Below, piece after piece: positions 1-64,000 of a DNA stretch of 64,000 nucleotides. Both the position numbers and the translations under genes were made by a program. The DNA lies in contig NC_090784.1 of assembly GCF_040054535.1 (NCBI RefSeq), positions 16,957,001 through 17,021,000 on the forward strand, written 5' to 3'. The stretch is from Antennarius striatus. Taxonomy: Eukaryota > Chordata > Actinopteri > Lophiiformes > Antennariidae. The notes under the pieces were generated by a model. It was not told the origin of the DNA. It searched no databases and saw only the letters and a list, made by a program, of their open reading frames with translations. Positions within the stretch are counted from its first letter, which is position 1. Every line of letters begins with the position of its first letter.

Positions 1-1200
1 ATAACAATCAAAAAGAGGATCAGGTTTATTGGCTACTGCACATGCAACCCTCTCCTGTTAAACACACCACTAGCCTAAGGGACTAAACTGTAATAACCAT
101 ACATTAAAGTATACAGACAACAATGTGAGATGTGTCTCTTTGGTGAATTAACATTGCAGTTGATAATTCACACACCAGGGAATAACAGAAAAATGCATAT
201 GAATAAGAATAAAAAAATGTGTACCCTTCTAAATATTTTTTTTAAAATAGTCTTTGTTCAGTCTGAGTGTTAACCCTGTTATTGTCACTGGATTACACAT
301 ACAAGTTAGAAATTGTACTCCAGTTTAACTTCACACACTGTAGCTGCAGCCCACTTTTCATTCAGAGGTGCCCAGAATTGTAGCCGAGTCAGTGGAGGAT
401 CTTCACATTATCTTACTCGGTCAACCAACTCAACAAGTTTTCGGTAGCGTTTAGGTCAGGGCTGGTTGATTGGCCAGTCCAGAACACCAATATTATTCTC
501 CTCTAGCAACTTGACAAATATGCTTTCTCAAAAATAGCATCTCATTAACCTAGAACTGTGTGTATTATCATGCTCCATTATGTTTGGAACAATGTTTTGG
601 CACATGAAGGCTTTTTATGAGAGCAAATGCTCTCTACTGTTGTAGCAGTGGCTAGTTAGAACCTGCTTCTGACGTACAGGTGAATATATTTCTGAATTTG
701 GGTCATTTTCGCATTATCAAAAAGGGTGCGGGTAGCCTGTTATTATTTTTCAGGCATAACACTTGGATACACTACTGTACTGAGAAATAGTGAGCAATCA
801 CTGCGGTGGCAGCTTGCCTAGTAGACTGCCCTGCCTCCAGCATACCAATGTCACTTGGTATTTTTTGTAAATATCTCAGTTTTATTAGTTGTGAGTTCAT
901 CATGGTTTTTTCTCTAAAAGCCTCATTATCAAAATCAATATGTAGTGCTAATAGAATTCGACAAACGTGGTGTAGATATAGACGTATAAAATAACACACA
1001 GAATGTGTTTGCCTGTGTTTGATCTGAAAATCTGTCGTTTTTAAATGCAGTAAGATTGTATGGAAAGAATCGACAGTGCGTGCTTTTAAATGATGAAGAA
1101 AAAAAATAGACGTAATGGTTCGATCAACGTTGACAGGTGTAGGTAACATTTCAGAATGAAGTGTTGACACTAAATACTGTACGTGTTTAACCTCACTGGT
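1..1200. other. AT-rich upstream flank, no gene recognised
   Basis: I see no exon-like coding stretch, RNA gene or recognisable repeat in this AT-rich flank. Short open frames on both strands lack similarity to any family I know and have no splice context. It is upstream sequence to the m6pr promoter. Confidence 0.4.
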
Positions 1201-1620
1201 CGTCAGCTGACGAGTGCGCGTGGGGATTCAGCTGCGGCTGATTGGTCGCGCTTCTTTCAGGAGGTCACATGTGTGTTTAGTTTCACTTCCGCACTCCGCT
1301 ACTGTCTGTAGCAGATCTGTAGCTTGTTAGTTTATTGGTTGCTCCTTTTACACATATTGAGAAAAAACGCGTGTATTATCCACGGCAGAACAACGACCTG
1401 CTATCGTTGAATCTAAACTCCAGCGTACATGATATATTAATGTTTTTCGTCTGCTTTACAAAACATTTTTTTTTACATTGAGTTAAACAGGAAGCGGAGT
1501 TAGCGCTAGGAAGCTCACTACATCAACTAGCTAAATGTTAAATTACTGTCAGTGTGTGTGTTAAACAGTAGCTAACAATAAGCTTTTCCAACTCATTTAT
1601 AATAGAAGAAGCCACGAAGG
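1201..1620 (+). promoter_or_regulatory. m6pr: Probable m6pr promoter and 5' non-coding exon
   Basis: The stretch is richer in G+C and CpG than its surroundings. It starts with the perfect 12-bp palindrome CGTCAGCTGACG (1201-1212). An inverted CCAAT box (ATTGGT, about 1240) and an E-box (GTCACATG, about 1264) follow. The E-box resembles half of the CLEAR element through which TFEB drives lysosomal genes, which would suit a lysosomal sorting receptor. The m6pr start codon lies directly behind a splice acceptor at 3361, so a 5' untranslated exon must lie upstream. A donor-like CGAAG/GTATGT at about 1619 could end it. Transcription start and exon limits are inferred. Confidence 0.4.
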
Positions 1621-1954
1621 TATGTACACGATGAACTAATGTTGAACTGTTCAATTTTAATATCGGTAATATCAACTAGCTGTTTCTTCATGAAAACTTG
1701 TTGCCTCTTGCGTATATGAATAGACATTTTGCATGTACCCAACGCACATTTAATGAACGTTTGAAAACATGATTGCACAATTTTTCGAAGATATTACCAT
1801 GTGGCAGTTGGCTTGACTTACAAGAATTGGACCAGGAGTTTCGTCATAAGTTTTCCCTGCTGAATTAGCAGATAGTGAACAGGAAATACAGTACAGTATA
1901 CAGTTTAGATCCTCTTAATGTGGTTCATTTGAAGTTGTTCTTGAAGTGTGTAGC

Positions 1955-1958
1955 AGAT

Positions 1959-2003
<45 letters not shown>
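1955..2003. repeat. (GATA)n microsatellite
   Basis: About a dozen tandem TAGA/GATA tetranucleotide units in the presumed first intron of m6pr. Confidence 0.9.
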
Positions 2004-2004
<1 letters not shown>

Positions 2005-2884
2005 GAGAGTATTAATCGCGGAGGAAATTGTATAAATGAGATGAGGACAGTGTGTTCCGACTGGTTAGTGAACTTAATCGATGCTAAATCATAATAGTGT
2101 AGCATATTCTTTCAAAATGTGGCGCAAACATTAGGAAATGCTAAAAATAAATTAGTGAAACATGGCTATTAATATTTCACAGAACCTAATGTTAAAGCAT
2201 CCTAAAACCCAGTTATTTTGCTTTATATAATATTCATTAAGCAACTATTCAAGGGGAAATTGAAATAACTTTATGATGATTACTTTAACTCTTAAATTAT
2301 TTACCAATAAACTGTAATTCTTTTTTTGCAGTAAAATGGATGCTGGCCGTAGCGCCATTCATAATTTTGTATCTTACCACAGTACATGCAATGGATTGAA
2401 ACATTGCATGTATTAACATGCAAATTACTTGAGTAGCTTGTGTCATTTAAAAATGTTAACATAGAAAGTACCAAAAATGTAAGCACCATGAATGTATCAC
2501 ATGACACACCAAGAGTGTATAAGATTTTTTGAAATCAGTAGTTGGTATTCTCTCTCACAGATTTCAATGGGGTTTGGCAACTCAATCCAAACTACGCTGC
2601 TATTCCTGATCAGAATATTCATACTGTGCTGGAAATGTTATGTTAATACAGCTCCAGTATAATGTTGTCAGGCTCTGTCATGTCTCGGTAGACTTTTCAT
2701 TTTGTTTAGACCTATTTTTCTGCTTTAGAGGGGCGTGTCAGAATTTGTTTCTGAGGTGTAGTAGACACCTTTGTCTTGATTTCTAGTCTTTCCACATGTT
2801 CGACCAGGCTATGAACAGTTTGTCCATGTCTGTTTGTGTGATTCCATACTATGCAGACACTTTATTGTGGACCCATGTGTCTTA

Positions 2885-3258
2885 GGGGCAGCAGTAGCTC
2901 AGTCAGTAGAGTAGGTTGTCCAATGATCACAGGATCGGGGGTTCTATTCCTGCTCCTGGCCAGCCACCTTCGGAGTGTGAGCTGACAATGGGAGGTTTCA
3001 GCCCACCTCCCAAGCACTGCCGAGGATTCTCTGAGCATGGTGCCGTCCCCCCTATAAGCTGCTCATTTGGGGAGCACCGCGAAGTCGCTGCTCATCACTC
3101 TACCTCCCTCTGTACTAATTGTACTAATTGCATGCTTATAGGCTCCTAGTGGGTATATGTGTTTGTTCATGGGCTTGTACACAACATATATGTATGCATG
3201 TCTAATATATGTTTGGTCTGAGTGTAAAAGTAATTTCCTCATGGGGGATCAATAATGT
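2885..3258 (+). repeat. tRNA-derived SINE, copy 1
   Basis: The first 70 or so bases look like a decayed tRNA gene: an A-box-like GTAGCTCAGTCAGTAGAG and a B-box-like GGGTTCTATTCC. A body follows that is shared with 20870-21207 (GAGCTGACA, CACTGCCGAGG, GCTCATTTGGGG, CACTCTACCTCC, then a tail ending in GGGGATCAAT). It lies in the 5' intron of m6pr. The shared body at two or more loci makes it an interspersed SINE rather than a tRNA gene. Confidence 0.75.
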
Positions 3259-3361
3259 GAGTTTCTTTCTTTCATCTTTTAACCCTGATTTCAAAGTATA
3301 GCAAATACGCTTTTAAATTCGTTTGTGCCGATAAATGAAATATCCATCTTTATTTTACTAG

Positions 3362-5510
3362 ATGATCAACAAACACTACGTGGATTCTATCTGGTTGTGG
3401 ACCCTTGCCATTCAGCTCGTTCTGTGTGGGAGAGGGGTGTACACTGCTAACGTCACCAAGAACTGCAAACTGTTCTCTAAATCTGACTCAGAACTGAAAG
3501 TCCTCAATCGACTAGAGTCGCTTGCCAATAAGAAGTAAGGAATTACTCAGTTTTGTGCTTACGCATTCAATGGCATTGTTGTTTTTGGATTACCTGCAAT
3601 CAATTAAACAATCAGACTGTGGACTGTAGCAGATTATATTTGATAATTACTACTGAAAAACATGGTAGTGGAGGAATGGCCTGTAATCCAAAATTTGCTC
3701 TCATGTCTCATGTGAAACATTTGTCAAAAATGGTTTAGGATATAAAATGTATTTCTCTGATCATCAGTAGATAGTTGCACACTTCCCTCTCCAACTTGTG
3801 CAGTAGTGCTACTGCAGACTCAAACATGGGCAGTTGCTTAGCCTATTAAATGTTTTACTATACCATAAGTGTTATTGTTTCAATTCATTCATAGACATAC
3901 ATGTCTTCCTTATATTTTTTAAAAAAGGTATGCAGAGTTGAAACCACAACATGGAAAAAGACATTGGTGACCGTGTCTTGTTATTCCTTCTTTGTGGATT
4001 TCTTTTCTCTTGTCGGCAGCTTTACAGCAGAGGTCAAGAATGGAGACGATAGCTACACTTACACATTTCAATTGTGCGGAGATGCCGGGGGTGTTCCGGG
4101 AGCTGGAGTTATTCAGGTGAACAACAAGGGAAAGGAAACTAAGCCAAAAGTGATTGGCATGTATAATTCCACACAGGCCATTGGAGGAAGTAAGTACCTG
4201 CAAATACATAATAATGTCATCCCATTTCCCTCTGTTGTTGTTGTCATCTAATCTTTCTCATCATGTGTAAATTTTAGCTATTTAAGGGATCTTGGATTGG
4301 AGCATTATTTTATGCTTTGAGACAAATTATGAACAACATGAGCGTAAGAATGAGTACTAGAAATGTTAACGCCTGAATTATCTGAGCATGGAACCAACCG
4401 TTTCATCGGGTTTGTGTCATCCTGGTCTGTTTTTTTTCTAGGTGACTGGATTATGCTGATTTACAGAAATGGTGACACATATGATGGTCACTGTTCTAAA
4501 GAAAAGAGGAAAGCCATAATCATGATCTCTTGCAACAGAGACATTGATGTGGTAAGAATACATTTGAAAATTAAACTGTGACTTCATACCAAAATCTTTT
4601 TTTTTTTTTTAAATAAAAATGCAATTGGCTGCATTTGTTTAGGCTTTTATTCTCTCCGTACCAGGCAATCAATGAGTGTCGTTGAGTAAGATACACAAAT
4701 ACTGCATGCTTGTTTATGATATGAGTTATGTCACAAGGTTTTGGTAGTTATACTGTGGGGGGTTTATTCATGTGCAGTTTTGTTCTTTGCAGTGAACTTG
4801 TAGTGCAATTGTGGGTTTGAGCATCTGTTTCCTGTATGACATGTAGTCCCCACCCACTCACCTTTTATTCATTTTTGCCTGGTCTTGAGTTCTTTCTCTC
4901 TCCATCATGGTCCCAGGGCTCACTGGAGGTAGTGCTAGAGGACAGGGAGAGGGAGCAAGACTGTTTCTACTTGTTTGAACTGGACTGCAGCGGAGTGTGC
5001 CCGGTTATTCAGTCCCAGCTCAGCACTGGTTCCATAATACTAATCATGTGTGTAATGATAAATTAAAAAAATTAATGTAACTGTAATGAATGTCATAATT
5101 TTCAGCAGTGACCCTAAGCCAATATTTTTTTCAGTGGCTTCAGTCTTCTGATTCTTTACCTCATTGGAGGCTTCTTATACCAGAGATTCGTTGTTGGAGC
5201 CAAAGGAATGGAGCAATTCCCAAACTATGCTTTCTGGGTGGAGGTTGGAAACCTGTCAGCGGTAAGTGCAGGTCAAATAATGAAACTGAAAAAATTGAGT
5301 TCTTGAATTTGTTACACTTTTCAGCCTTTATTGTTGGTCTTTTTCACCATGTCTGTTTCACTGACTTTGTTACCCCACCCGACACAGGATGGATGTGACT
5401 TTGTTTGCCGGTCACGGAACCGTGAAGGAGCTCCAGAATACAGAGGAGTAGTTACAGAACCTTTAGAAGAAGAGCAAGATGAGAGAGATGACCACTTACT
5501 ACCTATGTGA
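3362..5510 (+). CDS. m6pr: Cation-dependent mannose-6-phosphate receptor (6 coding exons)
   Basis: Exons 3362-3534, 4020-4189, 4442-4551, 4917-5047, 5135-5261 and 5388-5510 join in phase to 277 codons, the same length as human M6PR. The single-pass type I receptor binds mannose-6-phosphate on lysosomal hydrolases in the Golgi and delivers them to endosomes. Visible features are an N-terminal signal peptide, a lumenal P-type lectin domain ([27 protein letters not shown]), N-glycosylation sequons NVT and NST, one membrane helix ([13 protein letters not shown]), the cytosolic sorting FW of NYAFW, and the cysteine-bearing DGCDFVCRS. The tail ends [10 protein letters not shown], the acidic-dileucine (DxxLL) GGA-binding signal. 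The start codon follows a splice acceptor directly, so the 5' UTR is spliced. The exon 4 donor lies in an ATGTGTGT run; the chosen site keeps frame. Phc1 follows on the same strand, as neighbours in human 12p13. Confidence 0.96.
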
Positions 5511-6360
5511 CCTTATCATGTCAGAAATGGCACGGAAGGTTTAACTGTGTGACACAGGTTCCTCTTTTCACATGTTAGATGAAGTTGCTGTTAGACACAA
5601 GTCTTGTGTTTCTTGTGCTGATTTAGGTTAGGACCTGTTGGCCTGTTGCCACACTTGTGTCTTGGGCAACTGTTGGCTGATCTGCTTGTCTCTAAGGACA
5701 TGTTATGGATACGGCTGACAGTTAAATCGCTTTTCAAAATACATTTGATGAATTATTCATCCAGACTTATAAATCAAAAACAAAGAATGATGCAGAACTG
5801 TGTAATTGGAGGAAGTTTTAAGAAGTGACATTTATACATAAAGAAAGCTTAAAATATTGTTATATTTTCTGCTTTACTGATGGTTGACGTAGCATGCAGC
5901 AAGTTGTTTGTCCTGGGGTCTTTGTTTTGTACTGGCAAGATTACAAAATGCGCAGGTTCTTTTTTTAGTGTCATTCGGCTTTAATGCATTTGTGTCATTT
6001 TGGAAATGAGATTTGTTATATGAGAATGTAAATCAATAATTTAAAACACTGTAATGGGGCTTACAGCTTATCTTCACAAATTGAAATCACTGCAACAACA
6101 CCATTACACTGGATTTTTGGTTGGATTTTCTCCTTTCTTTAGCATACCGCAAAGTTTTGACATCCAGGGTATCATTTTGGGCTTACTACAGACCAGATAG
6201 TTGTTACTAACCAGGTGAGAATTTATTTCAAGTTTTGTGCTTAGTCTACAAATTTTGTTTGCATAACAAAGTATCCATCTAAAAGTATAATTTGACAGCT
6301 GTTCATCAACTAGATGCTAATAAATGCTGCTACACATTATCAAGAATAAAAATATAACAA
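5511..6360 (+). other. m6pr: m6pr 3' UTR with poly(A) signals
   Basis: The sequence after the m6pr stop is non-coding and AT-rich. AATAAA hexamers at 6319-6324 and 6345-6350 are the first plausible polyadenylation signals. The transcript end is inferred. Confidence 0.55.
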
Positions 6361-8690
6361 TTCTGCTCTTCATAATTTATTTCAAAATCATTGGAATACA
6401 TATACTGCATAAAACATGAACAGTCAAAGCAACAGTCAAGTCATTACAAAACTACTTAATGGGCTAATGGATAATAGAATTAGTTAATCAGAAATAACTG
6501 ACTTGTGTGCAGTGTGTGTGTGCCTGATGTGCAGCAAGGCAGGACTGGATGGTATGTTTGTGATCATACAGGCTGCTAAATTACTTCTGAAGGAGTAAAA
6601 GCGCTTCGTTTTCTGTATGGTTGCGAATGTGTTACAGCCCTGAGTGTATTATTTGAGGTTTAAGGGTTTTTTTTGAAAAGTCAAATTATTGAAGTTTCGG
6701 AGTAAAACAGGAATTCTGACACTGAATGATAATGTATTTTATGCAGTTTAAGTTGCGAAACAAGTTACCATATTCTTCTTGTGAGGGCTTTTGTTTTTAT
6801 TTATATTTGTGTTTTAATGGGGCTTAAAGTGTATTGTGTTTTTGTTACAGTTGACATTCCTTTGCTAACTTGCTAAGTTCAGTAAGTGCTTTGATGAATG
6901 CAACAGCCTCTTTGGGTCAAAGTTGATTTCAAGGTGTGAAACTTGTTTATTTTCTGATTACATAATAAACAAAATATAAAGCAACTTCATGTACAGTATA
7001 CCCACATTACCAGTACACACCCAAGTGCTATCACCTTTGGACATTAAATGGATGTAAAAAAAATTTAATAAAACATTTAATGGATAAAACATTTTATGAA
7101 TTTATATTTAAGTGAGCATAATTTATATTAGTTGATTGTTTTTGACTCTTAGTAAATGCTTCAGGAGAGAAATCTTGCCTGCTAAGCCTAAAGGCTGACA
7201 ACAAATTTACCTTTCAAAAAACAAGTTGAAGTATAAAAGTATAGAAATTTTACGATACACTATATTTTTTCTGTACAGATTTACTTAGAAATGTTTACTT
7301 GTAATTTAATTAACAACGTCCTCATTTACAATGAGAAACCTGTCCGATATGATATAATTAAACGAGTTGTCCAACTTGCTTCCTAACTGCTCTCTACCGC
7401 CATCTACTGAGTCTCCAGGTGTACTGTCAGATAAATCGAATTGGTAGTGTCCATTACACCAGCAAACGATTCCGTGTGTTATGACTGAGTTGATACAAAG
7501 TTTTAAAAGAAAATAGATTTTACTCACCTAAGGTGTGAGTCTTGCAATAAAACATTTTAAATTGTAACCAAAGTTTGGTGTTACGTATTTAATTATTAAG
7601 GTACATATCTTCTCCACACAACGTGCAGCTGGTAACATCTGAGTCTTCCCAGCCCCCAAACATCCAAAGTCCACCACTGGTGTTGTGGGACACGTTCTTT
7701 TATGTTTTAGATTTCAATCTAGACCCAAAAACTCATTGACATCGGTACCTGAATACTTTTAAGAATTTCCCTTTTTTTTTTTCATGAGCGTTACAATATA
7801 TTACAAATATTGCAAGAAAATTAGATATTTCAAGTGACCTGTGAGGACAACGGCAATTAGTTTGTCATTAAGGAAAGGACGATCTCTCCAAACTCTCCAT
7901 GATATGTAATGTAGGATGCTCTCCATGACATCTGGACGTGTCCTGGGATCATTGCCCACTGGTCTAGGATTTCTATTCCATGGATGAATTATTGAAAACA
8001 TGTGCTGCCACCAAAACCAAGGCTCTGCTGCTAAGGCTTCTTTTCTCCATCGTGACCATTATGATGAATGACATCCAACAAAAAACTCTGAACAACACAA
8101 TACCTGCTACCCTACTGTTCCACAGCAATCATTAACCAAAATCTCTGGAGCTGGTGCTGCTGGTGTGCCATTTCTATTATACTGTGAGAGAATGGTGTCA
8201 CATTTAAGCAGTAGCCAGCAATAAAGCTTTACTTTAAAACTCTAAAGGATATTGAGTGGACATGGGTGACAGTGTGAACATCGTGCACAGACACTGCAGC
8301 AACGCCAACCACTTTTTACTTAAGAATGGGCTTCTATCCAGAAATGAGACGTGGAGATTGCACCAGTTCACAAGGAGGAGGATTACTGTTGCAATCAATG
8401 TTGATGGGGAATAAAGTGGTATTGGAAAAGTTGTCCAAATTTTACAGTGCAAGGCTAGTGTACTGGAAGGCATTTACTTCAGGTGGTTTTCTCTAACACA
8501 GGTTACATAAAATGTGTGGACTATGTCACCAGAGATTTTAATAGTGGTTGCATTTTTAATACAGCCTTATTTTTATTCCAAGTCTTTGTTTTTGTTACAC
8601 ATTATTGAGATAATGGTCAAAAGTAACTCTTCGGTCCGATTTTAACTCCCTGGAGCATGTAGAATTAAATCCAGTATACAGTATTTTATG
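6361..8690. other. m6pr-phc1 intergenic region, no gene recognised
   Basis: AT-rich non-coding sequence. I found no exon chain or recognisable repeat. A CTCF-like word (CAGTAGATGGCGG, minus strand, 7397-7409) is the only motif that stands out. Confidence 0.4.
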
Positions 8691-8722
8691 CGTAGGCGTA
8701 ATTAGGAGGCGTACGGACTAAT

Positions 8723-8735
8723 CCAGTAGGGGGCA
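8723..8735 (+). promoter_or_regulatory. CTCF-like motif
   Basis: CCAGTAGGGGGCA fits the core of the vertebrate CTCF consensus (CCASYAGRKGGCR). It is followed within 60 bp by a GAAGAAGAAG run and then a GA microsatellite, about 1 kb upstream of the phc1 start codon. Binding is an inference from the motif alone. Confidence 0.35.
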
Positions 8736-8820
8736 ATAGAGCCATTTAGCATCGGTTTGATAGCTACGAACACTGAAGAAGAAGAAAAACCTCGCTAGGG
8801 GAGGGGTTTTGTTTGGAGGT

Positions 8821-8825
<5 letters not shown>

Positions 8826-8887
<62 letters not shown>
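8826..8887. repeat. (GA)n microsatellite
   Basis: Uninterrupted AG dinucleotide run of about 60 bp upstream of phc1, in what is probably its promoter or first untranslated exon region. Confidence 0.95.
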
Positions 8888-8890
<3 letters not shown>

Positions 8891-9717
8891 GATTTTCGTT
8901 AGTAATCCAAACCAAACTCGCAGTCTTTTTTTAGATTGATTGGAGTTGTGAAACGGGAAGAATAACAAGGAGAGGTAATCACAGAAGCACACCGAAGAGC
9001 ATCAAATATTGTGTTCTTTGACATTAGATAGCCAGTCAGTTTACAGCGTTTGTGTACAATAGTCACTTAGCACAGCTAGTTAGTTAGCCCTTGTTGCTAA
9101 TACTTAAAACTAACGCAGCACTTTGTCTCGGTGTTACTACTGAAGTAAAGGCCTTTTTAATGGTCTACATGTCGACAGTATTTACACTCGGGGTTTTTTC
9201 CTGTACTTCTTTCAATGTTAATGTTTGTTATTTATGCAAGAGAGAAAGGTTAGGTAACTAGCCAAGTCCATTGTAGTTGACCACAACTGGCTAGCTGCTG
9301 TTTGACTTGTCTTGAGCTTCCCTGCATGTTCTTCTGTAGGCATCGATCACTGATTATTAGGTTGACGTCTTGTCCGCTAGAGAACATGCCAGAACTACTC
9401 CTGCTTGCTACGATTATTGAATTTAGTTAACTGTGAAAAACACTGGCAATTAAATGTGTGTATGTGCGGGTGAGAGCTGTGCTTTAGTAGCATGAGCAGA
9501 AACTAACGGTCTGGAATTTATAGTTGTTAGAAAACAATCCTAGTCTTAAGACATCTCACTCTAGCGTTTATACTGACTTGATAAGTTTGGGTTTAATGTT
9601 TGATCATTTGGCTGTCCATATTTTGTCGTAATTTTATTATTAATTTGTTGTTTATTTTCCTTGTGTAAACAAAAACCATTCTTTTTAATGATGGTTTCTG
9701 TTCCTTTAGTGGCAAAC

Positions 9718-9832
9718 ATGGAGGGAGGTGAAGACCAAAACACTGGGACCACCAATGGAAATCCTCAGACAAGTGGGAACTCTCGTGCACCCCAGATAGC
9801 TCACATGTCTCTGTATGAGAGACAAGCTGTAC

Positions 9833-9902
<70 letters not shown>

Positions 9903-12900
9903 ACGTGCGTATACGTGCAATGGCATTTGATTTAATGAATGATAAACAATTACTTTGGGATGTTTCTTGAAATTATATGTGTGTGTGTGGGGGGGGTGTT
10001 TATAAAGGCTCTCCAAGCTCTGCAAAGACAACCAAATGCAGCTCAGTACTTCCAACAACTCATGCTGCAGCAGCAGATCAATAGTGCCCAACTCCACAAT
10101 TTGGCGGCAGTGCAACAGGTAACTAGAATTATGGTGTGAAGGTCCAGTCCGTACAAAAGCAAGAGCACTACAAGCCAGCCATTTCATTTCTGTCCTTAAA
10201 CCAGGCCACGCTCGCAGCGAGTCGACAGTCCAATACGACAAGTAACAGCATGTCCCAGGCACCTACCACTGTAAGTTTATGTGTTTACTGTTATTTGAAT
10301 TGCAGTATAAAAGTAGTTGTTGTTAAATACTGAGGTAGGTTTGATTTAAAACACACTTTCAAAAATTATCTTAGGTCAACATAAGCACCACGTCCACAGG
10401 AGGTACCATGACCAATCCCCGTCCCCATGGCCCAGCCACATCTGCAACAACAACAGGTCTCAATCAGTCAGTGCTGTTGGGTGGAAACTCTGCTGGACAG
10501 GGACAGATGTATCTCAGGGTGAGTTAAAAATGATTGCGCTTACATTCATTCATTCATCTTTTAAAACCGCTTCATCCGTTGTCGCCGAGTGCCGACTGGG
10601 GGTGTGAGGCAGGGGATACTCCGGGTGCGATGCCAGTGTACCGCAGAGCCACACATATACACAGACAAACACGCACGCACGCACACACATCTACAGTCAA
10701 TTTGGAAGTGCATATTAATGCATATTACTTTTTTGTGTGTCAGCAAACCTGATAATGTAATAACTCACACCTTGTTCTGTTTTTGAAAGTCATGGATTTG
10801 ATTTTTTTTAAACATAATTTTTTGTGTTGGTAGCTTGTGCTACTAAGAACTAGAATCTTACAATCTGTAAGAACAGATTGTGTTTTTTCCACAAAAGTTG
10901 AACCTCTAACTTGTTCAGCCTAGCAGTGTGTGTCAATATTGTAGAGAAGAAAATTTCTATATAGAACCAGTGGTACTTGATTTTGTTATTTATACATTTA
11001 TTTGGTACAAATAATTTTTACCCATTTGATTTGCTCCATACGTAGGTCAACCGCTCTCTCAGAGCTCCCCTTGCCTCACAACTCATCTTCATGCCTGGTG
11101 GTACGGCAACAGCAACTGTAGCAACAGTTGCCCAGACACAGCCCCAGCAACAGCAGCAACAACAACAACAGCAACAACAACAACAGCAGCAGCAGCAGCA
11201 TGAAGTTGCCCCTGCTGGTGCCCAGTCTGACCATGATCAGGTCTGACGACTATTTCCTGACTGTAACGTGAAAGCTAAGATAAAACCGGCACAATATTCA
11301 ACATTATTAAAAAATCCCCTAAACCTCTTCTCTTAATGTTAAAGGTGCAGAATCTGGCCTTACACTGTGCTCCCAGAGCAGCTGCAGTCAAGTCTGAGCT
11401 CCCAGAAAGGAAAGATGTCGCCACCTTTCCTGCTGGTCAACAGCAGCAGCAAACATTTGCCCAGACACCTCAGCAGCAACCACAACGACAACAACAAATG
11501 ACCAAACAGAACTTTCCTCAGCAGTCAACTGCCAACACCATGACTGCAAAGGCTGGAAACCAAGCTTCCATGACTGTCACTCCTGCAGCTTCTATCGCTC
11601 CATCCTCCACCTCCTCTCCAGCACTTCCTCTTTCACAGCTTCTCCTGTCCTCATCCACTGCCCCAGTGATCCTGGTCCCCACCTCAAATGTTCCTACCAC
11701 CACCCAGGGCTACTCCATTGGCTCAGTGACTCCAAAAGCCAATGTGAACACCCAGACTCTGGTAGTGCAGCCCCTGCAACAGGCCAGCACCAATACCGAC
11801 AAAGGTCCTGTGCCGATACAGCCCAAGACTGCTCAAGGACAACGCTTACCTGTGCAGATGCCCCCTCGACACCCACCTCCGATTCTTCCAGCACCACCCA
11901 GCAACAGCCAGGCAAGCACCATGGGACACAACACACCCCATATCCCTGTGCAGCTTGTGGGAACCAGGCAGGGCTTGGCAGGAAATGCACAGGCTGTGGC
12001 CCTGGCACAGGTACGAAGCAGCACAGGCCAGGAAAGTACAGCTGGTGGGAATGTTAACACAGTCTCCGGCAATGGTGCCATGGTAAGAGCAACCATTTAA
12101 AATATTTACAGTACACAGTGAAGCTGTCATTTTGGTGTAGGTGTAAGTATAAGTATGGTACAAGGACTGCTTACAGTTTTCCTGCCCCCCCCCCTCCCCT
12201 CCACATAACATTAGATAAAGCCCACCATTGGCTCTCTGAAGAGAAAATCAGACAGTGACGCTCCAAATGAGATGTCAACAGAGGCTTCAGACTCTGCACC
12301 AATGAAAGATTCTGCTCCTCCCTTGTCTCCTGCACCTACAAAGGATTTGGGTATGTTAAGTTCCAGTTTCTAAATCAAACATGTATTATTGTCAGTATTG
12401 TGTCTACAGTAAGTCTTCAAAATCATGCTGCTTTTTTTTCCCCCTTTTGATGTCCATAAGCTCCTTCTGCAGCAGCTGCTTTCCCGTCTCCACCTACCCT
12501 ATCCTTGCCTTTGCCCTTGTCAAGAATCGGGCTTGGGGACAAAGACAGACCGCCTGTCCCTCACGCGGTGGTCAAACCTCAAGTCCTCACCCACCTGATA
12601 GAGGGCTTTGTAATCCAAGAAGGAGCTGAACCCTTCCCGGTAAGTGTCCTCTGCTGACAACAATGGCTTCATATCAAACATGCCCGATCCCACATCAAAC
12701 CGTTCCTGACTGATTTGCTTGTATCATAAACTCATGTGATAGGTTGCTGGACTTCTCAAAGACAGAGATTTTGCCTTGGTTGGCCGCTCAGAGAATGGAC
12801 CTGCATGTCAGTGATTGGATAAGTCTTCTTTTTTAATGATACTTCTAAAATATGTGCGTGGTCAATATTTCCTGAAAGCATGAAGTAGTTTTATTTTTTC

Positions 12901-14292
12901 ATTTTCATTTTCCTGTTAAGTGTTAAAGTGTGAGTACTGTGGAAGCCTTGCCCCCGCCAGCCAGTTCAGAGGATCAAAGAGGTTCTGCACCAATACCTGT
13001 GCTAAGAGGTATGATTTGCTTTATATTTACATGATGTACCACATTCTGCCATAACCTGTCAACTCATCTGTTATATCCAGATAGTCAAGGCAGTGAATAG
13101 CACAGAATCTCAGTGGCGCTTATCGTCAGGATCGTTCCAGAAAGGGCAGATGAGGCTCATACATATTTTCAGAGACCCAGCGACTCCCATTCTACTGACA
13201 ACAAATTCTCTGTACCAGGAGGAGCCACTGGTTAGACCTGATTGGGTCATTGTTCCTTACAAGAGAACAACCATAGCAGAACAAAAAAAAAAAAGGAAAT
13301 GTCGTCTTTTGCTTCATTTGTAGTGAATAGGCTCGTTGGTCCACAGGTATAATGTGAGCTGCAGCCAGCACTTCAAGACTAGCAGAGGAAGAAGTGCTGC
13401 AGGTCAGGCGCCACCCCCAACACCCGCTGAACCCACTGCTAGGAGAAGGGGACCCTCTCGCAGGAGCAGTTCTAACAACACCTCTAATAAAGTGTCAACC
13501 AGGCATCTGCCTGTCAAAGTAAGAGTTATAAATATGTAGAGGGGGGCAGCGTTCCAACTGTTAACAGGTGTTACTCCAGAGCTGAAAGTTGTCCGCATTG
13601 AACACACTATTTATTCCTGTTGAAATGCTGTTTCTTAGGGGGAAAAAAATAGTACTTTTCTAAATTAAATTTTATGCTTGTGATCTGCCCTAGTTATGAA
13701 GAAGTTATTGGCTTTGCTTTATGTATCATGGATGCAGGATTAGCGGATGGAGCTTGATCATCCAAAGCTTCACCGTTGCTTTTAGGACTGAATCTCCACT
13801 CTCTTGCTGTAGTGTCACTCAGAGTCCAGTCATTCAGAGGATGCATCTAGTGATGTGGAGGGAGAGGAGGATGAATCTCCTTCACTGTCCCCCGGCTCTT
13901 CAAACTCCTGCTCGAGGGCTGGACACGGCGCCCCCCTGTCTGACAGCTCAGCCCCTGGCAGTCTTCCACTAGAGGGGGCCAACTTTCTCTCAGCAACTCC
14001 AGCTCAATGGAGCGTTGAAGAAGTCTGCAGGTTTATCTCTTCACTGCAAGGTTGGTGTTCAATCACATAAAAGTTGTGTAACTCTCAATCCACGTCCCAC
14101 GTTGTCTTTTTTTGTGTTCTAATTCTTTTCTTGTGTCCAGGTTGTGAAGAGTTGGCCGCCCAATTCTTGTCACAGGAAATAGACGGTCAGGCTCTGATGC
14201 TTCTGCGAGAAGACCATCTCATCTCCACCATGAATATCAAGCTGGGTCCCGCCCTCAAGATCTGTGCCTCCATCAACACCCTGCGTGAGTGA
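9718..14292 (+). CDS. phc1: Polyhomeotic-like protein 1, PRC1 subunit (13 coding exons)
   Basis: Coding exons: 9718-9834, 10008-10118, 10205-10270, 10375-10518, 11046-11240, 11345-12082, 12215-12350, 12461-12639, 12743-12806, 12921-13008, 13347-13518, 13813-14050, 14141-14292. They join in phase to about 799 aa (human PHC1 about 1004; the Q-rich middle is shorter here). The N-terminal block has MSLYERQAVQ then ALQALQRQPNAAQYFQQL, almost as in human. A CAG/CAA-encoded polyglutamine tract lies in exon 5 (about 11140-11200). The HD1 motif VLTHLIEGFVIQEGAEPFP ends near residue 562. An FCS zinc finger (LKCEYCG to FCTNTCAKR) spans about 583-612. A basic Arg/Ser stretch follows, and the C-terminal SAM domain (WSVEEVCRFI to INTLRE) spans about 733-798. 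Polyhomeotic SAM domains polymerise and cluster Polycomb PRC1 on chromatin. The symbol phc1 over phc2/phc3 rests on similarity and on m6pr next door. Confidence 0.94.
9835..9900 (+). repeat. (GT)n microsatellite forming the phc1 splice donor
   Basis: A pure run of about 33 GT units starts at the first base of the first phc1 coding intron, so the donor GT is the first unit of the microsatellite. The intron (9835-10007) is 173 bp. Confidence 0.95.
10540..10660 (-). repeat. 3' fragment of the tRNA-like-head interspersed repeat
   Basis: Read on the minus strand, the sequence matches the 3' half of the family at 20286-20620: a GGCTCTGCGGTACACTGGC block, a CCCGGAGTATCCCC block and the AAGCGG end. 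It lies in a phc1 intron and is truncated and diverged. Confidence 0.6.
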
Positions 14293-15036
14293 TGCAGCGG
14301 GTGCTACGCGGGGACAGGGTGATCATTTTCTCCTCGATGCCTCCTCACTTGAATCAACGCTTTGATCTATTCATCACTGAGTCATCTCTATGGGGACAGC
14401 CAGGATGGTGCAAAAGTCAAGTAGTTTACTTTCTGGACTTTGAATGTGCAAAAAAACATGTATGCATACTGTTATGTGTGAGAGGTGAGCATGTCTCAAG
14501 TATACATATCAGTAGTGTTTCCAATGTTTTTGTGTCGCTGTAAGTAGAGGCCTTTTTTATGTATACTCCTATTAAACTGTGTGAATCTGCCAGCGGACAG
14601 GAGTTAGTATGGGATCTGCTAGCTAGGACATTTTATGTTAGATTTAAAAAAAAAAAAGACTAAACATGTTGCCTTTTTGCTGTATTTCCAATGGTGCTTT
14701 AATTTTAATGCTGTATGATTTTTCAACTTCATTTAGACATTTCAGCTATTTAGTCTACCTGTGTTACTATACCATAGATGTTCAATCCAGGCTCTAATCA
14801 CACCAAGCGAAGGACAGTCATAATGCCTGGTTTGTTATTATTTTACCAGTTATTGAAAATTTAGTTTTGTACCTTTTCATTTTGTAATACAATCAGAATT
14901 ATTTTTTCATAAATATGATATAGTCTTAGTAGCTTTCAGTGAGCTCCACTACCTGAATATTACTTTTAGTTGGTGCTTTGCTCTCAAGGGCTCAGTGGTT
15001 GTCCACTGTGTAAATGCATACAGTACTACAAATAAA
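14293..15036 (+). other. phc1: phc1 3' UTR and poly(A) signal
   Basis: About 740 bp of non-coding sequence follows the stop. AATAAA at 15031-15036 is followed by a GT-rich TTGGTGTGTGTT element, the usual arrangement of a cleavage site. Between here and the styk1 stop (about 530 bp) I see nothing but AT-rich sequence, presumably the styk1 3' UTR running in from the other strand. Confidence 0.65.
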
Positions 15037-15571
15037 CAGTACGTGTTCCTTGGTGTGTGTTATTGAACCTATGAAAACCGTGAGGAAAAAAATTTGGTTG
15101 TGTAAACAGTTTCAGCTCTTCACATGAGCTGAACTTTGACTTTAATATTTACATTTATGATCTTTCATTTCCACAATTTTACATAATGTAGAATAAAAAA
15201 AATCTAAAATATATATTAAATCTATATCAATTATATTTGTTAAATATATTCTAAAAAAGAATTGTAAACCATCATATAGTAGAAGGTGTCAACTACAAGG
15301 TCATGATGCAGCAGCTGTACACGGTCAAGTTTACATCTGTTGATGTTCACCACCAAAACAATCTGGTTGTAAACACCCAAATGAACTGATTTTACACAGG
15401 CGGATACACAGAATAGGTTTTAGATGAAAATTATTTCTTCCCAAAGATAGTCATTTACCCAAGGAGGATAATACATAAAACAGAACTTGGAACTTATTTT
15501 TTGCACCTGAAAGACACTGAGCTGCTGTTCTGGGGTCCAATCAGTGCAATTCATTCTGCTGACAAAAGTTA

Positions 15572-16041
15572 TCAGAAAACAGTGTAGCTGTTAACTTCTC
15601 CGTATCCAGCTTCTTGCAGGTATTGCTCAATGTTAATAATCCCTGATGCCTTAAGGACTTTGTCTGAAGCATTCTTCTCTCCTGAGAGGAGCTTGCGGCT
15701 CAGTTCAGCCACAGAGAGTCGATCTTGATCCTTCCATTGACAACAACCCTTAATGACAGCGTGACTGAGCAAAAGGAAAAAAATAGTGTTACACCTCATT
15801 TGTAGATGACACAAACTGATTCAGGTTTGGTTCTGTGTGATTTGGAGCACGCAGAAGACACTTACAGCATGTTGGAGCAGTTGGAAGATTTTTTCAGACT
15901 TTTCCCTCTTTGATGAAACTGAAGAAGTTCATTAGATGAGATTTCTGCAAATGGAGCGTCACCTGCAGGGAAACGGGGTAGTTTGTAGTGTAGGAGATTG
16001 GGATTTTATACATATATATTTGAGAGGGAGAGAGAGAGATA

Positions 16042-16098
<57 letters not shown>

Positions 16099-16829
16099 CA
16101 CACACACACAAATATAAAAATACATCTCTGCAGAGTCACAATAATAACGGGCTATTGTGTAATAAAAGGCAATTGTGTAATTATTTTTGGAAAAATGGAA
16201 CACTTGAAATACTTATCTGTGTTTAACATTCATCTAATATTTCATTTCTTAGCCAGTGTTTATGTGTTGACAAATGATAACATTCTACTTACCTAAAGTC
16301 ACCATTTCATAGAGTAAGATGCCAAATGACCAGCTAGAAGAACACAAGCACTGGTTTAGTTCTTCTCTCGGTAAATTTTCTTTAGATTATATTCAGAGAA
16401 CATGGACTATGCACTTTTCTGGAGAAAGGTTAGTAACAGCTTTTAACTACTAATTATTCTGTTAGCAAATGTTTTGGAACACAGAAAACAGCATCTTAGG
16501 TGAGAAGAAGAAAACTCACATGTCGCTGCTCTGAACAGCAGGTCTCTTAGCTAAAATCTCTGGTGCCTGCCATTTCTTCATACTGGGATCATCCTTCTGA
16601 GTTTTTTCGTTATTTTTCCTTGTATAAACTCCACGCAGGCCCCAAAGCTTGGCTGTAAGATCCTTGGTGACTAGTACACTGTGAGCACGAATGTTTCCAT
16701 GGAGAAGATTTTTGCTGTGCAGGAACTCCTGAGTATGGAAACAAAATGTGATTTCTGGGGGTTGGAAATACCTTTACGGCTGATTTCAGTTCATTCATCC
16801 ATGCTCACATGAAGTAAATATGTAAAAGA

Positions 16830-16864
<35 letters not shown>

Positions 16865-18630
16865 AAATACTATACTATACTATACTATACTATACTATAC
16901 TATACTATACTATACTATACTATACTATACTATACTAACCAGTGCAGAGGCCAGTTGCTTGGCCATGGTAAATATTCGTCTTTCAGTCATCTCACATGGA
17001 GGATTCACATTTTCCTGGGGGAAAAAAAGTTTGATAAATTATTTCTCTTATGTAAGAGGGCGCTTTTTTTTTCTAATTTATAATGACTTCATTTTGCTTT
17101 ATGGATAAGCTCTAATGCTGAAAGTGAGTTCATGCATGTTTTACTCTACTCCCTTGTGAAAATACAGCATAGGTTACCTGTCTGCATTGCCACAGGAAGC
17201 TAAGCAGGTCTCTATTCTCCAGCTCCTCCATGACTGTAACCAGGGGAGCTCGAAGAGAGACGACACCAAGAAGCTCTGGCAGGAAGGGATGTGGTCCCAG
17301 TTCAGCCAGGAAGGAGGCAAATCCCAAGAAAGCGTGTCTTTCTGTGACATCAGCAGAGTCTGAAAAGGGTCGGAAAGAGTGGGGTTTCAAGGATCATTGA
17401 TACTGAAACACTAAAGCACAACCTAACAGCTGCGAACATCTATTCATTTGAAGTTTCTCACCATTTAAGACTCGTAAAACCACATTCCTGTTGTCCATAC
17501 GAGCTCTGTAGAGGGACACGGGTGTGGAGCGCAGGGAAAAAGCTGTGGTCAGAGGAGAAACCAGGTTGAAGGACTCGGGCAGCCTCTGACGGGGCAACTC
17601 TCTAGGCTGGACAATGGGGGTGAAAGCAGGCTTGAAAGTCTGTGGTGGGGGGTTGTGCTGGATCTTTTCATCCACAGAGTCAAAGTTGTTTTCGGATGGA
17701 TATTTGATTGGAGGGTTGAAGGTGGAATAGGAATTGCGTACATCCAGAACAATGTTTTCATGCTCCAAGACATTGATACCCTCTGGGGCTGTGAACAGAA
17801 AGGGAGGAAGAGAATAATTATCCTTTGAGTTGCATGAAGGATTCCCAAGAGACTAACCACTAGATCTATGTCAACAATTTACAGCCGTAAAAAAGTAAAC
17901 AAATTATTTCGACCAAAACCACAACCTACATAGATACATTTTTAGAGTTCTTTTATGTTGCATTTGTGCAAATAACATGTAAACACAATACTTTTACAGA
18001 TTTAATTATTTTAAAATAAAACTTAAAGTGATGACCACTAATGATGTGTGTATTTAAAGGTGTGTTAGCAGTCATGGATGCTTTATACTTTGCTAAATTG
18101 ACTAAACGGAGTGCATGCCAGAAAAAAAGGATGGTCTCTGAGTCAGGAAAGTTAAGTTGTTGTTCAACAAAAAATGGAAATAAGCAAAACCTGGGTGAAG
18201 CAATTAAAAATTAATTCAACAAATGCCCATCCCAGGATCTTACCATCGATTCCATGGAGCATTCTCCTGGTGCCCGACTTTGTGGACTTTGGACGAATGC
18301 GGTCAACTTTCTCTGGACAATAACGCAGCAGTAAAATGAAGACCAGAGTGACCACGAAGGTGGCCAGCAGCAACGTGGGCACAATGATCACCTCCTGCTC
18401 GTACACCCGGATCTCTGCAAACAGGATCAGACACATTCCTTCTCATTCAGCAAGAGTGATCTCTGACTGACTGATCTCAAAGCTTGAGCCGTCAATTCAT
18501 CCGTGTCAAGTGAACATTTTCCACAGGCCTCTCATGACCAGACAGTGTGAACTGTCTGTTCTGATAAAAACCTACCACAGATAGTATCCCCTGGACTGCA
18601 GCGGGAGTCTGTATTTGAGGCCGAAGACAT
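15572..18630 (-). CDS. styk1: STYK1/NOK-like membrane kinase-like protein (9 coding exons), apparent pseudokinase
   Basis: Exons on the minus strand: 18630-18576, 18414-18244, 17788-17462, 17359-17178, 17014-16940, 16728-16520, 16333-16293, 15962-15866, 15764-15572. They join in phase to about 449 aa (human STYK1 422). The start matches the human layout: a short extracellular end, then EVIIVPTLLLATF opening the membrane helix. The kinase-like domain keeps LENRDLLSFLWQCRQ, the SFGILLYEMVTLG helix and a CCQWKDQDRLS C-lobe. Catalytic motifs are lost: the beta-3 lysine is arginine (VVLRVLN), the HRD aspartate is asparagine (LLHGNIRAHS), the loop asparagine is serine, and DFG reads WGL. No glycine loop is visible. 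Human STYK1 keeps the lysine and HGD, so this copy has gone further toward a pseudokinase. Mammalian STYK1 is linked to growth signalling and autophagy. Tail-to-tail with phc1. Confidence 0.9.
16045..16111. repeat. (GT)n-(TA)n-(CA)n compound microsatellite
   Basis: GT units run into a short TATATA core and then CA units, making a self-complementary tract within a styk1 intron. Confidence 0.9.
16830..16937. repeat. (GTCT)n and (TATAC)n microsatellites abutting a styk1 exon
   Basis: About eight GTCT units (16830-16862) are followed by about fourteen TATAC units (16868-16935). On the minus strand the styk1 donor GTTAGT (from 16939) leads straight into the pentanucleotide run. Confidence 0.92.
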
Positions 18631-20280
18631 TCTGTCATATGTAAAAGAAAAGATTATCGTTATATTTAATCAATTTTGCCCATTTTTCACACACTCTTCA
18701 CGCAGACAAACTTAAAACTCAAGATGCCTCTAATATTTACACATGACCGTATGTTCAGGATACTTTCTGTCAACAAAAAGGAATTGAAGTTTTTGTTGTG
18801 CCAACAAAGATATGTAAATGAATAAAGCAACAAATTCAGTGACATTGGTAGGCCTGAAACCTGTTCAGTGTGTGGGGCTGAATCTGTGAACAGTAACATG
18901 ACTCTTGTAGGAACCCAGTCTGAGAAGGTGTCTGAAACATGTAACTGAGACCAAGAACTTCAGATGTTAACACAGCAACTAAGAGGAATGGCAAACCGTC
19001 AGAAAACATAATGATGCTTCACAGAGTTCTTTTATATACCGTAATTCCTTTGTGTAACATAAAACTTTGAACTGAATAAGAAAGAGCGCAGATTTCAATA
19101 ATTTGCCCGTCTCAAGGTGTGGTAACAGTCTGACCGTAAGACACACCCATCAGAAGAGCTGTGTCAACAAAAATATTGACCATCTCCATCTGGAGAATAT
19201 TAATGCTGGTTATCTGAATTCAGAGTTGCTCTTAATACAGTGTACGGGAACAGAACATACATCAGCCACGTAGGATAACCTTTTGCGTCACATGAAACAT
19301 CTATAAACCTGTTTATCTGCATTTTAACACCAAGTGTTGTTCCACACACCCTAAGGGCAAACAAAAATGTAAAAAGAGACCGGTTCGCACACACAAACAC
19401 GTCATCATCTTCACAGAAAGCTCAGAGCTACCATAATATTCTATTATGTGCCTAGAACAACAGTGTAATAGAAAACATATTTAGAGTCCTTACCTCTCCT
19501 CCCCTAAAATTGTTTCCTGTACCCCAAATAAATGTAGAATCGTCCTTCCTCTTTTCAGACGGTCAGGCACTTCCCACTCATCCTCTCATCTGAATGAGGA
19601 GTCTGGGCTCAGGGTTGCTTTTTAGATCTTCATTGTTATGATTTTTCTCTTGTGGTTTGTCAGGCTCAGGGGATCAATGCACTGCTTTCCGTTTGTCTTC
19701 ACTCAGCTGCTTTTTAACTCCACCCTCCTTGCTTACACCTCATCCCCTTTTCTTGCATTTACCTCTTCCTTCTTCCTCCTTCCTGTCTCTCTCTCCTTCT
19801 CGGATCAAAGTGAGACATGTTGACTGCTGTCAGGTGCATGTTCATTTACTTTTGAGCTGCCTATCTTAGAGTTTGTTTAGAGATTAGCTTATTATCTGAA
19901 GTGCACATGTGGCGTCTGCCTGCGGTTCAACCTCTCCTCTCTTTGTTCAAGAAAACTGGTCCTGCCACTCCTTGATTGCTTTCATTGCAAGGAAACTTGT
20001 ATGACAAGCTTTGGATTATCTAGAAAGCAATAATGAACTGTTTTTCTGATCAAAACACAAATCAAAGAGAAAATTTATCCCACTCTTTAGAAATATGTAT
20101 TAAAAAGCTGTCATGTTAACATATTGTTACAGGGGAAGAAGAAATATAGATTTGTTGTGGAAAAATAAACTAATTGTGTTAGAAACCTAAAAACCATAAG
20201 TTTTCTGCACAAAATATATAAATGTTAGTGTAAAGAATTATTGTCTTTTTAATTGTTAAATTTATTTACCTTAAAATGTA
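18631..20280. other. Upstream of styk1; no further exon recognised
   Basis: Non-coding sequence upstream of the styk1 start codon. It probably includes the styk1 promoter and any untranslated first exon, but I could not place either. A pyrimidine-rich stretch lies at 19680-19800. No repeat family was recognised. Confidence 0.35.
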
Positions 20281-20285
20281 CTGTT

Positions 20286-20620
20286 GGGGGTGGCACAGTG
20301 GTGCAGTGGTTAGCGCTGCCGCCTCACAACACAACGGACCTGGTTCGAGTCCCGCTCTGTGCGGAGTTCGCATGCTCTCCCCGTGTCTGCGTGGGTTCTC
20401 TCCGGGTTCTCCGCTTCAGGTTGATTGGCTGTTCCAAATTGCCTGTAGGAATGAGTGTGTGTGTGCATGGTTGTATGTCTTTGTGTGTGGCTCCGTGGTG
20501 CACTGGCGTTGTGCCCGGAGTGTCCCCCACCTCACACCCTATGCCGCCGAGATAGGCTCCGGCTCCCCATGACCTGCTGCGGCGGATATAGCGGTGGTAA
20601 TCTGAAGATGACTGACTGTA
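20286..20620 (+). repeat. tRNA-like-head interspersed repeat, full-length copy
   Basis: The head has GGCACAGTGGTGCAGTGG (A-box-like) and GGTTCGAGTCCCGC (B-box-like). The body has GTGCGGAGTTCGCATG, TCCCCGTGTCTGCGTGGG and GAGATAGGCTCCGGC, and it ends in TGACTGACTG. The same body recurs at 44605-44806, 46255-46618, 46631-46942 and (minus) 10540-10660. This high-copy family is familiar from percomorph fish. I do not assign a Repbase name. Confidence 0.8.
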
Positions 20621-20869
20621 CTGTTGGTGGTGTTCAAAGTGTTCGTATTCTGGATAGTTCGACTCCATTGTTTTTAAAAAGCAAAACTATGTGGTTCTAA
20701 AATGAATAGGGCAGACTTTCCTCCATATTTTAATTTTTAAAACTTTCTCTGTTGTGGTTTGTATGTAAAGTTTTAACCATTATTTTTCATAAAGATCTTA
20801 AAATTATGAATGAGGGGGATGAACTAGATTATTTTTTGAAAGAATAACTCTAAATTGATGATGGATTCT

Positions 20870-21207
20870 GGGGCAGCAGTGGCTCAGCGGTAGAGCGGGT
20901 CGTCCAATGATCTGAGATCGGCGGTTCGATTCCCGCTCCCGCCCAAAACACCCGGAGGTGAGCTGACAGTGGGAGTTGTCAGCTCACCTCCGGAGCACTG
21001 CCGAGGTGCCCTTGAGCAAGGCGCCCTTACAAGTTGCTCATTTGGGGTGCACTAAGCAGGAGCTGCCCGCCACTCTACCTCCTCTGCATGAGTACAGGCC
21101 CCCTGTGCGTGTGTGTTCAGGGCCTGTACACACTAACTAACGTGCATTTGATTTGGACTAACTAGAGTGTGCTACTACTTTCCCTTTGGGGATTACTCGT
21201 GTATGTA
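20870..21207 (+). repeat. tRNA-derived SINE, best-preserved copy
   Basis: The first 75 bases fold on paper like a tRNA: A box TGGCTCAGCGGTAGAGCG and B box GGTTCGATTCCC, with matching acceptor-side GGGGC. The tRNA-unrelated body is shared with 2885-3258, 34507-34672 and 46945-47120. It ends with GGGGATTACTCGTGTATG and an AT-rich tail. Not an active tRNA gene: it sits in a repeated unit and lacks a clear anticodon loop. Confidence 0.85.
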
Positions 21208-22685
21208 AAATATTTAAAAATTTAAAAAAATCAATCAATGTACAAACCCGTCAGTCTGTCTATTTATGAATGTTTCAATTAGTTTCAATGTTTCAACTAT
21301 TTTTTTGTTATTTTCTTGATACTGTATCTGAAAAATATAGGAGATAGAAACCCTGAAATAAAATCTGGGCAAGAAAAGGAACATTTTCAGTTAGTCGTTG
21401 TTTGCAAAATGTTGGTTGATATGTTCAGGAAATTATTGTAACCACAGAAACAAAACAAACCCAAGCATCAAAAATTTTTGAATGCAAAAGGCTCCACTTC
21501 ATGTCATGATTGATGTGACAACAAAGAATTTTAATGACAATGTGTAATTAAAAGCTTTTGAACAATGTTCTAAAAAGAAAACATGATTAATGGGTGGAAT
21601 GGATGGTCGTCTAAATATATGTTTATTCTGAGTTTCACAGAATGATGTTTCAGTGTCCAATCTCACAATGTTTGGGAAAGTGAACAGCATTCCACAGGCA
21701 AACTAGTGTCATTGTGACAGATGATAATATCATGACTGAGTATGAAAAGCAGATACCCAATCAGATGAGGTGAGAAAAAGTCCCCAGTGAAACATGTAGA
21801 ACTGACTGGATAAGGATGACCTACACCCAGATCCTGTTTATCCAGTTAAACAGAGGATACATATATCAGATCATGCTGGTAATGAGAAGTGTTACACCCT
21901 GAATAGCTTAGTGGTCTAATATTAAGCAAACGCAAAAAGACTATCACAGACTGACAATAACACCTGGATCATTCAGTTCATATCTCATCTCACCTTCATT
22001 CATTTGGACAGGAACAAAAAGAACTTTGTCCCAAATGGGTTTACATTCAAGATCTTTTTAATCAGAAGAAACTTAATGTACAGCTTTGTTTTAAAGGGCT
22101 TGAAGAAAAGGATTAAAACTCTAAAGCACATAACTGTGTGTTGTTGATGACGATGGAAATGTGAAATGGTTTTTAAATCATCATGAATACACTTGGAAAT
22201 ATTGTAATTCACACTGGACAATAGCATCCTGTACACTTGCATTTTATATTCATTATTACTAATTCATCATGAACAGAACATGAAAGTGTGGACTAATTTT
22301 TTTGACCATTGTTATGGACACATTTCCCATAAACCAATAAATGGTGGCCCCTAGAGGTACAGTCAGCAAATCGCCAAAGGATCAAACTGTTTCTGAGTAA
22401 AAGGAGCCAATTGACCAACCATGCATTATATGGAGGAGGATACAAAAAGTAATAACAACAAATTTTTTCTTTACGGATTTAATTACATTATTTCTCATTT
22501 TAACACAGGCTACAATATTCCTATTGTTACTTGTTACCAGCATCTATTGGAAACATACTACGATGGTTCAGAGGGCAGAACACAGGAAATGGGAATTTTT
22601 TAAAAATCAAGCAAAATGACTTAACTATATTAGAATCTTGAAAGTTGTGAGCACAACAAGAAAGTTTGAAGGCAGCTTTTTCTCC
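21208..22685. other. styk1-gstk1 intergenic sequence, no gene recognised
   Basis: AT-rich, with no exon chain or familiar repeat. The right part presumably carries the gstk1 3' UTR on the minus strand; no canonical minus-strand AATAAA was clear to me near the stop. Confidence 0.35.
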
Positions 22686-25629
22686 TCACAGTTTAGCAGT
22701 TGCTTGATTAGGATGAGGTCCCAGCCACTTCTCTCCTGCAACAGAAAACAAAATGAGATTGACAAGACTTTTCACACCAGAGAAATTAGATGTTGATGTA
22801 TCATTGAGAATTTGTTTTCTCACCAATGCAGTGGGCCATGAGCTCAAATCTGTCATTGCCAAAAAATATCTCTGGCTTTCCATTTAAATGACACACCATC
22901 AAGGGGAAGCCAAATGCCTGGAGAGGGGTAGGAAAGATCTTGTTCATCTACCTATAACGTAATGAATCCCCAACTGTCTGTATTTTCTTGGAATATCTCA
23001 AGAACCGTACAAGAACTCTGTACATTAGAGGAAAGGGACTGCAAGGATTGAGTCAACTCAATGTGTAAATAATACAGAAAAAACTACTACTAATCCTATT
23101 TAACATTAAAATTGAAAACTGTTATATCATTCATGAAAACTACTTTCAGTTTTCATGGTAACACTTTGGTAACCCTTCAGTACCAAGTGTGAAGTTATTT
23201 GGATAAGGTTCTCAAGTATGCTGTAAACAGTAATAGCAGGGGCAAAGTAATCAAAGACATGGAAAACAAACTGAACACTGACCCCATAATCAAGAGCATC
23301 CTGTGTTGTTTTTTTCAGCTTGTCTTTGACCTGCTTTGAGGTGGACAACTCCAGCACTTCTTTAGTCTCACTGTCAGACAATCCTGCTTTCATCGCTGCC
23401 TACAATAAATACAGCAATCAATGCTTTAGTGAAATTAAACAAGTCATCAGAAGAACACAGACCCCCCCACCCCAAGACAAAATTACACAATCAGTCCATT
23501 AATATATGACTTATCCTCCATTCATTTAGTAAGTTTGGAGTATAGTTTTGGCTTAAATGCCATGAAGAAATGACCCCTGACCCTTTCGAATCTAGAGTTG
23601 AAACAATGAGGTCAATCAGAAATTCCAAATATCAAACTTACTCACCGTGGTTAGCATATACATAAAATTAAGTGAATATACTATGTATAGTTTGAGAGTT
23701 ATGCCCTTAAAAAAATTTTTTTTTTCTATTTTCGATTCTGCTGCTGTCTTTGTGCCTCTGTTCCACAGGTGGGGAACGTGGATGGAAGACAGGATATCGA
23801 AAAGGCCTGGAAATCCCGCCCCCAATTCAGCGACACCTCACTATGGACATTAAACTCAAACTGGCCTATCTGCCACTCTCTCTCTCTTTGTCTCTTTGAC
23901 TTGACCTATCTCTTTCCCCAATGTATTTCTTTTTCCCAACCAACAGGTCAAGGCGGATGACCACCCTCCAGAGCCTGGGTCCTGCCTGGAGTTTTTTCCT
24001 CAATGAGGGAGTTTTTCCCTGCCACCGTCACTTATGCTTGCTCTGTTGGCTTTCTATCTGTAAAGCGCTTTGAAATGTCTTCAGATGTCTTTAAGCGCTA
24101 TATAAATAAAAGTTGATTGATTGATTATTTTGGATGGACACACTGATGACTATATCACCCCCTCATTTGTATGTCAGGGACAACATTGCTTCTGCATCCT
24201 TTCACACATGATGCAGAGTAAGTCAGAACCTCAGCCAGTGATGCAGGTTCAGTGATGTCTTTGTCCTCACTCCAGATTCTTCTCCACAGCTGCCGTGACA
24301 CCTGCTCCACCAGCTTGTCTCCAGTCTTCTCCCTCTCCTGTACTGCTGTTACAAGTCGCATCGCAGACAAGGAGCCTAGAGGAAGAAAACAGGGCAAATA
24401 AAACTTGATGTCTCATTTATTAGCATTCAATATAATTATTTTACATAGAAAACAATCCTCTCGAAAAGTGATGCTTCAAATAAAAATAATAAGCATATTA
24501 AAAATACACCTCAATATTTCTCAATATTTAAGTAGCTTAAATAATGAAATTGAGGAACAATATATCATAAATAATGGTGAACTAAATGTGCTTGATGGTT
24601 TTTTCATTTTTTATTATTTCTAATTATCATTTATGTGAAGCCATATTCTCACAATGTAAACGGAAGGACAAAAAGAAATCCTTATTTCAATTAAGTCAAA
24701 TTGTTAAAGGAGGAACCATGAATAATGTGTACAATGGACAAAAAAATGTTGAATGAAATTTAATAAAGGACCAGCAGTGGATTGATCCAGTCATGGTCTG
24801 ACTAATACATGACATTGTGGATCTTGTTTGAATGTACCTTTGTTGAACATAACCTCAAAGGGATCAGACGGCGCCTGCAAGGGAACACCAAAATACTCCG
24901 TTAAGCGGTTTATGTCCTTGGTCATGTACAGGAATTTGTTCGGAACCAGACCAGGGGGCTTGTTGCCTATCAGGAAAGATTCATTGTGTATGAAATTTAA
25001 TAGTGCAAAGAATTTCCATACAACATAGAAAATATTCAATTAAATGTCTAGAATATTTACAATGCAGGGAAAATCAATCCAATGCTTTATTTAAATACAA
25101 GTAGCAATGCAATAAAGGTGAAACATTTGACTCTTGCATCCAAATCCAAAATAAAATATATTACCAAAATACGCTTAACAAGCAAAGCACATGTTCCCAA
25201 GTGCATTGCTTGTGAAGAGTAGATATTATGCATATAACAACATATATTGTATTATTAGATTAGAGCTATTGTTGCATTACTTTTTATGCTGAGGTGTTTA
25301 GACTGAAAACCCAAGGCACGTAAAATCACACTTATGTGCATTCATTTATGACATGTGCGTTTGTTACTTTCCAGCACTTGTCTATGTACCTGATCCCTGC
25401 ATGACACCCCCCAGAAAAGCAGGACGGAGTTTGAGATCTATGTTCCAGACATTTCTGTAGCGACACATGATCTGTGAACACAACCATGCAAAGCGTCATT
25501 TTTAATTCCGATCGGTGTTTTTGTTTTTTGTTTTTTTGCTGGAGTCGATAAGAAACAAACCTCAAAGCCAAGCCAAGAGTACGGAGAAACAACGTCGTAG
25601 AACAATTCGATCACTTTCTTAGATGTCAT
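22686..25629 (-). CDS. gstk1: Glutathione S-transferase kappa 1 (7 exons)
   Basis: Minus-strand exons 25629-25561, 25471-25390, 24966-24838, 24375-24230, 23399-23283, 22917-22824 and 22735-22686 join in phase to 228 aa (human GSTK1 226). The enzyme has a DsbA-like thioredoxin fold, conjugates glutathione and reduces peroxides in mitochondria and peroxisomes. The start MTSKKVIELFYDVVSPYSW carries the catalytic serine (Ser15 here, Ser16 in human). Other family landmarks are CRYRNVWNIDLKLRP, GNKPPGLVPNK, RRIWSEDKDITEP, YGAFGFPLMV and FGNDRFELMAHCIGEKWLGP. The last three residues are AKL, a peroxisomal PTS1-type signal (ARL in human). Intron 4 contains a LINE 3' tail. In human, GSTK1, CASP2 and CLCN1 are also close neighbours. 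Confidence 0.96.
23760..24126 (+). mobile_element. LINE 3' end (CR1/L2-like tail) with (TTGA)n terminus
   Basis: Ends with the fish LINE tail TAAAGCGCTTTGAAATG, then GCGCTATATAAATAAAAG and short TTGATTGATTGATT repeats. Upstream is the typical CCTCAATGAGGGAGTTTTTCC stretch. It is 5' truncated and lies antisense in gstk1 intron 4. The clade is inferred from the tail style. Confidence 0.65.
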
Positions 25630-27282
25630 CTTGCCGGTTGCTTTTGCTTTTATTTCCTGACGTACCAGTTTTATATGAAAACACCTACAGCGCGTCTGAA
25701 TGCCACACAAAGTGTGTCGAAGTTCAACCAATCTGACCCGGGTTTTTTTTTTTTTTACTTACTCAAACTAATATAGAAATTATGAAACCGATATATGTGT
25801 TGTTTGCGTTAATAGGCGTATCGCCACATAATAAACTTTTTTTTAAAAAAGTGTCGTTTGTTATATTAAATGTAGTTTTTATTTATGGCATTCATTATAC
25901 GGTTTAGCAAAGACCAAGCAGACAACCCGGAAGTAACGCAGCCTTTCCGGTGACCTTCCGTACTCGGCTTCTGATTGGTCTGGAACAAACAGTGACGTTT
26001 TCGACGCTTGTCAGCGTCGGAGTTCAGCCTGTTTGTCCTTCTGTGTTTCGTTATTGTACCTGCTGGAACTAAGAAGTCTGATGACAATTACAGATGTCGT
26101 CATTGAATTAACAACATAATGGCTCAGAGTAGGAAACCCTTTGCTGTCCTCTTGTGGAACAACCGCTTCCTTTCATTGTATTCTGTGAGGCAGTTCAGAA
26201 TAAAATAGTTTGTCTCCATCTACCGCACTGAAAATGAAACACCGTCATGTTTATGTAAAAAGGTAAAGTAAGCACTCAGTGGCAATAAAATGAACATTTT
26301 GGGTCAATTACACACAAAACTATTATTTTTAAACTGACAGAATTTAATGAAACTTGGAGAAAGAAGGTTTTGGAAGGGTTGGATATACTATTTATTTTAT
26401 ATTTAACCTAATTACTTTAGTCCTTGGTTGAATCTGAAGCAACTGGACTTCTGTTTAGGGGTTGAAGTTGTTTCACTTCTCATCCAAGAGTGATAGGCAG
26501 GTGAGAAATTACTTAGAGATGGCCATTCCAATTTCACATGGCTTGTTTCACTCCTCTTTCTAACCATCTGTCCTTTCAATTTAAAATGTACATACTGTTT
26601 TCTCCAAATGAGTGACCTTTAGATGCTGTTTACAACAAATAGTTGAGTTTGTTTGGTATAAAAATTCAATATATTGTGCCTATGCAATTCCCAAAGGATA
26701 CAACAACTGAAATAAATGTCTTGTCCACATGATAATTTTATGTGAATATCTATGTTGTCAAATATAATTTCAAACTACTTCAAATGCAGGAATAATAAAA
26801 TACTACAGAACATTAACATCATATCTAGGGCACCATTTCTCTTATCTGATCTGTTTTCATTTAATTCAGTACATGTTAGTTTCCCACATCATTTTTCCAC
26901 ATGTTTCACTGGTATTCATAACTCCATTTCTGAAGTAAGTGTTCTTAGTTAAGTTCTGCTGCTGTTTCAAACCTCTGTTTCTATCCTAGTCCTTACTTTA
27001 CATTCTTAATCTGCGTGAAAGTGTTTTCTTATAAACACTAGTTTTTAACTTTTGGCCTTTCCCACCAATTTTATATCTTTAGCAAATGACTGAAATACAA
27101 TTAAAATATCTTCATTAATGTAGAATATCCATAATGGTAAAATAATTAGATTTGCAGGATAACTATTTACTTTTACATTCTATTTACATAGCAACCATCC
27201 ACCGGGATAATGCAGAAGCAACCATACAGACTAACAATGTCTATAAGGATATTAAAGTGTAAATTTCAATTGACATTTCCTT
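25630..27282. promoter_or_regulatory. gstk1 upstream/promoter region and RapGAP gene 3' flank
   Basis: A CpG-bearing stretch at about 25925-26060 has an inverted CCAAT box (CTGATTGGTC), a CRE-like GTGACGTTT and the hairpin CGACGCT-TGTC-AGCGTCG (26002-26019). This is the best promoter candidate for gstk1 on the minus strand. To its right the sequence is AT-rich without exons. TTTATT at 26391-26396 is AATAAA on the minus strand and may end the RapGAP transcript. Confidence 0.4.
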
Positions 27283-30200
27283 TTATGTGACTTCTTGAGG
27301 ACTTGCTTGATCCCTGAGTTCAGTTGACCCCGAAGTGTCAGAGAGTGCAGGTAGAATTCCTGGAGATTTGTCACTGTAAAGTGGAGAAAACAATTATATC
27401 TATTAAAATTAGATAAACAAAACAAAAATATTTTCACCAATTTTATAATTACCTGTCTCCATCTTTTTCTGTCTGTTACAGAAGTTAGAAAAATATATTA
27501 GTTTAAAGCTTTCAGTGAAAATTAGTCAATTGGCTTTGTTAATGTAAATTCGTACCTTAGGCTTCTGTATTGCACTGCCACCAATCTTCCTGGGTACCCC
27601 AAGAGTTTCAAAAGAGTGGCTTCGCACTCTTATGGCTCTCTAGTGATAGAGATTCAATGGAAAATTTGAAAGAAACTAGTAAAATCATCAAATAATATGA
27701 CGGAGGCCAAAAAATACCTTAAAGTTTTCAATAAAGCCTCCACTCCCCTCAGTTGTCCCACGAGCACTCTCAGAAGATGAGAGACTAGACAGCGATGGAT
27801 GTCCCATCATGCACTGTGAACGGGTGGAGAGTTCAGCCTGCAGGCTTTCTAGGAGTGACGAACGAGTGCGCAGCTTTGTAAAAGAGGAGGGACAAGAGCA
27901 CAAACGGCAGGGAAACATCAGAGCACAGACTTGAATATTCACTGACAAATGAAATGAGCTACTACCTCTAGTCTGCTGAACTGTTGAGCCTTATAGCAGG
28001 AAATCTCTGCATTGATGAGTTTGGCCAGAAGGAAGTTTCTAAGGAGGGAACGCTAAAATACAGGACAGAGAAACCAAGGCATAAAACAGCTCGATTTGAC
28101 TGACTATAGGGATTCAAGTTGCTGATACCACAAAACCCAAAGGTAGGCAAAACTATAACTACTGAATAGGAAGAGACTTTCTGGTTCTAAGATAATGGCT
28201 TATTAGTCAGTGGCAGACTGTGAAGAAGAAACACAAAATTTACTATTTGGCTGCTGTTGAGAGATAATTTCCATATTGGATTTTGGAAAACTAAAAGTGT
28301 TTGTTGAGTCTGAAATTATTGCGTACCTTTGCAAAAATTGGAGGATCCGGAAGGAATGGACCAAAGGGAGGGACATCCTCTCTGGCTGTGACTGACACCT
28401 GTAAACAGTGAAAAACAATGGTAGGGCTTCACTAATCACCCTCACCCCTCAGCTGAAACTATTGGCTGGTATTAGCTGATGGCAGGTCAGCTGGATACAG
28501 GTCAGCATCAGTGTATGTTTTTGCTTAAATAACATTTTAATAACATTTTGATTTCTTGATGCCTTTTGATTCAAATCAATAAATCAATTGACTGGAGAAC
28601 ATGTCTGTTGCTTCATTCACCTGGTATGCAGGTTCACCTTTCTCCTCCACTGTCTGAATCCTCCGGACCACCAGGAAACAGTGGAGAAAGTGAGACTTGA
28701 CAACATCAGACAGGAAAGGAGTTTGACCCTCCTGGTAGACCAAAGCTACAATGTCATTTCCAATATGTCGTTTTCTTTGTAACTGTATGGGGAGATTTTT
28801 AAAAAAAAGTGTCGGCATGTGTCAGAAACAAAAAACTTGTTTCTCATCTGTGAGTGCAAGTTACATATTGTTTCACCATCCATTGCTGGTGACACATTCA
28901 CTAACCTGCTGTGGGTCACCTTCTGTGAAAGGCAGCTTAGTCACAACGTGGAACATGATTTGTCTCCCTTGAAAGGAAGTGAAGACTGCCTCATTTCCTG
29001 TTTGACCATGACAGACATCCAGTCCTCCCCTGAACCTGTGAAAAGATGGTGGGGAGATAAATTCCTGTTGTTTTACATTGAAAGTGCCAGTGATCAAGCT
29101 AAACGACAACAATGCACTTTACCCAGTGAAGCCTTGCAGTTGAATGGTGTCTCCCAAAATAGAAAGGAACTCTTTAAACCCTTCACTTTCCTCATTGTTA
29201 CTAAGTATGTCCTCCTCTGTGAACTAGAGATATTATTTGAGGGGGAGTGATTATAATATATCGTGGCCTACTGCAGGAAAATTTCACTTCTGAATTAAAG
29301 CACTTTTTACCTGACCATCCTTTTGCCACAAAATGCCAAACTTGAAATTTGGAGAGACTCTGTGTTCATCAAATGCAGTTATGAGTTCAGGTGCCTGAGG
29401 AATGAAAGAAAGATTTGTCTGAAAGACGGGGTCTTCTTTTTCAGTCCCAGCTCATTTCAGTACATTACCTTGAGGTAGCAGACCACATCAAAATTTGAGA
29501 CAGTCACTCTGTCACAAAGCATCTAGAAAGAACATGAGATTAGACATCCATGAGGTTTTTGTGCTTGTCTCTTCCACTGTGTTTCAAGGGAACCATTGAA
29601 CATTTTATAATGTAACATATAACATAACAAAGACACTGACAAATACTGAGAACGTAAACATTTTCTCTTTCTTTTTGACAGTACTCCTGTATCACAAGGA
29701 TGTAAGAATATTCTTACAGTGTGAAAATGCCACATTTTATCTTGCATCAAATTTTAATATTTCCTCAAATAGAATAAATAATTTTATACCTTTGCTAAGT
29801 CAACTGCAGATGGAAGGTTTGGAAAAAGAGAGACAGAGAAAATTCCATGCAGAGTGCATTCCTTCATCCTGTGAGAAAGGAAAAGCTTTCAGTGACATGC
29901 GGCAGGAAAACTCATTGATAGGTATTTATCTATAGTGACAACATGCAGGTCCTTTCGAACTGAAATATTGCATCTACCTTGTTGATATTTTATGTACTGT
30001 ATATATACAGTAGTATAACAATAGTTAGACTGAAAACAAAAGTTTAACTACATTGTTCTCGTTGTTCTATATCACATTGCTTTCACTTGACTGTGACAAC
30101 TCATCAATCAACTCCCTGCACTCTGAACACCAGTTTGAAGTAAGATTTGAATTGAACAGACACTTTACACCTCTGCAGATAACTGAGTATCGTCTGAATG

Positions 30201-32351
30201 AAGTAAGAAAATAAATAAAAAGAATGACCTTCAGTCGAGCGAAATTCTAAAGGCATCCAATGTAGAATTTGTTGTTACCCTAACCCCACTGGAATTTCTT
30301 TATCAGTGCTATTTGTCTCTTTGTCAGCATCACTCAGAAGATTCTGGATGTAATTTGGATAAATCCATTAGATTATTACGATGATCCCAGTCATCTGTTT
30401 GCAGAATATTTCTAAAAGGTTATTTCCTGATGTGTGACTGGAAAAATTTCAAAATAGTTGTATCAAATTTTATAATTTTATATACAGTGCTCAGACAAAC
30501 ATTCCATCTTGACGTATCCATGAGATCTACCACACATAAAAATCTGATCTGGACCATCGTGATCCACGATGCTTAAATTTATGTGGTTTATGTAAAATTC
30601 CCAACTACAAAATTAGGATTTTTAATTGTTAAATTATAAAAATATTATTTTTAGGCAAATGTTTTCATGTTCACACATTCATATTATGCGGTCAAACTAA
30701 CATAAGACCAGCTTCTAGGTGCGATAACATGATGGAGAAACTCATTTGCCTTTGCAGATGTTTGCAGCCTCTGAGTGCTTTTTAGCTGCTGCTTTATTCG
30801 TCATTCAACATGCAGCAAGCGAGCAAGAAAGTTAATTGCTGTTGAGGCTCGTAGGTTGCCAGTTTGTTGATATTTGGTAACCTGGTGAATCCTCCAGAAT
30901 GCAGCAAAATAAAATGCAATTATAGGCAAATGGCATGATCTCACCCATTCATAAGTAAGGATAGAGAGTAATTACTATATATAAAATGGATTTTTTTTTT
31001 AAATAGAACTCGTGAAAAATACATAACCTTAATATGACCCGTAGCTTGTTCTCCTCATCCTCCAAACACACAGAGAGAACCAGAGGCCCCAGAATCGGAT
31101 CCACTGCTGTGAACGAGTGATGGTACTAAAGGGAAAAAGGATTACACTTAAATGGCTGTCATGTAAAGATCACATAATCTGTGAACTTTACATAAAGTCC
31201 ACTTACTCGTGAGCGAAAGAACTCATGGAAGATTTTGGCCTCTTTGTCTCTCTCCATGATGTCGTAATTCTCTGGATCAAAGCCGCGGTGGGAAGAAGTG
31301 GGACTCACATCTACAGGTTTCTCCAGAGGGGGGTCTATCCAGTAGCCCCCTAACTTAGAAGGAAGGATGAGCGGCAGATCTCCGCCTATCGTTAAAAACT
31401 GAGACTACAAAAGGCAAATTAGAGTAGATAGAATAATTATAAGCGCCTGTCATTTCCATGGAAACAATCATCACTGTATTCATTGAACAGCCAGTACAAG
31501 AGCACACACTCAAATCCAGACTTAGATTCTCAAATTGAAGACTAACCTTCAGAGGAAGAGGGAATTCACACCTCTGCTCATCGATCCTACTGCCCTGATG
31601 AACAGGGGTAGCATTGATGATAAGAAACTTGTGCTGCTCAGACACCACACATTACACAAGATCAATCCTGCTTTAACTCACCTGCAGCTTTTCAATGATT
31701 TCAAACAGCTCAGTGTCCTGATACGAACAACAGTTGGTGCAAGTCAGGCAGAAATGCAGATGAAGAGAAAGGGAAGGAGACACATGGGGAAGAATAGGAA
31801 CATGACACACTGGATTTCTCAGACATAAGATTTTGTAATATGTTAAATATATTTAATTATATGGAAGCTGAATGTGACGCTGATATCACCCTCTGGTTGC
31901 TGCGGGCAGAAAGAAAAGGCTTCTTCTCTCTGTCAGGAGAGTCCAGAATGTCCAGTATGTTGCCCTCTGCAGATTCATCTCTGTAGCAACAGGTTCATTT
32001 AAACAAGAAGACAACGTCACGTCTCAATCAGCTGTTACTTTATACAACATTGCTCAAATGTTAACACCCAACTGCTGTCATGTAATTGAAAATAAAACTT
32101 CACCTCTTCTCTTCCCCACATATGAATCTGTCCACACTGTAAACAAGGAAGTGAAATCAACACGACTCATCTTACAGAGACAGGATTACCAGTCTCCAAA
32201 AATAAAGTCATTTTTTCAGTGTATGTATATTTACTGGAAAATATCAGTCATAAAAAGAGAAAAACAGTGTTGTTACTCACCTTCCATATGCCCCAAAAGT
32301 AAAACTTCTTTTGCGAGAGGCAGGCAAGTCATTCCTCTTTTCTCTCTCCAT
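27283..32351 (-). CDS. Short Rap1GAP-family protein with GoLoco and RapGAP domains (19 exons)
   Basis: Minus-strand exons: 32351-32281, 32136-32104, 31980-31890, 31717-31682, 31594-31547, 31404-31207, 31125-31028, 29868-29790, 29522-29469, 29394-29311, 29223-29123, 29035-28906, 28782-28621, 28398-28327, 28052-27966, 27873-27718, 27639-27556, 27472-27453, 27373-27283. They join in phase to about 564 aa (human RAP1GAP about 663). Residues 66-93 are a GoLoco motif ([27 protein letters not shown]) that binds G-alpha-i/o. The RapGAP domain follows: [43 protein letters not shown], then [12 protein letters not shown]. The last carries the catalytic 'thumb' asparagine (about residue 350), so the GAP should be active on Rap1. 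The tail after about 500 ([14 protein letters not shown]) is shorter than in RAP1GAP. The start codon has a good Kozak context (AGCCATGG). Which fish paralogue this is I cannot tell. Confidence 0.9.
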
Positions 32352-33240
32352 GGCTTTGGTGTCACTCTGAATGTTTGTACATGCCTGTTTGCAATCAGGG
32401 CTGGCTAAGGTTGAATTAATTCACTGTATCATTCTGTCACTCCTCCTTCTCGCTGCCCCCTGCTTCTCACTCATTTAAGCTTCCCTTTCCTCCCTCTGTC
32501 CTGCTGTCAGCCAGACAGGCAGCATTAACCCACTCATGGGTACAGATGCAGTATCGACTGCAAACTGCAGACCTGACACGGTCAAGCTACTTCATGACCA
32601 TTGATCTCCACTCTTGAATTTACGCTTGTGGTGGTTTCCTAGACTGACTGAATTTAAAGAGAGGCTTGTAAATAAATAAAGAAACGGATGAGACATTTTC
32701 TCCAGGACCTGTTACCCTTTGAGTCAGGGAGGATCATCAATTATTGAGAGCACCCACAGTGAGGGTGAGGAAAAAGACAACAGGGGAGGGTGAAGGCCTT
32801 AGAATAGGTAAAGATAGTGAGAGAGAGGGGGGGGGGGGGAGAGAGCAAGTGTAAGTGAGAGAAAATGACTGGAAGATGAAGCGATAGAGGAGTCGTACAC
32901 ATTAAATTGCGTCTAATGTTAAACCCAATTAGTCACCTGTTAAACCTGTTGCTTGTCTTTTTATGGAAGTGGAGAAAATACTCATGTGCAGAGGGCAGAA
33001 TCTATTTACACACCGTTGTATTCTGTTCCTATTCATATCTTAAACTTTGTATGACAATTGTAAAATAGCAGAAAGTAGTAAATAAAATTTTCACACCAAT
33101 CTATCCACTTTTGCATATACAGTACTGTAAAACATTTACTATACAGTAACAGCACATTCAAATTCAAAATGCTCTTGGACCATCAGTCATTGCATTAGTT
33201 TCGTTAGTCTGGGCGTTAGTCTGAAAACAGCTAGGTGATT
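32352..33240. other. Intergenic region upstream of the RapGAP gene
   Basis: Non-coding. A short G-run inside a GA-rich stretch (32818-32850) is the only simple repeat. It presumably carries the RapGAP gene promoter, which I could not locate precisely. Confidence 0.35.
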
Positions 33241-33480
33241 GGTGACGTAAAACGTCAGTAAAGTATTATTTGGCTCCTATTGGCCAACATCCAAAAAATC
33301 GATTCGTGAAGCTCCGCCCCATGATAATAGTGTACAGTACTGCAGAATCTACCCCGCGGAAGTTTGTCTAGAGAAAACGCGATGCTTTTGATTTGTGTGG
33401 TTGACTGACACACTTCGACATTTTCCCACCTTTTTTTTTTTAACGGTTTGGTATTTTGTTGCAGAAACAAAGAACCTCTA
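33235..33480 (+). promoter_or_regulatory. casp2: Probable casp2 promoter with paired CRE half-sites
   Basis: In order: an inverted CCAAT box (GATTGGTGA, from 33236), the palindrome TGACGTAAAACGTCA (33243-33257; two CRE/ATF half-sites), a second inverted CCAAT (CTATTGGCC, about 33277), a GC box (CTCCGCCCC, about 33310) and CpG-rich sequence. The casp2 start codon sits in an exon with an acceptor at 34029, so an untranslated exon must lie near 33400-33500. The RapGAP gene starts about 900 bp to the left on the other strand. Confidence 0.5.
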
Positions 33481-34043
33481 AAAAGTACGTTTGAATTTAA
33501 TCATTATTTCGCTGACCAAGGTGCAGGAAAAAAGGGCAACCAAAGGGCGCTAGCTAGCTTTTTAGCATCGATATCTTGATTTGTTAGCTGTCAATGTTTA
33601 GCTGCAGTGAAGACTAATTTAACTTCAGTCTGTTTCATCGTGACGTTTGTTAAACATCATAATGTGAAGCTAAACATTAGCTTTTTGTCGTCGGAAGCGC
33701 AATAGTGAACTAATTTTGTACACGCTGTATTGTTTAGCTAGCATTGATGATGGAATTGCTTTAGTGGATGAAAACTTTATACGGTATTCATTATAAATGA
33801 TTATTTTGTGATGATATCGTGACTTTTGTAAGTTTTAGCATATAACTATGTAGTAACACGCCCGACAACCATTGCCATAGTAGGGTGTACACGGATATTG
33901 GCTCGTTGACTAAATGTGCCATAGTAAGACAGGTGTAATTGTTAACCATCAATCACTTCATGATGTTGTGGTATTTTCGTTGACGTGAGCTTCAAACTCA
34001 CACACTTGTGTTACCTGTCTTGTTCCCAGGCTATTGAAGCAAA

Positions 34044-34881
34044 ATGTTGGAGTGTGGCATGTTGCAGCGGGACAGTTGGGCTCTTCGGAGGCAGTCTGCT
34101 ATTCTCTGCAAACAGCTGGTGGTGGATGAGCTGCTCGTTCAGTCGCTTCAGGCAGACGACATCCTAACAGATAACATGGCAGAGAGCATCATGGTACGTA
34201 AACACTGGTATATCAATATTGTGTCTTTTAAAGCGGTCATGAAATAGTCTGACTGTTGAGAATAAATACAAGAAACATTATTAAACTCCCATGTTAGGAT
34301 AGCTGGCAGACCTGTCAGTTGTGTGAAATAAGTTCACACAAGAATAGTTGAAGTCGCCCAGAACAAAGAAGGAGACTGAGAAAGCTGAAGGAAGGTAAGA
34401 TTGATTCCATCAAGAAAGAGGAAATCAACTCTCAAAGTCCACCAAAATGTTTCAAGAAGTTTTGTGTGACAATTGGGGAAAATGCGATAGATATATTTTG
34501 TATTTAGGGGTGGCAGTAGCTCAGTCCATTAAGTCTTACACTGGGTACCGGATGTTGCTTGTTCTAGACACAGGTGGGCCAAAAATATTTGGATTGTGAC
34601 TTACAGTGGGAAGTGCCAGTTCACCTCCTGAGCACCGCCAAGATGCCCTTGAGCAAGGCACTGTCATGCTCTATGGAAGCTATGGAAGATTTGACACAAA
34701 ACTGATTTAGCTCATTTTCAGCTTTGTAACAGTTTTATCTCATAATTATTACTGTTTTTGCTTATCTAACAGCAATGAACTTTCACTTATTATTTAAGTT
34801 GAATTTCATCTTTATTAGTGAGCTTTCCTGATCAAATCTATTCCAATCTAGTCTCAGAAACAAAAATGGAAATTACCTGTA

Positions 34882-34971
<90 letters not shown>

Positions 34972-37900
34972 TTGTGTATTCCAGCCATACGAGAACAAAC
35001 AGTGTCAGTGAGTCATACTTGAGGCGTGGCACCTGTAGGTACAGGTAGTAGCTGAATAATCTAACAACTGCAGTTCCACGTTTATCTTGCTGATGCCAGG
35101 GCTTTGAAACAGTTCATAGAATGAAACAAAAATCAAAAACTTTTGGTATTTTGCCAGGAACAAAAACAAAACCGAAAACTTATTTATATTTTTCACTTAT
35201 TATTTAAATTGTATTTCATCTTTATTAGTGAGCTTTCCTGATCCAATCTATTCCATAGGCTGAGCCAACATCTCAGAAACGAAGCTGGAAATTGATACAG
35301 CTGTTACCAAAGCGCGGGCCCAGAGCTTTTAGCAGCTTCTGTTCAGTTCTTAAAGAAACTGAACAGCAACATTTGTGTGACCTGCTAACACAATCCCAAG
35401 AAAAAGATGGCAAAGAGACATATGTAGAGGTAAGTGTACACTTTTACAAACATTCCCACACACGCAAAACACAGCAGCGGTAGACACACCAGATGTTCTT
35501 GGTCTGTTTTCTGCTCGCAGACCATTCAACCTGAAGAGGAGACAGAGGGAGAGGTAGGGCAACTAGTCATTCAGGCAACAGGAAATAGAGAGGTAAGATG
35601 AGTGACTAGAATCCCAAAACCAGTGTCACTGAAGCCATTTTTCACATTTTAAGGCTATGGTAGAATAAAAGGTGATGTGTCAAGACCTTGTAATCTGTTA
35701 GTATGTCATTGTAAGGTGTTTTCATCAATACCAGTCAAAAAGATCTTTAGTTATATAACAGCCTGATCACCTGATTATGTTTTGTCGGAGCTTCGAATAG
35801 TTGCTAGTGAGACTCATCAGTCTGACGATTAGTAATAGTCAGAGAGGAAGACCAAAAGAAAAGCGAGACGAGGAATAGTTAAGTAGTAAAACAAGAGAGA
35901 ACCATAAACCACATCCACCTTTTGTCAAGCTACCAAATAGTTATGATTCACGCTGTCATATTTCCATGACAGACGGTACCTGATACTAATGAAAAACAGA
36001 ATTGTTTTGTCATATATTTTTTGTGTTTAACAGTTGTTGTATTGTCATTAACACTTTATACACAACCCTGACTTTCAGAGGTTTGGGGACTCCTCATTTC
36101 AGCTTCCCACCCAAGAAGGAAATGTTACCAAGAGAGCAAGGATGCATGGTAAGTGACATCGCGGTGTGGTCTGCATTTAGAATGAAATAGATTTCTCTTG
36201 ATGTCAATATTTTTTGGTTTCCGTAGAGAAGGGGCGTTGTTAGGAGAGTTATTTATCTTTTGTCCAGTTTGGAGCTGTGGGATAATTGAATTACCTTATA
36301 CAGAAATGCATTTAGAACCTTCAGTAACCACAGTCAGTTTATTGTTTATTATATAATTGTATCAGCAAGATAGACGTGGGACTGCAGCTGTTGAATTATT
36401 AAGCTACTGCCTGTACCTACAGGTGCCATGCCTCAAGTATGACTCACTGACACTGTTGTCGACAAAGTTTGTTCTCACATAACTGCTGGATGAAATACAC
36501 AAAAGTGTGTGTCTGTGTGTGTGTGTCTGGCAGAGGCAATGGAGTATAGCTTGGATGCAGACAGTCCCATCAACACTCCTGTCCTCCCATGCACTCCGGA
36601 TTTTTACCTCTCCCACTGCCAGCAGGTAATACTTACCTAGTATTATGGTTGTCCAGAATCACACCACATACCTTCATATGAGTCAGTATAGAACACTGAA
36701 TTTTAAGATGAATAAAATGTAGTGATTATGAATTGTGTTAGTTTGTAAAAGTAAGAAAAGTATCACGTGAGCTATCTTTACCAATAGAAACATCATTTTC
36801 AGTATCTTGGTCATGAGATTACTCTAAATCATTAATCTGTTGTTTCCAACTCTCTAGTCCTACAGAATGCGTTCTTCACCTCGTGGTTTTGCTTTAGTGA
36901 TTAGCAACGTGACCTTTGACCCTTGTGCTGCCCCTGACCTTGGCCCAAGGAAAGGTGGTGAGGTGGATGATGAGGTCCTCAGGAAGGTCTTCACAGAGTT
37001 GGACTACGTGGTTACAGTCCACAGAGACCTCAGTGCTCAGGTAACACACAGACACACACATAGATACAGACTCACAGACACATGGGTTCAGTTTGTATTT
37101 GTAGGTCTCTGTAATTGAAATCATATGATTTAGTTTAAAAAATCAAGTTGTAAAGGAGAAGGCACAACCTTCTGACCTTGAATCACTCTCAAAGTCATTT
37201 GCAGTGCAGCGGGTGTAGAGCAGCGTAGAGAGGGAGCTGTAATGTAATGTGGTTTAGAACACATTTATTTATTTATTGTTGTGTTCCATTTTTCAGTGTT
37301 ATTAGATGTATTTCATCTATTTTCGATTCAAATAAACACATTTAACATTATAATCATGTTGCCTATCCTACCACGCAATCGCTTGCCTCCTTAAATACGA
37401 CTTTCAAACAAACATCTTGGTCTCAAGAGCTTCTGTGTTAACTGCAACCTTTTTGATTCCTGATTTCTTTGTATGTGTAGGGTATAAGGAAGTGTATTGA
37501 GAACTTTTGTCAGCTGCCAGGCCATCGGACAGTGGATAGCTGTGTGGTGTGTCTGCTCTCCCATGGAGTGGAAGGAGCTATATATGGCACAGATGGACAG
37601 CTACTGCAGGTGTGTTTGATTTGTAGTTTTTTGTGAAGATGCCCCTCGGTGATGAAGATGCTTGTTTAACATGTATGTCAATTTCATTTCAGCTTGACTG
37701 GGTGTTTGAGGCCTTTGATAATGCACACTGCCCCCTGCTACAGAACAAGCCAAAGATGTTTTTCATACAGGCATGCAGAGGAGGTAACACAGACTGACCC
37801 TTATCGTCACTAATATATATTGTAATTAGGAAAGGAAGTTAAACAGAATTTCATTAATCCTTTAGGAAGATTAAAACTGTTTTGTCTTCAAGATGAGATG

Positions 37901-39373
37901 GACTGTGGAGTGGAGCAAATCGATGGGCCAGTGAGGACCTGCTCACCTAGCTGCGAACAGCGGGATGCTGGGAGGGAAGGAGATGGTGATAACGACTCCA
38001 GAAAGAGAGGGGAAGATGGAAGGCCCAGAATTAAACTTCCCCAGCGGTCTGACATGATATGTGGCTTTGCATCTCTCAAAGGTCAGAAAATTTGTAAGTT
38101 TGACCATTTTGTTATTCTTTGGTGGACTTGAAATGTTATTTTATTGATGTCCATCCATCCATCTTCAGTCGCTTCGTCATCGAGCCCCATGCTAACGACT
38201 GCCACCCAGTCCACACTACACCCCTCCCCTCAGCGGGTGGTGAGTCCACCGGAGGTTGGGCCCACGTCGTCCTTTCGGGCTAAGCCCGGCTAAGCCCCGT
38301 ATTTTACTGATGTGTAAAATATAAAAAGCTGTTTGTGTGACCATAAATACAGCATGGATCTTTACCCAGTTTAATGTCTGTATATTTTACTAGTAATTTG
38401 TACAGCCTGTTTCAAAAAAATATGCAAAAACTGTAGAATAAATGCCAGGTCAGTCGTTGGTGGTGCAACTTGTCAGAAGTTTCTTTTTCAGTCCTTGAAA
38501 ATGTCGCTTACGTCTAAATGGATCTACAAAACTTGACAAAATTTTTATGATTTTAGGTGTAACAGCCATTGTGTTAATGGCCCCAAAGTCTGATAGCTTG
38601 TCTTTAAATGATTATGAGGCAACATGCATTGCTGCCAGGACTATAACTAATTTTCTTTGTTGTATTTTTATCTATTTATTTTTCTTTTATGTGGTGAGCC
38701 TCTGTTTTGTTTTAGTAAAGTTTTCCAGTAGACATTTTGAGTTTCAGTTGGAAAATTGGGACGCGTTCAAGGTGTTTGAAATGGACTGTCTTACATCATT
38801 GGTGTCATCATGGTCTTGTAGGGATGCTTGTTGGTTCATGGTGTTTATTTTGAGCTAGGCCCACCCCCTTTTTTGCATTTGGGCAACCTTTTTAAGATCC
38901 TTATCACAATTTTTCAATTGTGTTCAATCACATATAGTTTCTGTTATCAGCTATTTAAATACTTAACTCTGTATCCTTCATCCTTTTTCTGTAGTAAACC
39001 TTAATCAAACCATCTCTTTCTCTTCTAGGCACGGCTGCCATGCGGAACACCAAGAGAGGATCCTGGTTTATCCAGGAACTTAACTCTGCTCTCCGTCTTC
39101 ATGCCAGGGACACACACCTTGCAGACATCCTAGTGCAGGTGATATGTTCATACATTACATTCACAGTCAAACTCATTCTGTTAAAATCCTGAAGACATTA
39201 CTGTAATATTCATTTTTTCTCTCTTTCACTCTGTTTAGGTCAATGGTCGTATTAAGGAGCGGGAGGGTTATGCTCCTGGCACCGCCCACCATCGCTGCAA
39301 AGAGATGTCGGAGTTCACCAGCTCGTTATGCAAAGACCTGTTCCTTTTCCCCAAGTACCAGCCTCAGTATTGA
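34044..39373 (+). CDS. casp2: Caspase-2 (11 coding exons)
   Basis: Exons 34044-34193, 35259-35429, 35521-35592, 36079-36148, 36534-36625, 36858-37040, 37481-37609, 37693-37783, 37893-38081, 39029-39138 and 39239-39373 join in phase to 463 aa (human 452). Caspase-2 is the CARD-bearing initiator protease activated by the PIDDosome after DNA damage or extra centrosomes. Residues about 5-90 are the CARD ([26 protein letters not shown]). The p20 subunit has the catalytic histidine in [12 protein letters not shown] (about His274) and the catalytic cysteine in FFIQACRG (about Cys317). A linker rich in acidic and basic residues follows, then p10 with [30 protein letters not shown] and [17 protein letters not shown]. 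All key residues are present. The start was chosen as the first ATG after the acceptor, in frame with the CARD. Confidence 0.97.
34507..34672 (+). repeat. tRNA-derived SINE, truncated diverged copy
   Basis: Begins GGGGTGGCAGTAGCTCAGTC (A-box region) and continues with the family body (GTGCCAGTTCACCTCC, GAGCACCGCCAAGATGCC). It stops before the 3' third. It lies in casp2 intron 1. Confidence 0.65.
34781..34874 (+). repeat. Diverged duplicate of the casp2 exon 2 acceptor region
   Basis: Matches 35191-35293 nearly base for base through the intron part (TTTCACTTATTATTTAA, CATCTTTATTAGTGAGC, CTTTCCTGAT), then the start of exon 2 (CTCAGAAAC and TGGAAATT). The exon copy is shortened and changed, so it is a dead partial duplicate about 410 bp upstream of the real exon. 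Confidence 0.85.
34883..34970. repeat. (CA)n microsatellite
   Basis: About 43 uninterrupted CA units in casp2 intron 1, at the edge of an interspersed unit repeated in inverted form at 36361-36515. Confidence 0.97.
34950..35097 (+). repeat. Unclassified interspersed repeat, copy A
   Basis: Contains CAGTGTCAGTGAGTCATAC, TTGAGGCGTGGCACCTGTAG and TTATCTTGCTGAT after a CA tract. The reverse complement of 36361-36515 is about 85 percent alike by eye over 150 bp. I do not recognise the family. Confidence 0.7.
36361..36515 (-). repeat. Unclassified interspersed repeat, copy B (inverted)
   Basis: Inverted copy of 34950-35097, again with its CA tract (GT on the plus strand, about 36503-36525) at the same end. 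It lies directly upstream of casp2 exon 5, whose acceptor follows the GT tract. Confidence 0.7.
38150..38298. repeat. Probable interspersed repeat fragment in casp2 intron 9
   Basis: A GC-rich island in an AT-rich intron, with GGTGAGTCCACCGGAGG, TTGGGCCCACGTCGTCC and TTTCGGGCTAAGCCCGGC. The base composition and wording resemble internal pieces of fish non-LTR elements, but I cannot name the family. Confidence 0.45.
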
Positions 39374-41271
39374 TATTTGCATGTGCACATAGACAGATTA
39401 GCACACACAAGTGATGGACTGGTCATCACCTGAATCCATTATGAGGGTCTGCCCTATAAATCACCCAAACCCCATCCCCAAACTGCAAGGAAAAATATCA
39501 GGAATAAGGACTGAGACAAAACTGAGAGCCTCACTGCTCTCCAAGGTTCTGGTACTGTTTCCATTTTGTTTGGGACTAATTATTCCAAGCAGTGAGAGGA
39601 CATGAAGTCTGTCTCAATCTGTTTCACTTTCTTTCACGCACAAGTGATTATTGACTACTTACACACAGCATTTCTTTTGTCACTTGTTTCACCAGTCTAA
39701 ACTTACTAATGTGAATGACCTGCAGTACTTATAGGTTATGGGGTTGACTCGTGGCTCTCTTAACACACACACAAAAACCATTCCTTGAATCCAAGTCTCT
39801 TATTGAAGGGCAACTGTTTATCCCATTCTAATCACTGCCACACACACACATTCCCTGTGGAAACTTGATATCCAAACAGAGGCTACATTCACTATTGTTT
39901 AAGTGTAAATATTGTCTTCTCAGACTTAGACATTCACCTACAAGTTCATGCAGAATTTGATAATGAAAGTGAATAAGGAACAAGCTCATGTTAATCAGCA
40001 TGTATTCTGAAATGGCCAATTTGTTTCTATATTGTTTCTTCCATGTATCTGTGTCGTCCATCAGAAGTTTATCCTTTTTTATCAGAGTTGTATTTTTTGT
40101 TCTTTATGTACAGTGACTTTGAGGTTTCACTGTCTTTTGACAATGTATTTTCTACACAGATCTATTTTTGTGGCTTTATTTTGTATCAAATTGTTTTTAT
40201 AGGCCCATTCTGTATTTGCATGTTATTGTTTGGGATGATTTGTCACCATTTCTTGTTTTTATTACATTGACAGGCAGGGGGCAGCGCAGCAAAGACAAAT
40301 GCATTTCATTGTCTTTCTATGGTCAATATTACTCATCTTTTCAAACTTATCTCTAATGTTATTTATAGTCAGAAACAAAGAGGATTGAATGATAAAGTTT
40401 TTACAGGTTCTCATTTGAGAAGTTTTTATTATCAATTATGTTGACAGGGATAAGAATTTCCAATAGGGCAGCTTCAAAAAAAGATCTTTGTTGCATTTTT
40501 TAAAAAATTGTTTTTTAAATCACTAAACCAAGTTTATACAACTTTTGACTTTGATTTTCATGCCGGCATTCATTTTAAATGCCGTTCATCTCTTTGTTTC
40601 TGTATGTCTGTGGTGGACTGTCCGTGGGATGTGGTGCTACTTATGGGGTCATACACCCCACGTATGAACTCTGTCCTTTAGGTAAGCTAAGCTCAGCTTA
40701 GGTGGGAGTTGCACATTGAGTTTGCACCTCCCTATATTTGTGGTATTGTACTGTATGTGATACAGTACAGATAAAACATGTATTTTTTATGTCTTCCAAA
40801 AAACAATATGCAATTTTCTACAGCGTCCTGTGCCATGTGACAATCTGATGACTTTATGGCCGTGGAGCTTTTCCAGTATATTGCGCAGCTTTGGCACACC
40901 TTCAGACGGATAAATCAACTCCTCAAGGCTGTTGGGGCATTGATGTTTCTCAGAAAGCCTTTGGCCAGTGTTGTATTGAAAACGATGTATGATGGAACAG
41001 TATTGATTGTTGATCGTAGATTAAAGATGCCGGATGCGAAGTGTTCAGGTAGAAGTATGTTTGTCTGGAAGGTGCTCACTCCTTTTCCTTCAGTCTCTGT
41101 TAGGCAGAAGTGGAATCTAAAACACTGGAGTTCTGCACCTCTCCTTTGGGGTGAAAAGTTCTGAAGGTTGATATTAACTGCCGAACTCTGTGGTGCAGTG
41201 TGTGTGTGTGTGTGTGGGGGGGATTTTATTTCTGTCAACATCAGTGACTGCCAAAGGGTCGATACAATAAA
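39374..41271 (+). other. casp2: casp2 3' UTR and flank
   Basis: Non-coding after the stop. AATAAA at 41266-41271 is a candidate distal poly(A) signal. An earlier end is possible, since AT-rich stretches near 40370-40520 have variant hexamers. No repeat was recognised. Confidence 0.4.
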
Positions 41272-42680
41272 CTGGCTATGCTGTTCAAACAAAACACGCT
41301 TCTGTTGTTTTCTTACAGTCGCATGTGCAAATGAGCGGATCTCCTTTTGCCGATAATGTTTGCTTTATCCTGCAGTGAGTGTGAGTCCTGCATGAATATT
41401 GCTCTTGTGAACGCTCCTCTTTATTTGATCCTGCTTGTTGCTGTGTTTGTGCATGTTGTGCAGAGCCTGACCTCTCCATTCTCAGGTATAGTATAACTGG
41501 CTTCCCTCTATTCCGCTGCGCTCAGTTCCCTCCATGCCGCAACTGGGACGAATGTATCTCTCACACTGCCCGCCGCCCAGTGATAATGTTCTTGGTGTAT
41601 CAGATAGAGGCCCGGACCAGCTGTCCACAGTCATTCTCCCTTGACGCACACACATACACACACCGGCGGTCAGAATAACACATTTCTCGCTGGCCTCTGG
41701 TGTAGCGGTGAGATTAGGCTGTTATGCACTGGCGTGTGGACCACAAAGCAGGGGCGGAGTTAAGAGGGATCTGTGTGTGTCTTTGTGGTGGTCATAATGG
41801 CTGCCTGTGTCATCAGGATGACAAAAGGAACAAGAGGAGGAGTTTGAGATGTTTAGCTTAACTTGTCTGAGTGGGATGTCTGTCCAGGAATGCAGCTCAG
41901 CGGTGGCCTATGAGCTTTTCAGCAATTAATGTTGGGAACACACAGAAATCCTGGATTAAATCTAGATAAATGAAGCTGCTGGAGAGTTTAAAGCATATGT
42001 AAATGTTTTTATCCTGCTCCCCAGGGTCCTGAAGGCAGTTTTTAAAATGGGCATCATTTACAGCGATTAGACACGTCCGGGATGGGTGTTTTTTTGGGGG
42101 GGAGTTTTGTCCCTGAGAGAGGACGACCATAGCATGTGAGCGTTATGGGGATTGCCTTGCATCATTGGCTGGATAGGTGCAACTTGTCATAGGGGTGTCA
42201 TGTGCACCTTCCTGCTCACGTTGCAGGGGCAGCCCTATGGGGGTGCCCTTGTAACCCCCACCCCTCTGTCCAAACAAGAACAGTCCATCCAAACACACAC
42301 AGACACACACCTAATGGCAGGCAGGCAGGGAGTGTGTGCTGCTAAGGGCAACAAGTTGTGTGTGTGCGTGTGTGTTATTAGGTGTCTGCAGTTCTAATAA
42401 AGGAAAGTGCTGCGTCCTTCACTGCCTCATCAGGCATGGCTTTGCTTTGCTTTGTCCGCCTGTCTGATTTCCATTTGTGCGTCTGTCAGGTCTGCAGTAG
42501 AGCTGGATGGCTCACAGCCTCTGGACCATCTGGAGAACATTTCGGGAGAGAAGTCCTTTGTTTTTGTGGCGTTTCTGTCTATAATGCTTGTGTTTTGGAC
42601 AATGAGCTGGTAGGAAAGTGAGAAACTTAAGATGTTTGCGTGTGTCTTTAACCTGTTGACAAGTGTGCACATATAAAAGA

Positions 42681-42717
<37 letters not shown>

Positions 42718-42819
42718 CGTGTGCGTGTCTGTGTGTGTGTTTGTGTATGGTGTTGCTCACACCATTGGAAATGCTGGGGTGTCCAGCGTGGTTATTTCTG
42801 GATCAGTGACAGCGTGTCA
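41272..42819. promoter_or_regulatory. casp2-clcn1 intergenic region and probable clcn1 promoter/5' UTR
   Basis: No coding exon is visible. The last 150 bp before the clcn1 start codon hold a GT/GC microsatellite (42683-42740). G+C rises from about 41480. The start codon context GTGTCAATGG is moderate. The promoter position is inferred. Confidence 0.35.
42683..42742. repeat. (GT)n microsatellite
   Basis: Impure GT/GC dinucleotide run just upstream of the clcn1 start codon. Confidence 0.9.
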
Positions 42820-45800
42820 ATGGCTGCAGATGCGTCGCAAAGGAAGGCTCTGAGATACCAACAGACCCTGGTAGGTCTTTGCCAACTCCTTTACCTGCTG
42901 CTGTCTGCTGTCCCTTCTAACTCTACGCTCTGCTTCATCTCTCCATCCACCCACCTGCCTGTTTGTCACTTACAGCCATCCTTCCTCTTCCTTCATCACC
43001 TTCCCTGCTTCACTTCCACACTCTGTCGTTTGATTTCATCTGTTGCTTTATTTTTGTCCACTGATTTTGTGTCTTCACATTACTCCTTGAACAAGATTTT
43101 CTGACACTTCGTGTTTAATTTATCATCCATTGACATTAAACTGAGGGGAGGATACAGTCTTCAGTTTGTCCATCCATTTGTTCAGCCGTAATTAATTATT
43201 GTTGGGAGCATATCTTACAAACCACTGTTAATAAGTTTGCTAAACCGTATACATGTGTTGACCAAGATAAGCAGTTATTCCTTTTAGTATTTTTAATACT
43301 CCACACCTTTTATACCTTTTGTTATTTCCATGGAAACCAGTTTGAAATGTGTTCATTTTGTTAGAGCACATCTATCAAACAACAAAGATTGGCTTCACCA
43401 AACTTAACATTTAAGATGTTACACATTTGTGCCTTCTTGAAATTTTTTTTTCCATTTTATGCACATCTTTTTGTGTTGTTCTTTCCAGGGTAACATTTTG
43501 TAAATGACTATGAAAGATCACATACCATAAATGCATTTTTATTTTTAAGTTAACCCTGATAAATAGTTGTGTCTTTACTGTACAGCTCCTCAGATGGAAG
43601 TCTTGTGAGTTCATTGGTTTCTTTAGTAGACATGAATACTTTTTTATAAGAAACCTGAGCAGACGTGTTTGGGCAGACGTGTTGAGATGAAGTCATGTCA
43701 CCATATCCTCTCGTTCATCTGTTTAAATGCTGATGCAGAAGGATGGTCATTCCTCCTTGGAGATCTGCCATCCTTTTCTTACTGTTTTCATCCAATCACA
43801 GTCACACCTCTTCTGTGGATATAAACGATTCACATCATCAAAGTGTTCAGTAATTGGTTTTAAACACAAAGTCTAAACCCAAAAGATAGGTCACTTTATG
43901 CTGAGCTGAATGTAAATTGGAAGAGAGTAATGGATATATGAGAAACTGAGGTGTGTAAATATGAAGGTGACACAAAGTGAGGAGATTCAGTATATATTTC
44001 ATCTTTTATAAGGTGATAGTGGAGCACCCACAGCGATTCTCTAATTCCCTGCTGTCGTAGAGAAACCTCGGGTTTCCCCATTGGTCAGATATAAATCAGG
44101 AATCTTAATTAACCAAACTATTTACAGGCGTAATGTCTCTTTGGAGTCTCACATCTTTCAGGTGTGAATGCTGTGAGGGCATATGTGTGAGAGGAGAAAC
44201 CAGAGCCTTGAAGGATTTGAGCAGTTTATGTGTAGAGCTGTTAATAGATCATCCTGATACAATTTGTTTATTGTTAAGCAGTAGGATAAGGCAGTGTGTA
44301 TTTTCAGGTTGATGCTTTCTCTGGCTAAATCTTCACAAATGTTCACTAATGCTATGGAGTACAAAGGATGTCTGTGTTATTAGGGTCCCCGGTAATTGTT
44401 TGGCTTTAAACTGGGCAGCACTTGTTATAAAGCGAAACAGATTTATATGCTTAAGTTTATTGAAATACCTTTTTTTTTTTTTAAATCTATTTATTATGCT
44501 TTTAAGGATTTAAATATTTAATGTGGTTGTATAAATAATTAAAGCAATGAAGTTATCTATCAATATAGTTTTTGTTTGCTGCTTGTTTTGACTATTTATT
44601 TAGATATTGTTCCAAATTGCCCGTAGGAATGAGTGTGTGTGTGTGTGCATGGTTGTCTGTCTTTGTGTGTGGCTCCACGGTGCACTGGCGTCGTGCCCGG
44701 AGTGTCCCCAGCCTCACGCCCTATGCCGTCGAGATAGGCTCCGGCTCCCCGTGACCCGCTGCGGCGGATAAAGCGGTGGTAATCTGAAGATGACTGACTG
44801 ACTGATGTAAGTTAAAATAAAGATGCAGAAAACAATAGGAAAATTCAGACAGAATGATTTATTACGTAATTACCATTTACTTCCTAGTTTTTGGTTAGTT
44901 CCCTTGAATACTCAATTTAGTTTTGCAGCAATAAAAATACAACACAGGAAGCTTTGTTGCATGAAAATCCCCATTTACAACCAAGTTATTGCTAATTAAT
45001 GACTCATTATTGAAGTTCTGTGTTTATAGCCTGTAGAGAAGTTTTTCTAATTTTAAGATGAGCTGTTGTGCACGGACCAAAAGTAATTGTAATTCATTAA
45101 ATATACATTTGCCAGTGAACGCTGTCTTTAATTACCATTTATACATTTTTTACAAACTATTATTTGGTGCAAAGATGCTTCAAAATGTCAGAATTTTAAA
45201 CAGTGGTTAATTAGCTTTCTGCTTGAGAATTCAACATGTTCTTCTGCTGCCGTTAGTGCCTTACGATGCTCATTTCAGGGAAAATAGTGTCTGAAAGCCT
45301 CTGTTTTAGCCCTCTTGATTCCTCTTGACCTGCAAAACACCACATTATTGCTTACTGGGTTTGTAAAGTTGAGTTCATTACTTCCAAGTTAAAGAGCTGT
45401 TGTTGACCCTTGACCTTAACAAAGAGGAAGCACCCTCTTTGGGCTTGTGCAACAGGAACAGATGCACTGTAGCAAGGTGACAAGAACAGATAACTGTGTG
45501 TGTTTATGCACTGATACAATTCTCAATTTATTTGAGGGTTGAGGGTGAAAAGGAGGTTGTGTGAGGAGACAAGCCTTGATCTGAGAAAATGTCAACAGCA
45601 GTGAAATAGATCTCATAAGTCTCAGATGTGACAGGCTCCTAAAAGGGATAACGCTCACCTCCCAAATGCCTCAGACTGGAATGGCTGGGTTGTAGATGAT
45701 TAAGCCATTAAATTTCATATGATATTGCAGTCTCTTGGTGTGCCTTTTTAATTACAGCGGTGGCAATAGTTTAATGATTAAACTATTAGAAGTTACATCG

Positions 45801-46998
45801 TTAGTGACAAGATGAAACCCCCGTGTTAACATTGTCAGATAGTGTCAATAACCTGTCATTGTTTTTGCGTAAAGGTTAAAGCCCTCCATCTGTCTGTACA
45901 ACAGGCGTCCTGGGAGAGATGGGCCGAAAGAGAGACAAACAGTGTGAGAGAGGTAGAGGTGCGGAGATGTATGTCAGTGAACATTGGGTCACACTGCTGC
46001 TATATTTATCTACGAGTAAGGTTTCACCTCAGGGGTGGGGGTTGAATGGTAAGAAGAGTGAGGGAGAAAGGTGAAAGGCTGCACACACAAGTTTAGTCAG
46101 AGGTGAAATGGTAAAAGTGAGAGCAGAGAACAGAAATTCAGGTGTCTGATGTGTGTCTGAAGATTCCAGTCCACACCTTAAAGTGTAATGGTCAGTTTTC
46201 TTAAAATATTTCAATCTCAAGGTGTTGCTATTTAACATAAATACTTTATTCTAGGGGTGGCACGGTGGCGCAGTGGGTAGCGCTGTCACCTCACAACACG
46301 GCGGACCCGGGTTCGAGTCCCGCTCTGTGCGGAGTTCGCATGCTCTCCCCGTGTCTGCGTGGGTTCTCTCCGGGTTCTCCGGCTTCTTCCCACCTCCAAA
46401 AGCATGCGCTTCAGGTTAATTGGCTGGTCCCAAAATTGACCATAGGAGTGAGTGTGTGTGTGAGTGGTTGTTTGTTTCTATGTGGCTCCGTGGTACACTG
46501 GCGTCGTGCCCGGAGTGTCCCCCGCCTCACGCCCTGAGACTGCCAGGATAGGCACTGGCTACCCCGCGACCTGCGTTAGCGGATTAAGCGGGTTGGAAAA
46601 TGACTGACTGAATGACTGACTTTATTCTAGGGGTGGCACGGTGGCGCAGTGGGTAGCGCTGTCACCTCACAATACGGCGGACCCGGGTTCGAGTCCCGCT
46701 CTGTGCGGAGTTTGCATGCTCTCCCCGTGTCTGCGTGGGTTCTCTGCGGGTTCTCCGGCTTCCTCCCACCTCCAAAAGCATGCGCTTCAGGTTGATTGGC
46801 CGTTCCAAATTGCCCGTAGGAATGAGTGTGTGTGTGTGTGCATGGTTGTATGTCTTTGTGTGTGACTCCGTGGTGCACTGGCGTCGTGCCTGGAGTGTCC
46901 CCCGCCTCCCCCTATGCCACCGAGATAGGCTCCGGCTCCCCCGGAATAGAAGGAACCGCTCTACCTACCTCCTCCTCACCTGCATGCCTACAGGCCCC

Positions 46999-47037
<39 letters not shown>

Positions 47038-48910
47038 GGGCCTGTACTCACTATACTGCATATGCATGTACCCGCTAACCTGTGTGTAGAGTGGATTTCC
47101 CTTCAGGGATTAAAACAGTTAATACAATTTTTTTTTTAAAAAGCCCAAAGTTTCGAATCACAATTTGCCTCTGATGGGTTTTCAATCTGAAACACCCTCT
47201 ACAGTTGGACCCTTGAACAGGTGAAGGTAAACTCCATAAAAACCCTGGACAGGGGAAAAAAAACAACAAACAAGCCAACAAATAAATTAATTAATTGGTT
47301 AATAAATCTTGGTGGTCGAATGTTAAACAAGGGGTTCGATGTGCTGAAGGTGTGATAATAGTGCAGGTGTAATGATCACAGCATTATTGTTGGTGTCATA
47401 ACCCTTATTACATTGTGGAGTTTATGGATTGATCCAGTCATGGATGTGATGATTCACTCATGCAGACAGAATAATACTAATACTAATATTACTACTACTT
47501 GTACTACTACTACTACTACTAATAATAATAATAATAGTAATTGGCCAATCAAGATAATGGACTACACATGATGGTCTACCACTTTTTTCCCCAAATTTGA
47601 TCTAGACGCAGGTCATAGTGTGAATCTGAGAGATTATGATATTTTGTATGATTGGAGTTGGCCTTATTTATTTAGACACAGGTGGGATCCGGTGGATACT
47701 GCCACCAATACGTAGCTGAGATGAAGCAGATTCAGAGTTATTTATAATGTCTTACCGTGAACGGTAATTGTCATCATAGTGTTTGTTTTGTGTATTTTGA
47801 TACAAAATGTAAAACACATCTTGTGCACACTCACTTGTGCACCATTCTACCTTAAAAAACTGAATGTTGGTGGGAACTGATAGAAGGAAGCAACATGAAA
47901 AAACTAATGATTAAAACGGATTGTTCTTATTTCATATCTCGAATTTCTTAATCAGCCAATGTTTGCATTCACTGCCATAATCATAATCATTTGCATGCAA
48001 AAAGAAAAACAGCAGAGCCAGAGCCCAGTCAGGATTTAGCAAAGCATGTTATCTATGCTGAAGGCACTTAAAGTACACTTCAGGATTATCCCACACAATG
48101 TTAATATGGTTATGGTCTCTACTCTATCAGCAGGTATTATTTTCATACCTTGCCCATGTTGTCCTGCATGCCTGGTATCATTTATGATCCTGCTGCAGGA
48201 ATCTGCTGGATCAACCTCCTGCCTGAGAATCAGCTCCTCTGAATTAAGAGCTGCTGACAATTTATTGTCGAGCCTCAAGTGGCTGTATTAACCTCTGCGG
48301 CTTCACCTCCGTGGGTGTTTGCGTGTGTGCTGCACCAACCATACCTTTCATTTGGGTCTACATTGCATGGAGGCAGGTAGCAGGTTCAGTTTGTACACTC
48401 TGTCTGCAAAAGCAGGGAAGGACAGTAAAATATCTAGAGAGAGAATCAGTCTACAGCACATTAAAGGCACTCAAGACAACAAGCTGCAGGAACAGCTGAG
48501 ACGATGAGGGAGCGCATCAACACTTTTGAAACTGTTTTGAATATAGATCAGTTTCTGGTAAGGCTTCAACTTTTCAAGGTTATCATCTATTGAAGTGCTT
48601 TTTCCTGAAGTTTTGTAGTGTTGTGACTTAAATTAATTCCATTAAAATTCTATTTTTTATGTATTAGTCCTCCACGGCGTTTTTTTCTTCCTCTTGTGCA
48701 GATTAATTGTTGGCTCCTATGTAACACATGGAAGTTTATACAGTAGTTTGGTTTATTTAATCACTTCCAGCCCTGCGCTTATGTCTTAATTAGAAGATGA
48801 CAGCTTGAACAGTGTTCAGACCAGGCATGATAATTTTATTGTACTGGTTAATTAGGGTATTCATATGGTGACTTGAATGTATGTGTGTCTTGGGTCGGAG
48901 GGAGAGTTTG

Positions 48911-48999
<89 letters not shown>

Positions 49000-49083
49000 C
49001 TCCTGATCTATCTGTCAGTAAGAGGGTCAGATTTTATCATTAACCTTGTGCTATGGAACAAGACTATATTGTTTTAAGGACTC

Positions 49084-49137
<54 letters not shown>

Positions 49138-52100
49138 CACGCACACATGCAAACACATACACACATTTTAGCCTACTGGCTAACGCACACACAAATTTGG
49201 CATTCTGAAGAACCCACACAATGACACACAGATATGAATATGCAGCGCTGTGGCTCCCCGTCACGAGGGATAGCGGAATGTGCTATTATTTTTTTAATTA
49301 ACTCTCAATGTCACACTGCCCTTCAACCTCAGCATCTATTCGTAGCACTCACTGTGACTGGAGCTCCCCTCTCCCCCTCTCTCTCTGCTGGTTTCTCTCT
49401 GTTTTTGTTGTTTGCTGCTCTTCATATTTTGGGGGGTTGAGTGGGTTTTACAGTTTCTCTTTTACAGGCGGCTCATAAAGTGCAGACCCACGAATGCATT
49501 CAAATCTCCTGAAAGCCCACCAGTATAATTTAACATGTGTTTTCTCTGCTAAACCAAGGGAGGAATAGTTTACATTTTTCATTTTCTTCATCTAACTAGG
49601 ATGCAAAATGCATAACATTAGAGGATTAAGCTCCTACAGTTGAGCTCAAGAGTGAAATAATAACTACTTTTATGTGTCTGTAGAGAGAGTTCAGGAGAAT
49701 AGCCACAGCAGTAAGTAAGGAAAACGTTCCTTGGAATAAATTAAGGAAGAAGAATAGACAGAGGGTGATTTGTTGGAAGGTCAGTCTACAGTTGAAGAGT
49801 TAACAATGTCCATAAGTGTGTGAAAGTTACAGGGATGCCATGTTTGGCCCTGTGTTCCATGGGATCAGTGTACAAGGCTACACGGTGACACAAAGGTAAA
49901 CACAAGGTTGAGAGATGGAAGCTGTGAAGTCACCTGGCATTAATAAATCACAACTTCTAGTGCCTCTCTCACGCTGTCAGAAATTTGACACAGTTACAAT
50001 TCATTGTTTTTCACTGTCACAATGAAAGCAAACAATCCATTATTATTATTATTATAATTTCCAAGAGATAAAAATGACATCATATGGTGTGTTTTGTCCA
50101 ACCGATTATCAAAAATCCACCAAAAGACAACATGAAAAGGAGTGCGGTGGTCTGCATCCATTTTTCTGCTAGATATATCTTGTCTTACACAGATGCATGA
50201 AATCCATTTGAATGACTCTAAATCTGCATCAACTTCATGTGGCTATATCACTGGCTTCTTGTTCTACTGGCCTCCTCCAAATGTATATTTGAATTATCTA
50301 GATCCAGATAACACTCTAGAGCAGTGGTTCTTAACCTTGTTGGAGGTACCGAACCCTTCCGGTTTCATATGGTCACTCACCGAACCCTTCTTTAGTAAAA
50401 ACTTCTTTTTTTTTCAAATTGAAGACATAAGTATATGTTTTATTGGTGTATTTAATGGATTGTGCTTTAATGTCACCTTTTTCAAAGAACAAAACCAAGA
50501 CCTACCTGCAAATCAGTGTGACTTCTGCTGTGGTTATTGAGAGACCAAGTGCTATTCTAATGTCATTTTCACAGCAGTCTGTTTCTTTTGTTTTCCATGC
50601 AGCTTAAGGAAATGTTCCTTTATTTTTGCCAGTGCGAGACTAGACTTGACATTGCAAATCATGCAGAACGCTGACTCCCGTCACGTTCCGTTATACAGTA
50701 CATGTAAATTCACGTTGCACATATTCGTCCGACCACTTTCTTTTTATGCTCAACATAGTTACTATGAATTAAAATGTTAAGAAAGCAATCAGATGACGTA
50801 CCATCATGACAGGCATAAATCGACTACTGAGTACTCAAAATCCCATGTAGCACAGGTAGGCTAATCGATGTAGCGTCACATGATCACCTGCAGCCAGTGA
50901 TGAGTAAGGGGGGCGTGTCATCACGAATTGACACGATGTGTCAAACGTACACAGTGATTTGTGTATGTTCAACAAAAACACCCGACACGATGTGTCAGGT
51001 GTTTGTCTTGACCCCCGTCTCTGCCGAACCCCTGAGACCGACTCACCGAACCCCTAGGGTTCGATCGAACCCAGGTTCAGAACCACTGCTCTAGAGAGAC
51101 TTGCTGTTAAGTCTTATTAGTTTTATTTTTATATATTGGCCAAAAGTTGTTGTTTTTTTAATTGATGGAAGAGCAACTCTGAAAAATATATTGATAAAAT
51201 CATTTTGATGATGGGAATAATTCGGACATACATGTACAACTCAAGCAAAGACATAAACACAATCAGTGTTGTTAATTAGCACGTAAATGTCCAGATGATT
51301 AATTTGGTCCAAGAATTAGTGAAATAAACATACATATAAGTGATGTTATTGATGTTATGCTAAATTTTGGGAGTAGCTAGGCTATTTCACAAAATACATT
51401 TGTAAATTGATGTCATTTTATTCCATACTGATTATGACTTTTATGAAACAACCCAATATAAAAGATTAGCTAGCTTATTAGCTTACTGAAAGCTAGAGAC
51501 AGTGTCACTGAGGAAAAGACAGGAGACAGAGCTGGAGGTAGCAGACATGAGGATGCTGAGGTTCTCTCTGGGAGTGACCAGGAAGGATAGGATCAGGAAT
51601 GAGTACATCAGAGGGACAGCACATGTTAGAGGTTTTGGAGATAAAGTCAGAGGGGCCAGACTGAGATGGTTTGGACATGTCCAGAGGAGAGATAGTGAAT
51701 ATATTGGTAGAAGGATGCTGCGTTTTGAACTGCCAGGCAGGAGGTCTAGAGGAAGACCGAAGAGGTGGTTTATGGATGTAGTGAAAGAGGACAGGAAGGT
51801 AGTTGGTGTGAGAGAAGAGGATGCAGAAGACAGGGTTAGATGGAGGCAACTGATTCGCTGTGGCAATCCCTGAAGGGAAAAGCCGAAAGGAGCAAAAGAA
51901 GATTAGCTTATTGAAAGCAGCTTCACATGGTAGTGTCATTAAATGAGACAAACAAAATGAAACTATTCCTAGACAGGAGATGCTGTTTTTACACAGTTTA
52001 ACAGGAGTACAGTATACTATGTAAGAAGAACAGCAACCTTCTGTTTGTCTTGTATTTATTGTGGGACGTGAGATGAGATGTACAATGTGTGAGGTAATGA

Positions 52101-53400
52101 ACATTACGTTACTGTCCCTGGTTTTCATGACTCCTGGTGCCAGGGCCTGATGGATGAGGGCTCTGGTGTTAATGTGTAGTGCAGTGGCACTGACGGCGAG
52201 GCCGACTTCAGTGTAGAACAGACAGAACAGGAGCAGAGCTGCTGCCACATCATGCTGCAGACAGCTGGGGAGGAACAGGTAAAGACGGTCGGACCAGATG
52301 AAGAGGCAGTAATCTCTTATTCTGTGTCTTTTTACCATAATCAATACTCAACTGATTTTAGTGGATCATACTTGATTGATCAGTTTCTCTTTTCCAGCTA
52401 TGGTTTCAGTGACTTGGTTGTGGGAGCACATGCGATGGGACTGCTAGGAGATGCCTCTGACATTAGATGACTAAATTCATGCTAGACTATGTTACAAACA
52501 ACTAGAGATTAAAAGGTAAATGGTTTATTAAACCTGCTATTTTCAAAAGCGTTACAGTATTTTGCTGTTAAATTCACTCAAATAGGATTGTTTTCAAAAA
52601 GGTGATGGGCAAAATGTAAATGATGTTAAATCCTTGTCAAATGATTTGATGTCAGTAGTTTTTTATTTCATGTTACTCATGCAATCCGACAAATTTTATT
52701 CATATCTTTTTTTCGTCTTACATACATTATGTATATAACAGAAAACTACCATAATCATTTATAATCTAATTTAATTTCTACTGATTTTTAGCAGATTTGG
52801 TTTTACTAAAATCAGTGACGATAAGACATCCAAGCTTTGATTGTACTGCATATTTTGCATAATGGCCAATGGCACTGTCTTAAAATAGATTTTTATTAGT
52901 ATTTTTAATATGTGAAGAACACTAAAAGATGACAGTCAGCTTTTCAGCAACTAATGTTATATAATATGATTAAATATCATTCCCATGATCTGTGATTTAT
53001 GAATTTTGGTCCTTAATAGAGAACCTTGTCTGGCGGGAAACCAGATTTAACCCAACAAACAGAAGTGATGTTTAACTGGGTCTTTGCATAAAACCAAATC
53101 ATTATAAACAAAAACTGGCCTGTATTTGTTTGCATGACTCACAAGTGCTCTACTTAGTATAACTACAATGGTGATGAAACAAAAACTCTTGAAAGTCATT
53201 AGCGCCGGAGCATTGTTCTGAATAATAGTAAATGGTTTGCAGTGCTTAGTGATTAAAATAACAATCTGATTTGTTGGCATCAAAAGTTTTCAAAGACCAT
53301 ACACAGTGTTCCCACTGTCCATCTGACATGTGATATAGTCATGTATTGTACTTTGTCATATTGTTTTAATTATACATGGTAACGGTGGAGTTTGTGTGTG

Positions 53401-53478
<78 letters not shown>

Positions 53479-56400
53479 TGTGTGTTGTGATGCAAATCTT
53501 ACTAATACACGTAAGCTCATATCCGAATGTAGTTGTTTAAACATTTTCCCATCAGGTGGGGTCGCGCATTGTTGTTGAACCTTTACTTTATTATTAGTGG
53601 ACATAATTATGACTCATTTGCTGCAAGATTTTGTTCTGGTCCTGGGCCTCTGCTTCGATGTGTCATCTCTCCTTTCCTGTGTGAACATGAGACAGAAATG
53701 CATGGCAGCCAGCTCTCCTTGTGATTTAGCTTCTTGCTTTGCTGTGTGGTAGGATGCATGTGATCTGCAGGTTTCAGTTGCACATTGTTGCTGCACCTGG
53801 ATCTGCAGTATCTTACAGCTTCGATGGTTTTAATGAGGGCAGTGCAAACCGATCACATGGGATTACAGGGTGTCGTGTTTTCTGACTAAGAGAGTCTGTG
53901 TGTGTACATGTGGTTTGGAGGTGTAAAGTGCACACGTAGTCGCAAGGGGAAGATGTGGAATGTCTTCTCTTCCAGGATCTCTTCCTCTGGCTCCTCTCCA
54001 GCCACTGGCTCTTCTCAGGGAGGGGTTTTTCCGATCTCTATGTCTGTTTTTTCTATTTCTGTCTGCCAGGGTATTCAGGTTGGTGTGTATCCCTTACACA
54101 GGCTGCGCATTCCCCCATCGCTTTCTCGTTATCTTAAGTCTCTTCGTGCTGGATCTAGTTTTATCCTTCTCCCATGTCTCAGTTATCAGAAGTAGTTCTT
54201 CGTCTCTTAACTCTCATCTTTCCCCTTCTCCCTCTATCTGACGTCTTGTTTCCACTCTCTACAATCCTCAAAGGTCCCAAATATATGATTCATTTGAGTT
54301 TTTGTTACTGAGTAAATGTCAGTTTCCCTTTGGTTATAGCTGTACGGGGAGTACAGGGAGCAGCTGGGAAACTTTGCACGACGAGAGGCTGCCCGTTTGC
54401 TGACAGAGAGACAATGGAGGAGACAGGCAGGGGAAAACACCACAGCCGCTGGCCGCAAAGGGCACGGCCGGTGGCATCTTCATCATCACCCCGTGACCTT
54501 GGAGTCGCATCACAGCCATGTCTCTTCTACCAAGAAGCCTCATCCCTACTCCAAGTGCCAAGGTGACCAGTTATTCTGTTCAAGTGCACGTATTTATATC
54601 TTTAATGCAGAGAAGGTGTAAGTTGAGGTGGTAAATCATGTGATGGCCGGGGAACAGCTGCAGGAATTAACATTATGCCTTTAGGTAACACTACATTGTA
54701 GGGAGAGCAGGATTTACCCAATGGATTCTGCTAGCGGTTTAACATTTTACCCGAATTATAATGATTTCATAAATAAAACTCACCTTTAATAGGCTCTCAA
54801 AAAACCCCATTTGATTTGGTTTTGACACCAGCTGGACATAAGTTGATAGCCTGGGATGTAGATGTAATGAAGACTTTATTTTTTTCTTGTGGTTTCATGT
54901 CATCAGTTGTGTTTCAAAACTTTCTACCACCCTGAAGGAATAAAAAAAATGGTTCATGCATATCTTTTTGTCTGCATATAAAAGATAAAATTTTATTTAT
55001 AATATGAATAAAATACACAATTTTCATTTGAGACATTCTATATCTGCAATAATTGTAGAAAGGAAATTTCTCCACGTTGTTAGAGACTCCTACATTCTCA
55101 GAAACAACCTGACCTTTATCATACTCCACTACAAGGCACAGAAAACAACATTATAGGAAACATATCAGGTTTTTTTAACACAATGTATTAAAAAAATTCA
55201 GATTGTTAATCATACAAAATAAGTCAACACTGGAAAAAGTTAACGCTGTTTTACTACCACTGTTACTCGTATCTTGTTTCAGGATTTGACTGAATGACAT
55301 CATACAGGTATATGATGCAATGCAGTTTAAGGGTACTCCAATGATTTCATCCATCAAAGGGAGTAGAATAAAGCCCAGACAGGTGTTAGTTAATGTTCAT
55401 TTTGACTCTTTTGAGGCATTCCCAAGTGTGAGAAAATTGCCGATATCCCTTCAGTCATTCTGTTGCTTTTTCAGATTCCCATTCAATGCCTGATGCCTCT
55501 AGACTACAACCTTTCAACAGATGGCTTGTATTACAAACTGTGCTTGGAGTTTCTGAAGGTCATACTATAGACAGGATAGCCCAGTAACAGACACTAATGA
55601 GTTACAATATATGAAGTGTAGAATTCAGCATGCCAGGGCTTCAGCCATAGAAAATGTTCTTTATGGTATGTTGTCATGGATACCCTGGCAAGCTGAAGTC
55701 CCTATCGCTGCTGCAGTTACCATGGAGAGAAAGGCTACCAGCTGTCTCAAGAGATGGCTATAGGTTTGCCTCGAAGCATCAGCAAAATCAACCTACATAG
55801 GAACAGCAAAAGCTCCAGTTGCCCACGCAGTGTCTGAAAGTGGAGTTCAACGTGACACGAGAGAAGTGTTGATGTACTGATTACATGCTGATTACTCTAG
55901 TAATCCCAAAGTGGCTGAACCAGGATTGGTTGTAAAGCCTAGAAGGAAACAGACAGCTGAGGATGCTGTGTTGGAAGCAGAGTCAGTGAAGGTGTCACAG
56001 AACTCTGGTAACTCTGAGCTGAAACCCAAGAGAGGAGCTGACTGAAGAATGTTCCAGACAACATTATGCGAAACGGACTAAGTAGGTGTTTTTGGTGTCT
56101 CAAGGAAAAACACCCAAAAAACTATCATAGATCTAAAAGTGCTGTAGGTGGAGCATATAGAGGAGTCCCACGAAAGGGAGAGGTTTAAATATAACTAAAT
56201 GAGGCAGGACTGGAAAACAATCATCCAAAGTACCTTCCATGCTCTCTGAGACGTAGGTCTATAATGATTAGTGAGTGCTACCAGAACACATATTGGTGCC
56301 TTATCAACCACAGTTGGGTAACCCAGGTGAGGCAGTTCGATGTTGGAAGACCTCAATGACCCCAATGTACATCGAGGTTTATTTGTTTAGATGCTTAAGA

Positions 56401-59400
56401 AATTCTTCCAAGAATGCTGTTCCTCTGCATTGGGCTATAGCATCATCACCATTCCAACACCAAGTAATTGTCATTCATTTTATGTCTCTGTCTCAGATTG
56501 TTTAGCTCGTGCGCGGCGATACATCGTGACCAAGATGGGGGAGGACTGGATATTCCTGGTTCTTCTGGGGCTGACTATGGCTTTGGTCAGCTGGAGTATG
56601 GACTATACCAGCGCCAAGAGCCTCCAAGGTAACACCGGTCAATGTCAAAGTCAAGGGGATCATTACTGCGCCCAGGATTCTGATCGTTCTGTAATTGTTC
56701 TGCAGATTCCACTCTGTGCTCCATTATGTCATGCCTCTTCCCTCTTTGTATTCCTTGCTGTTTCCCATTTTTCAGCATATAAGTGGATACACGGGGAGCT
56801 TAAGGGCAATGTGGCATTTCAGTACCTCGCCTGGGTTACCTATCCCATGATCCTTGTTATGTTCGCCTCGCTCTTCTGCCACCTCGTTTCCCCACAGGCA
56901 ATCGGTAAGCACTCCATCACCTGTCAGCTTCCGTTATTCTCTCTCAGCATCTGTTCTTTTCTTCTTCTACCCCATGATGCCTGTGTTAGCAGTATAGCAT
57001 TTTAACCAGTCTTTCTTTATGTAATCTCATCATACTCGGGTCCTCCGTCTTTGTCTTTTATATTTTTTTTTCTACAGGTTCTGGTATTCCTGAGCTGAAA
57101 ACTATCCTGAGGGGAGTGGTGCTGAAGGAATATCTGACCCTCAAAGCTTTTATAGCTAAGGTCATTGGTCTGACTGCAGGCCTGGGCAGTGGGATGCCAG
57201 TGGGCAAAGAAGTAATTAGCCTCCCCTTTCCATCTCTTTATCCATTATTTATCTGGTATCATTAAAATCTACCTCCTTGTTTTCTTCCTTCTCCACTCGA
57301 TCTACTCTATTTTCAACCTCAGAAGATAATAAATCATCTTCTGTTACGCTTTCCCTTCTCTCATGGGATTGAAGCAAATTATTCAAGTCCTCAGGAAAAG
57401 AGCACATTCATTTTCCTGATTAGCAGTGCAGCTGTCACATCCAGCAATTATACACTGATTTATCTATTCTGTTACAACATGTCCTAGTTTGGAATGCCTG
57501 TTCTAAAGGCAGTAGTCAGTGTTTGTGTAGATAACATTACATGTCACTCATCAGTGTCATTGTTCTCCTCCTGTCACCTTCAGGGTCCATTTGTTCACAT
57601 TGCCAGCATCTGTGCTGCAGTGCTGAGTCGATTCATGTCCATCTTTTCTGGAGTCTATGAGGTAAGCCGAGGCCTTGACCAGAACGGACCCACAACCTTC
57701 ACGTCCTCACAGTCAATGCACTAAAAATAGTATAATATCAGTAAAGCAGAAATAGCATGGAATATACATGAATGTATTTTAATATAGTATTTTCATCTTA
57801 ACTCTTTGTCTTCTTGTCTATGCTCTAATTCCAGAGTTCCCAAAGGACTTAAATTTAATTATTTAAATTTTCAATTAAAAAAAAAAATTCAATACTTTTT
57901 TTTTTACCATGCTAGTAACAAGACTCCAGGAATTACAATCTATAATAATCTTTTGTGAAGGTGCTAACTGACACAAAAAAAAATTCAGACCACATGCTTA
58001 TTAGTGTTTTACATCTTTAATATAGTTCACTATGACATTTGCAAGACAGATAATATTTTCAGCCTCAGCTGAACTTTGCATTTACAATTATTATTAATGA
58101 ATAAATACTGCATGCTGAGAAACTAAGTAAGATGTTGACATGATAAAGATGATACCTGCGGAACACCATCATGTTAGCATTGCCAATCAAGGATCATTTT
58201 AGGTTTTTATTTCAAAATAAATCCTCTAAAAATGTCTAAAAGCATTAGTTTTGACTTGCTAACTACACTTGCTAGAGATAGTATGTGTCCACCTTAGTAC
58301 AAACTCTCTATTGATCATACTGTATTTTCCGCACTATAAGGCGCACCTAAAAGCCTTTAATTTTCTCAAAAACCGGCAGTGTGCCTTATAATCCAGTGCA
58401 CCTGAGATATGAAAATTGTTTTAAAATGGGCCATTCATTGAAAGTGTGCCTTATAGTCCAGTGCGCCTTATAGTGCAGAAAATACTGTAATACCTCGAAA
58501 AGATTCAGGCAGCCCCTTTTTTCTGTGACAATTTTTTCTTGACTTCTTTATTTGACAATGTTTAAATTACTAAGGGTCATGCTGCAATGTCTAAGTGTTT
58601 AAAGAGTCCTTTAAATTAACTTAAAGCTCATTTCATTTGATGGTAGTGGGAACTCTGTAATTGTTGCCTCCCATCTGACTCTCTCCCCCTCTCAGGTCAC
58701 ACTCATCCCTCCCTGTTTTCTTTGTGTTTTTGTTTTGGCTTGACCCGTCACACCGCATCTGTGTGTGTGTGTCTCACTGTATTAATAGTGTGATGGTAAT
58801 GTCTGGCATGTGTATTAACAGTGACCTCCCCTATCCCCGACTCCCTCCCTACTCTTGGTATTCTCACCCATCCCTGCTCCTCCCTCCTTCTCCCTACCTC
58901 CTCATTTGTGTCCACCTTTGACCCTTAACACCAGATTGACACCCATAACCAGGACCTGTTGGTGTGTGCGTGTGCCGTGGGAGTGGCCACCTGTTTCGCT
59001 GCCCCAGTGGGAGGCAAGTCCCGTCCTGCGCTTTTCCATAATCAGCTACGGGACAGTCATGTGGAGGTTAAATTTGACCTCAGACCAATGCCCTCTATTA
59101 CCAGGGATGAAGAAAATGGAATATATAAAGATACAGATTAACCCCTCAGTACTAGTAAGCCTGTAATTGAACGCTCGGATTTAAAGGCATGGTTGAGTGT
59201 TTTGATAAATAGTTATTCACTTTCCCACTGAGAATGAGACAATATGATCAATACATCTCTAATGTCTATACTCAAAATATCTAGATAGAAGCAGCAGGCA
59301 TTGAGCTTCGCTTAGTCTATCTAAGTTAGGTTAGCTACAGAGGGCATGTTGAATATATAGAGGGTATGCACATGATGTCACGCTAGGCGAAGGGCTGTGA

Positions 59401-62400
59401 GATTATACCCTTAATGAGTGGCAGCATTGTTATTCAACTGAAAAGAGAACGCATAAAGAATTCTAAATGGAAAAGAGAAGTTTTATACCATCATTTTATG
59501 GACCAGGTCATAAATTTCTCTTGAAGGTACAGGATATAGAAATGAGGGACACAGTGTGTCCTCGCGCATCCACTGTGCTGCTACATATGTCTGTAAATAA
59601 TGTAATGAAATAATATTTTGACAATCCTGTCCACATATAGTTGAAACTGCCATTGGTGTCCTGGCCACTTTAATTTTTCTAATTGTGTGTGGGCTGTGTG
59701 TAGCTCCAATCCGATGGTCTGATTGATGAGTAAAGGCAATAATCAGAGAGAGACAGATGTTAGCAACAGAACTGATCCCAGGTATTGGCTTTGTATTCTG
59801 TTTACAGAATTGAGAGCTTCAAACTTCTCATCTGACTATCCATAATGGCATAAAAGCATTTTCTAAAACAACAGATGACTCCATTGAATCTTACCTGGCA
59901 TCGGTGTGCTGCATCAGCTGTGATGGATTCCATGAGAATGAGTGTGTCTCACAACTCCCCAGGAACTGTGCATATAAGCCTTGAATTATTAAGTTCTTTT
60001 TGCTGTCAGGCTTTTTTCTGGAGTAGTAAGCTTCAAAGTTTTTTACCAAGTCACAGAAAAAAAATGTTTATTCTTCTAAAACAGCAATGCAACAAAGTCG
60101 AACTAGATCATAAGAGACTAAACTGTGATTTTGAGAAGTTACATAGAACCTCACAATTTAGTGTCGTAAATAATCAATGGAAGTGTTTTGTGTGTGTTTC
60201 CTTAATTTTAGATGTCAATTTAGCTGCAGGGATTTGCCTCTAAGGACGATATGACCACTATGTTTGTTTCCTGATTGCTTAATTGCTCTCTCCAAGTCTG
60301 ATTACTCTTATTGGCATGTGCATCCTCTTCTTTATCATCTCTAGATTTGACCCCCTCCCCCTCTCCTTACCCCCCCCCCACACACACACACACACACACA
60401 CACTTCAGTGAGCATTATTTATTCACTTTATTCCATTTTGCTCCCTTTCTGTCAATTCTCTCCCCATGGTTCCCCATTACATCCTCCCCACCTTGATCTT
60501 TTATTCTCTCTTCCGTCCCTCTTTTCTGTCTGTCTATGCTTTTTCTCATCACCTTATTTTTCCTTTGTCATGTCACACCTCTCCGTCCCGCATTGTCTCC
60601 CTCATCCCTTTATTCCCCTCTTGTTTTTTCCTCTCCCTCTGTTTTCTGTGTCAGTAGAACCCTTATGGTTACACAGATATTCTGACTGTTGGCTGTGCCG
60701 TTGGGGTGGGATGCTGTTTCGGCACACCACTAGGAGGTACCCTGCAACTCTCACACTACTCAGTCACACACTGCTGCATGCATCCATCTGCACTGGATCA
60801 CACTATACTTTGACTGTACTTGTACTTTTTAAGTGCTGTTTGAAAGATGTTATTAGTACAGAATTTTCAAAGCATCCAATTCTGAAACTATTCTTGCTTG
60901 TTCATTCTATATGATTATTATTTTTTTAGCAATTAAGAATTTTGCTTTTCTAAGTATGTGTTTAGCATGTTGACCTTGTAAGCCAATACTAATATAATTA
61001 TTTGAATTTTTTAAACCTGACAATCAAGATGTTTTTAATTGAAAATATTCCAACAAAGATTTATCTTATCTTAGCTTCTTTTTTTTTTACACAAATCCCA
61101 GAAAATCTCATTTTGTTGTTCTTGAAAAGCTTGAGTTTTTTCAACAGAGACACACAACTATGAACTAAATAACTTAAAATTTTCCCTGATGATATGTTAT
61201 TATTTTTCTGGCTTCCAGTGATCTTAAAATTGCAGCAGTGTTATATTGATCTGACTTGATCTGATTGACCTCCTTCCCTACATGGAGCATGCATGTGGAG
61301 CTCCCCGACCTCGAGCTGTTTCCTGACATTTGAAGTCATTTTCTTCTGCTTTCTGTTAGCTGCTCACTGCAGCTGGGTGCTTTTTAAATCAGTGCATCCC
61401 CTATTATATCAGTGCACTGTTTATACATAATGTTGAGATGCAATAATGGTGCAACAAACCCATTATGAACAAGCCATTTCAAAAGAGACAGTCAACTTTG
61501 CAATATTTTGATACCGGGTAAAAGTTGTACAAAACCACATTAATGTTCATCACAATGAAATGTCAGAGAGTTACCTTTTGTATCTGCACCGGAATCAAAT
61601 ATGTCAAGCGGTATAAAGCCGGCTCTCCCTGTGGGCCCCTCGTCTCAGTGCTTTGAGATCTGTGAAAGTGAGTGAACCAGCTCTGAAAAATGGAAAAAAA
61701 ATCAATAACAGAGGAAAACACCTGTCATTTCAGAGATTTTGGATTTGTACACCTCTTCTTCAACTCCTCATGACCCTGAGCATTTTCAGGCTTTCAGAAC
61801 ATCTAGAAAGAAAAAAAAATCACATTAAGAATTTAAACACAAGTCAAGAATTTACGTTGAAGAATTTAAACACAAGTGCAACTTGTGAAAAACAGTTTTC
61901 AACACATGTTTCCTCAGCAAACTTAGGAAACGTAGCATCAACTGAACACCCATCTCCCATGAATAAGTAACAAACTCTAATTGGTGCTGAGAAGAGAATA
62001 AACAGACCGAACAGCCCTACTGCTGCACCTTTTCATGTCCAACTAAACAGCAGATGGTTGAAGATATTCCCCTTTAATGAGCAGACAGTTTATTTATATG
62101 AGGATGAATAAAGTCTTTACTCTTGGTGATGATATCAGGTTTGTTTTCTTGGGCAAACAACGAGTAAACAGCTAGAATGAGATTACCATTCAGACAAAAT
62201 GAGAAATGTCTTTCCACAGTATGAAAAAACATTTCCGTACTGGGAAAGTGTCTTTTCATATTTCATCGGATAAACTTTGCATGTTAATGTCTGAATCAAT
62301 CAATGCCGAAGAATCTACCCAAAGTTTGAGAAATATTTTATTCAATTCTTGTCTTCTATTCAGCTGTTTTTATGTGGTTTTCTTTGTGTTATTGTGTGTA

Positions 62401-62786
62401 ATTTCATTTCCTGCAGTTCTCCTGTTGTTTATAATTACACCCTTAGCTTCAAGTGTTTTTGCACTCATTCTGCTCATTTAACTCCTCTCTCCCTCTCTCT
62501 TCTATATTTCTTTATGTCTCTCACCCCGCTCTCCTCCTCCTCTCTTATTTCTCCCACCTCCTTCTTTTTCCTCTCCACTTTAAACCCTCCTTTCCCTCTG
62601 TCATCCCTCCTCTTCTCCCTCTCTATCTCTGTCTCTCACCACCAGGGGTGTTGTTCAGTATTGAGGTCACGTCTACCTACTTTGCTGTGAGGAATTACTG
62701 GCGGGGATATTTCGCTGCCACATTCAGTGCCTTCATATTCAGGGTGCTTTCTGTGTGGAACAAGGATGCTGGTGAGAAGCAGATGC

Positions 62787-62874
<88 letters not shown>

Positions 62875-64000
62875 CACACAATTGTAAAACACTGCTGAGC
62901 TGTCATTTTACAGAAAGTGGCTGAATATGACAACTGAGTAATGTTTTCGTCTTTGGATTAACCAGAAATGTTTTGAGTCATCACCAGCAGTATCTTCACA
63001 ACCCACCCACACCTTTAAAAATCTCCATAAATCCTACATTCATCTTCCTAAGCATCTTAAAAAGCAATGGTCGCTCGTCAGATTTTGAAAAGGTGTTTTC
63101 AGACACAGCTTGCAGCCAAAAAGCTTTGATAAACCCACTGTGAACCACCTGCTCTGCACCTCAATTTAAACAGAAGGGGTGGATGTCTAGCTGCTGAACA
63201 TGTGGGATTTGTCAGGGAAAGAGTTTGGTACTTCCCTCAGGAAAACCAAAATGAAAGTAGAGTGAATATTGGACTTAATTCATCAGACGAACACAATGAC
63301 AAATAAACAGATCGGCCGTCTCACCCTGAATACGTTCAAGATTCTTTCCTTATATTTATAATTTCTCATATTTCTTTCTTCTCTCAGTCACAATCACGGC
63401 TCTCTTCAAAACTAACTTCCGGATGGATTTCCCCTTTGACCTGCAGGAACTGCCTGCATTCGCAATAATAGGGTGATGATATTAATGAGTGTTTGTGTGC
63501 TTGTGTATGTGCAATGATACTGCATGTCTCCTTTGGATCTGCTTTTGATCCGTTAATGATGGCGATGAAGGAAGTCTTCACATCCTTTATAGGAGTAGAA
63601 ATACAAAACCGAAGTGTGAAACTACATGCAAGCAAAATGGTACTTAAGTACAAGTAGGATTTAACTTTTTCAAAGTAAATCACCTAATGCAGACAAAATG
63701 TTCCTGTGAACTATTTTATATGACAATACACTCATAAAAGTGGAGCGCACTATTTTTATTTTGGATTTATGGATTCTTTTTTACCTGCCTGGAAGGACTG
63801 GGTTCATGTACAAGAAGTCCATTCTTTCAGCTGTCTGTCTGTCAGCTGTCTATATGCTTTCTATATATTGTGTCCCTATATTATAACATTAGGTTTCTTA
63901 CACCACTTGCAGGGAGGGCGAGCTGTAAGAACAATTTGTTTCTCGTGTTGCAGGATCTCGTGTGGCTTTCTGGGGGCGTTCTTCGTCTACTTGAACAGAC
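42820..64000 (+). CDS. clcn1: ClC-1 voltage-gated chloride channel, 5' part (runs off the window)
   Basis: Exons 42820-42870, 54340-54562, 56497-56628, 56776-56904, 57078-57211, 57584-57661, then 58935-59013 or 60658-60736, then 62646-62771, 63388-63472 and 63954 onward. Phase holds throughout (about 361 aa visible of roughly 950-1000). ClC-1 is the homodimeric chloride channel that stabilises the resting potential of skeletal muscle. Landmarks are [16 protein letters not shown], the filter signature GSGIP (about residue 179), GKEGPFVH with the gating glutamate (about 223), [18 protein letters not shown] and [29 protein letters not shown] and NKDAVTITALF match ClC-1 better than ClC-2. The N-terminus ([24 protein letters not shown]) resembles ClC-2. 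CASP2 is also the neighbour of CLCN1 in human. The start is the first ATG of an exon that joins in frame. Confidence 0.95.
44605..44806 (+). repeat. tRNA-like-head interspersed repeat, 5'-truncated copy
   Basis: Starts inside the body (TTCCAAATTGCCCGTAGG) and runs to the end (GGATAAAGCGGTGG, then TGACTGACTGACTG). About 95 percent like 20420-20620 by eye, so fairly young. Confidence 0.8.
46255..46618 (+). repeat. tRNA-like-head interspersed repeat with 12-bp target duplication
   Basis: Full-length copy from GGGTGGCACGGTGGCGC to the TGACTGACTGAATGACTG tail. It is flanked by ACTTTATTCTAG at 46243-46254 and at 46619-46630, a perfect 12-bp target-site duplication. Confidence 0.82.
46631..46942 (+). 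repeat. tRNA-like-head interspersed repeat, second tandem copy
   Basis: Begins directly after the right-hand target duplication of the previous copy and is truncated at GAGATAGGCTCCGGCTCCC, where SINE sequence of the other family takes over. Confidence 0.8.
46945..47120 (+). repeat. 3' part of the tRNA-derived SINE fused to the preceding repeat
   Basis: Matches the 3' third of the SINE at 20870: CCGCTCTACCTACCTCCTCC, TACAGGCCCC then a (GT)n run, GGGCCTGTACTCACTA, and TTCCCTTCAGGGATTA. The junction with the other repeat is abrupt. Confidence 0.7.
47488..47540. repeat. (ACT)n/(AAT)n trinucleotide microsatellite
   Basis: Runs of ACT units pass into AAT units in clcn1 intron 1. Confidence 0.85.
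48911..48998. repeat. (GT)n microsatellite
   Basis: About 42 GT units with two small interruptions, inside clcn1 intron 1. A complementary CA tract follows at 49085. Confidence 0.97.
49085..49135. repeat. (CA)n microsatellite
   Basis: About 25 CA units, complementary to the GT tract some 90 bp upstream. Confidence 0.97.
50322..51088. mobile_element. Non-autonomous hAT DNA transposon with 8-bp target duplication
   Basis: Ends CAGTGGTTCTTAACC and (inverted) CAGTGGTTCTGAACC, matching at 14 of 15 positions. It is flanked on both sides by CTCTAGAG (50314-50321 and 51089-51096), a perfect 8-bp target-site duplication. The terminal sequence and duplication length are those of the hAT superfamily. 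At 767 bp with no transposase-like frame, it depends on an autonomous relative. Confidence 0.92.
51486..51905 (+). mobile_element. LINE 3' end: C-terminal coding piece and 3' UTR
   Basis: An open stretch (51502-51873) encodes [20 protein letters not shown], then [19 protein letters not shown] and ending [11 protein letters not shown]. This is the C-terminal tail typical of fish non-LTR retrotransposon polyproteins. After the stop comes CCCTGAAGGGAAAAGCCGAA with an AAAGAAGA-rich end. It is 5' truncated as usual for LINEs. The clade (RTE-like or another) is uncertain. It lies in the sense direction of clcn1 intron 1. Confidence 0.75.
53394..53482. repeat. (GT)n microsatellite
   Basis: About 42 GT units with a few interruptions in clcn1 intron 1. 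Confidence 0.96.
55470..56050 (+). mobile_element. Degenerate non-LTR retrotransposon fragment (possible)
   Basis: Broken reading frames contain words that recall the region after the reverse transcriptase of fish type-1 (R2/NeSL-like) elements: [10 protein letters not shown], then GLPRSIS-like and [14 protein letters not shown]-like words and DAVLEAES. The fragment is old, with several stops and shifts. It sits in the clcn1 intron between 54562 and 56497. This rests on pattern memory only. Confidence 0.4.
57212..57583 (+). other. clcn1: clcn1 intron 5
   Basis: A short intron splitting GKE from GPFVH, so the gating-glutamate motif is assembled across a splice junction. No repeat was recognised. 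Confidence 0.7.
58320..58487. mobile_element. Tc1/mariner-type MITE
   Basis: The ends are near-perfect inverted repeats: the shared core GCACTATAAGGCGCAC lies within about 27 bp of terminal inverted repeat. The element is bounded by TA on both sides (58318-58319, 58488-58489), the mariner target duplication. 168 bp, no coding capacity. It lies in the clcn1 intron just upstream of the first alternative exon. The internal part also repeats the GCCTTATA word, so it is largely palindromic. Confidence 0.85.
58935..59013 (+). CDS. clcn1: clcn1 alternative exon A (79 nt, GC donor), exon 7a-like
   Basis: Open in the correct phase. It encodes 26 residues plus one base, ending [14 protein letters not shown](G). 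It is preceded by a CCAG acceptor after a pyrimidine-rich stretch and followed by the donor GCAAGT. The two conserved blocks, CAVGV and CF..P.GG, match the other 79-nt exon at 60658, while the first ten residues differ. FAAPVGG recalls ClC-2 and ClC-K rather than ClC-1. Position between the SGVYE exon and the GVLFSIE exon equals that of mammalian CLCN1 exon 7a, which as I recall is also 79 nt. Splicing of this exon with the next one would shift frame. Confidence 0.82.
59160..59400. repeat. Possible degenerate interspersed repeat between the alternative exons
   Basis: Wording such as GAGAATGAGACAATATGATC, TAATGTCTATACTCAAAATA and GGTTAGCTACAG resembles a common fish repeat that carries 'TTAGCTTAGC' motifs. 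It is too diverged to place with confidence. Confidence 0.35.
60379..60403. repeat. (CA)n microsatellite
   Basis: About 12 CA units after a poly-C stretch, 250 bp upstream of clcn1 alternative exon B. Confidence 0.9.
60658..60736 (+). CDS. clcn1: clcn1 alternative exon B (79 nt), canonical exon 7
   Basis: Encodes [12 protein letters not shown] then [14 protein letters not shown](G), close to human ClC-1 (QPYYYSDILTVG then the identical [15 protein letters not shown]). It is therefore the ancestral, constitutive version of this channel segment. It has the same length and phase as exon A. The donor is GTACCC. The acceptor lies in TTTTCTGTGTCAGTAG, with TAG used to keep frame; the CAG three bases upstream would add an in-frame stop. 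Confidence 0.92.
60737..62645 (+). other. clcn1: clcn1 intron after exon B
   Basis: AT-rich, ending in a long pyrimidine-rich tract (62480-62640) before the CACCACCAG acceptor. No exon or recognised repeat lies inside. Confidence 0.6.
62788..62872. repeat. (CA)n microsatellite
   Basis: About 40 CA units with one TA interruption, starting about 17 bp after the donor (GTGAGA, 62772) of the clcn1 exon 62646-62771. Confidence 0.97.

Follow-up and report, generated by a model that had tools for sequence, protein, structure and literature searches.

Among described systems, the closest to the locus analyzed here is exon 7a of mammalian CLCN1/Clcn1. In mouse, its length of 79 nt follows from RT-PCR products of 345 and 424 bp, and assays are directed at the junctions of exon 7 with exon 7a and with exon 6, according to the accessible text of PMC10082032. 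Wherever it appeared in the literature found, some of it available as excerpts, exon 7a was described only as a frameshifting exon included beside exon 7, and as MBNL-repressed in mouse. In the long-read section of PMC12458930, mouse E7a isoforms are listed among the candidates for NMD, and an isoform in which 7a takes the place of 7 is not described. A second relevant system is the tandem duplicated exon substitution of sodium and calcium channels, in which neighboring exons that are homologous, and equal in length and phase, yield a full protein when either is used alone. Events of this kind are enriched in ion channels, as stated in the accessible part of PMC9741552, and CLCN1 has no mention in the available main text of that paper or of PMC5740500.

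The clcn1 gene of the striated frogfish Antennarius striatus, on the forward strand of the 64,000-nt stretch of DNA that was analyzed (the window), carries two 79-nt exons of the same phase, designated A and B, between exon 6 and exon 8. Exon 6 (57584..57661, 78 nt) ends in phase 0 and aligns to human CLC-1 residues 234-258, the query starting at a proline; its extent is a small correction to the reading made earlier from the letters of the stretch. Exon A (58935..59013) consists of 26 codons plus one base. Exon B (60658..60736) is the canonical clcn1 exon 7, judging from its translation and its alignment to human CLC-1, and this alignment numbers residue k of either exon as human ClC-1 residue 258+k. 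Exon 8 (62646..62771, 126 nt) takes one carried base from A or B. The sequence-only reading had described two separate 79-nt exons of equal phase, each with 26 codons for the same channel segment, and both its coordinates and its translations were confirmed. When the frame was reconstructed, exon 6 joined to A alone or to B alone remained open into GVLFSIE, while both exons together, or neither, caused a frameshift and a stop within exon 8. The earlier statement that exactly one of the two must be used is thus correct as frame arithmetic, but says nothing about splicing itself. The pair has two features of mutually exclusive tandem duplicated exons, namely homologous neighbors of equal length and phase, and a frame kept by either one only, and it differs from the mutually exclusive exons of sodium and calcium channels in being known from genome sequence alone. 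It also has one feature of a poison exon, in that A placed next to B would produce a premature stop.

Both exons are preceded by AG acceptors. The 5' splice site of exon A is non-canonical, with GC in place of GT (GAG/GCAAGT; the letters gcaagt occupy 59014..59019 on the + strand), and the same six letters are found at mouse exon 7a. The donor of exon B is GAG/GTACCC, and its acceptor is a tandem one (cagtag, 60652..60657, + strand), of which the first AG, if used, would add an in-frame TAG directly after SGVYE. Pyrimidines fill 14/20 positions of the acceptor tract of A versus 17/20 in B. The GC donor and the tandem acceptor had been overlooked in the earlier reading.

Because the mouse exon 7a region is printed in PMC5964235, the proposed homology of exon A to 7a could be examined directly, with a published antisense oligonucleotide, given in the accessible text of PMC10082032, anchoring the mouse sequence. 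Mouse 7a was found to be 79 nt long and open through 26 codons in the frame of A, with both splice sites present and a GCAAGT donor, so the earlier description of 7a as a decayed remnant is unsupported in mouse. Exon A and mouse 7a are identical at 46/79 nucleotides and 15/26 residues, compared with 42/79 and 11/26 for A and B. The homology data amount to 26 codons, with a single sequence each from fish and mouse. In a BLOSUM62 scan of 9,812 78-nt windows (both strands, 57662-62645), A scored 58 and B 64 against mouse 7a, while the next best window scored 17 and the background had a mean of -34 (s.d. 10.8). Over all 26 residues B is thus slightly ahead of A; over the last 20 residues A leads, with 67 versus 65. 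Where exon 7 reads GC and FGTP in both fish and human, A and 7a read AC and FAAP, and they also have DLLV in common. At the human-277 position fish A has Thr and mouse 7a Cys, and at position 283 fish A has Val and mouse 7a Asp. This Asp (APDGG) sits where all other CLC-1/2/K segments compared are hydrophobic, which may reflect a recent relaxation in mouse. Taken together, exon A resembles mammalian 7a in its place between exon 6 and the canonical exon 7, its length, its phase, its residues and its donor, and the earlier claims that 7a is a 79-nt exon between exons 6 and 7 and that A is its homologue are supported. A literature text search with mouse fragments did not find an exon 7a sequence from human or another mammal. 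The main study of exon 7A is reportedly that of Kino et al. 2009. The literature searched included neither that study nor PMC3476861, and no statement that exons 7 and 7a are alike was seen in the texts consulted.

The near-equal distance of mouse 7a from fish A and fish B over the 26 residues is what would be expected if A and 7a were separate copies of exon 7, made in fish and in mammals, that had converged. This explanation is highly improbable in our estimation. Against it stand the AC, FAAP and DLLV residues and the GC donor that A and 7a have in common, and trees with independent copies cost 42-43 parsimony steps over the 26 residues versus 37, that is, 5 to 6 extra. The approximately unbiased (AU) test rejected independent origins of both A and 7a in 5/5 runs. 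A late copy of A from fish B was likewise rejected in 5/5 runs (AU p = 0.015, 0.0060, 0.0010, 5.6e-6 and 0.0016), and a late copy of 7a from mammalian exon 7 in 4/5 (AU p = 0.031, 0.032, 0.018, 0.062 and 0.013). The exception, p=0.062 under plain LG, leaves some room for a late mammalian copy, as does the SH test, which rejected that tree in only 1/5 runs. Overall, AU rejected late-copy trees in 14/15 tree-runs (three trees, five runs each), with strict sisterhood of A and 7a left without resolution. Since late-copy trees are mostly rejected, the duplication that gave rise to the A/B pair is probably older than the split between fish and tetrapods. An exon pair of that age would have existed for more than 400 million years.

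The pattern of substitution bears on whether the peptide encoded by A has been used. Identity between A and mouse 7a falls at 20, 17 and 8 of 26 sites for codon positions 1, 2 and 3 (Fisher one-sided p=0.00076), and 9/15 of the residues they have in common are encoded by different, synonymous codons. The same test was without significance for A versus B (p=0.29), A versus the two clcn2 copies (0.27 and 0.18), and 7a versus one clcn2 copy (0.13). An ancient conserved poison exon, spliced together with B so that the frameshift lowers ClC-1 output and the peptide is never used, would account for the stop in exon 8 and would be in keeping with a weak GC donor, as expected of an exon that is skipped most times. 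Mouse transcripts containing both 7a and 7 are described as frameshifted and decayed in the available parts of PMC12458930 and PMC10082032. In mouse muscle, 7a inclusion was 73.7% without Mbnl1 versus 6.65% in the wild type. However, a poison exon requires splice sites and a length not divisible by three, rather than a conserved peptide with differences clustered at third codon positions, and it need not restore the frame when it replaces B, which A does. We regard this explanation as possible, but on balance unlikely.

Alternatively, A could be a fossil in Antennarius striatus, a former coding duplicate that is now unused or used by accident, and its GC donor and poorer acceptor tract could be taken in this sense. 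The donor is no sign of decay, though, because it is common to mouse 7a, an exon that is spliced. Moreover, A retains an open frame, both splice sites, its length and the motif residues CAVGV, CFAAP and GG. Long neutral decay would also be expected to erase the 15/26 identity with mouse: in simulations without constraint, at least 15/26 residues and an open frame were kept in 28/5000 cases at 0.6 substitutions per site and in 0/5000 at 1.0. A fossil is accordingly an improbable explanation, even though the accessible text of PMC8246264 reports that clcn1 splicing is unchanged in zebrafish mbnl mutants. MBNL control in fish is likewise unsupported by what was found here. YGCY (MBNL) and CELF motifs near A and B showed no excess in a weak test based on a first-order resampling shuffle; the YGCY result says little, because the known mouse target exon also shows little excess.

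The other CLC genes of the genome provide a further comparison. The matches listed fell in at least three places for the exon B protein, at least four for exon A and at least six for exon 8, and among them a second clcn1 copy was not found with any of these queries. Outside the window they comprised two clcn2-like genes (C6 and C18), a clcnk-like gene (C2) and two distant CLC genes (C23 and C24). A match on C11 was discarded as chance (E=1.55). The clcn2 and clcnk stretches scanned (L011-L014) had one exon each and no duplicate: the clcn2 exons scored 105-108 and the clcnk exon 61, and the next-best candidates 27, 32, 29 and 29. The clcn2 scans took in the flanking introns on both sides, while the start of the clcnk exon is approximate and coverage of its upstream intron unconfirmed. 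An odd observation was that exon A and the C6 clcn2 exon have a 16-nt run in common and a synonymous divergence of only 0.48 (NG86), as might result if A had been copied from clcn2 by gene conversion. The GC donor and the position that A has in common with mouse 7a speak against a fresh copy, and the high GC3 of the two exons (0.65 and 0.73) may account for the low divergence.

The Thr of exon A at the human-277 position (its residue 19) falls on a site studied by mutation. In ClC-1, C277S locks the slow (common) gate open, as reported in the available portions of PMC5362633 and PMC4410605. The position is Thr in solved CLC-K and Ser in the CLC-K of Antennarius striatus, and exon A carries a CLC-K-like motif, AVGVAT. 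Exon A thus alters the same position as the slow-gate mutants CLC-0 C212S and ClC-1 C277S. Unlike these laboratory point mutants, it alters 15/26 residues together, and a test of Thr at this site was not seen in the literature. The A form of ClC-1 may therefore be an isoform with weakened slow gating. As mouse 7a has Cys277, Thr is not a common property of 7a-type exons.

We favor, with a probability of roughly 0.55, the explanation that A and B stem from an ancient tandem duplication, that A is the counterpart of 7a, and that it most likely serves as a functional alternative to B in Antennarius striatus. The architecture of the locus, the homology, the common donor, the coding-type substitutions and residue 277 are its grounds; use in fish transcripts, mutual exclusion and an effect on gating would be expected from them. 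The duplication would have occurred in clcn1 before ray-finned fish and tetrapods split, with B becoming the canonical exon 7 and A the exon that corresponds to mammalian 7a. Splicing of 6-A-8 would then give a full-length ClC-1 with segment 259-285 (human numbering) swapped and, with Thr in place of Cys277 and the AVGVAT motif, slow gating that is expected to be weakened. Splicing of 6-A-B-8 or 6-8 would shift the frame, and such RNA would presumably be degraded. The weak donor and poorer acceptor tract suggest that A would be a regulated minority choice. In mammals, a 7a that is not excluded beside exon 7 would act as the poison exon of myotonic dystrophy.

The mouse comparison suggests that exon 7a, whose mistaken inclusion causes the muscle stiffness of myotonic dystrophy, is an old spare copy of coding sequence rather than random junk. 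A bolder idea, which we consider doubtful, is that in mammals too 7a and 7 form a mutually exclusive pair. A ClC-1 isoform with an exchanged helix G/H segment might then be made, unnoticed, at some stage or in some tissue, and the myotonia of the dystrophy would arise because mutual exclusion fails. A 6-7a-8 transcript would match 6-7-8 in size and frame, each exon being 79 nt long, and would be invisible to size-based RT-PCR of the region. The proposed history thus offers an origin for the best known exon of myotonic dystrophy, as a coding exon kept, odd GC donor included, since before the fish-tetrapod split. It predicts a fish ClC-1 isoform with altered slow gating and an in-frame, equal-sized swap of 7a for 7 in mammals, both of which are open to examination in RNA-seq and long-read data that already exist. 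If true, the mammalian swap would bear on antisense designs that remove 7a.

A vertebrate clcn1 gene lies partly in the window: the protein encoded by exon 6, exon B and exon 8 scored 182 bits against human CLC-1 residues 234–326, 155 bits against CLC-2 and 79 against CLC-K. Its CLC domain extends beyond the window, with a stop-free match at 17023439–17023576 of the contig (C9). Between exon 6 (57584–57661, ending in phase 0) and the 126-nt exon 8 (62646–62771) lie two 79-nt exons on the forward strand, A (58935–59013) and B (60658–60736), the latter being the canonical exon 7. Either one alone gives in-frame entry into GVLFSIE, while joining both or using neither shifts the frame and brings a stop within exon 8. 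The coordinates and this reading-frame check confirm the observation, made in the sequence-only reading, of two clcn1 exons of which one is needed for frame. The introns from exon 6 to A, A to B and B to exon 8 are 1273, 1644 and 1909 nt long, so there is no steric bar to joining A to B. Elsewhere in the window, a glutamine-rich open frame of 273 aa (11279–12100, forward strand) may be a large exon belonging to a different gene. A repeat-like frame at 51505–51880, probably a retroelement tail, recurs at 9421–9891 of L014, the stretch of this genome carrying a clcnk gene; the L014 copy includes RPKRRFMDVVKE and the window copy related letters.

Exon A had been proposed as the counterpart of mammalian exon 7a, whose inclusion occurs in myotonic dystrophy. 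PMC5964235 prints a stretch of mouse Clcn1 that was employed as RNA, and a figure legend there names the minigene exon 'exon 6B'. This exon can be identified as 7a because the exact target of a published exon 7a antisense oligo, printed with the intron-exon border marked by upper and lower case (PMC10082032), lies inside the stretch, and because its final bases match a guide sequence flanking exon 7a in PMC12458930. In PMC10082032 the product measures 345 bp when 7a is left out and 424 bp when it is included, which makes mouse 7a 79 nt long. With the exon cut at that length, GCAAGT comes next and the translation has no stop (TVPGQLDLLVPACAVGVGCYFAAPDG), so the earlier description of 7a as a "decayed" relic is not supported in mouse. 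Length, phase and the GCAAGT donor are all common to mouse 7a and fish exon A, a striking agreement.

Similarity alone leaves the choice between orthology and a fresh copy undecided. Identity to mouse 7a is 46/79 nt and 15/26 residues for A and 44/79 nt and 13/26 residues for B (A and B share 42/79 nt and 11/26 residues), and the order of BLOSUM62 scores flips from slightly nearer B over 26 residues (B 64, A 58) to nearer A over the last 20 (B 65, A 67). Tree tests discriminate better. For a set of seven sequences under LG+G4, human exon 7 being substituted for mouse exon 7, the AU test gave p = 0.031 for a tree in which 7a was copied late from mammalian exon 7, 0.015 for one in which A was copied late from fish B, and 0.020 for one with both as independent copies. 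When repeated under JTT+G4, Poisson and LG, and with a 20-residue set to which CLC-K was added, the late mammalian 7a tree received p = 0.032, 0.018, 0.062 and 0.013, respectively, and the other two trees at most 0.011 each; the SH test rejected the late mammalian 7a tree in only one of five runs. Four early-duplication arrangements tie on the 26 residues, so the pair may be older or younger than the CLC-1/CLC-2 split. The shared GC donor, which the trees do not use, is independent support. Homology of exon A to 7a is well supported by length, phase, donor, residue identity and the AU tests.

The differences between A and 7a follow a coding-type pattern. The two agree at 20, 17 and 8 of 26 sites at codon positions 1, 2 and 3 (one-sided Fisher p = 0.00076; ten pairs were compared in all, and p fell below 0.05 for six), and 9 of their 15 common residues use differing synonymous codons. 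The test was not significant for A–B (0.29), A–clcn2 (0.27, 0.18) or 7a–clcn2b (0.13). When unconstrained change from A was simulated 5000 times at each level of divergence, an open frame with at least 15 identical residues survived in 12% of cases at 0.4 substitutions per site, in 0.56% at 0.6 and in no case at 1.0. By this simulation, neither the fish nor the mouse lineage can have lacked constraint over the larger part of its history after the split. Mouse 7a has Asp at position 283, and constraint may have relaxed recently in mouse. The long-read section of PMC12458930, on mouse quadriceps, counts against protein use of 7a in mammals: E7a isoforms are given as decay candidates, whether E7a is the only addition or is combined with intron 2, intron 6 or exon 8a, and its text describes none in which 7a replaces 7. 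One legend of that paper has 'Clcn1 exon7 skipping' for a positive control. A swap of 7a for 7 could not be seen by size-based PCR.

Two splice-site features were overlooked at first reading. The donor of exon A is GC rather than GT (GAG|GCAAGT), a type seen in about one per cent of vertebrate introns. Exon B has a tandem acceptor (gtCAGTAG|AACCC, 60652–60657) whose first AG, if used, puts an in-frame TAG immediately after SGVYE, so canonical exon B splicing in this fish may be partly unproductive, or the second AG strongly preferred. Given its GC donor and fewer acceptor-tract pyrimidines (14/20 versus 17/20 in B), A is expected to be the weaker exon of the pair and the one under regulation. 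In zebrafish, mbnl mutants are reported to have unaltered clcn1 splicing (PMC8246264).

As far as this genome was searched, the pair is a clcn1 feature, since no second clcn1 was found among the best-scoring candidates, both clcn2 genes have a single 79-nt exon at this position with no second copy in the adjoining introns, and none was seen near clcnk in the stretch scanned. Exon A (58965–59013) and the clcn2 exon on contig C6 (L011 8643–8691) have an exact 16-nt run in common, aligned in register, with an NG86 dS of 0.48 (1.76 between the two clcn2 exons); gene conversion could account for this likeness, as could the high GC3 of both exons. Pairs of mutually exclusive exons formed by tandem duplication are already known and show enrichment among ion channels (PMC9741552); CLCN1 occurs nowhere in the main texts of PMC9741552 and PMC5740500. 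No statement that 7a duplicates exon 7 was found in the open papers searched, and an older description is possible.

Exon residue k corresponds to human CLC-1 residue 258+k, and position 277 is Cys in B and mouse 7a and Thr in A. C277 of ClC-1 is reported to equal C212 of CLC-0 (PMC7757909), and C277S to lock the slow gate open (PMC5362633; likewise PMC4410605); C277Y, unlike C277S, is described as a myotonia mutation that reduces conductance. Set against these mutant effects, Thr at 277 suggests that slow gating and zinc sensitivity would be weakened in the A-form channel, a prediction drawn from a single position although 15 of the segment's 26 residues differ. The equivalent residue is Thr in a solved CLC-K (AVGVATVFAAP; chain 11ah_A, 174–194) and Ser in the CLC-K of this fish (L014 8550–8628), so Thr there occurs naturally in a CLC channel. 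Exon A may plausibly serve as an alternative channel segment.
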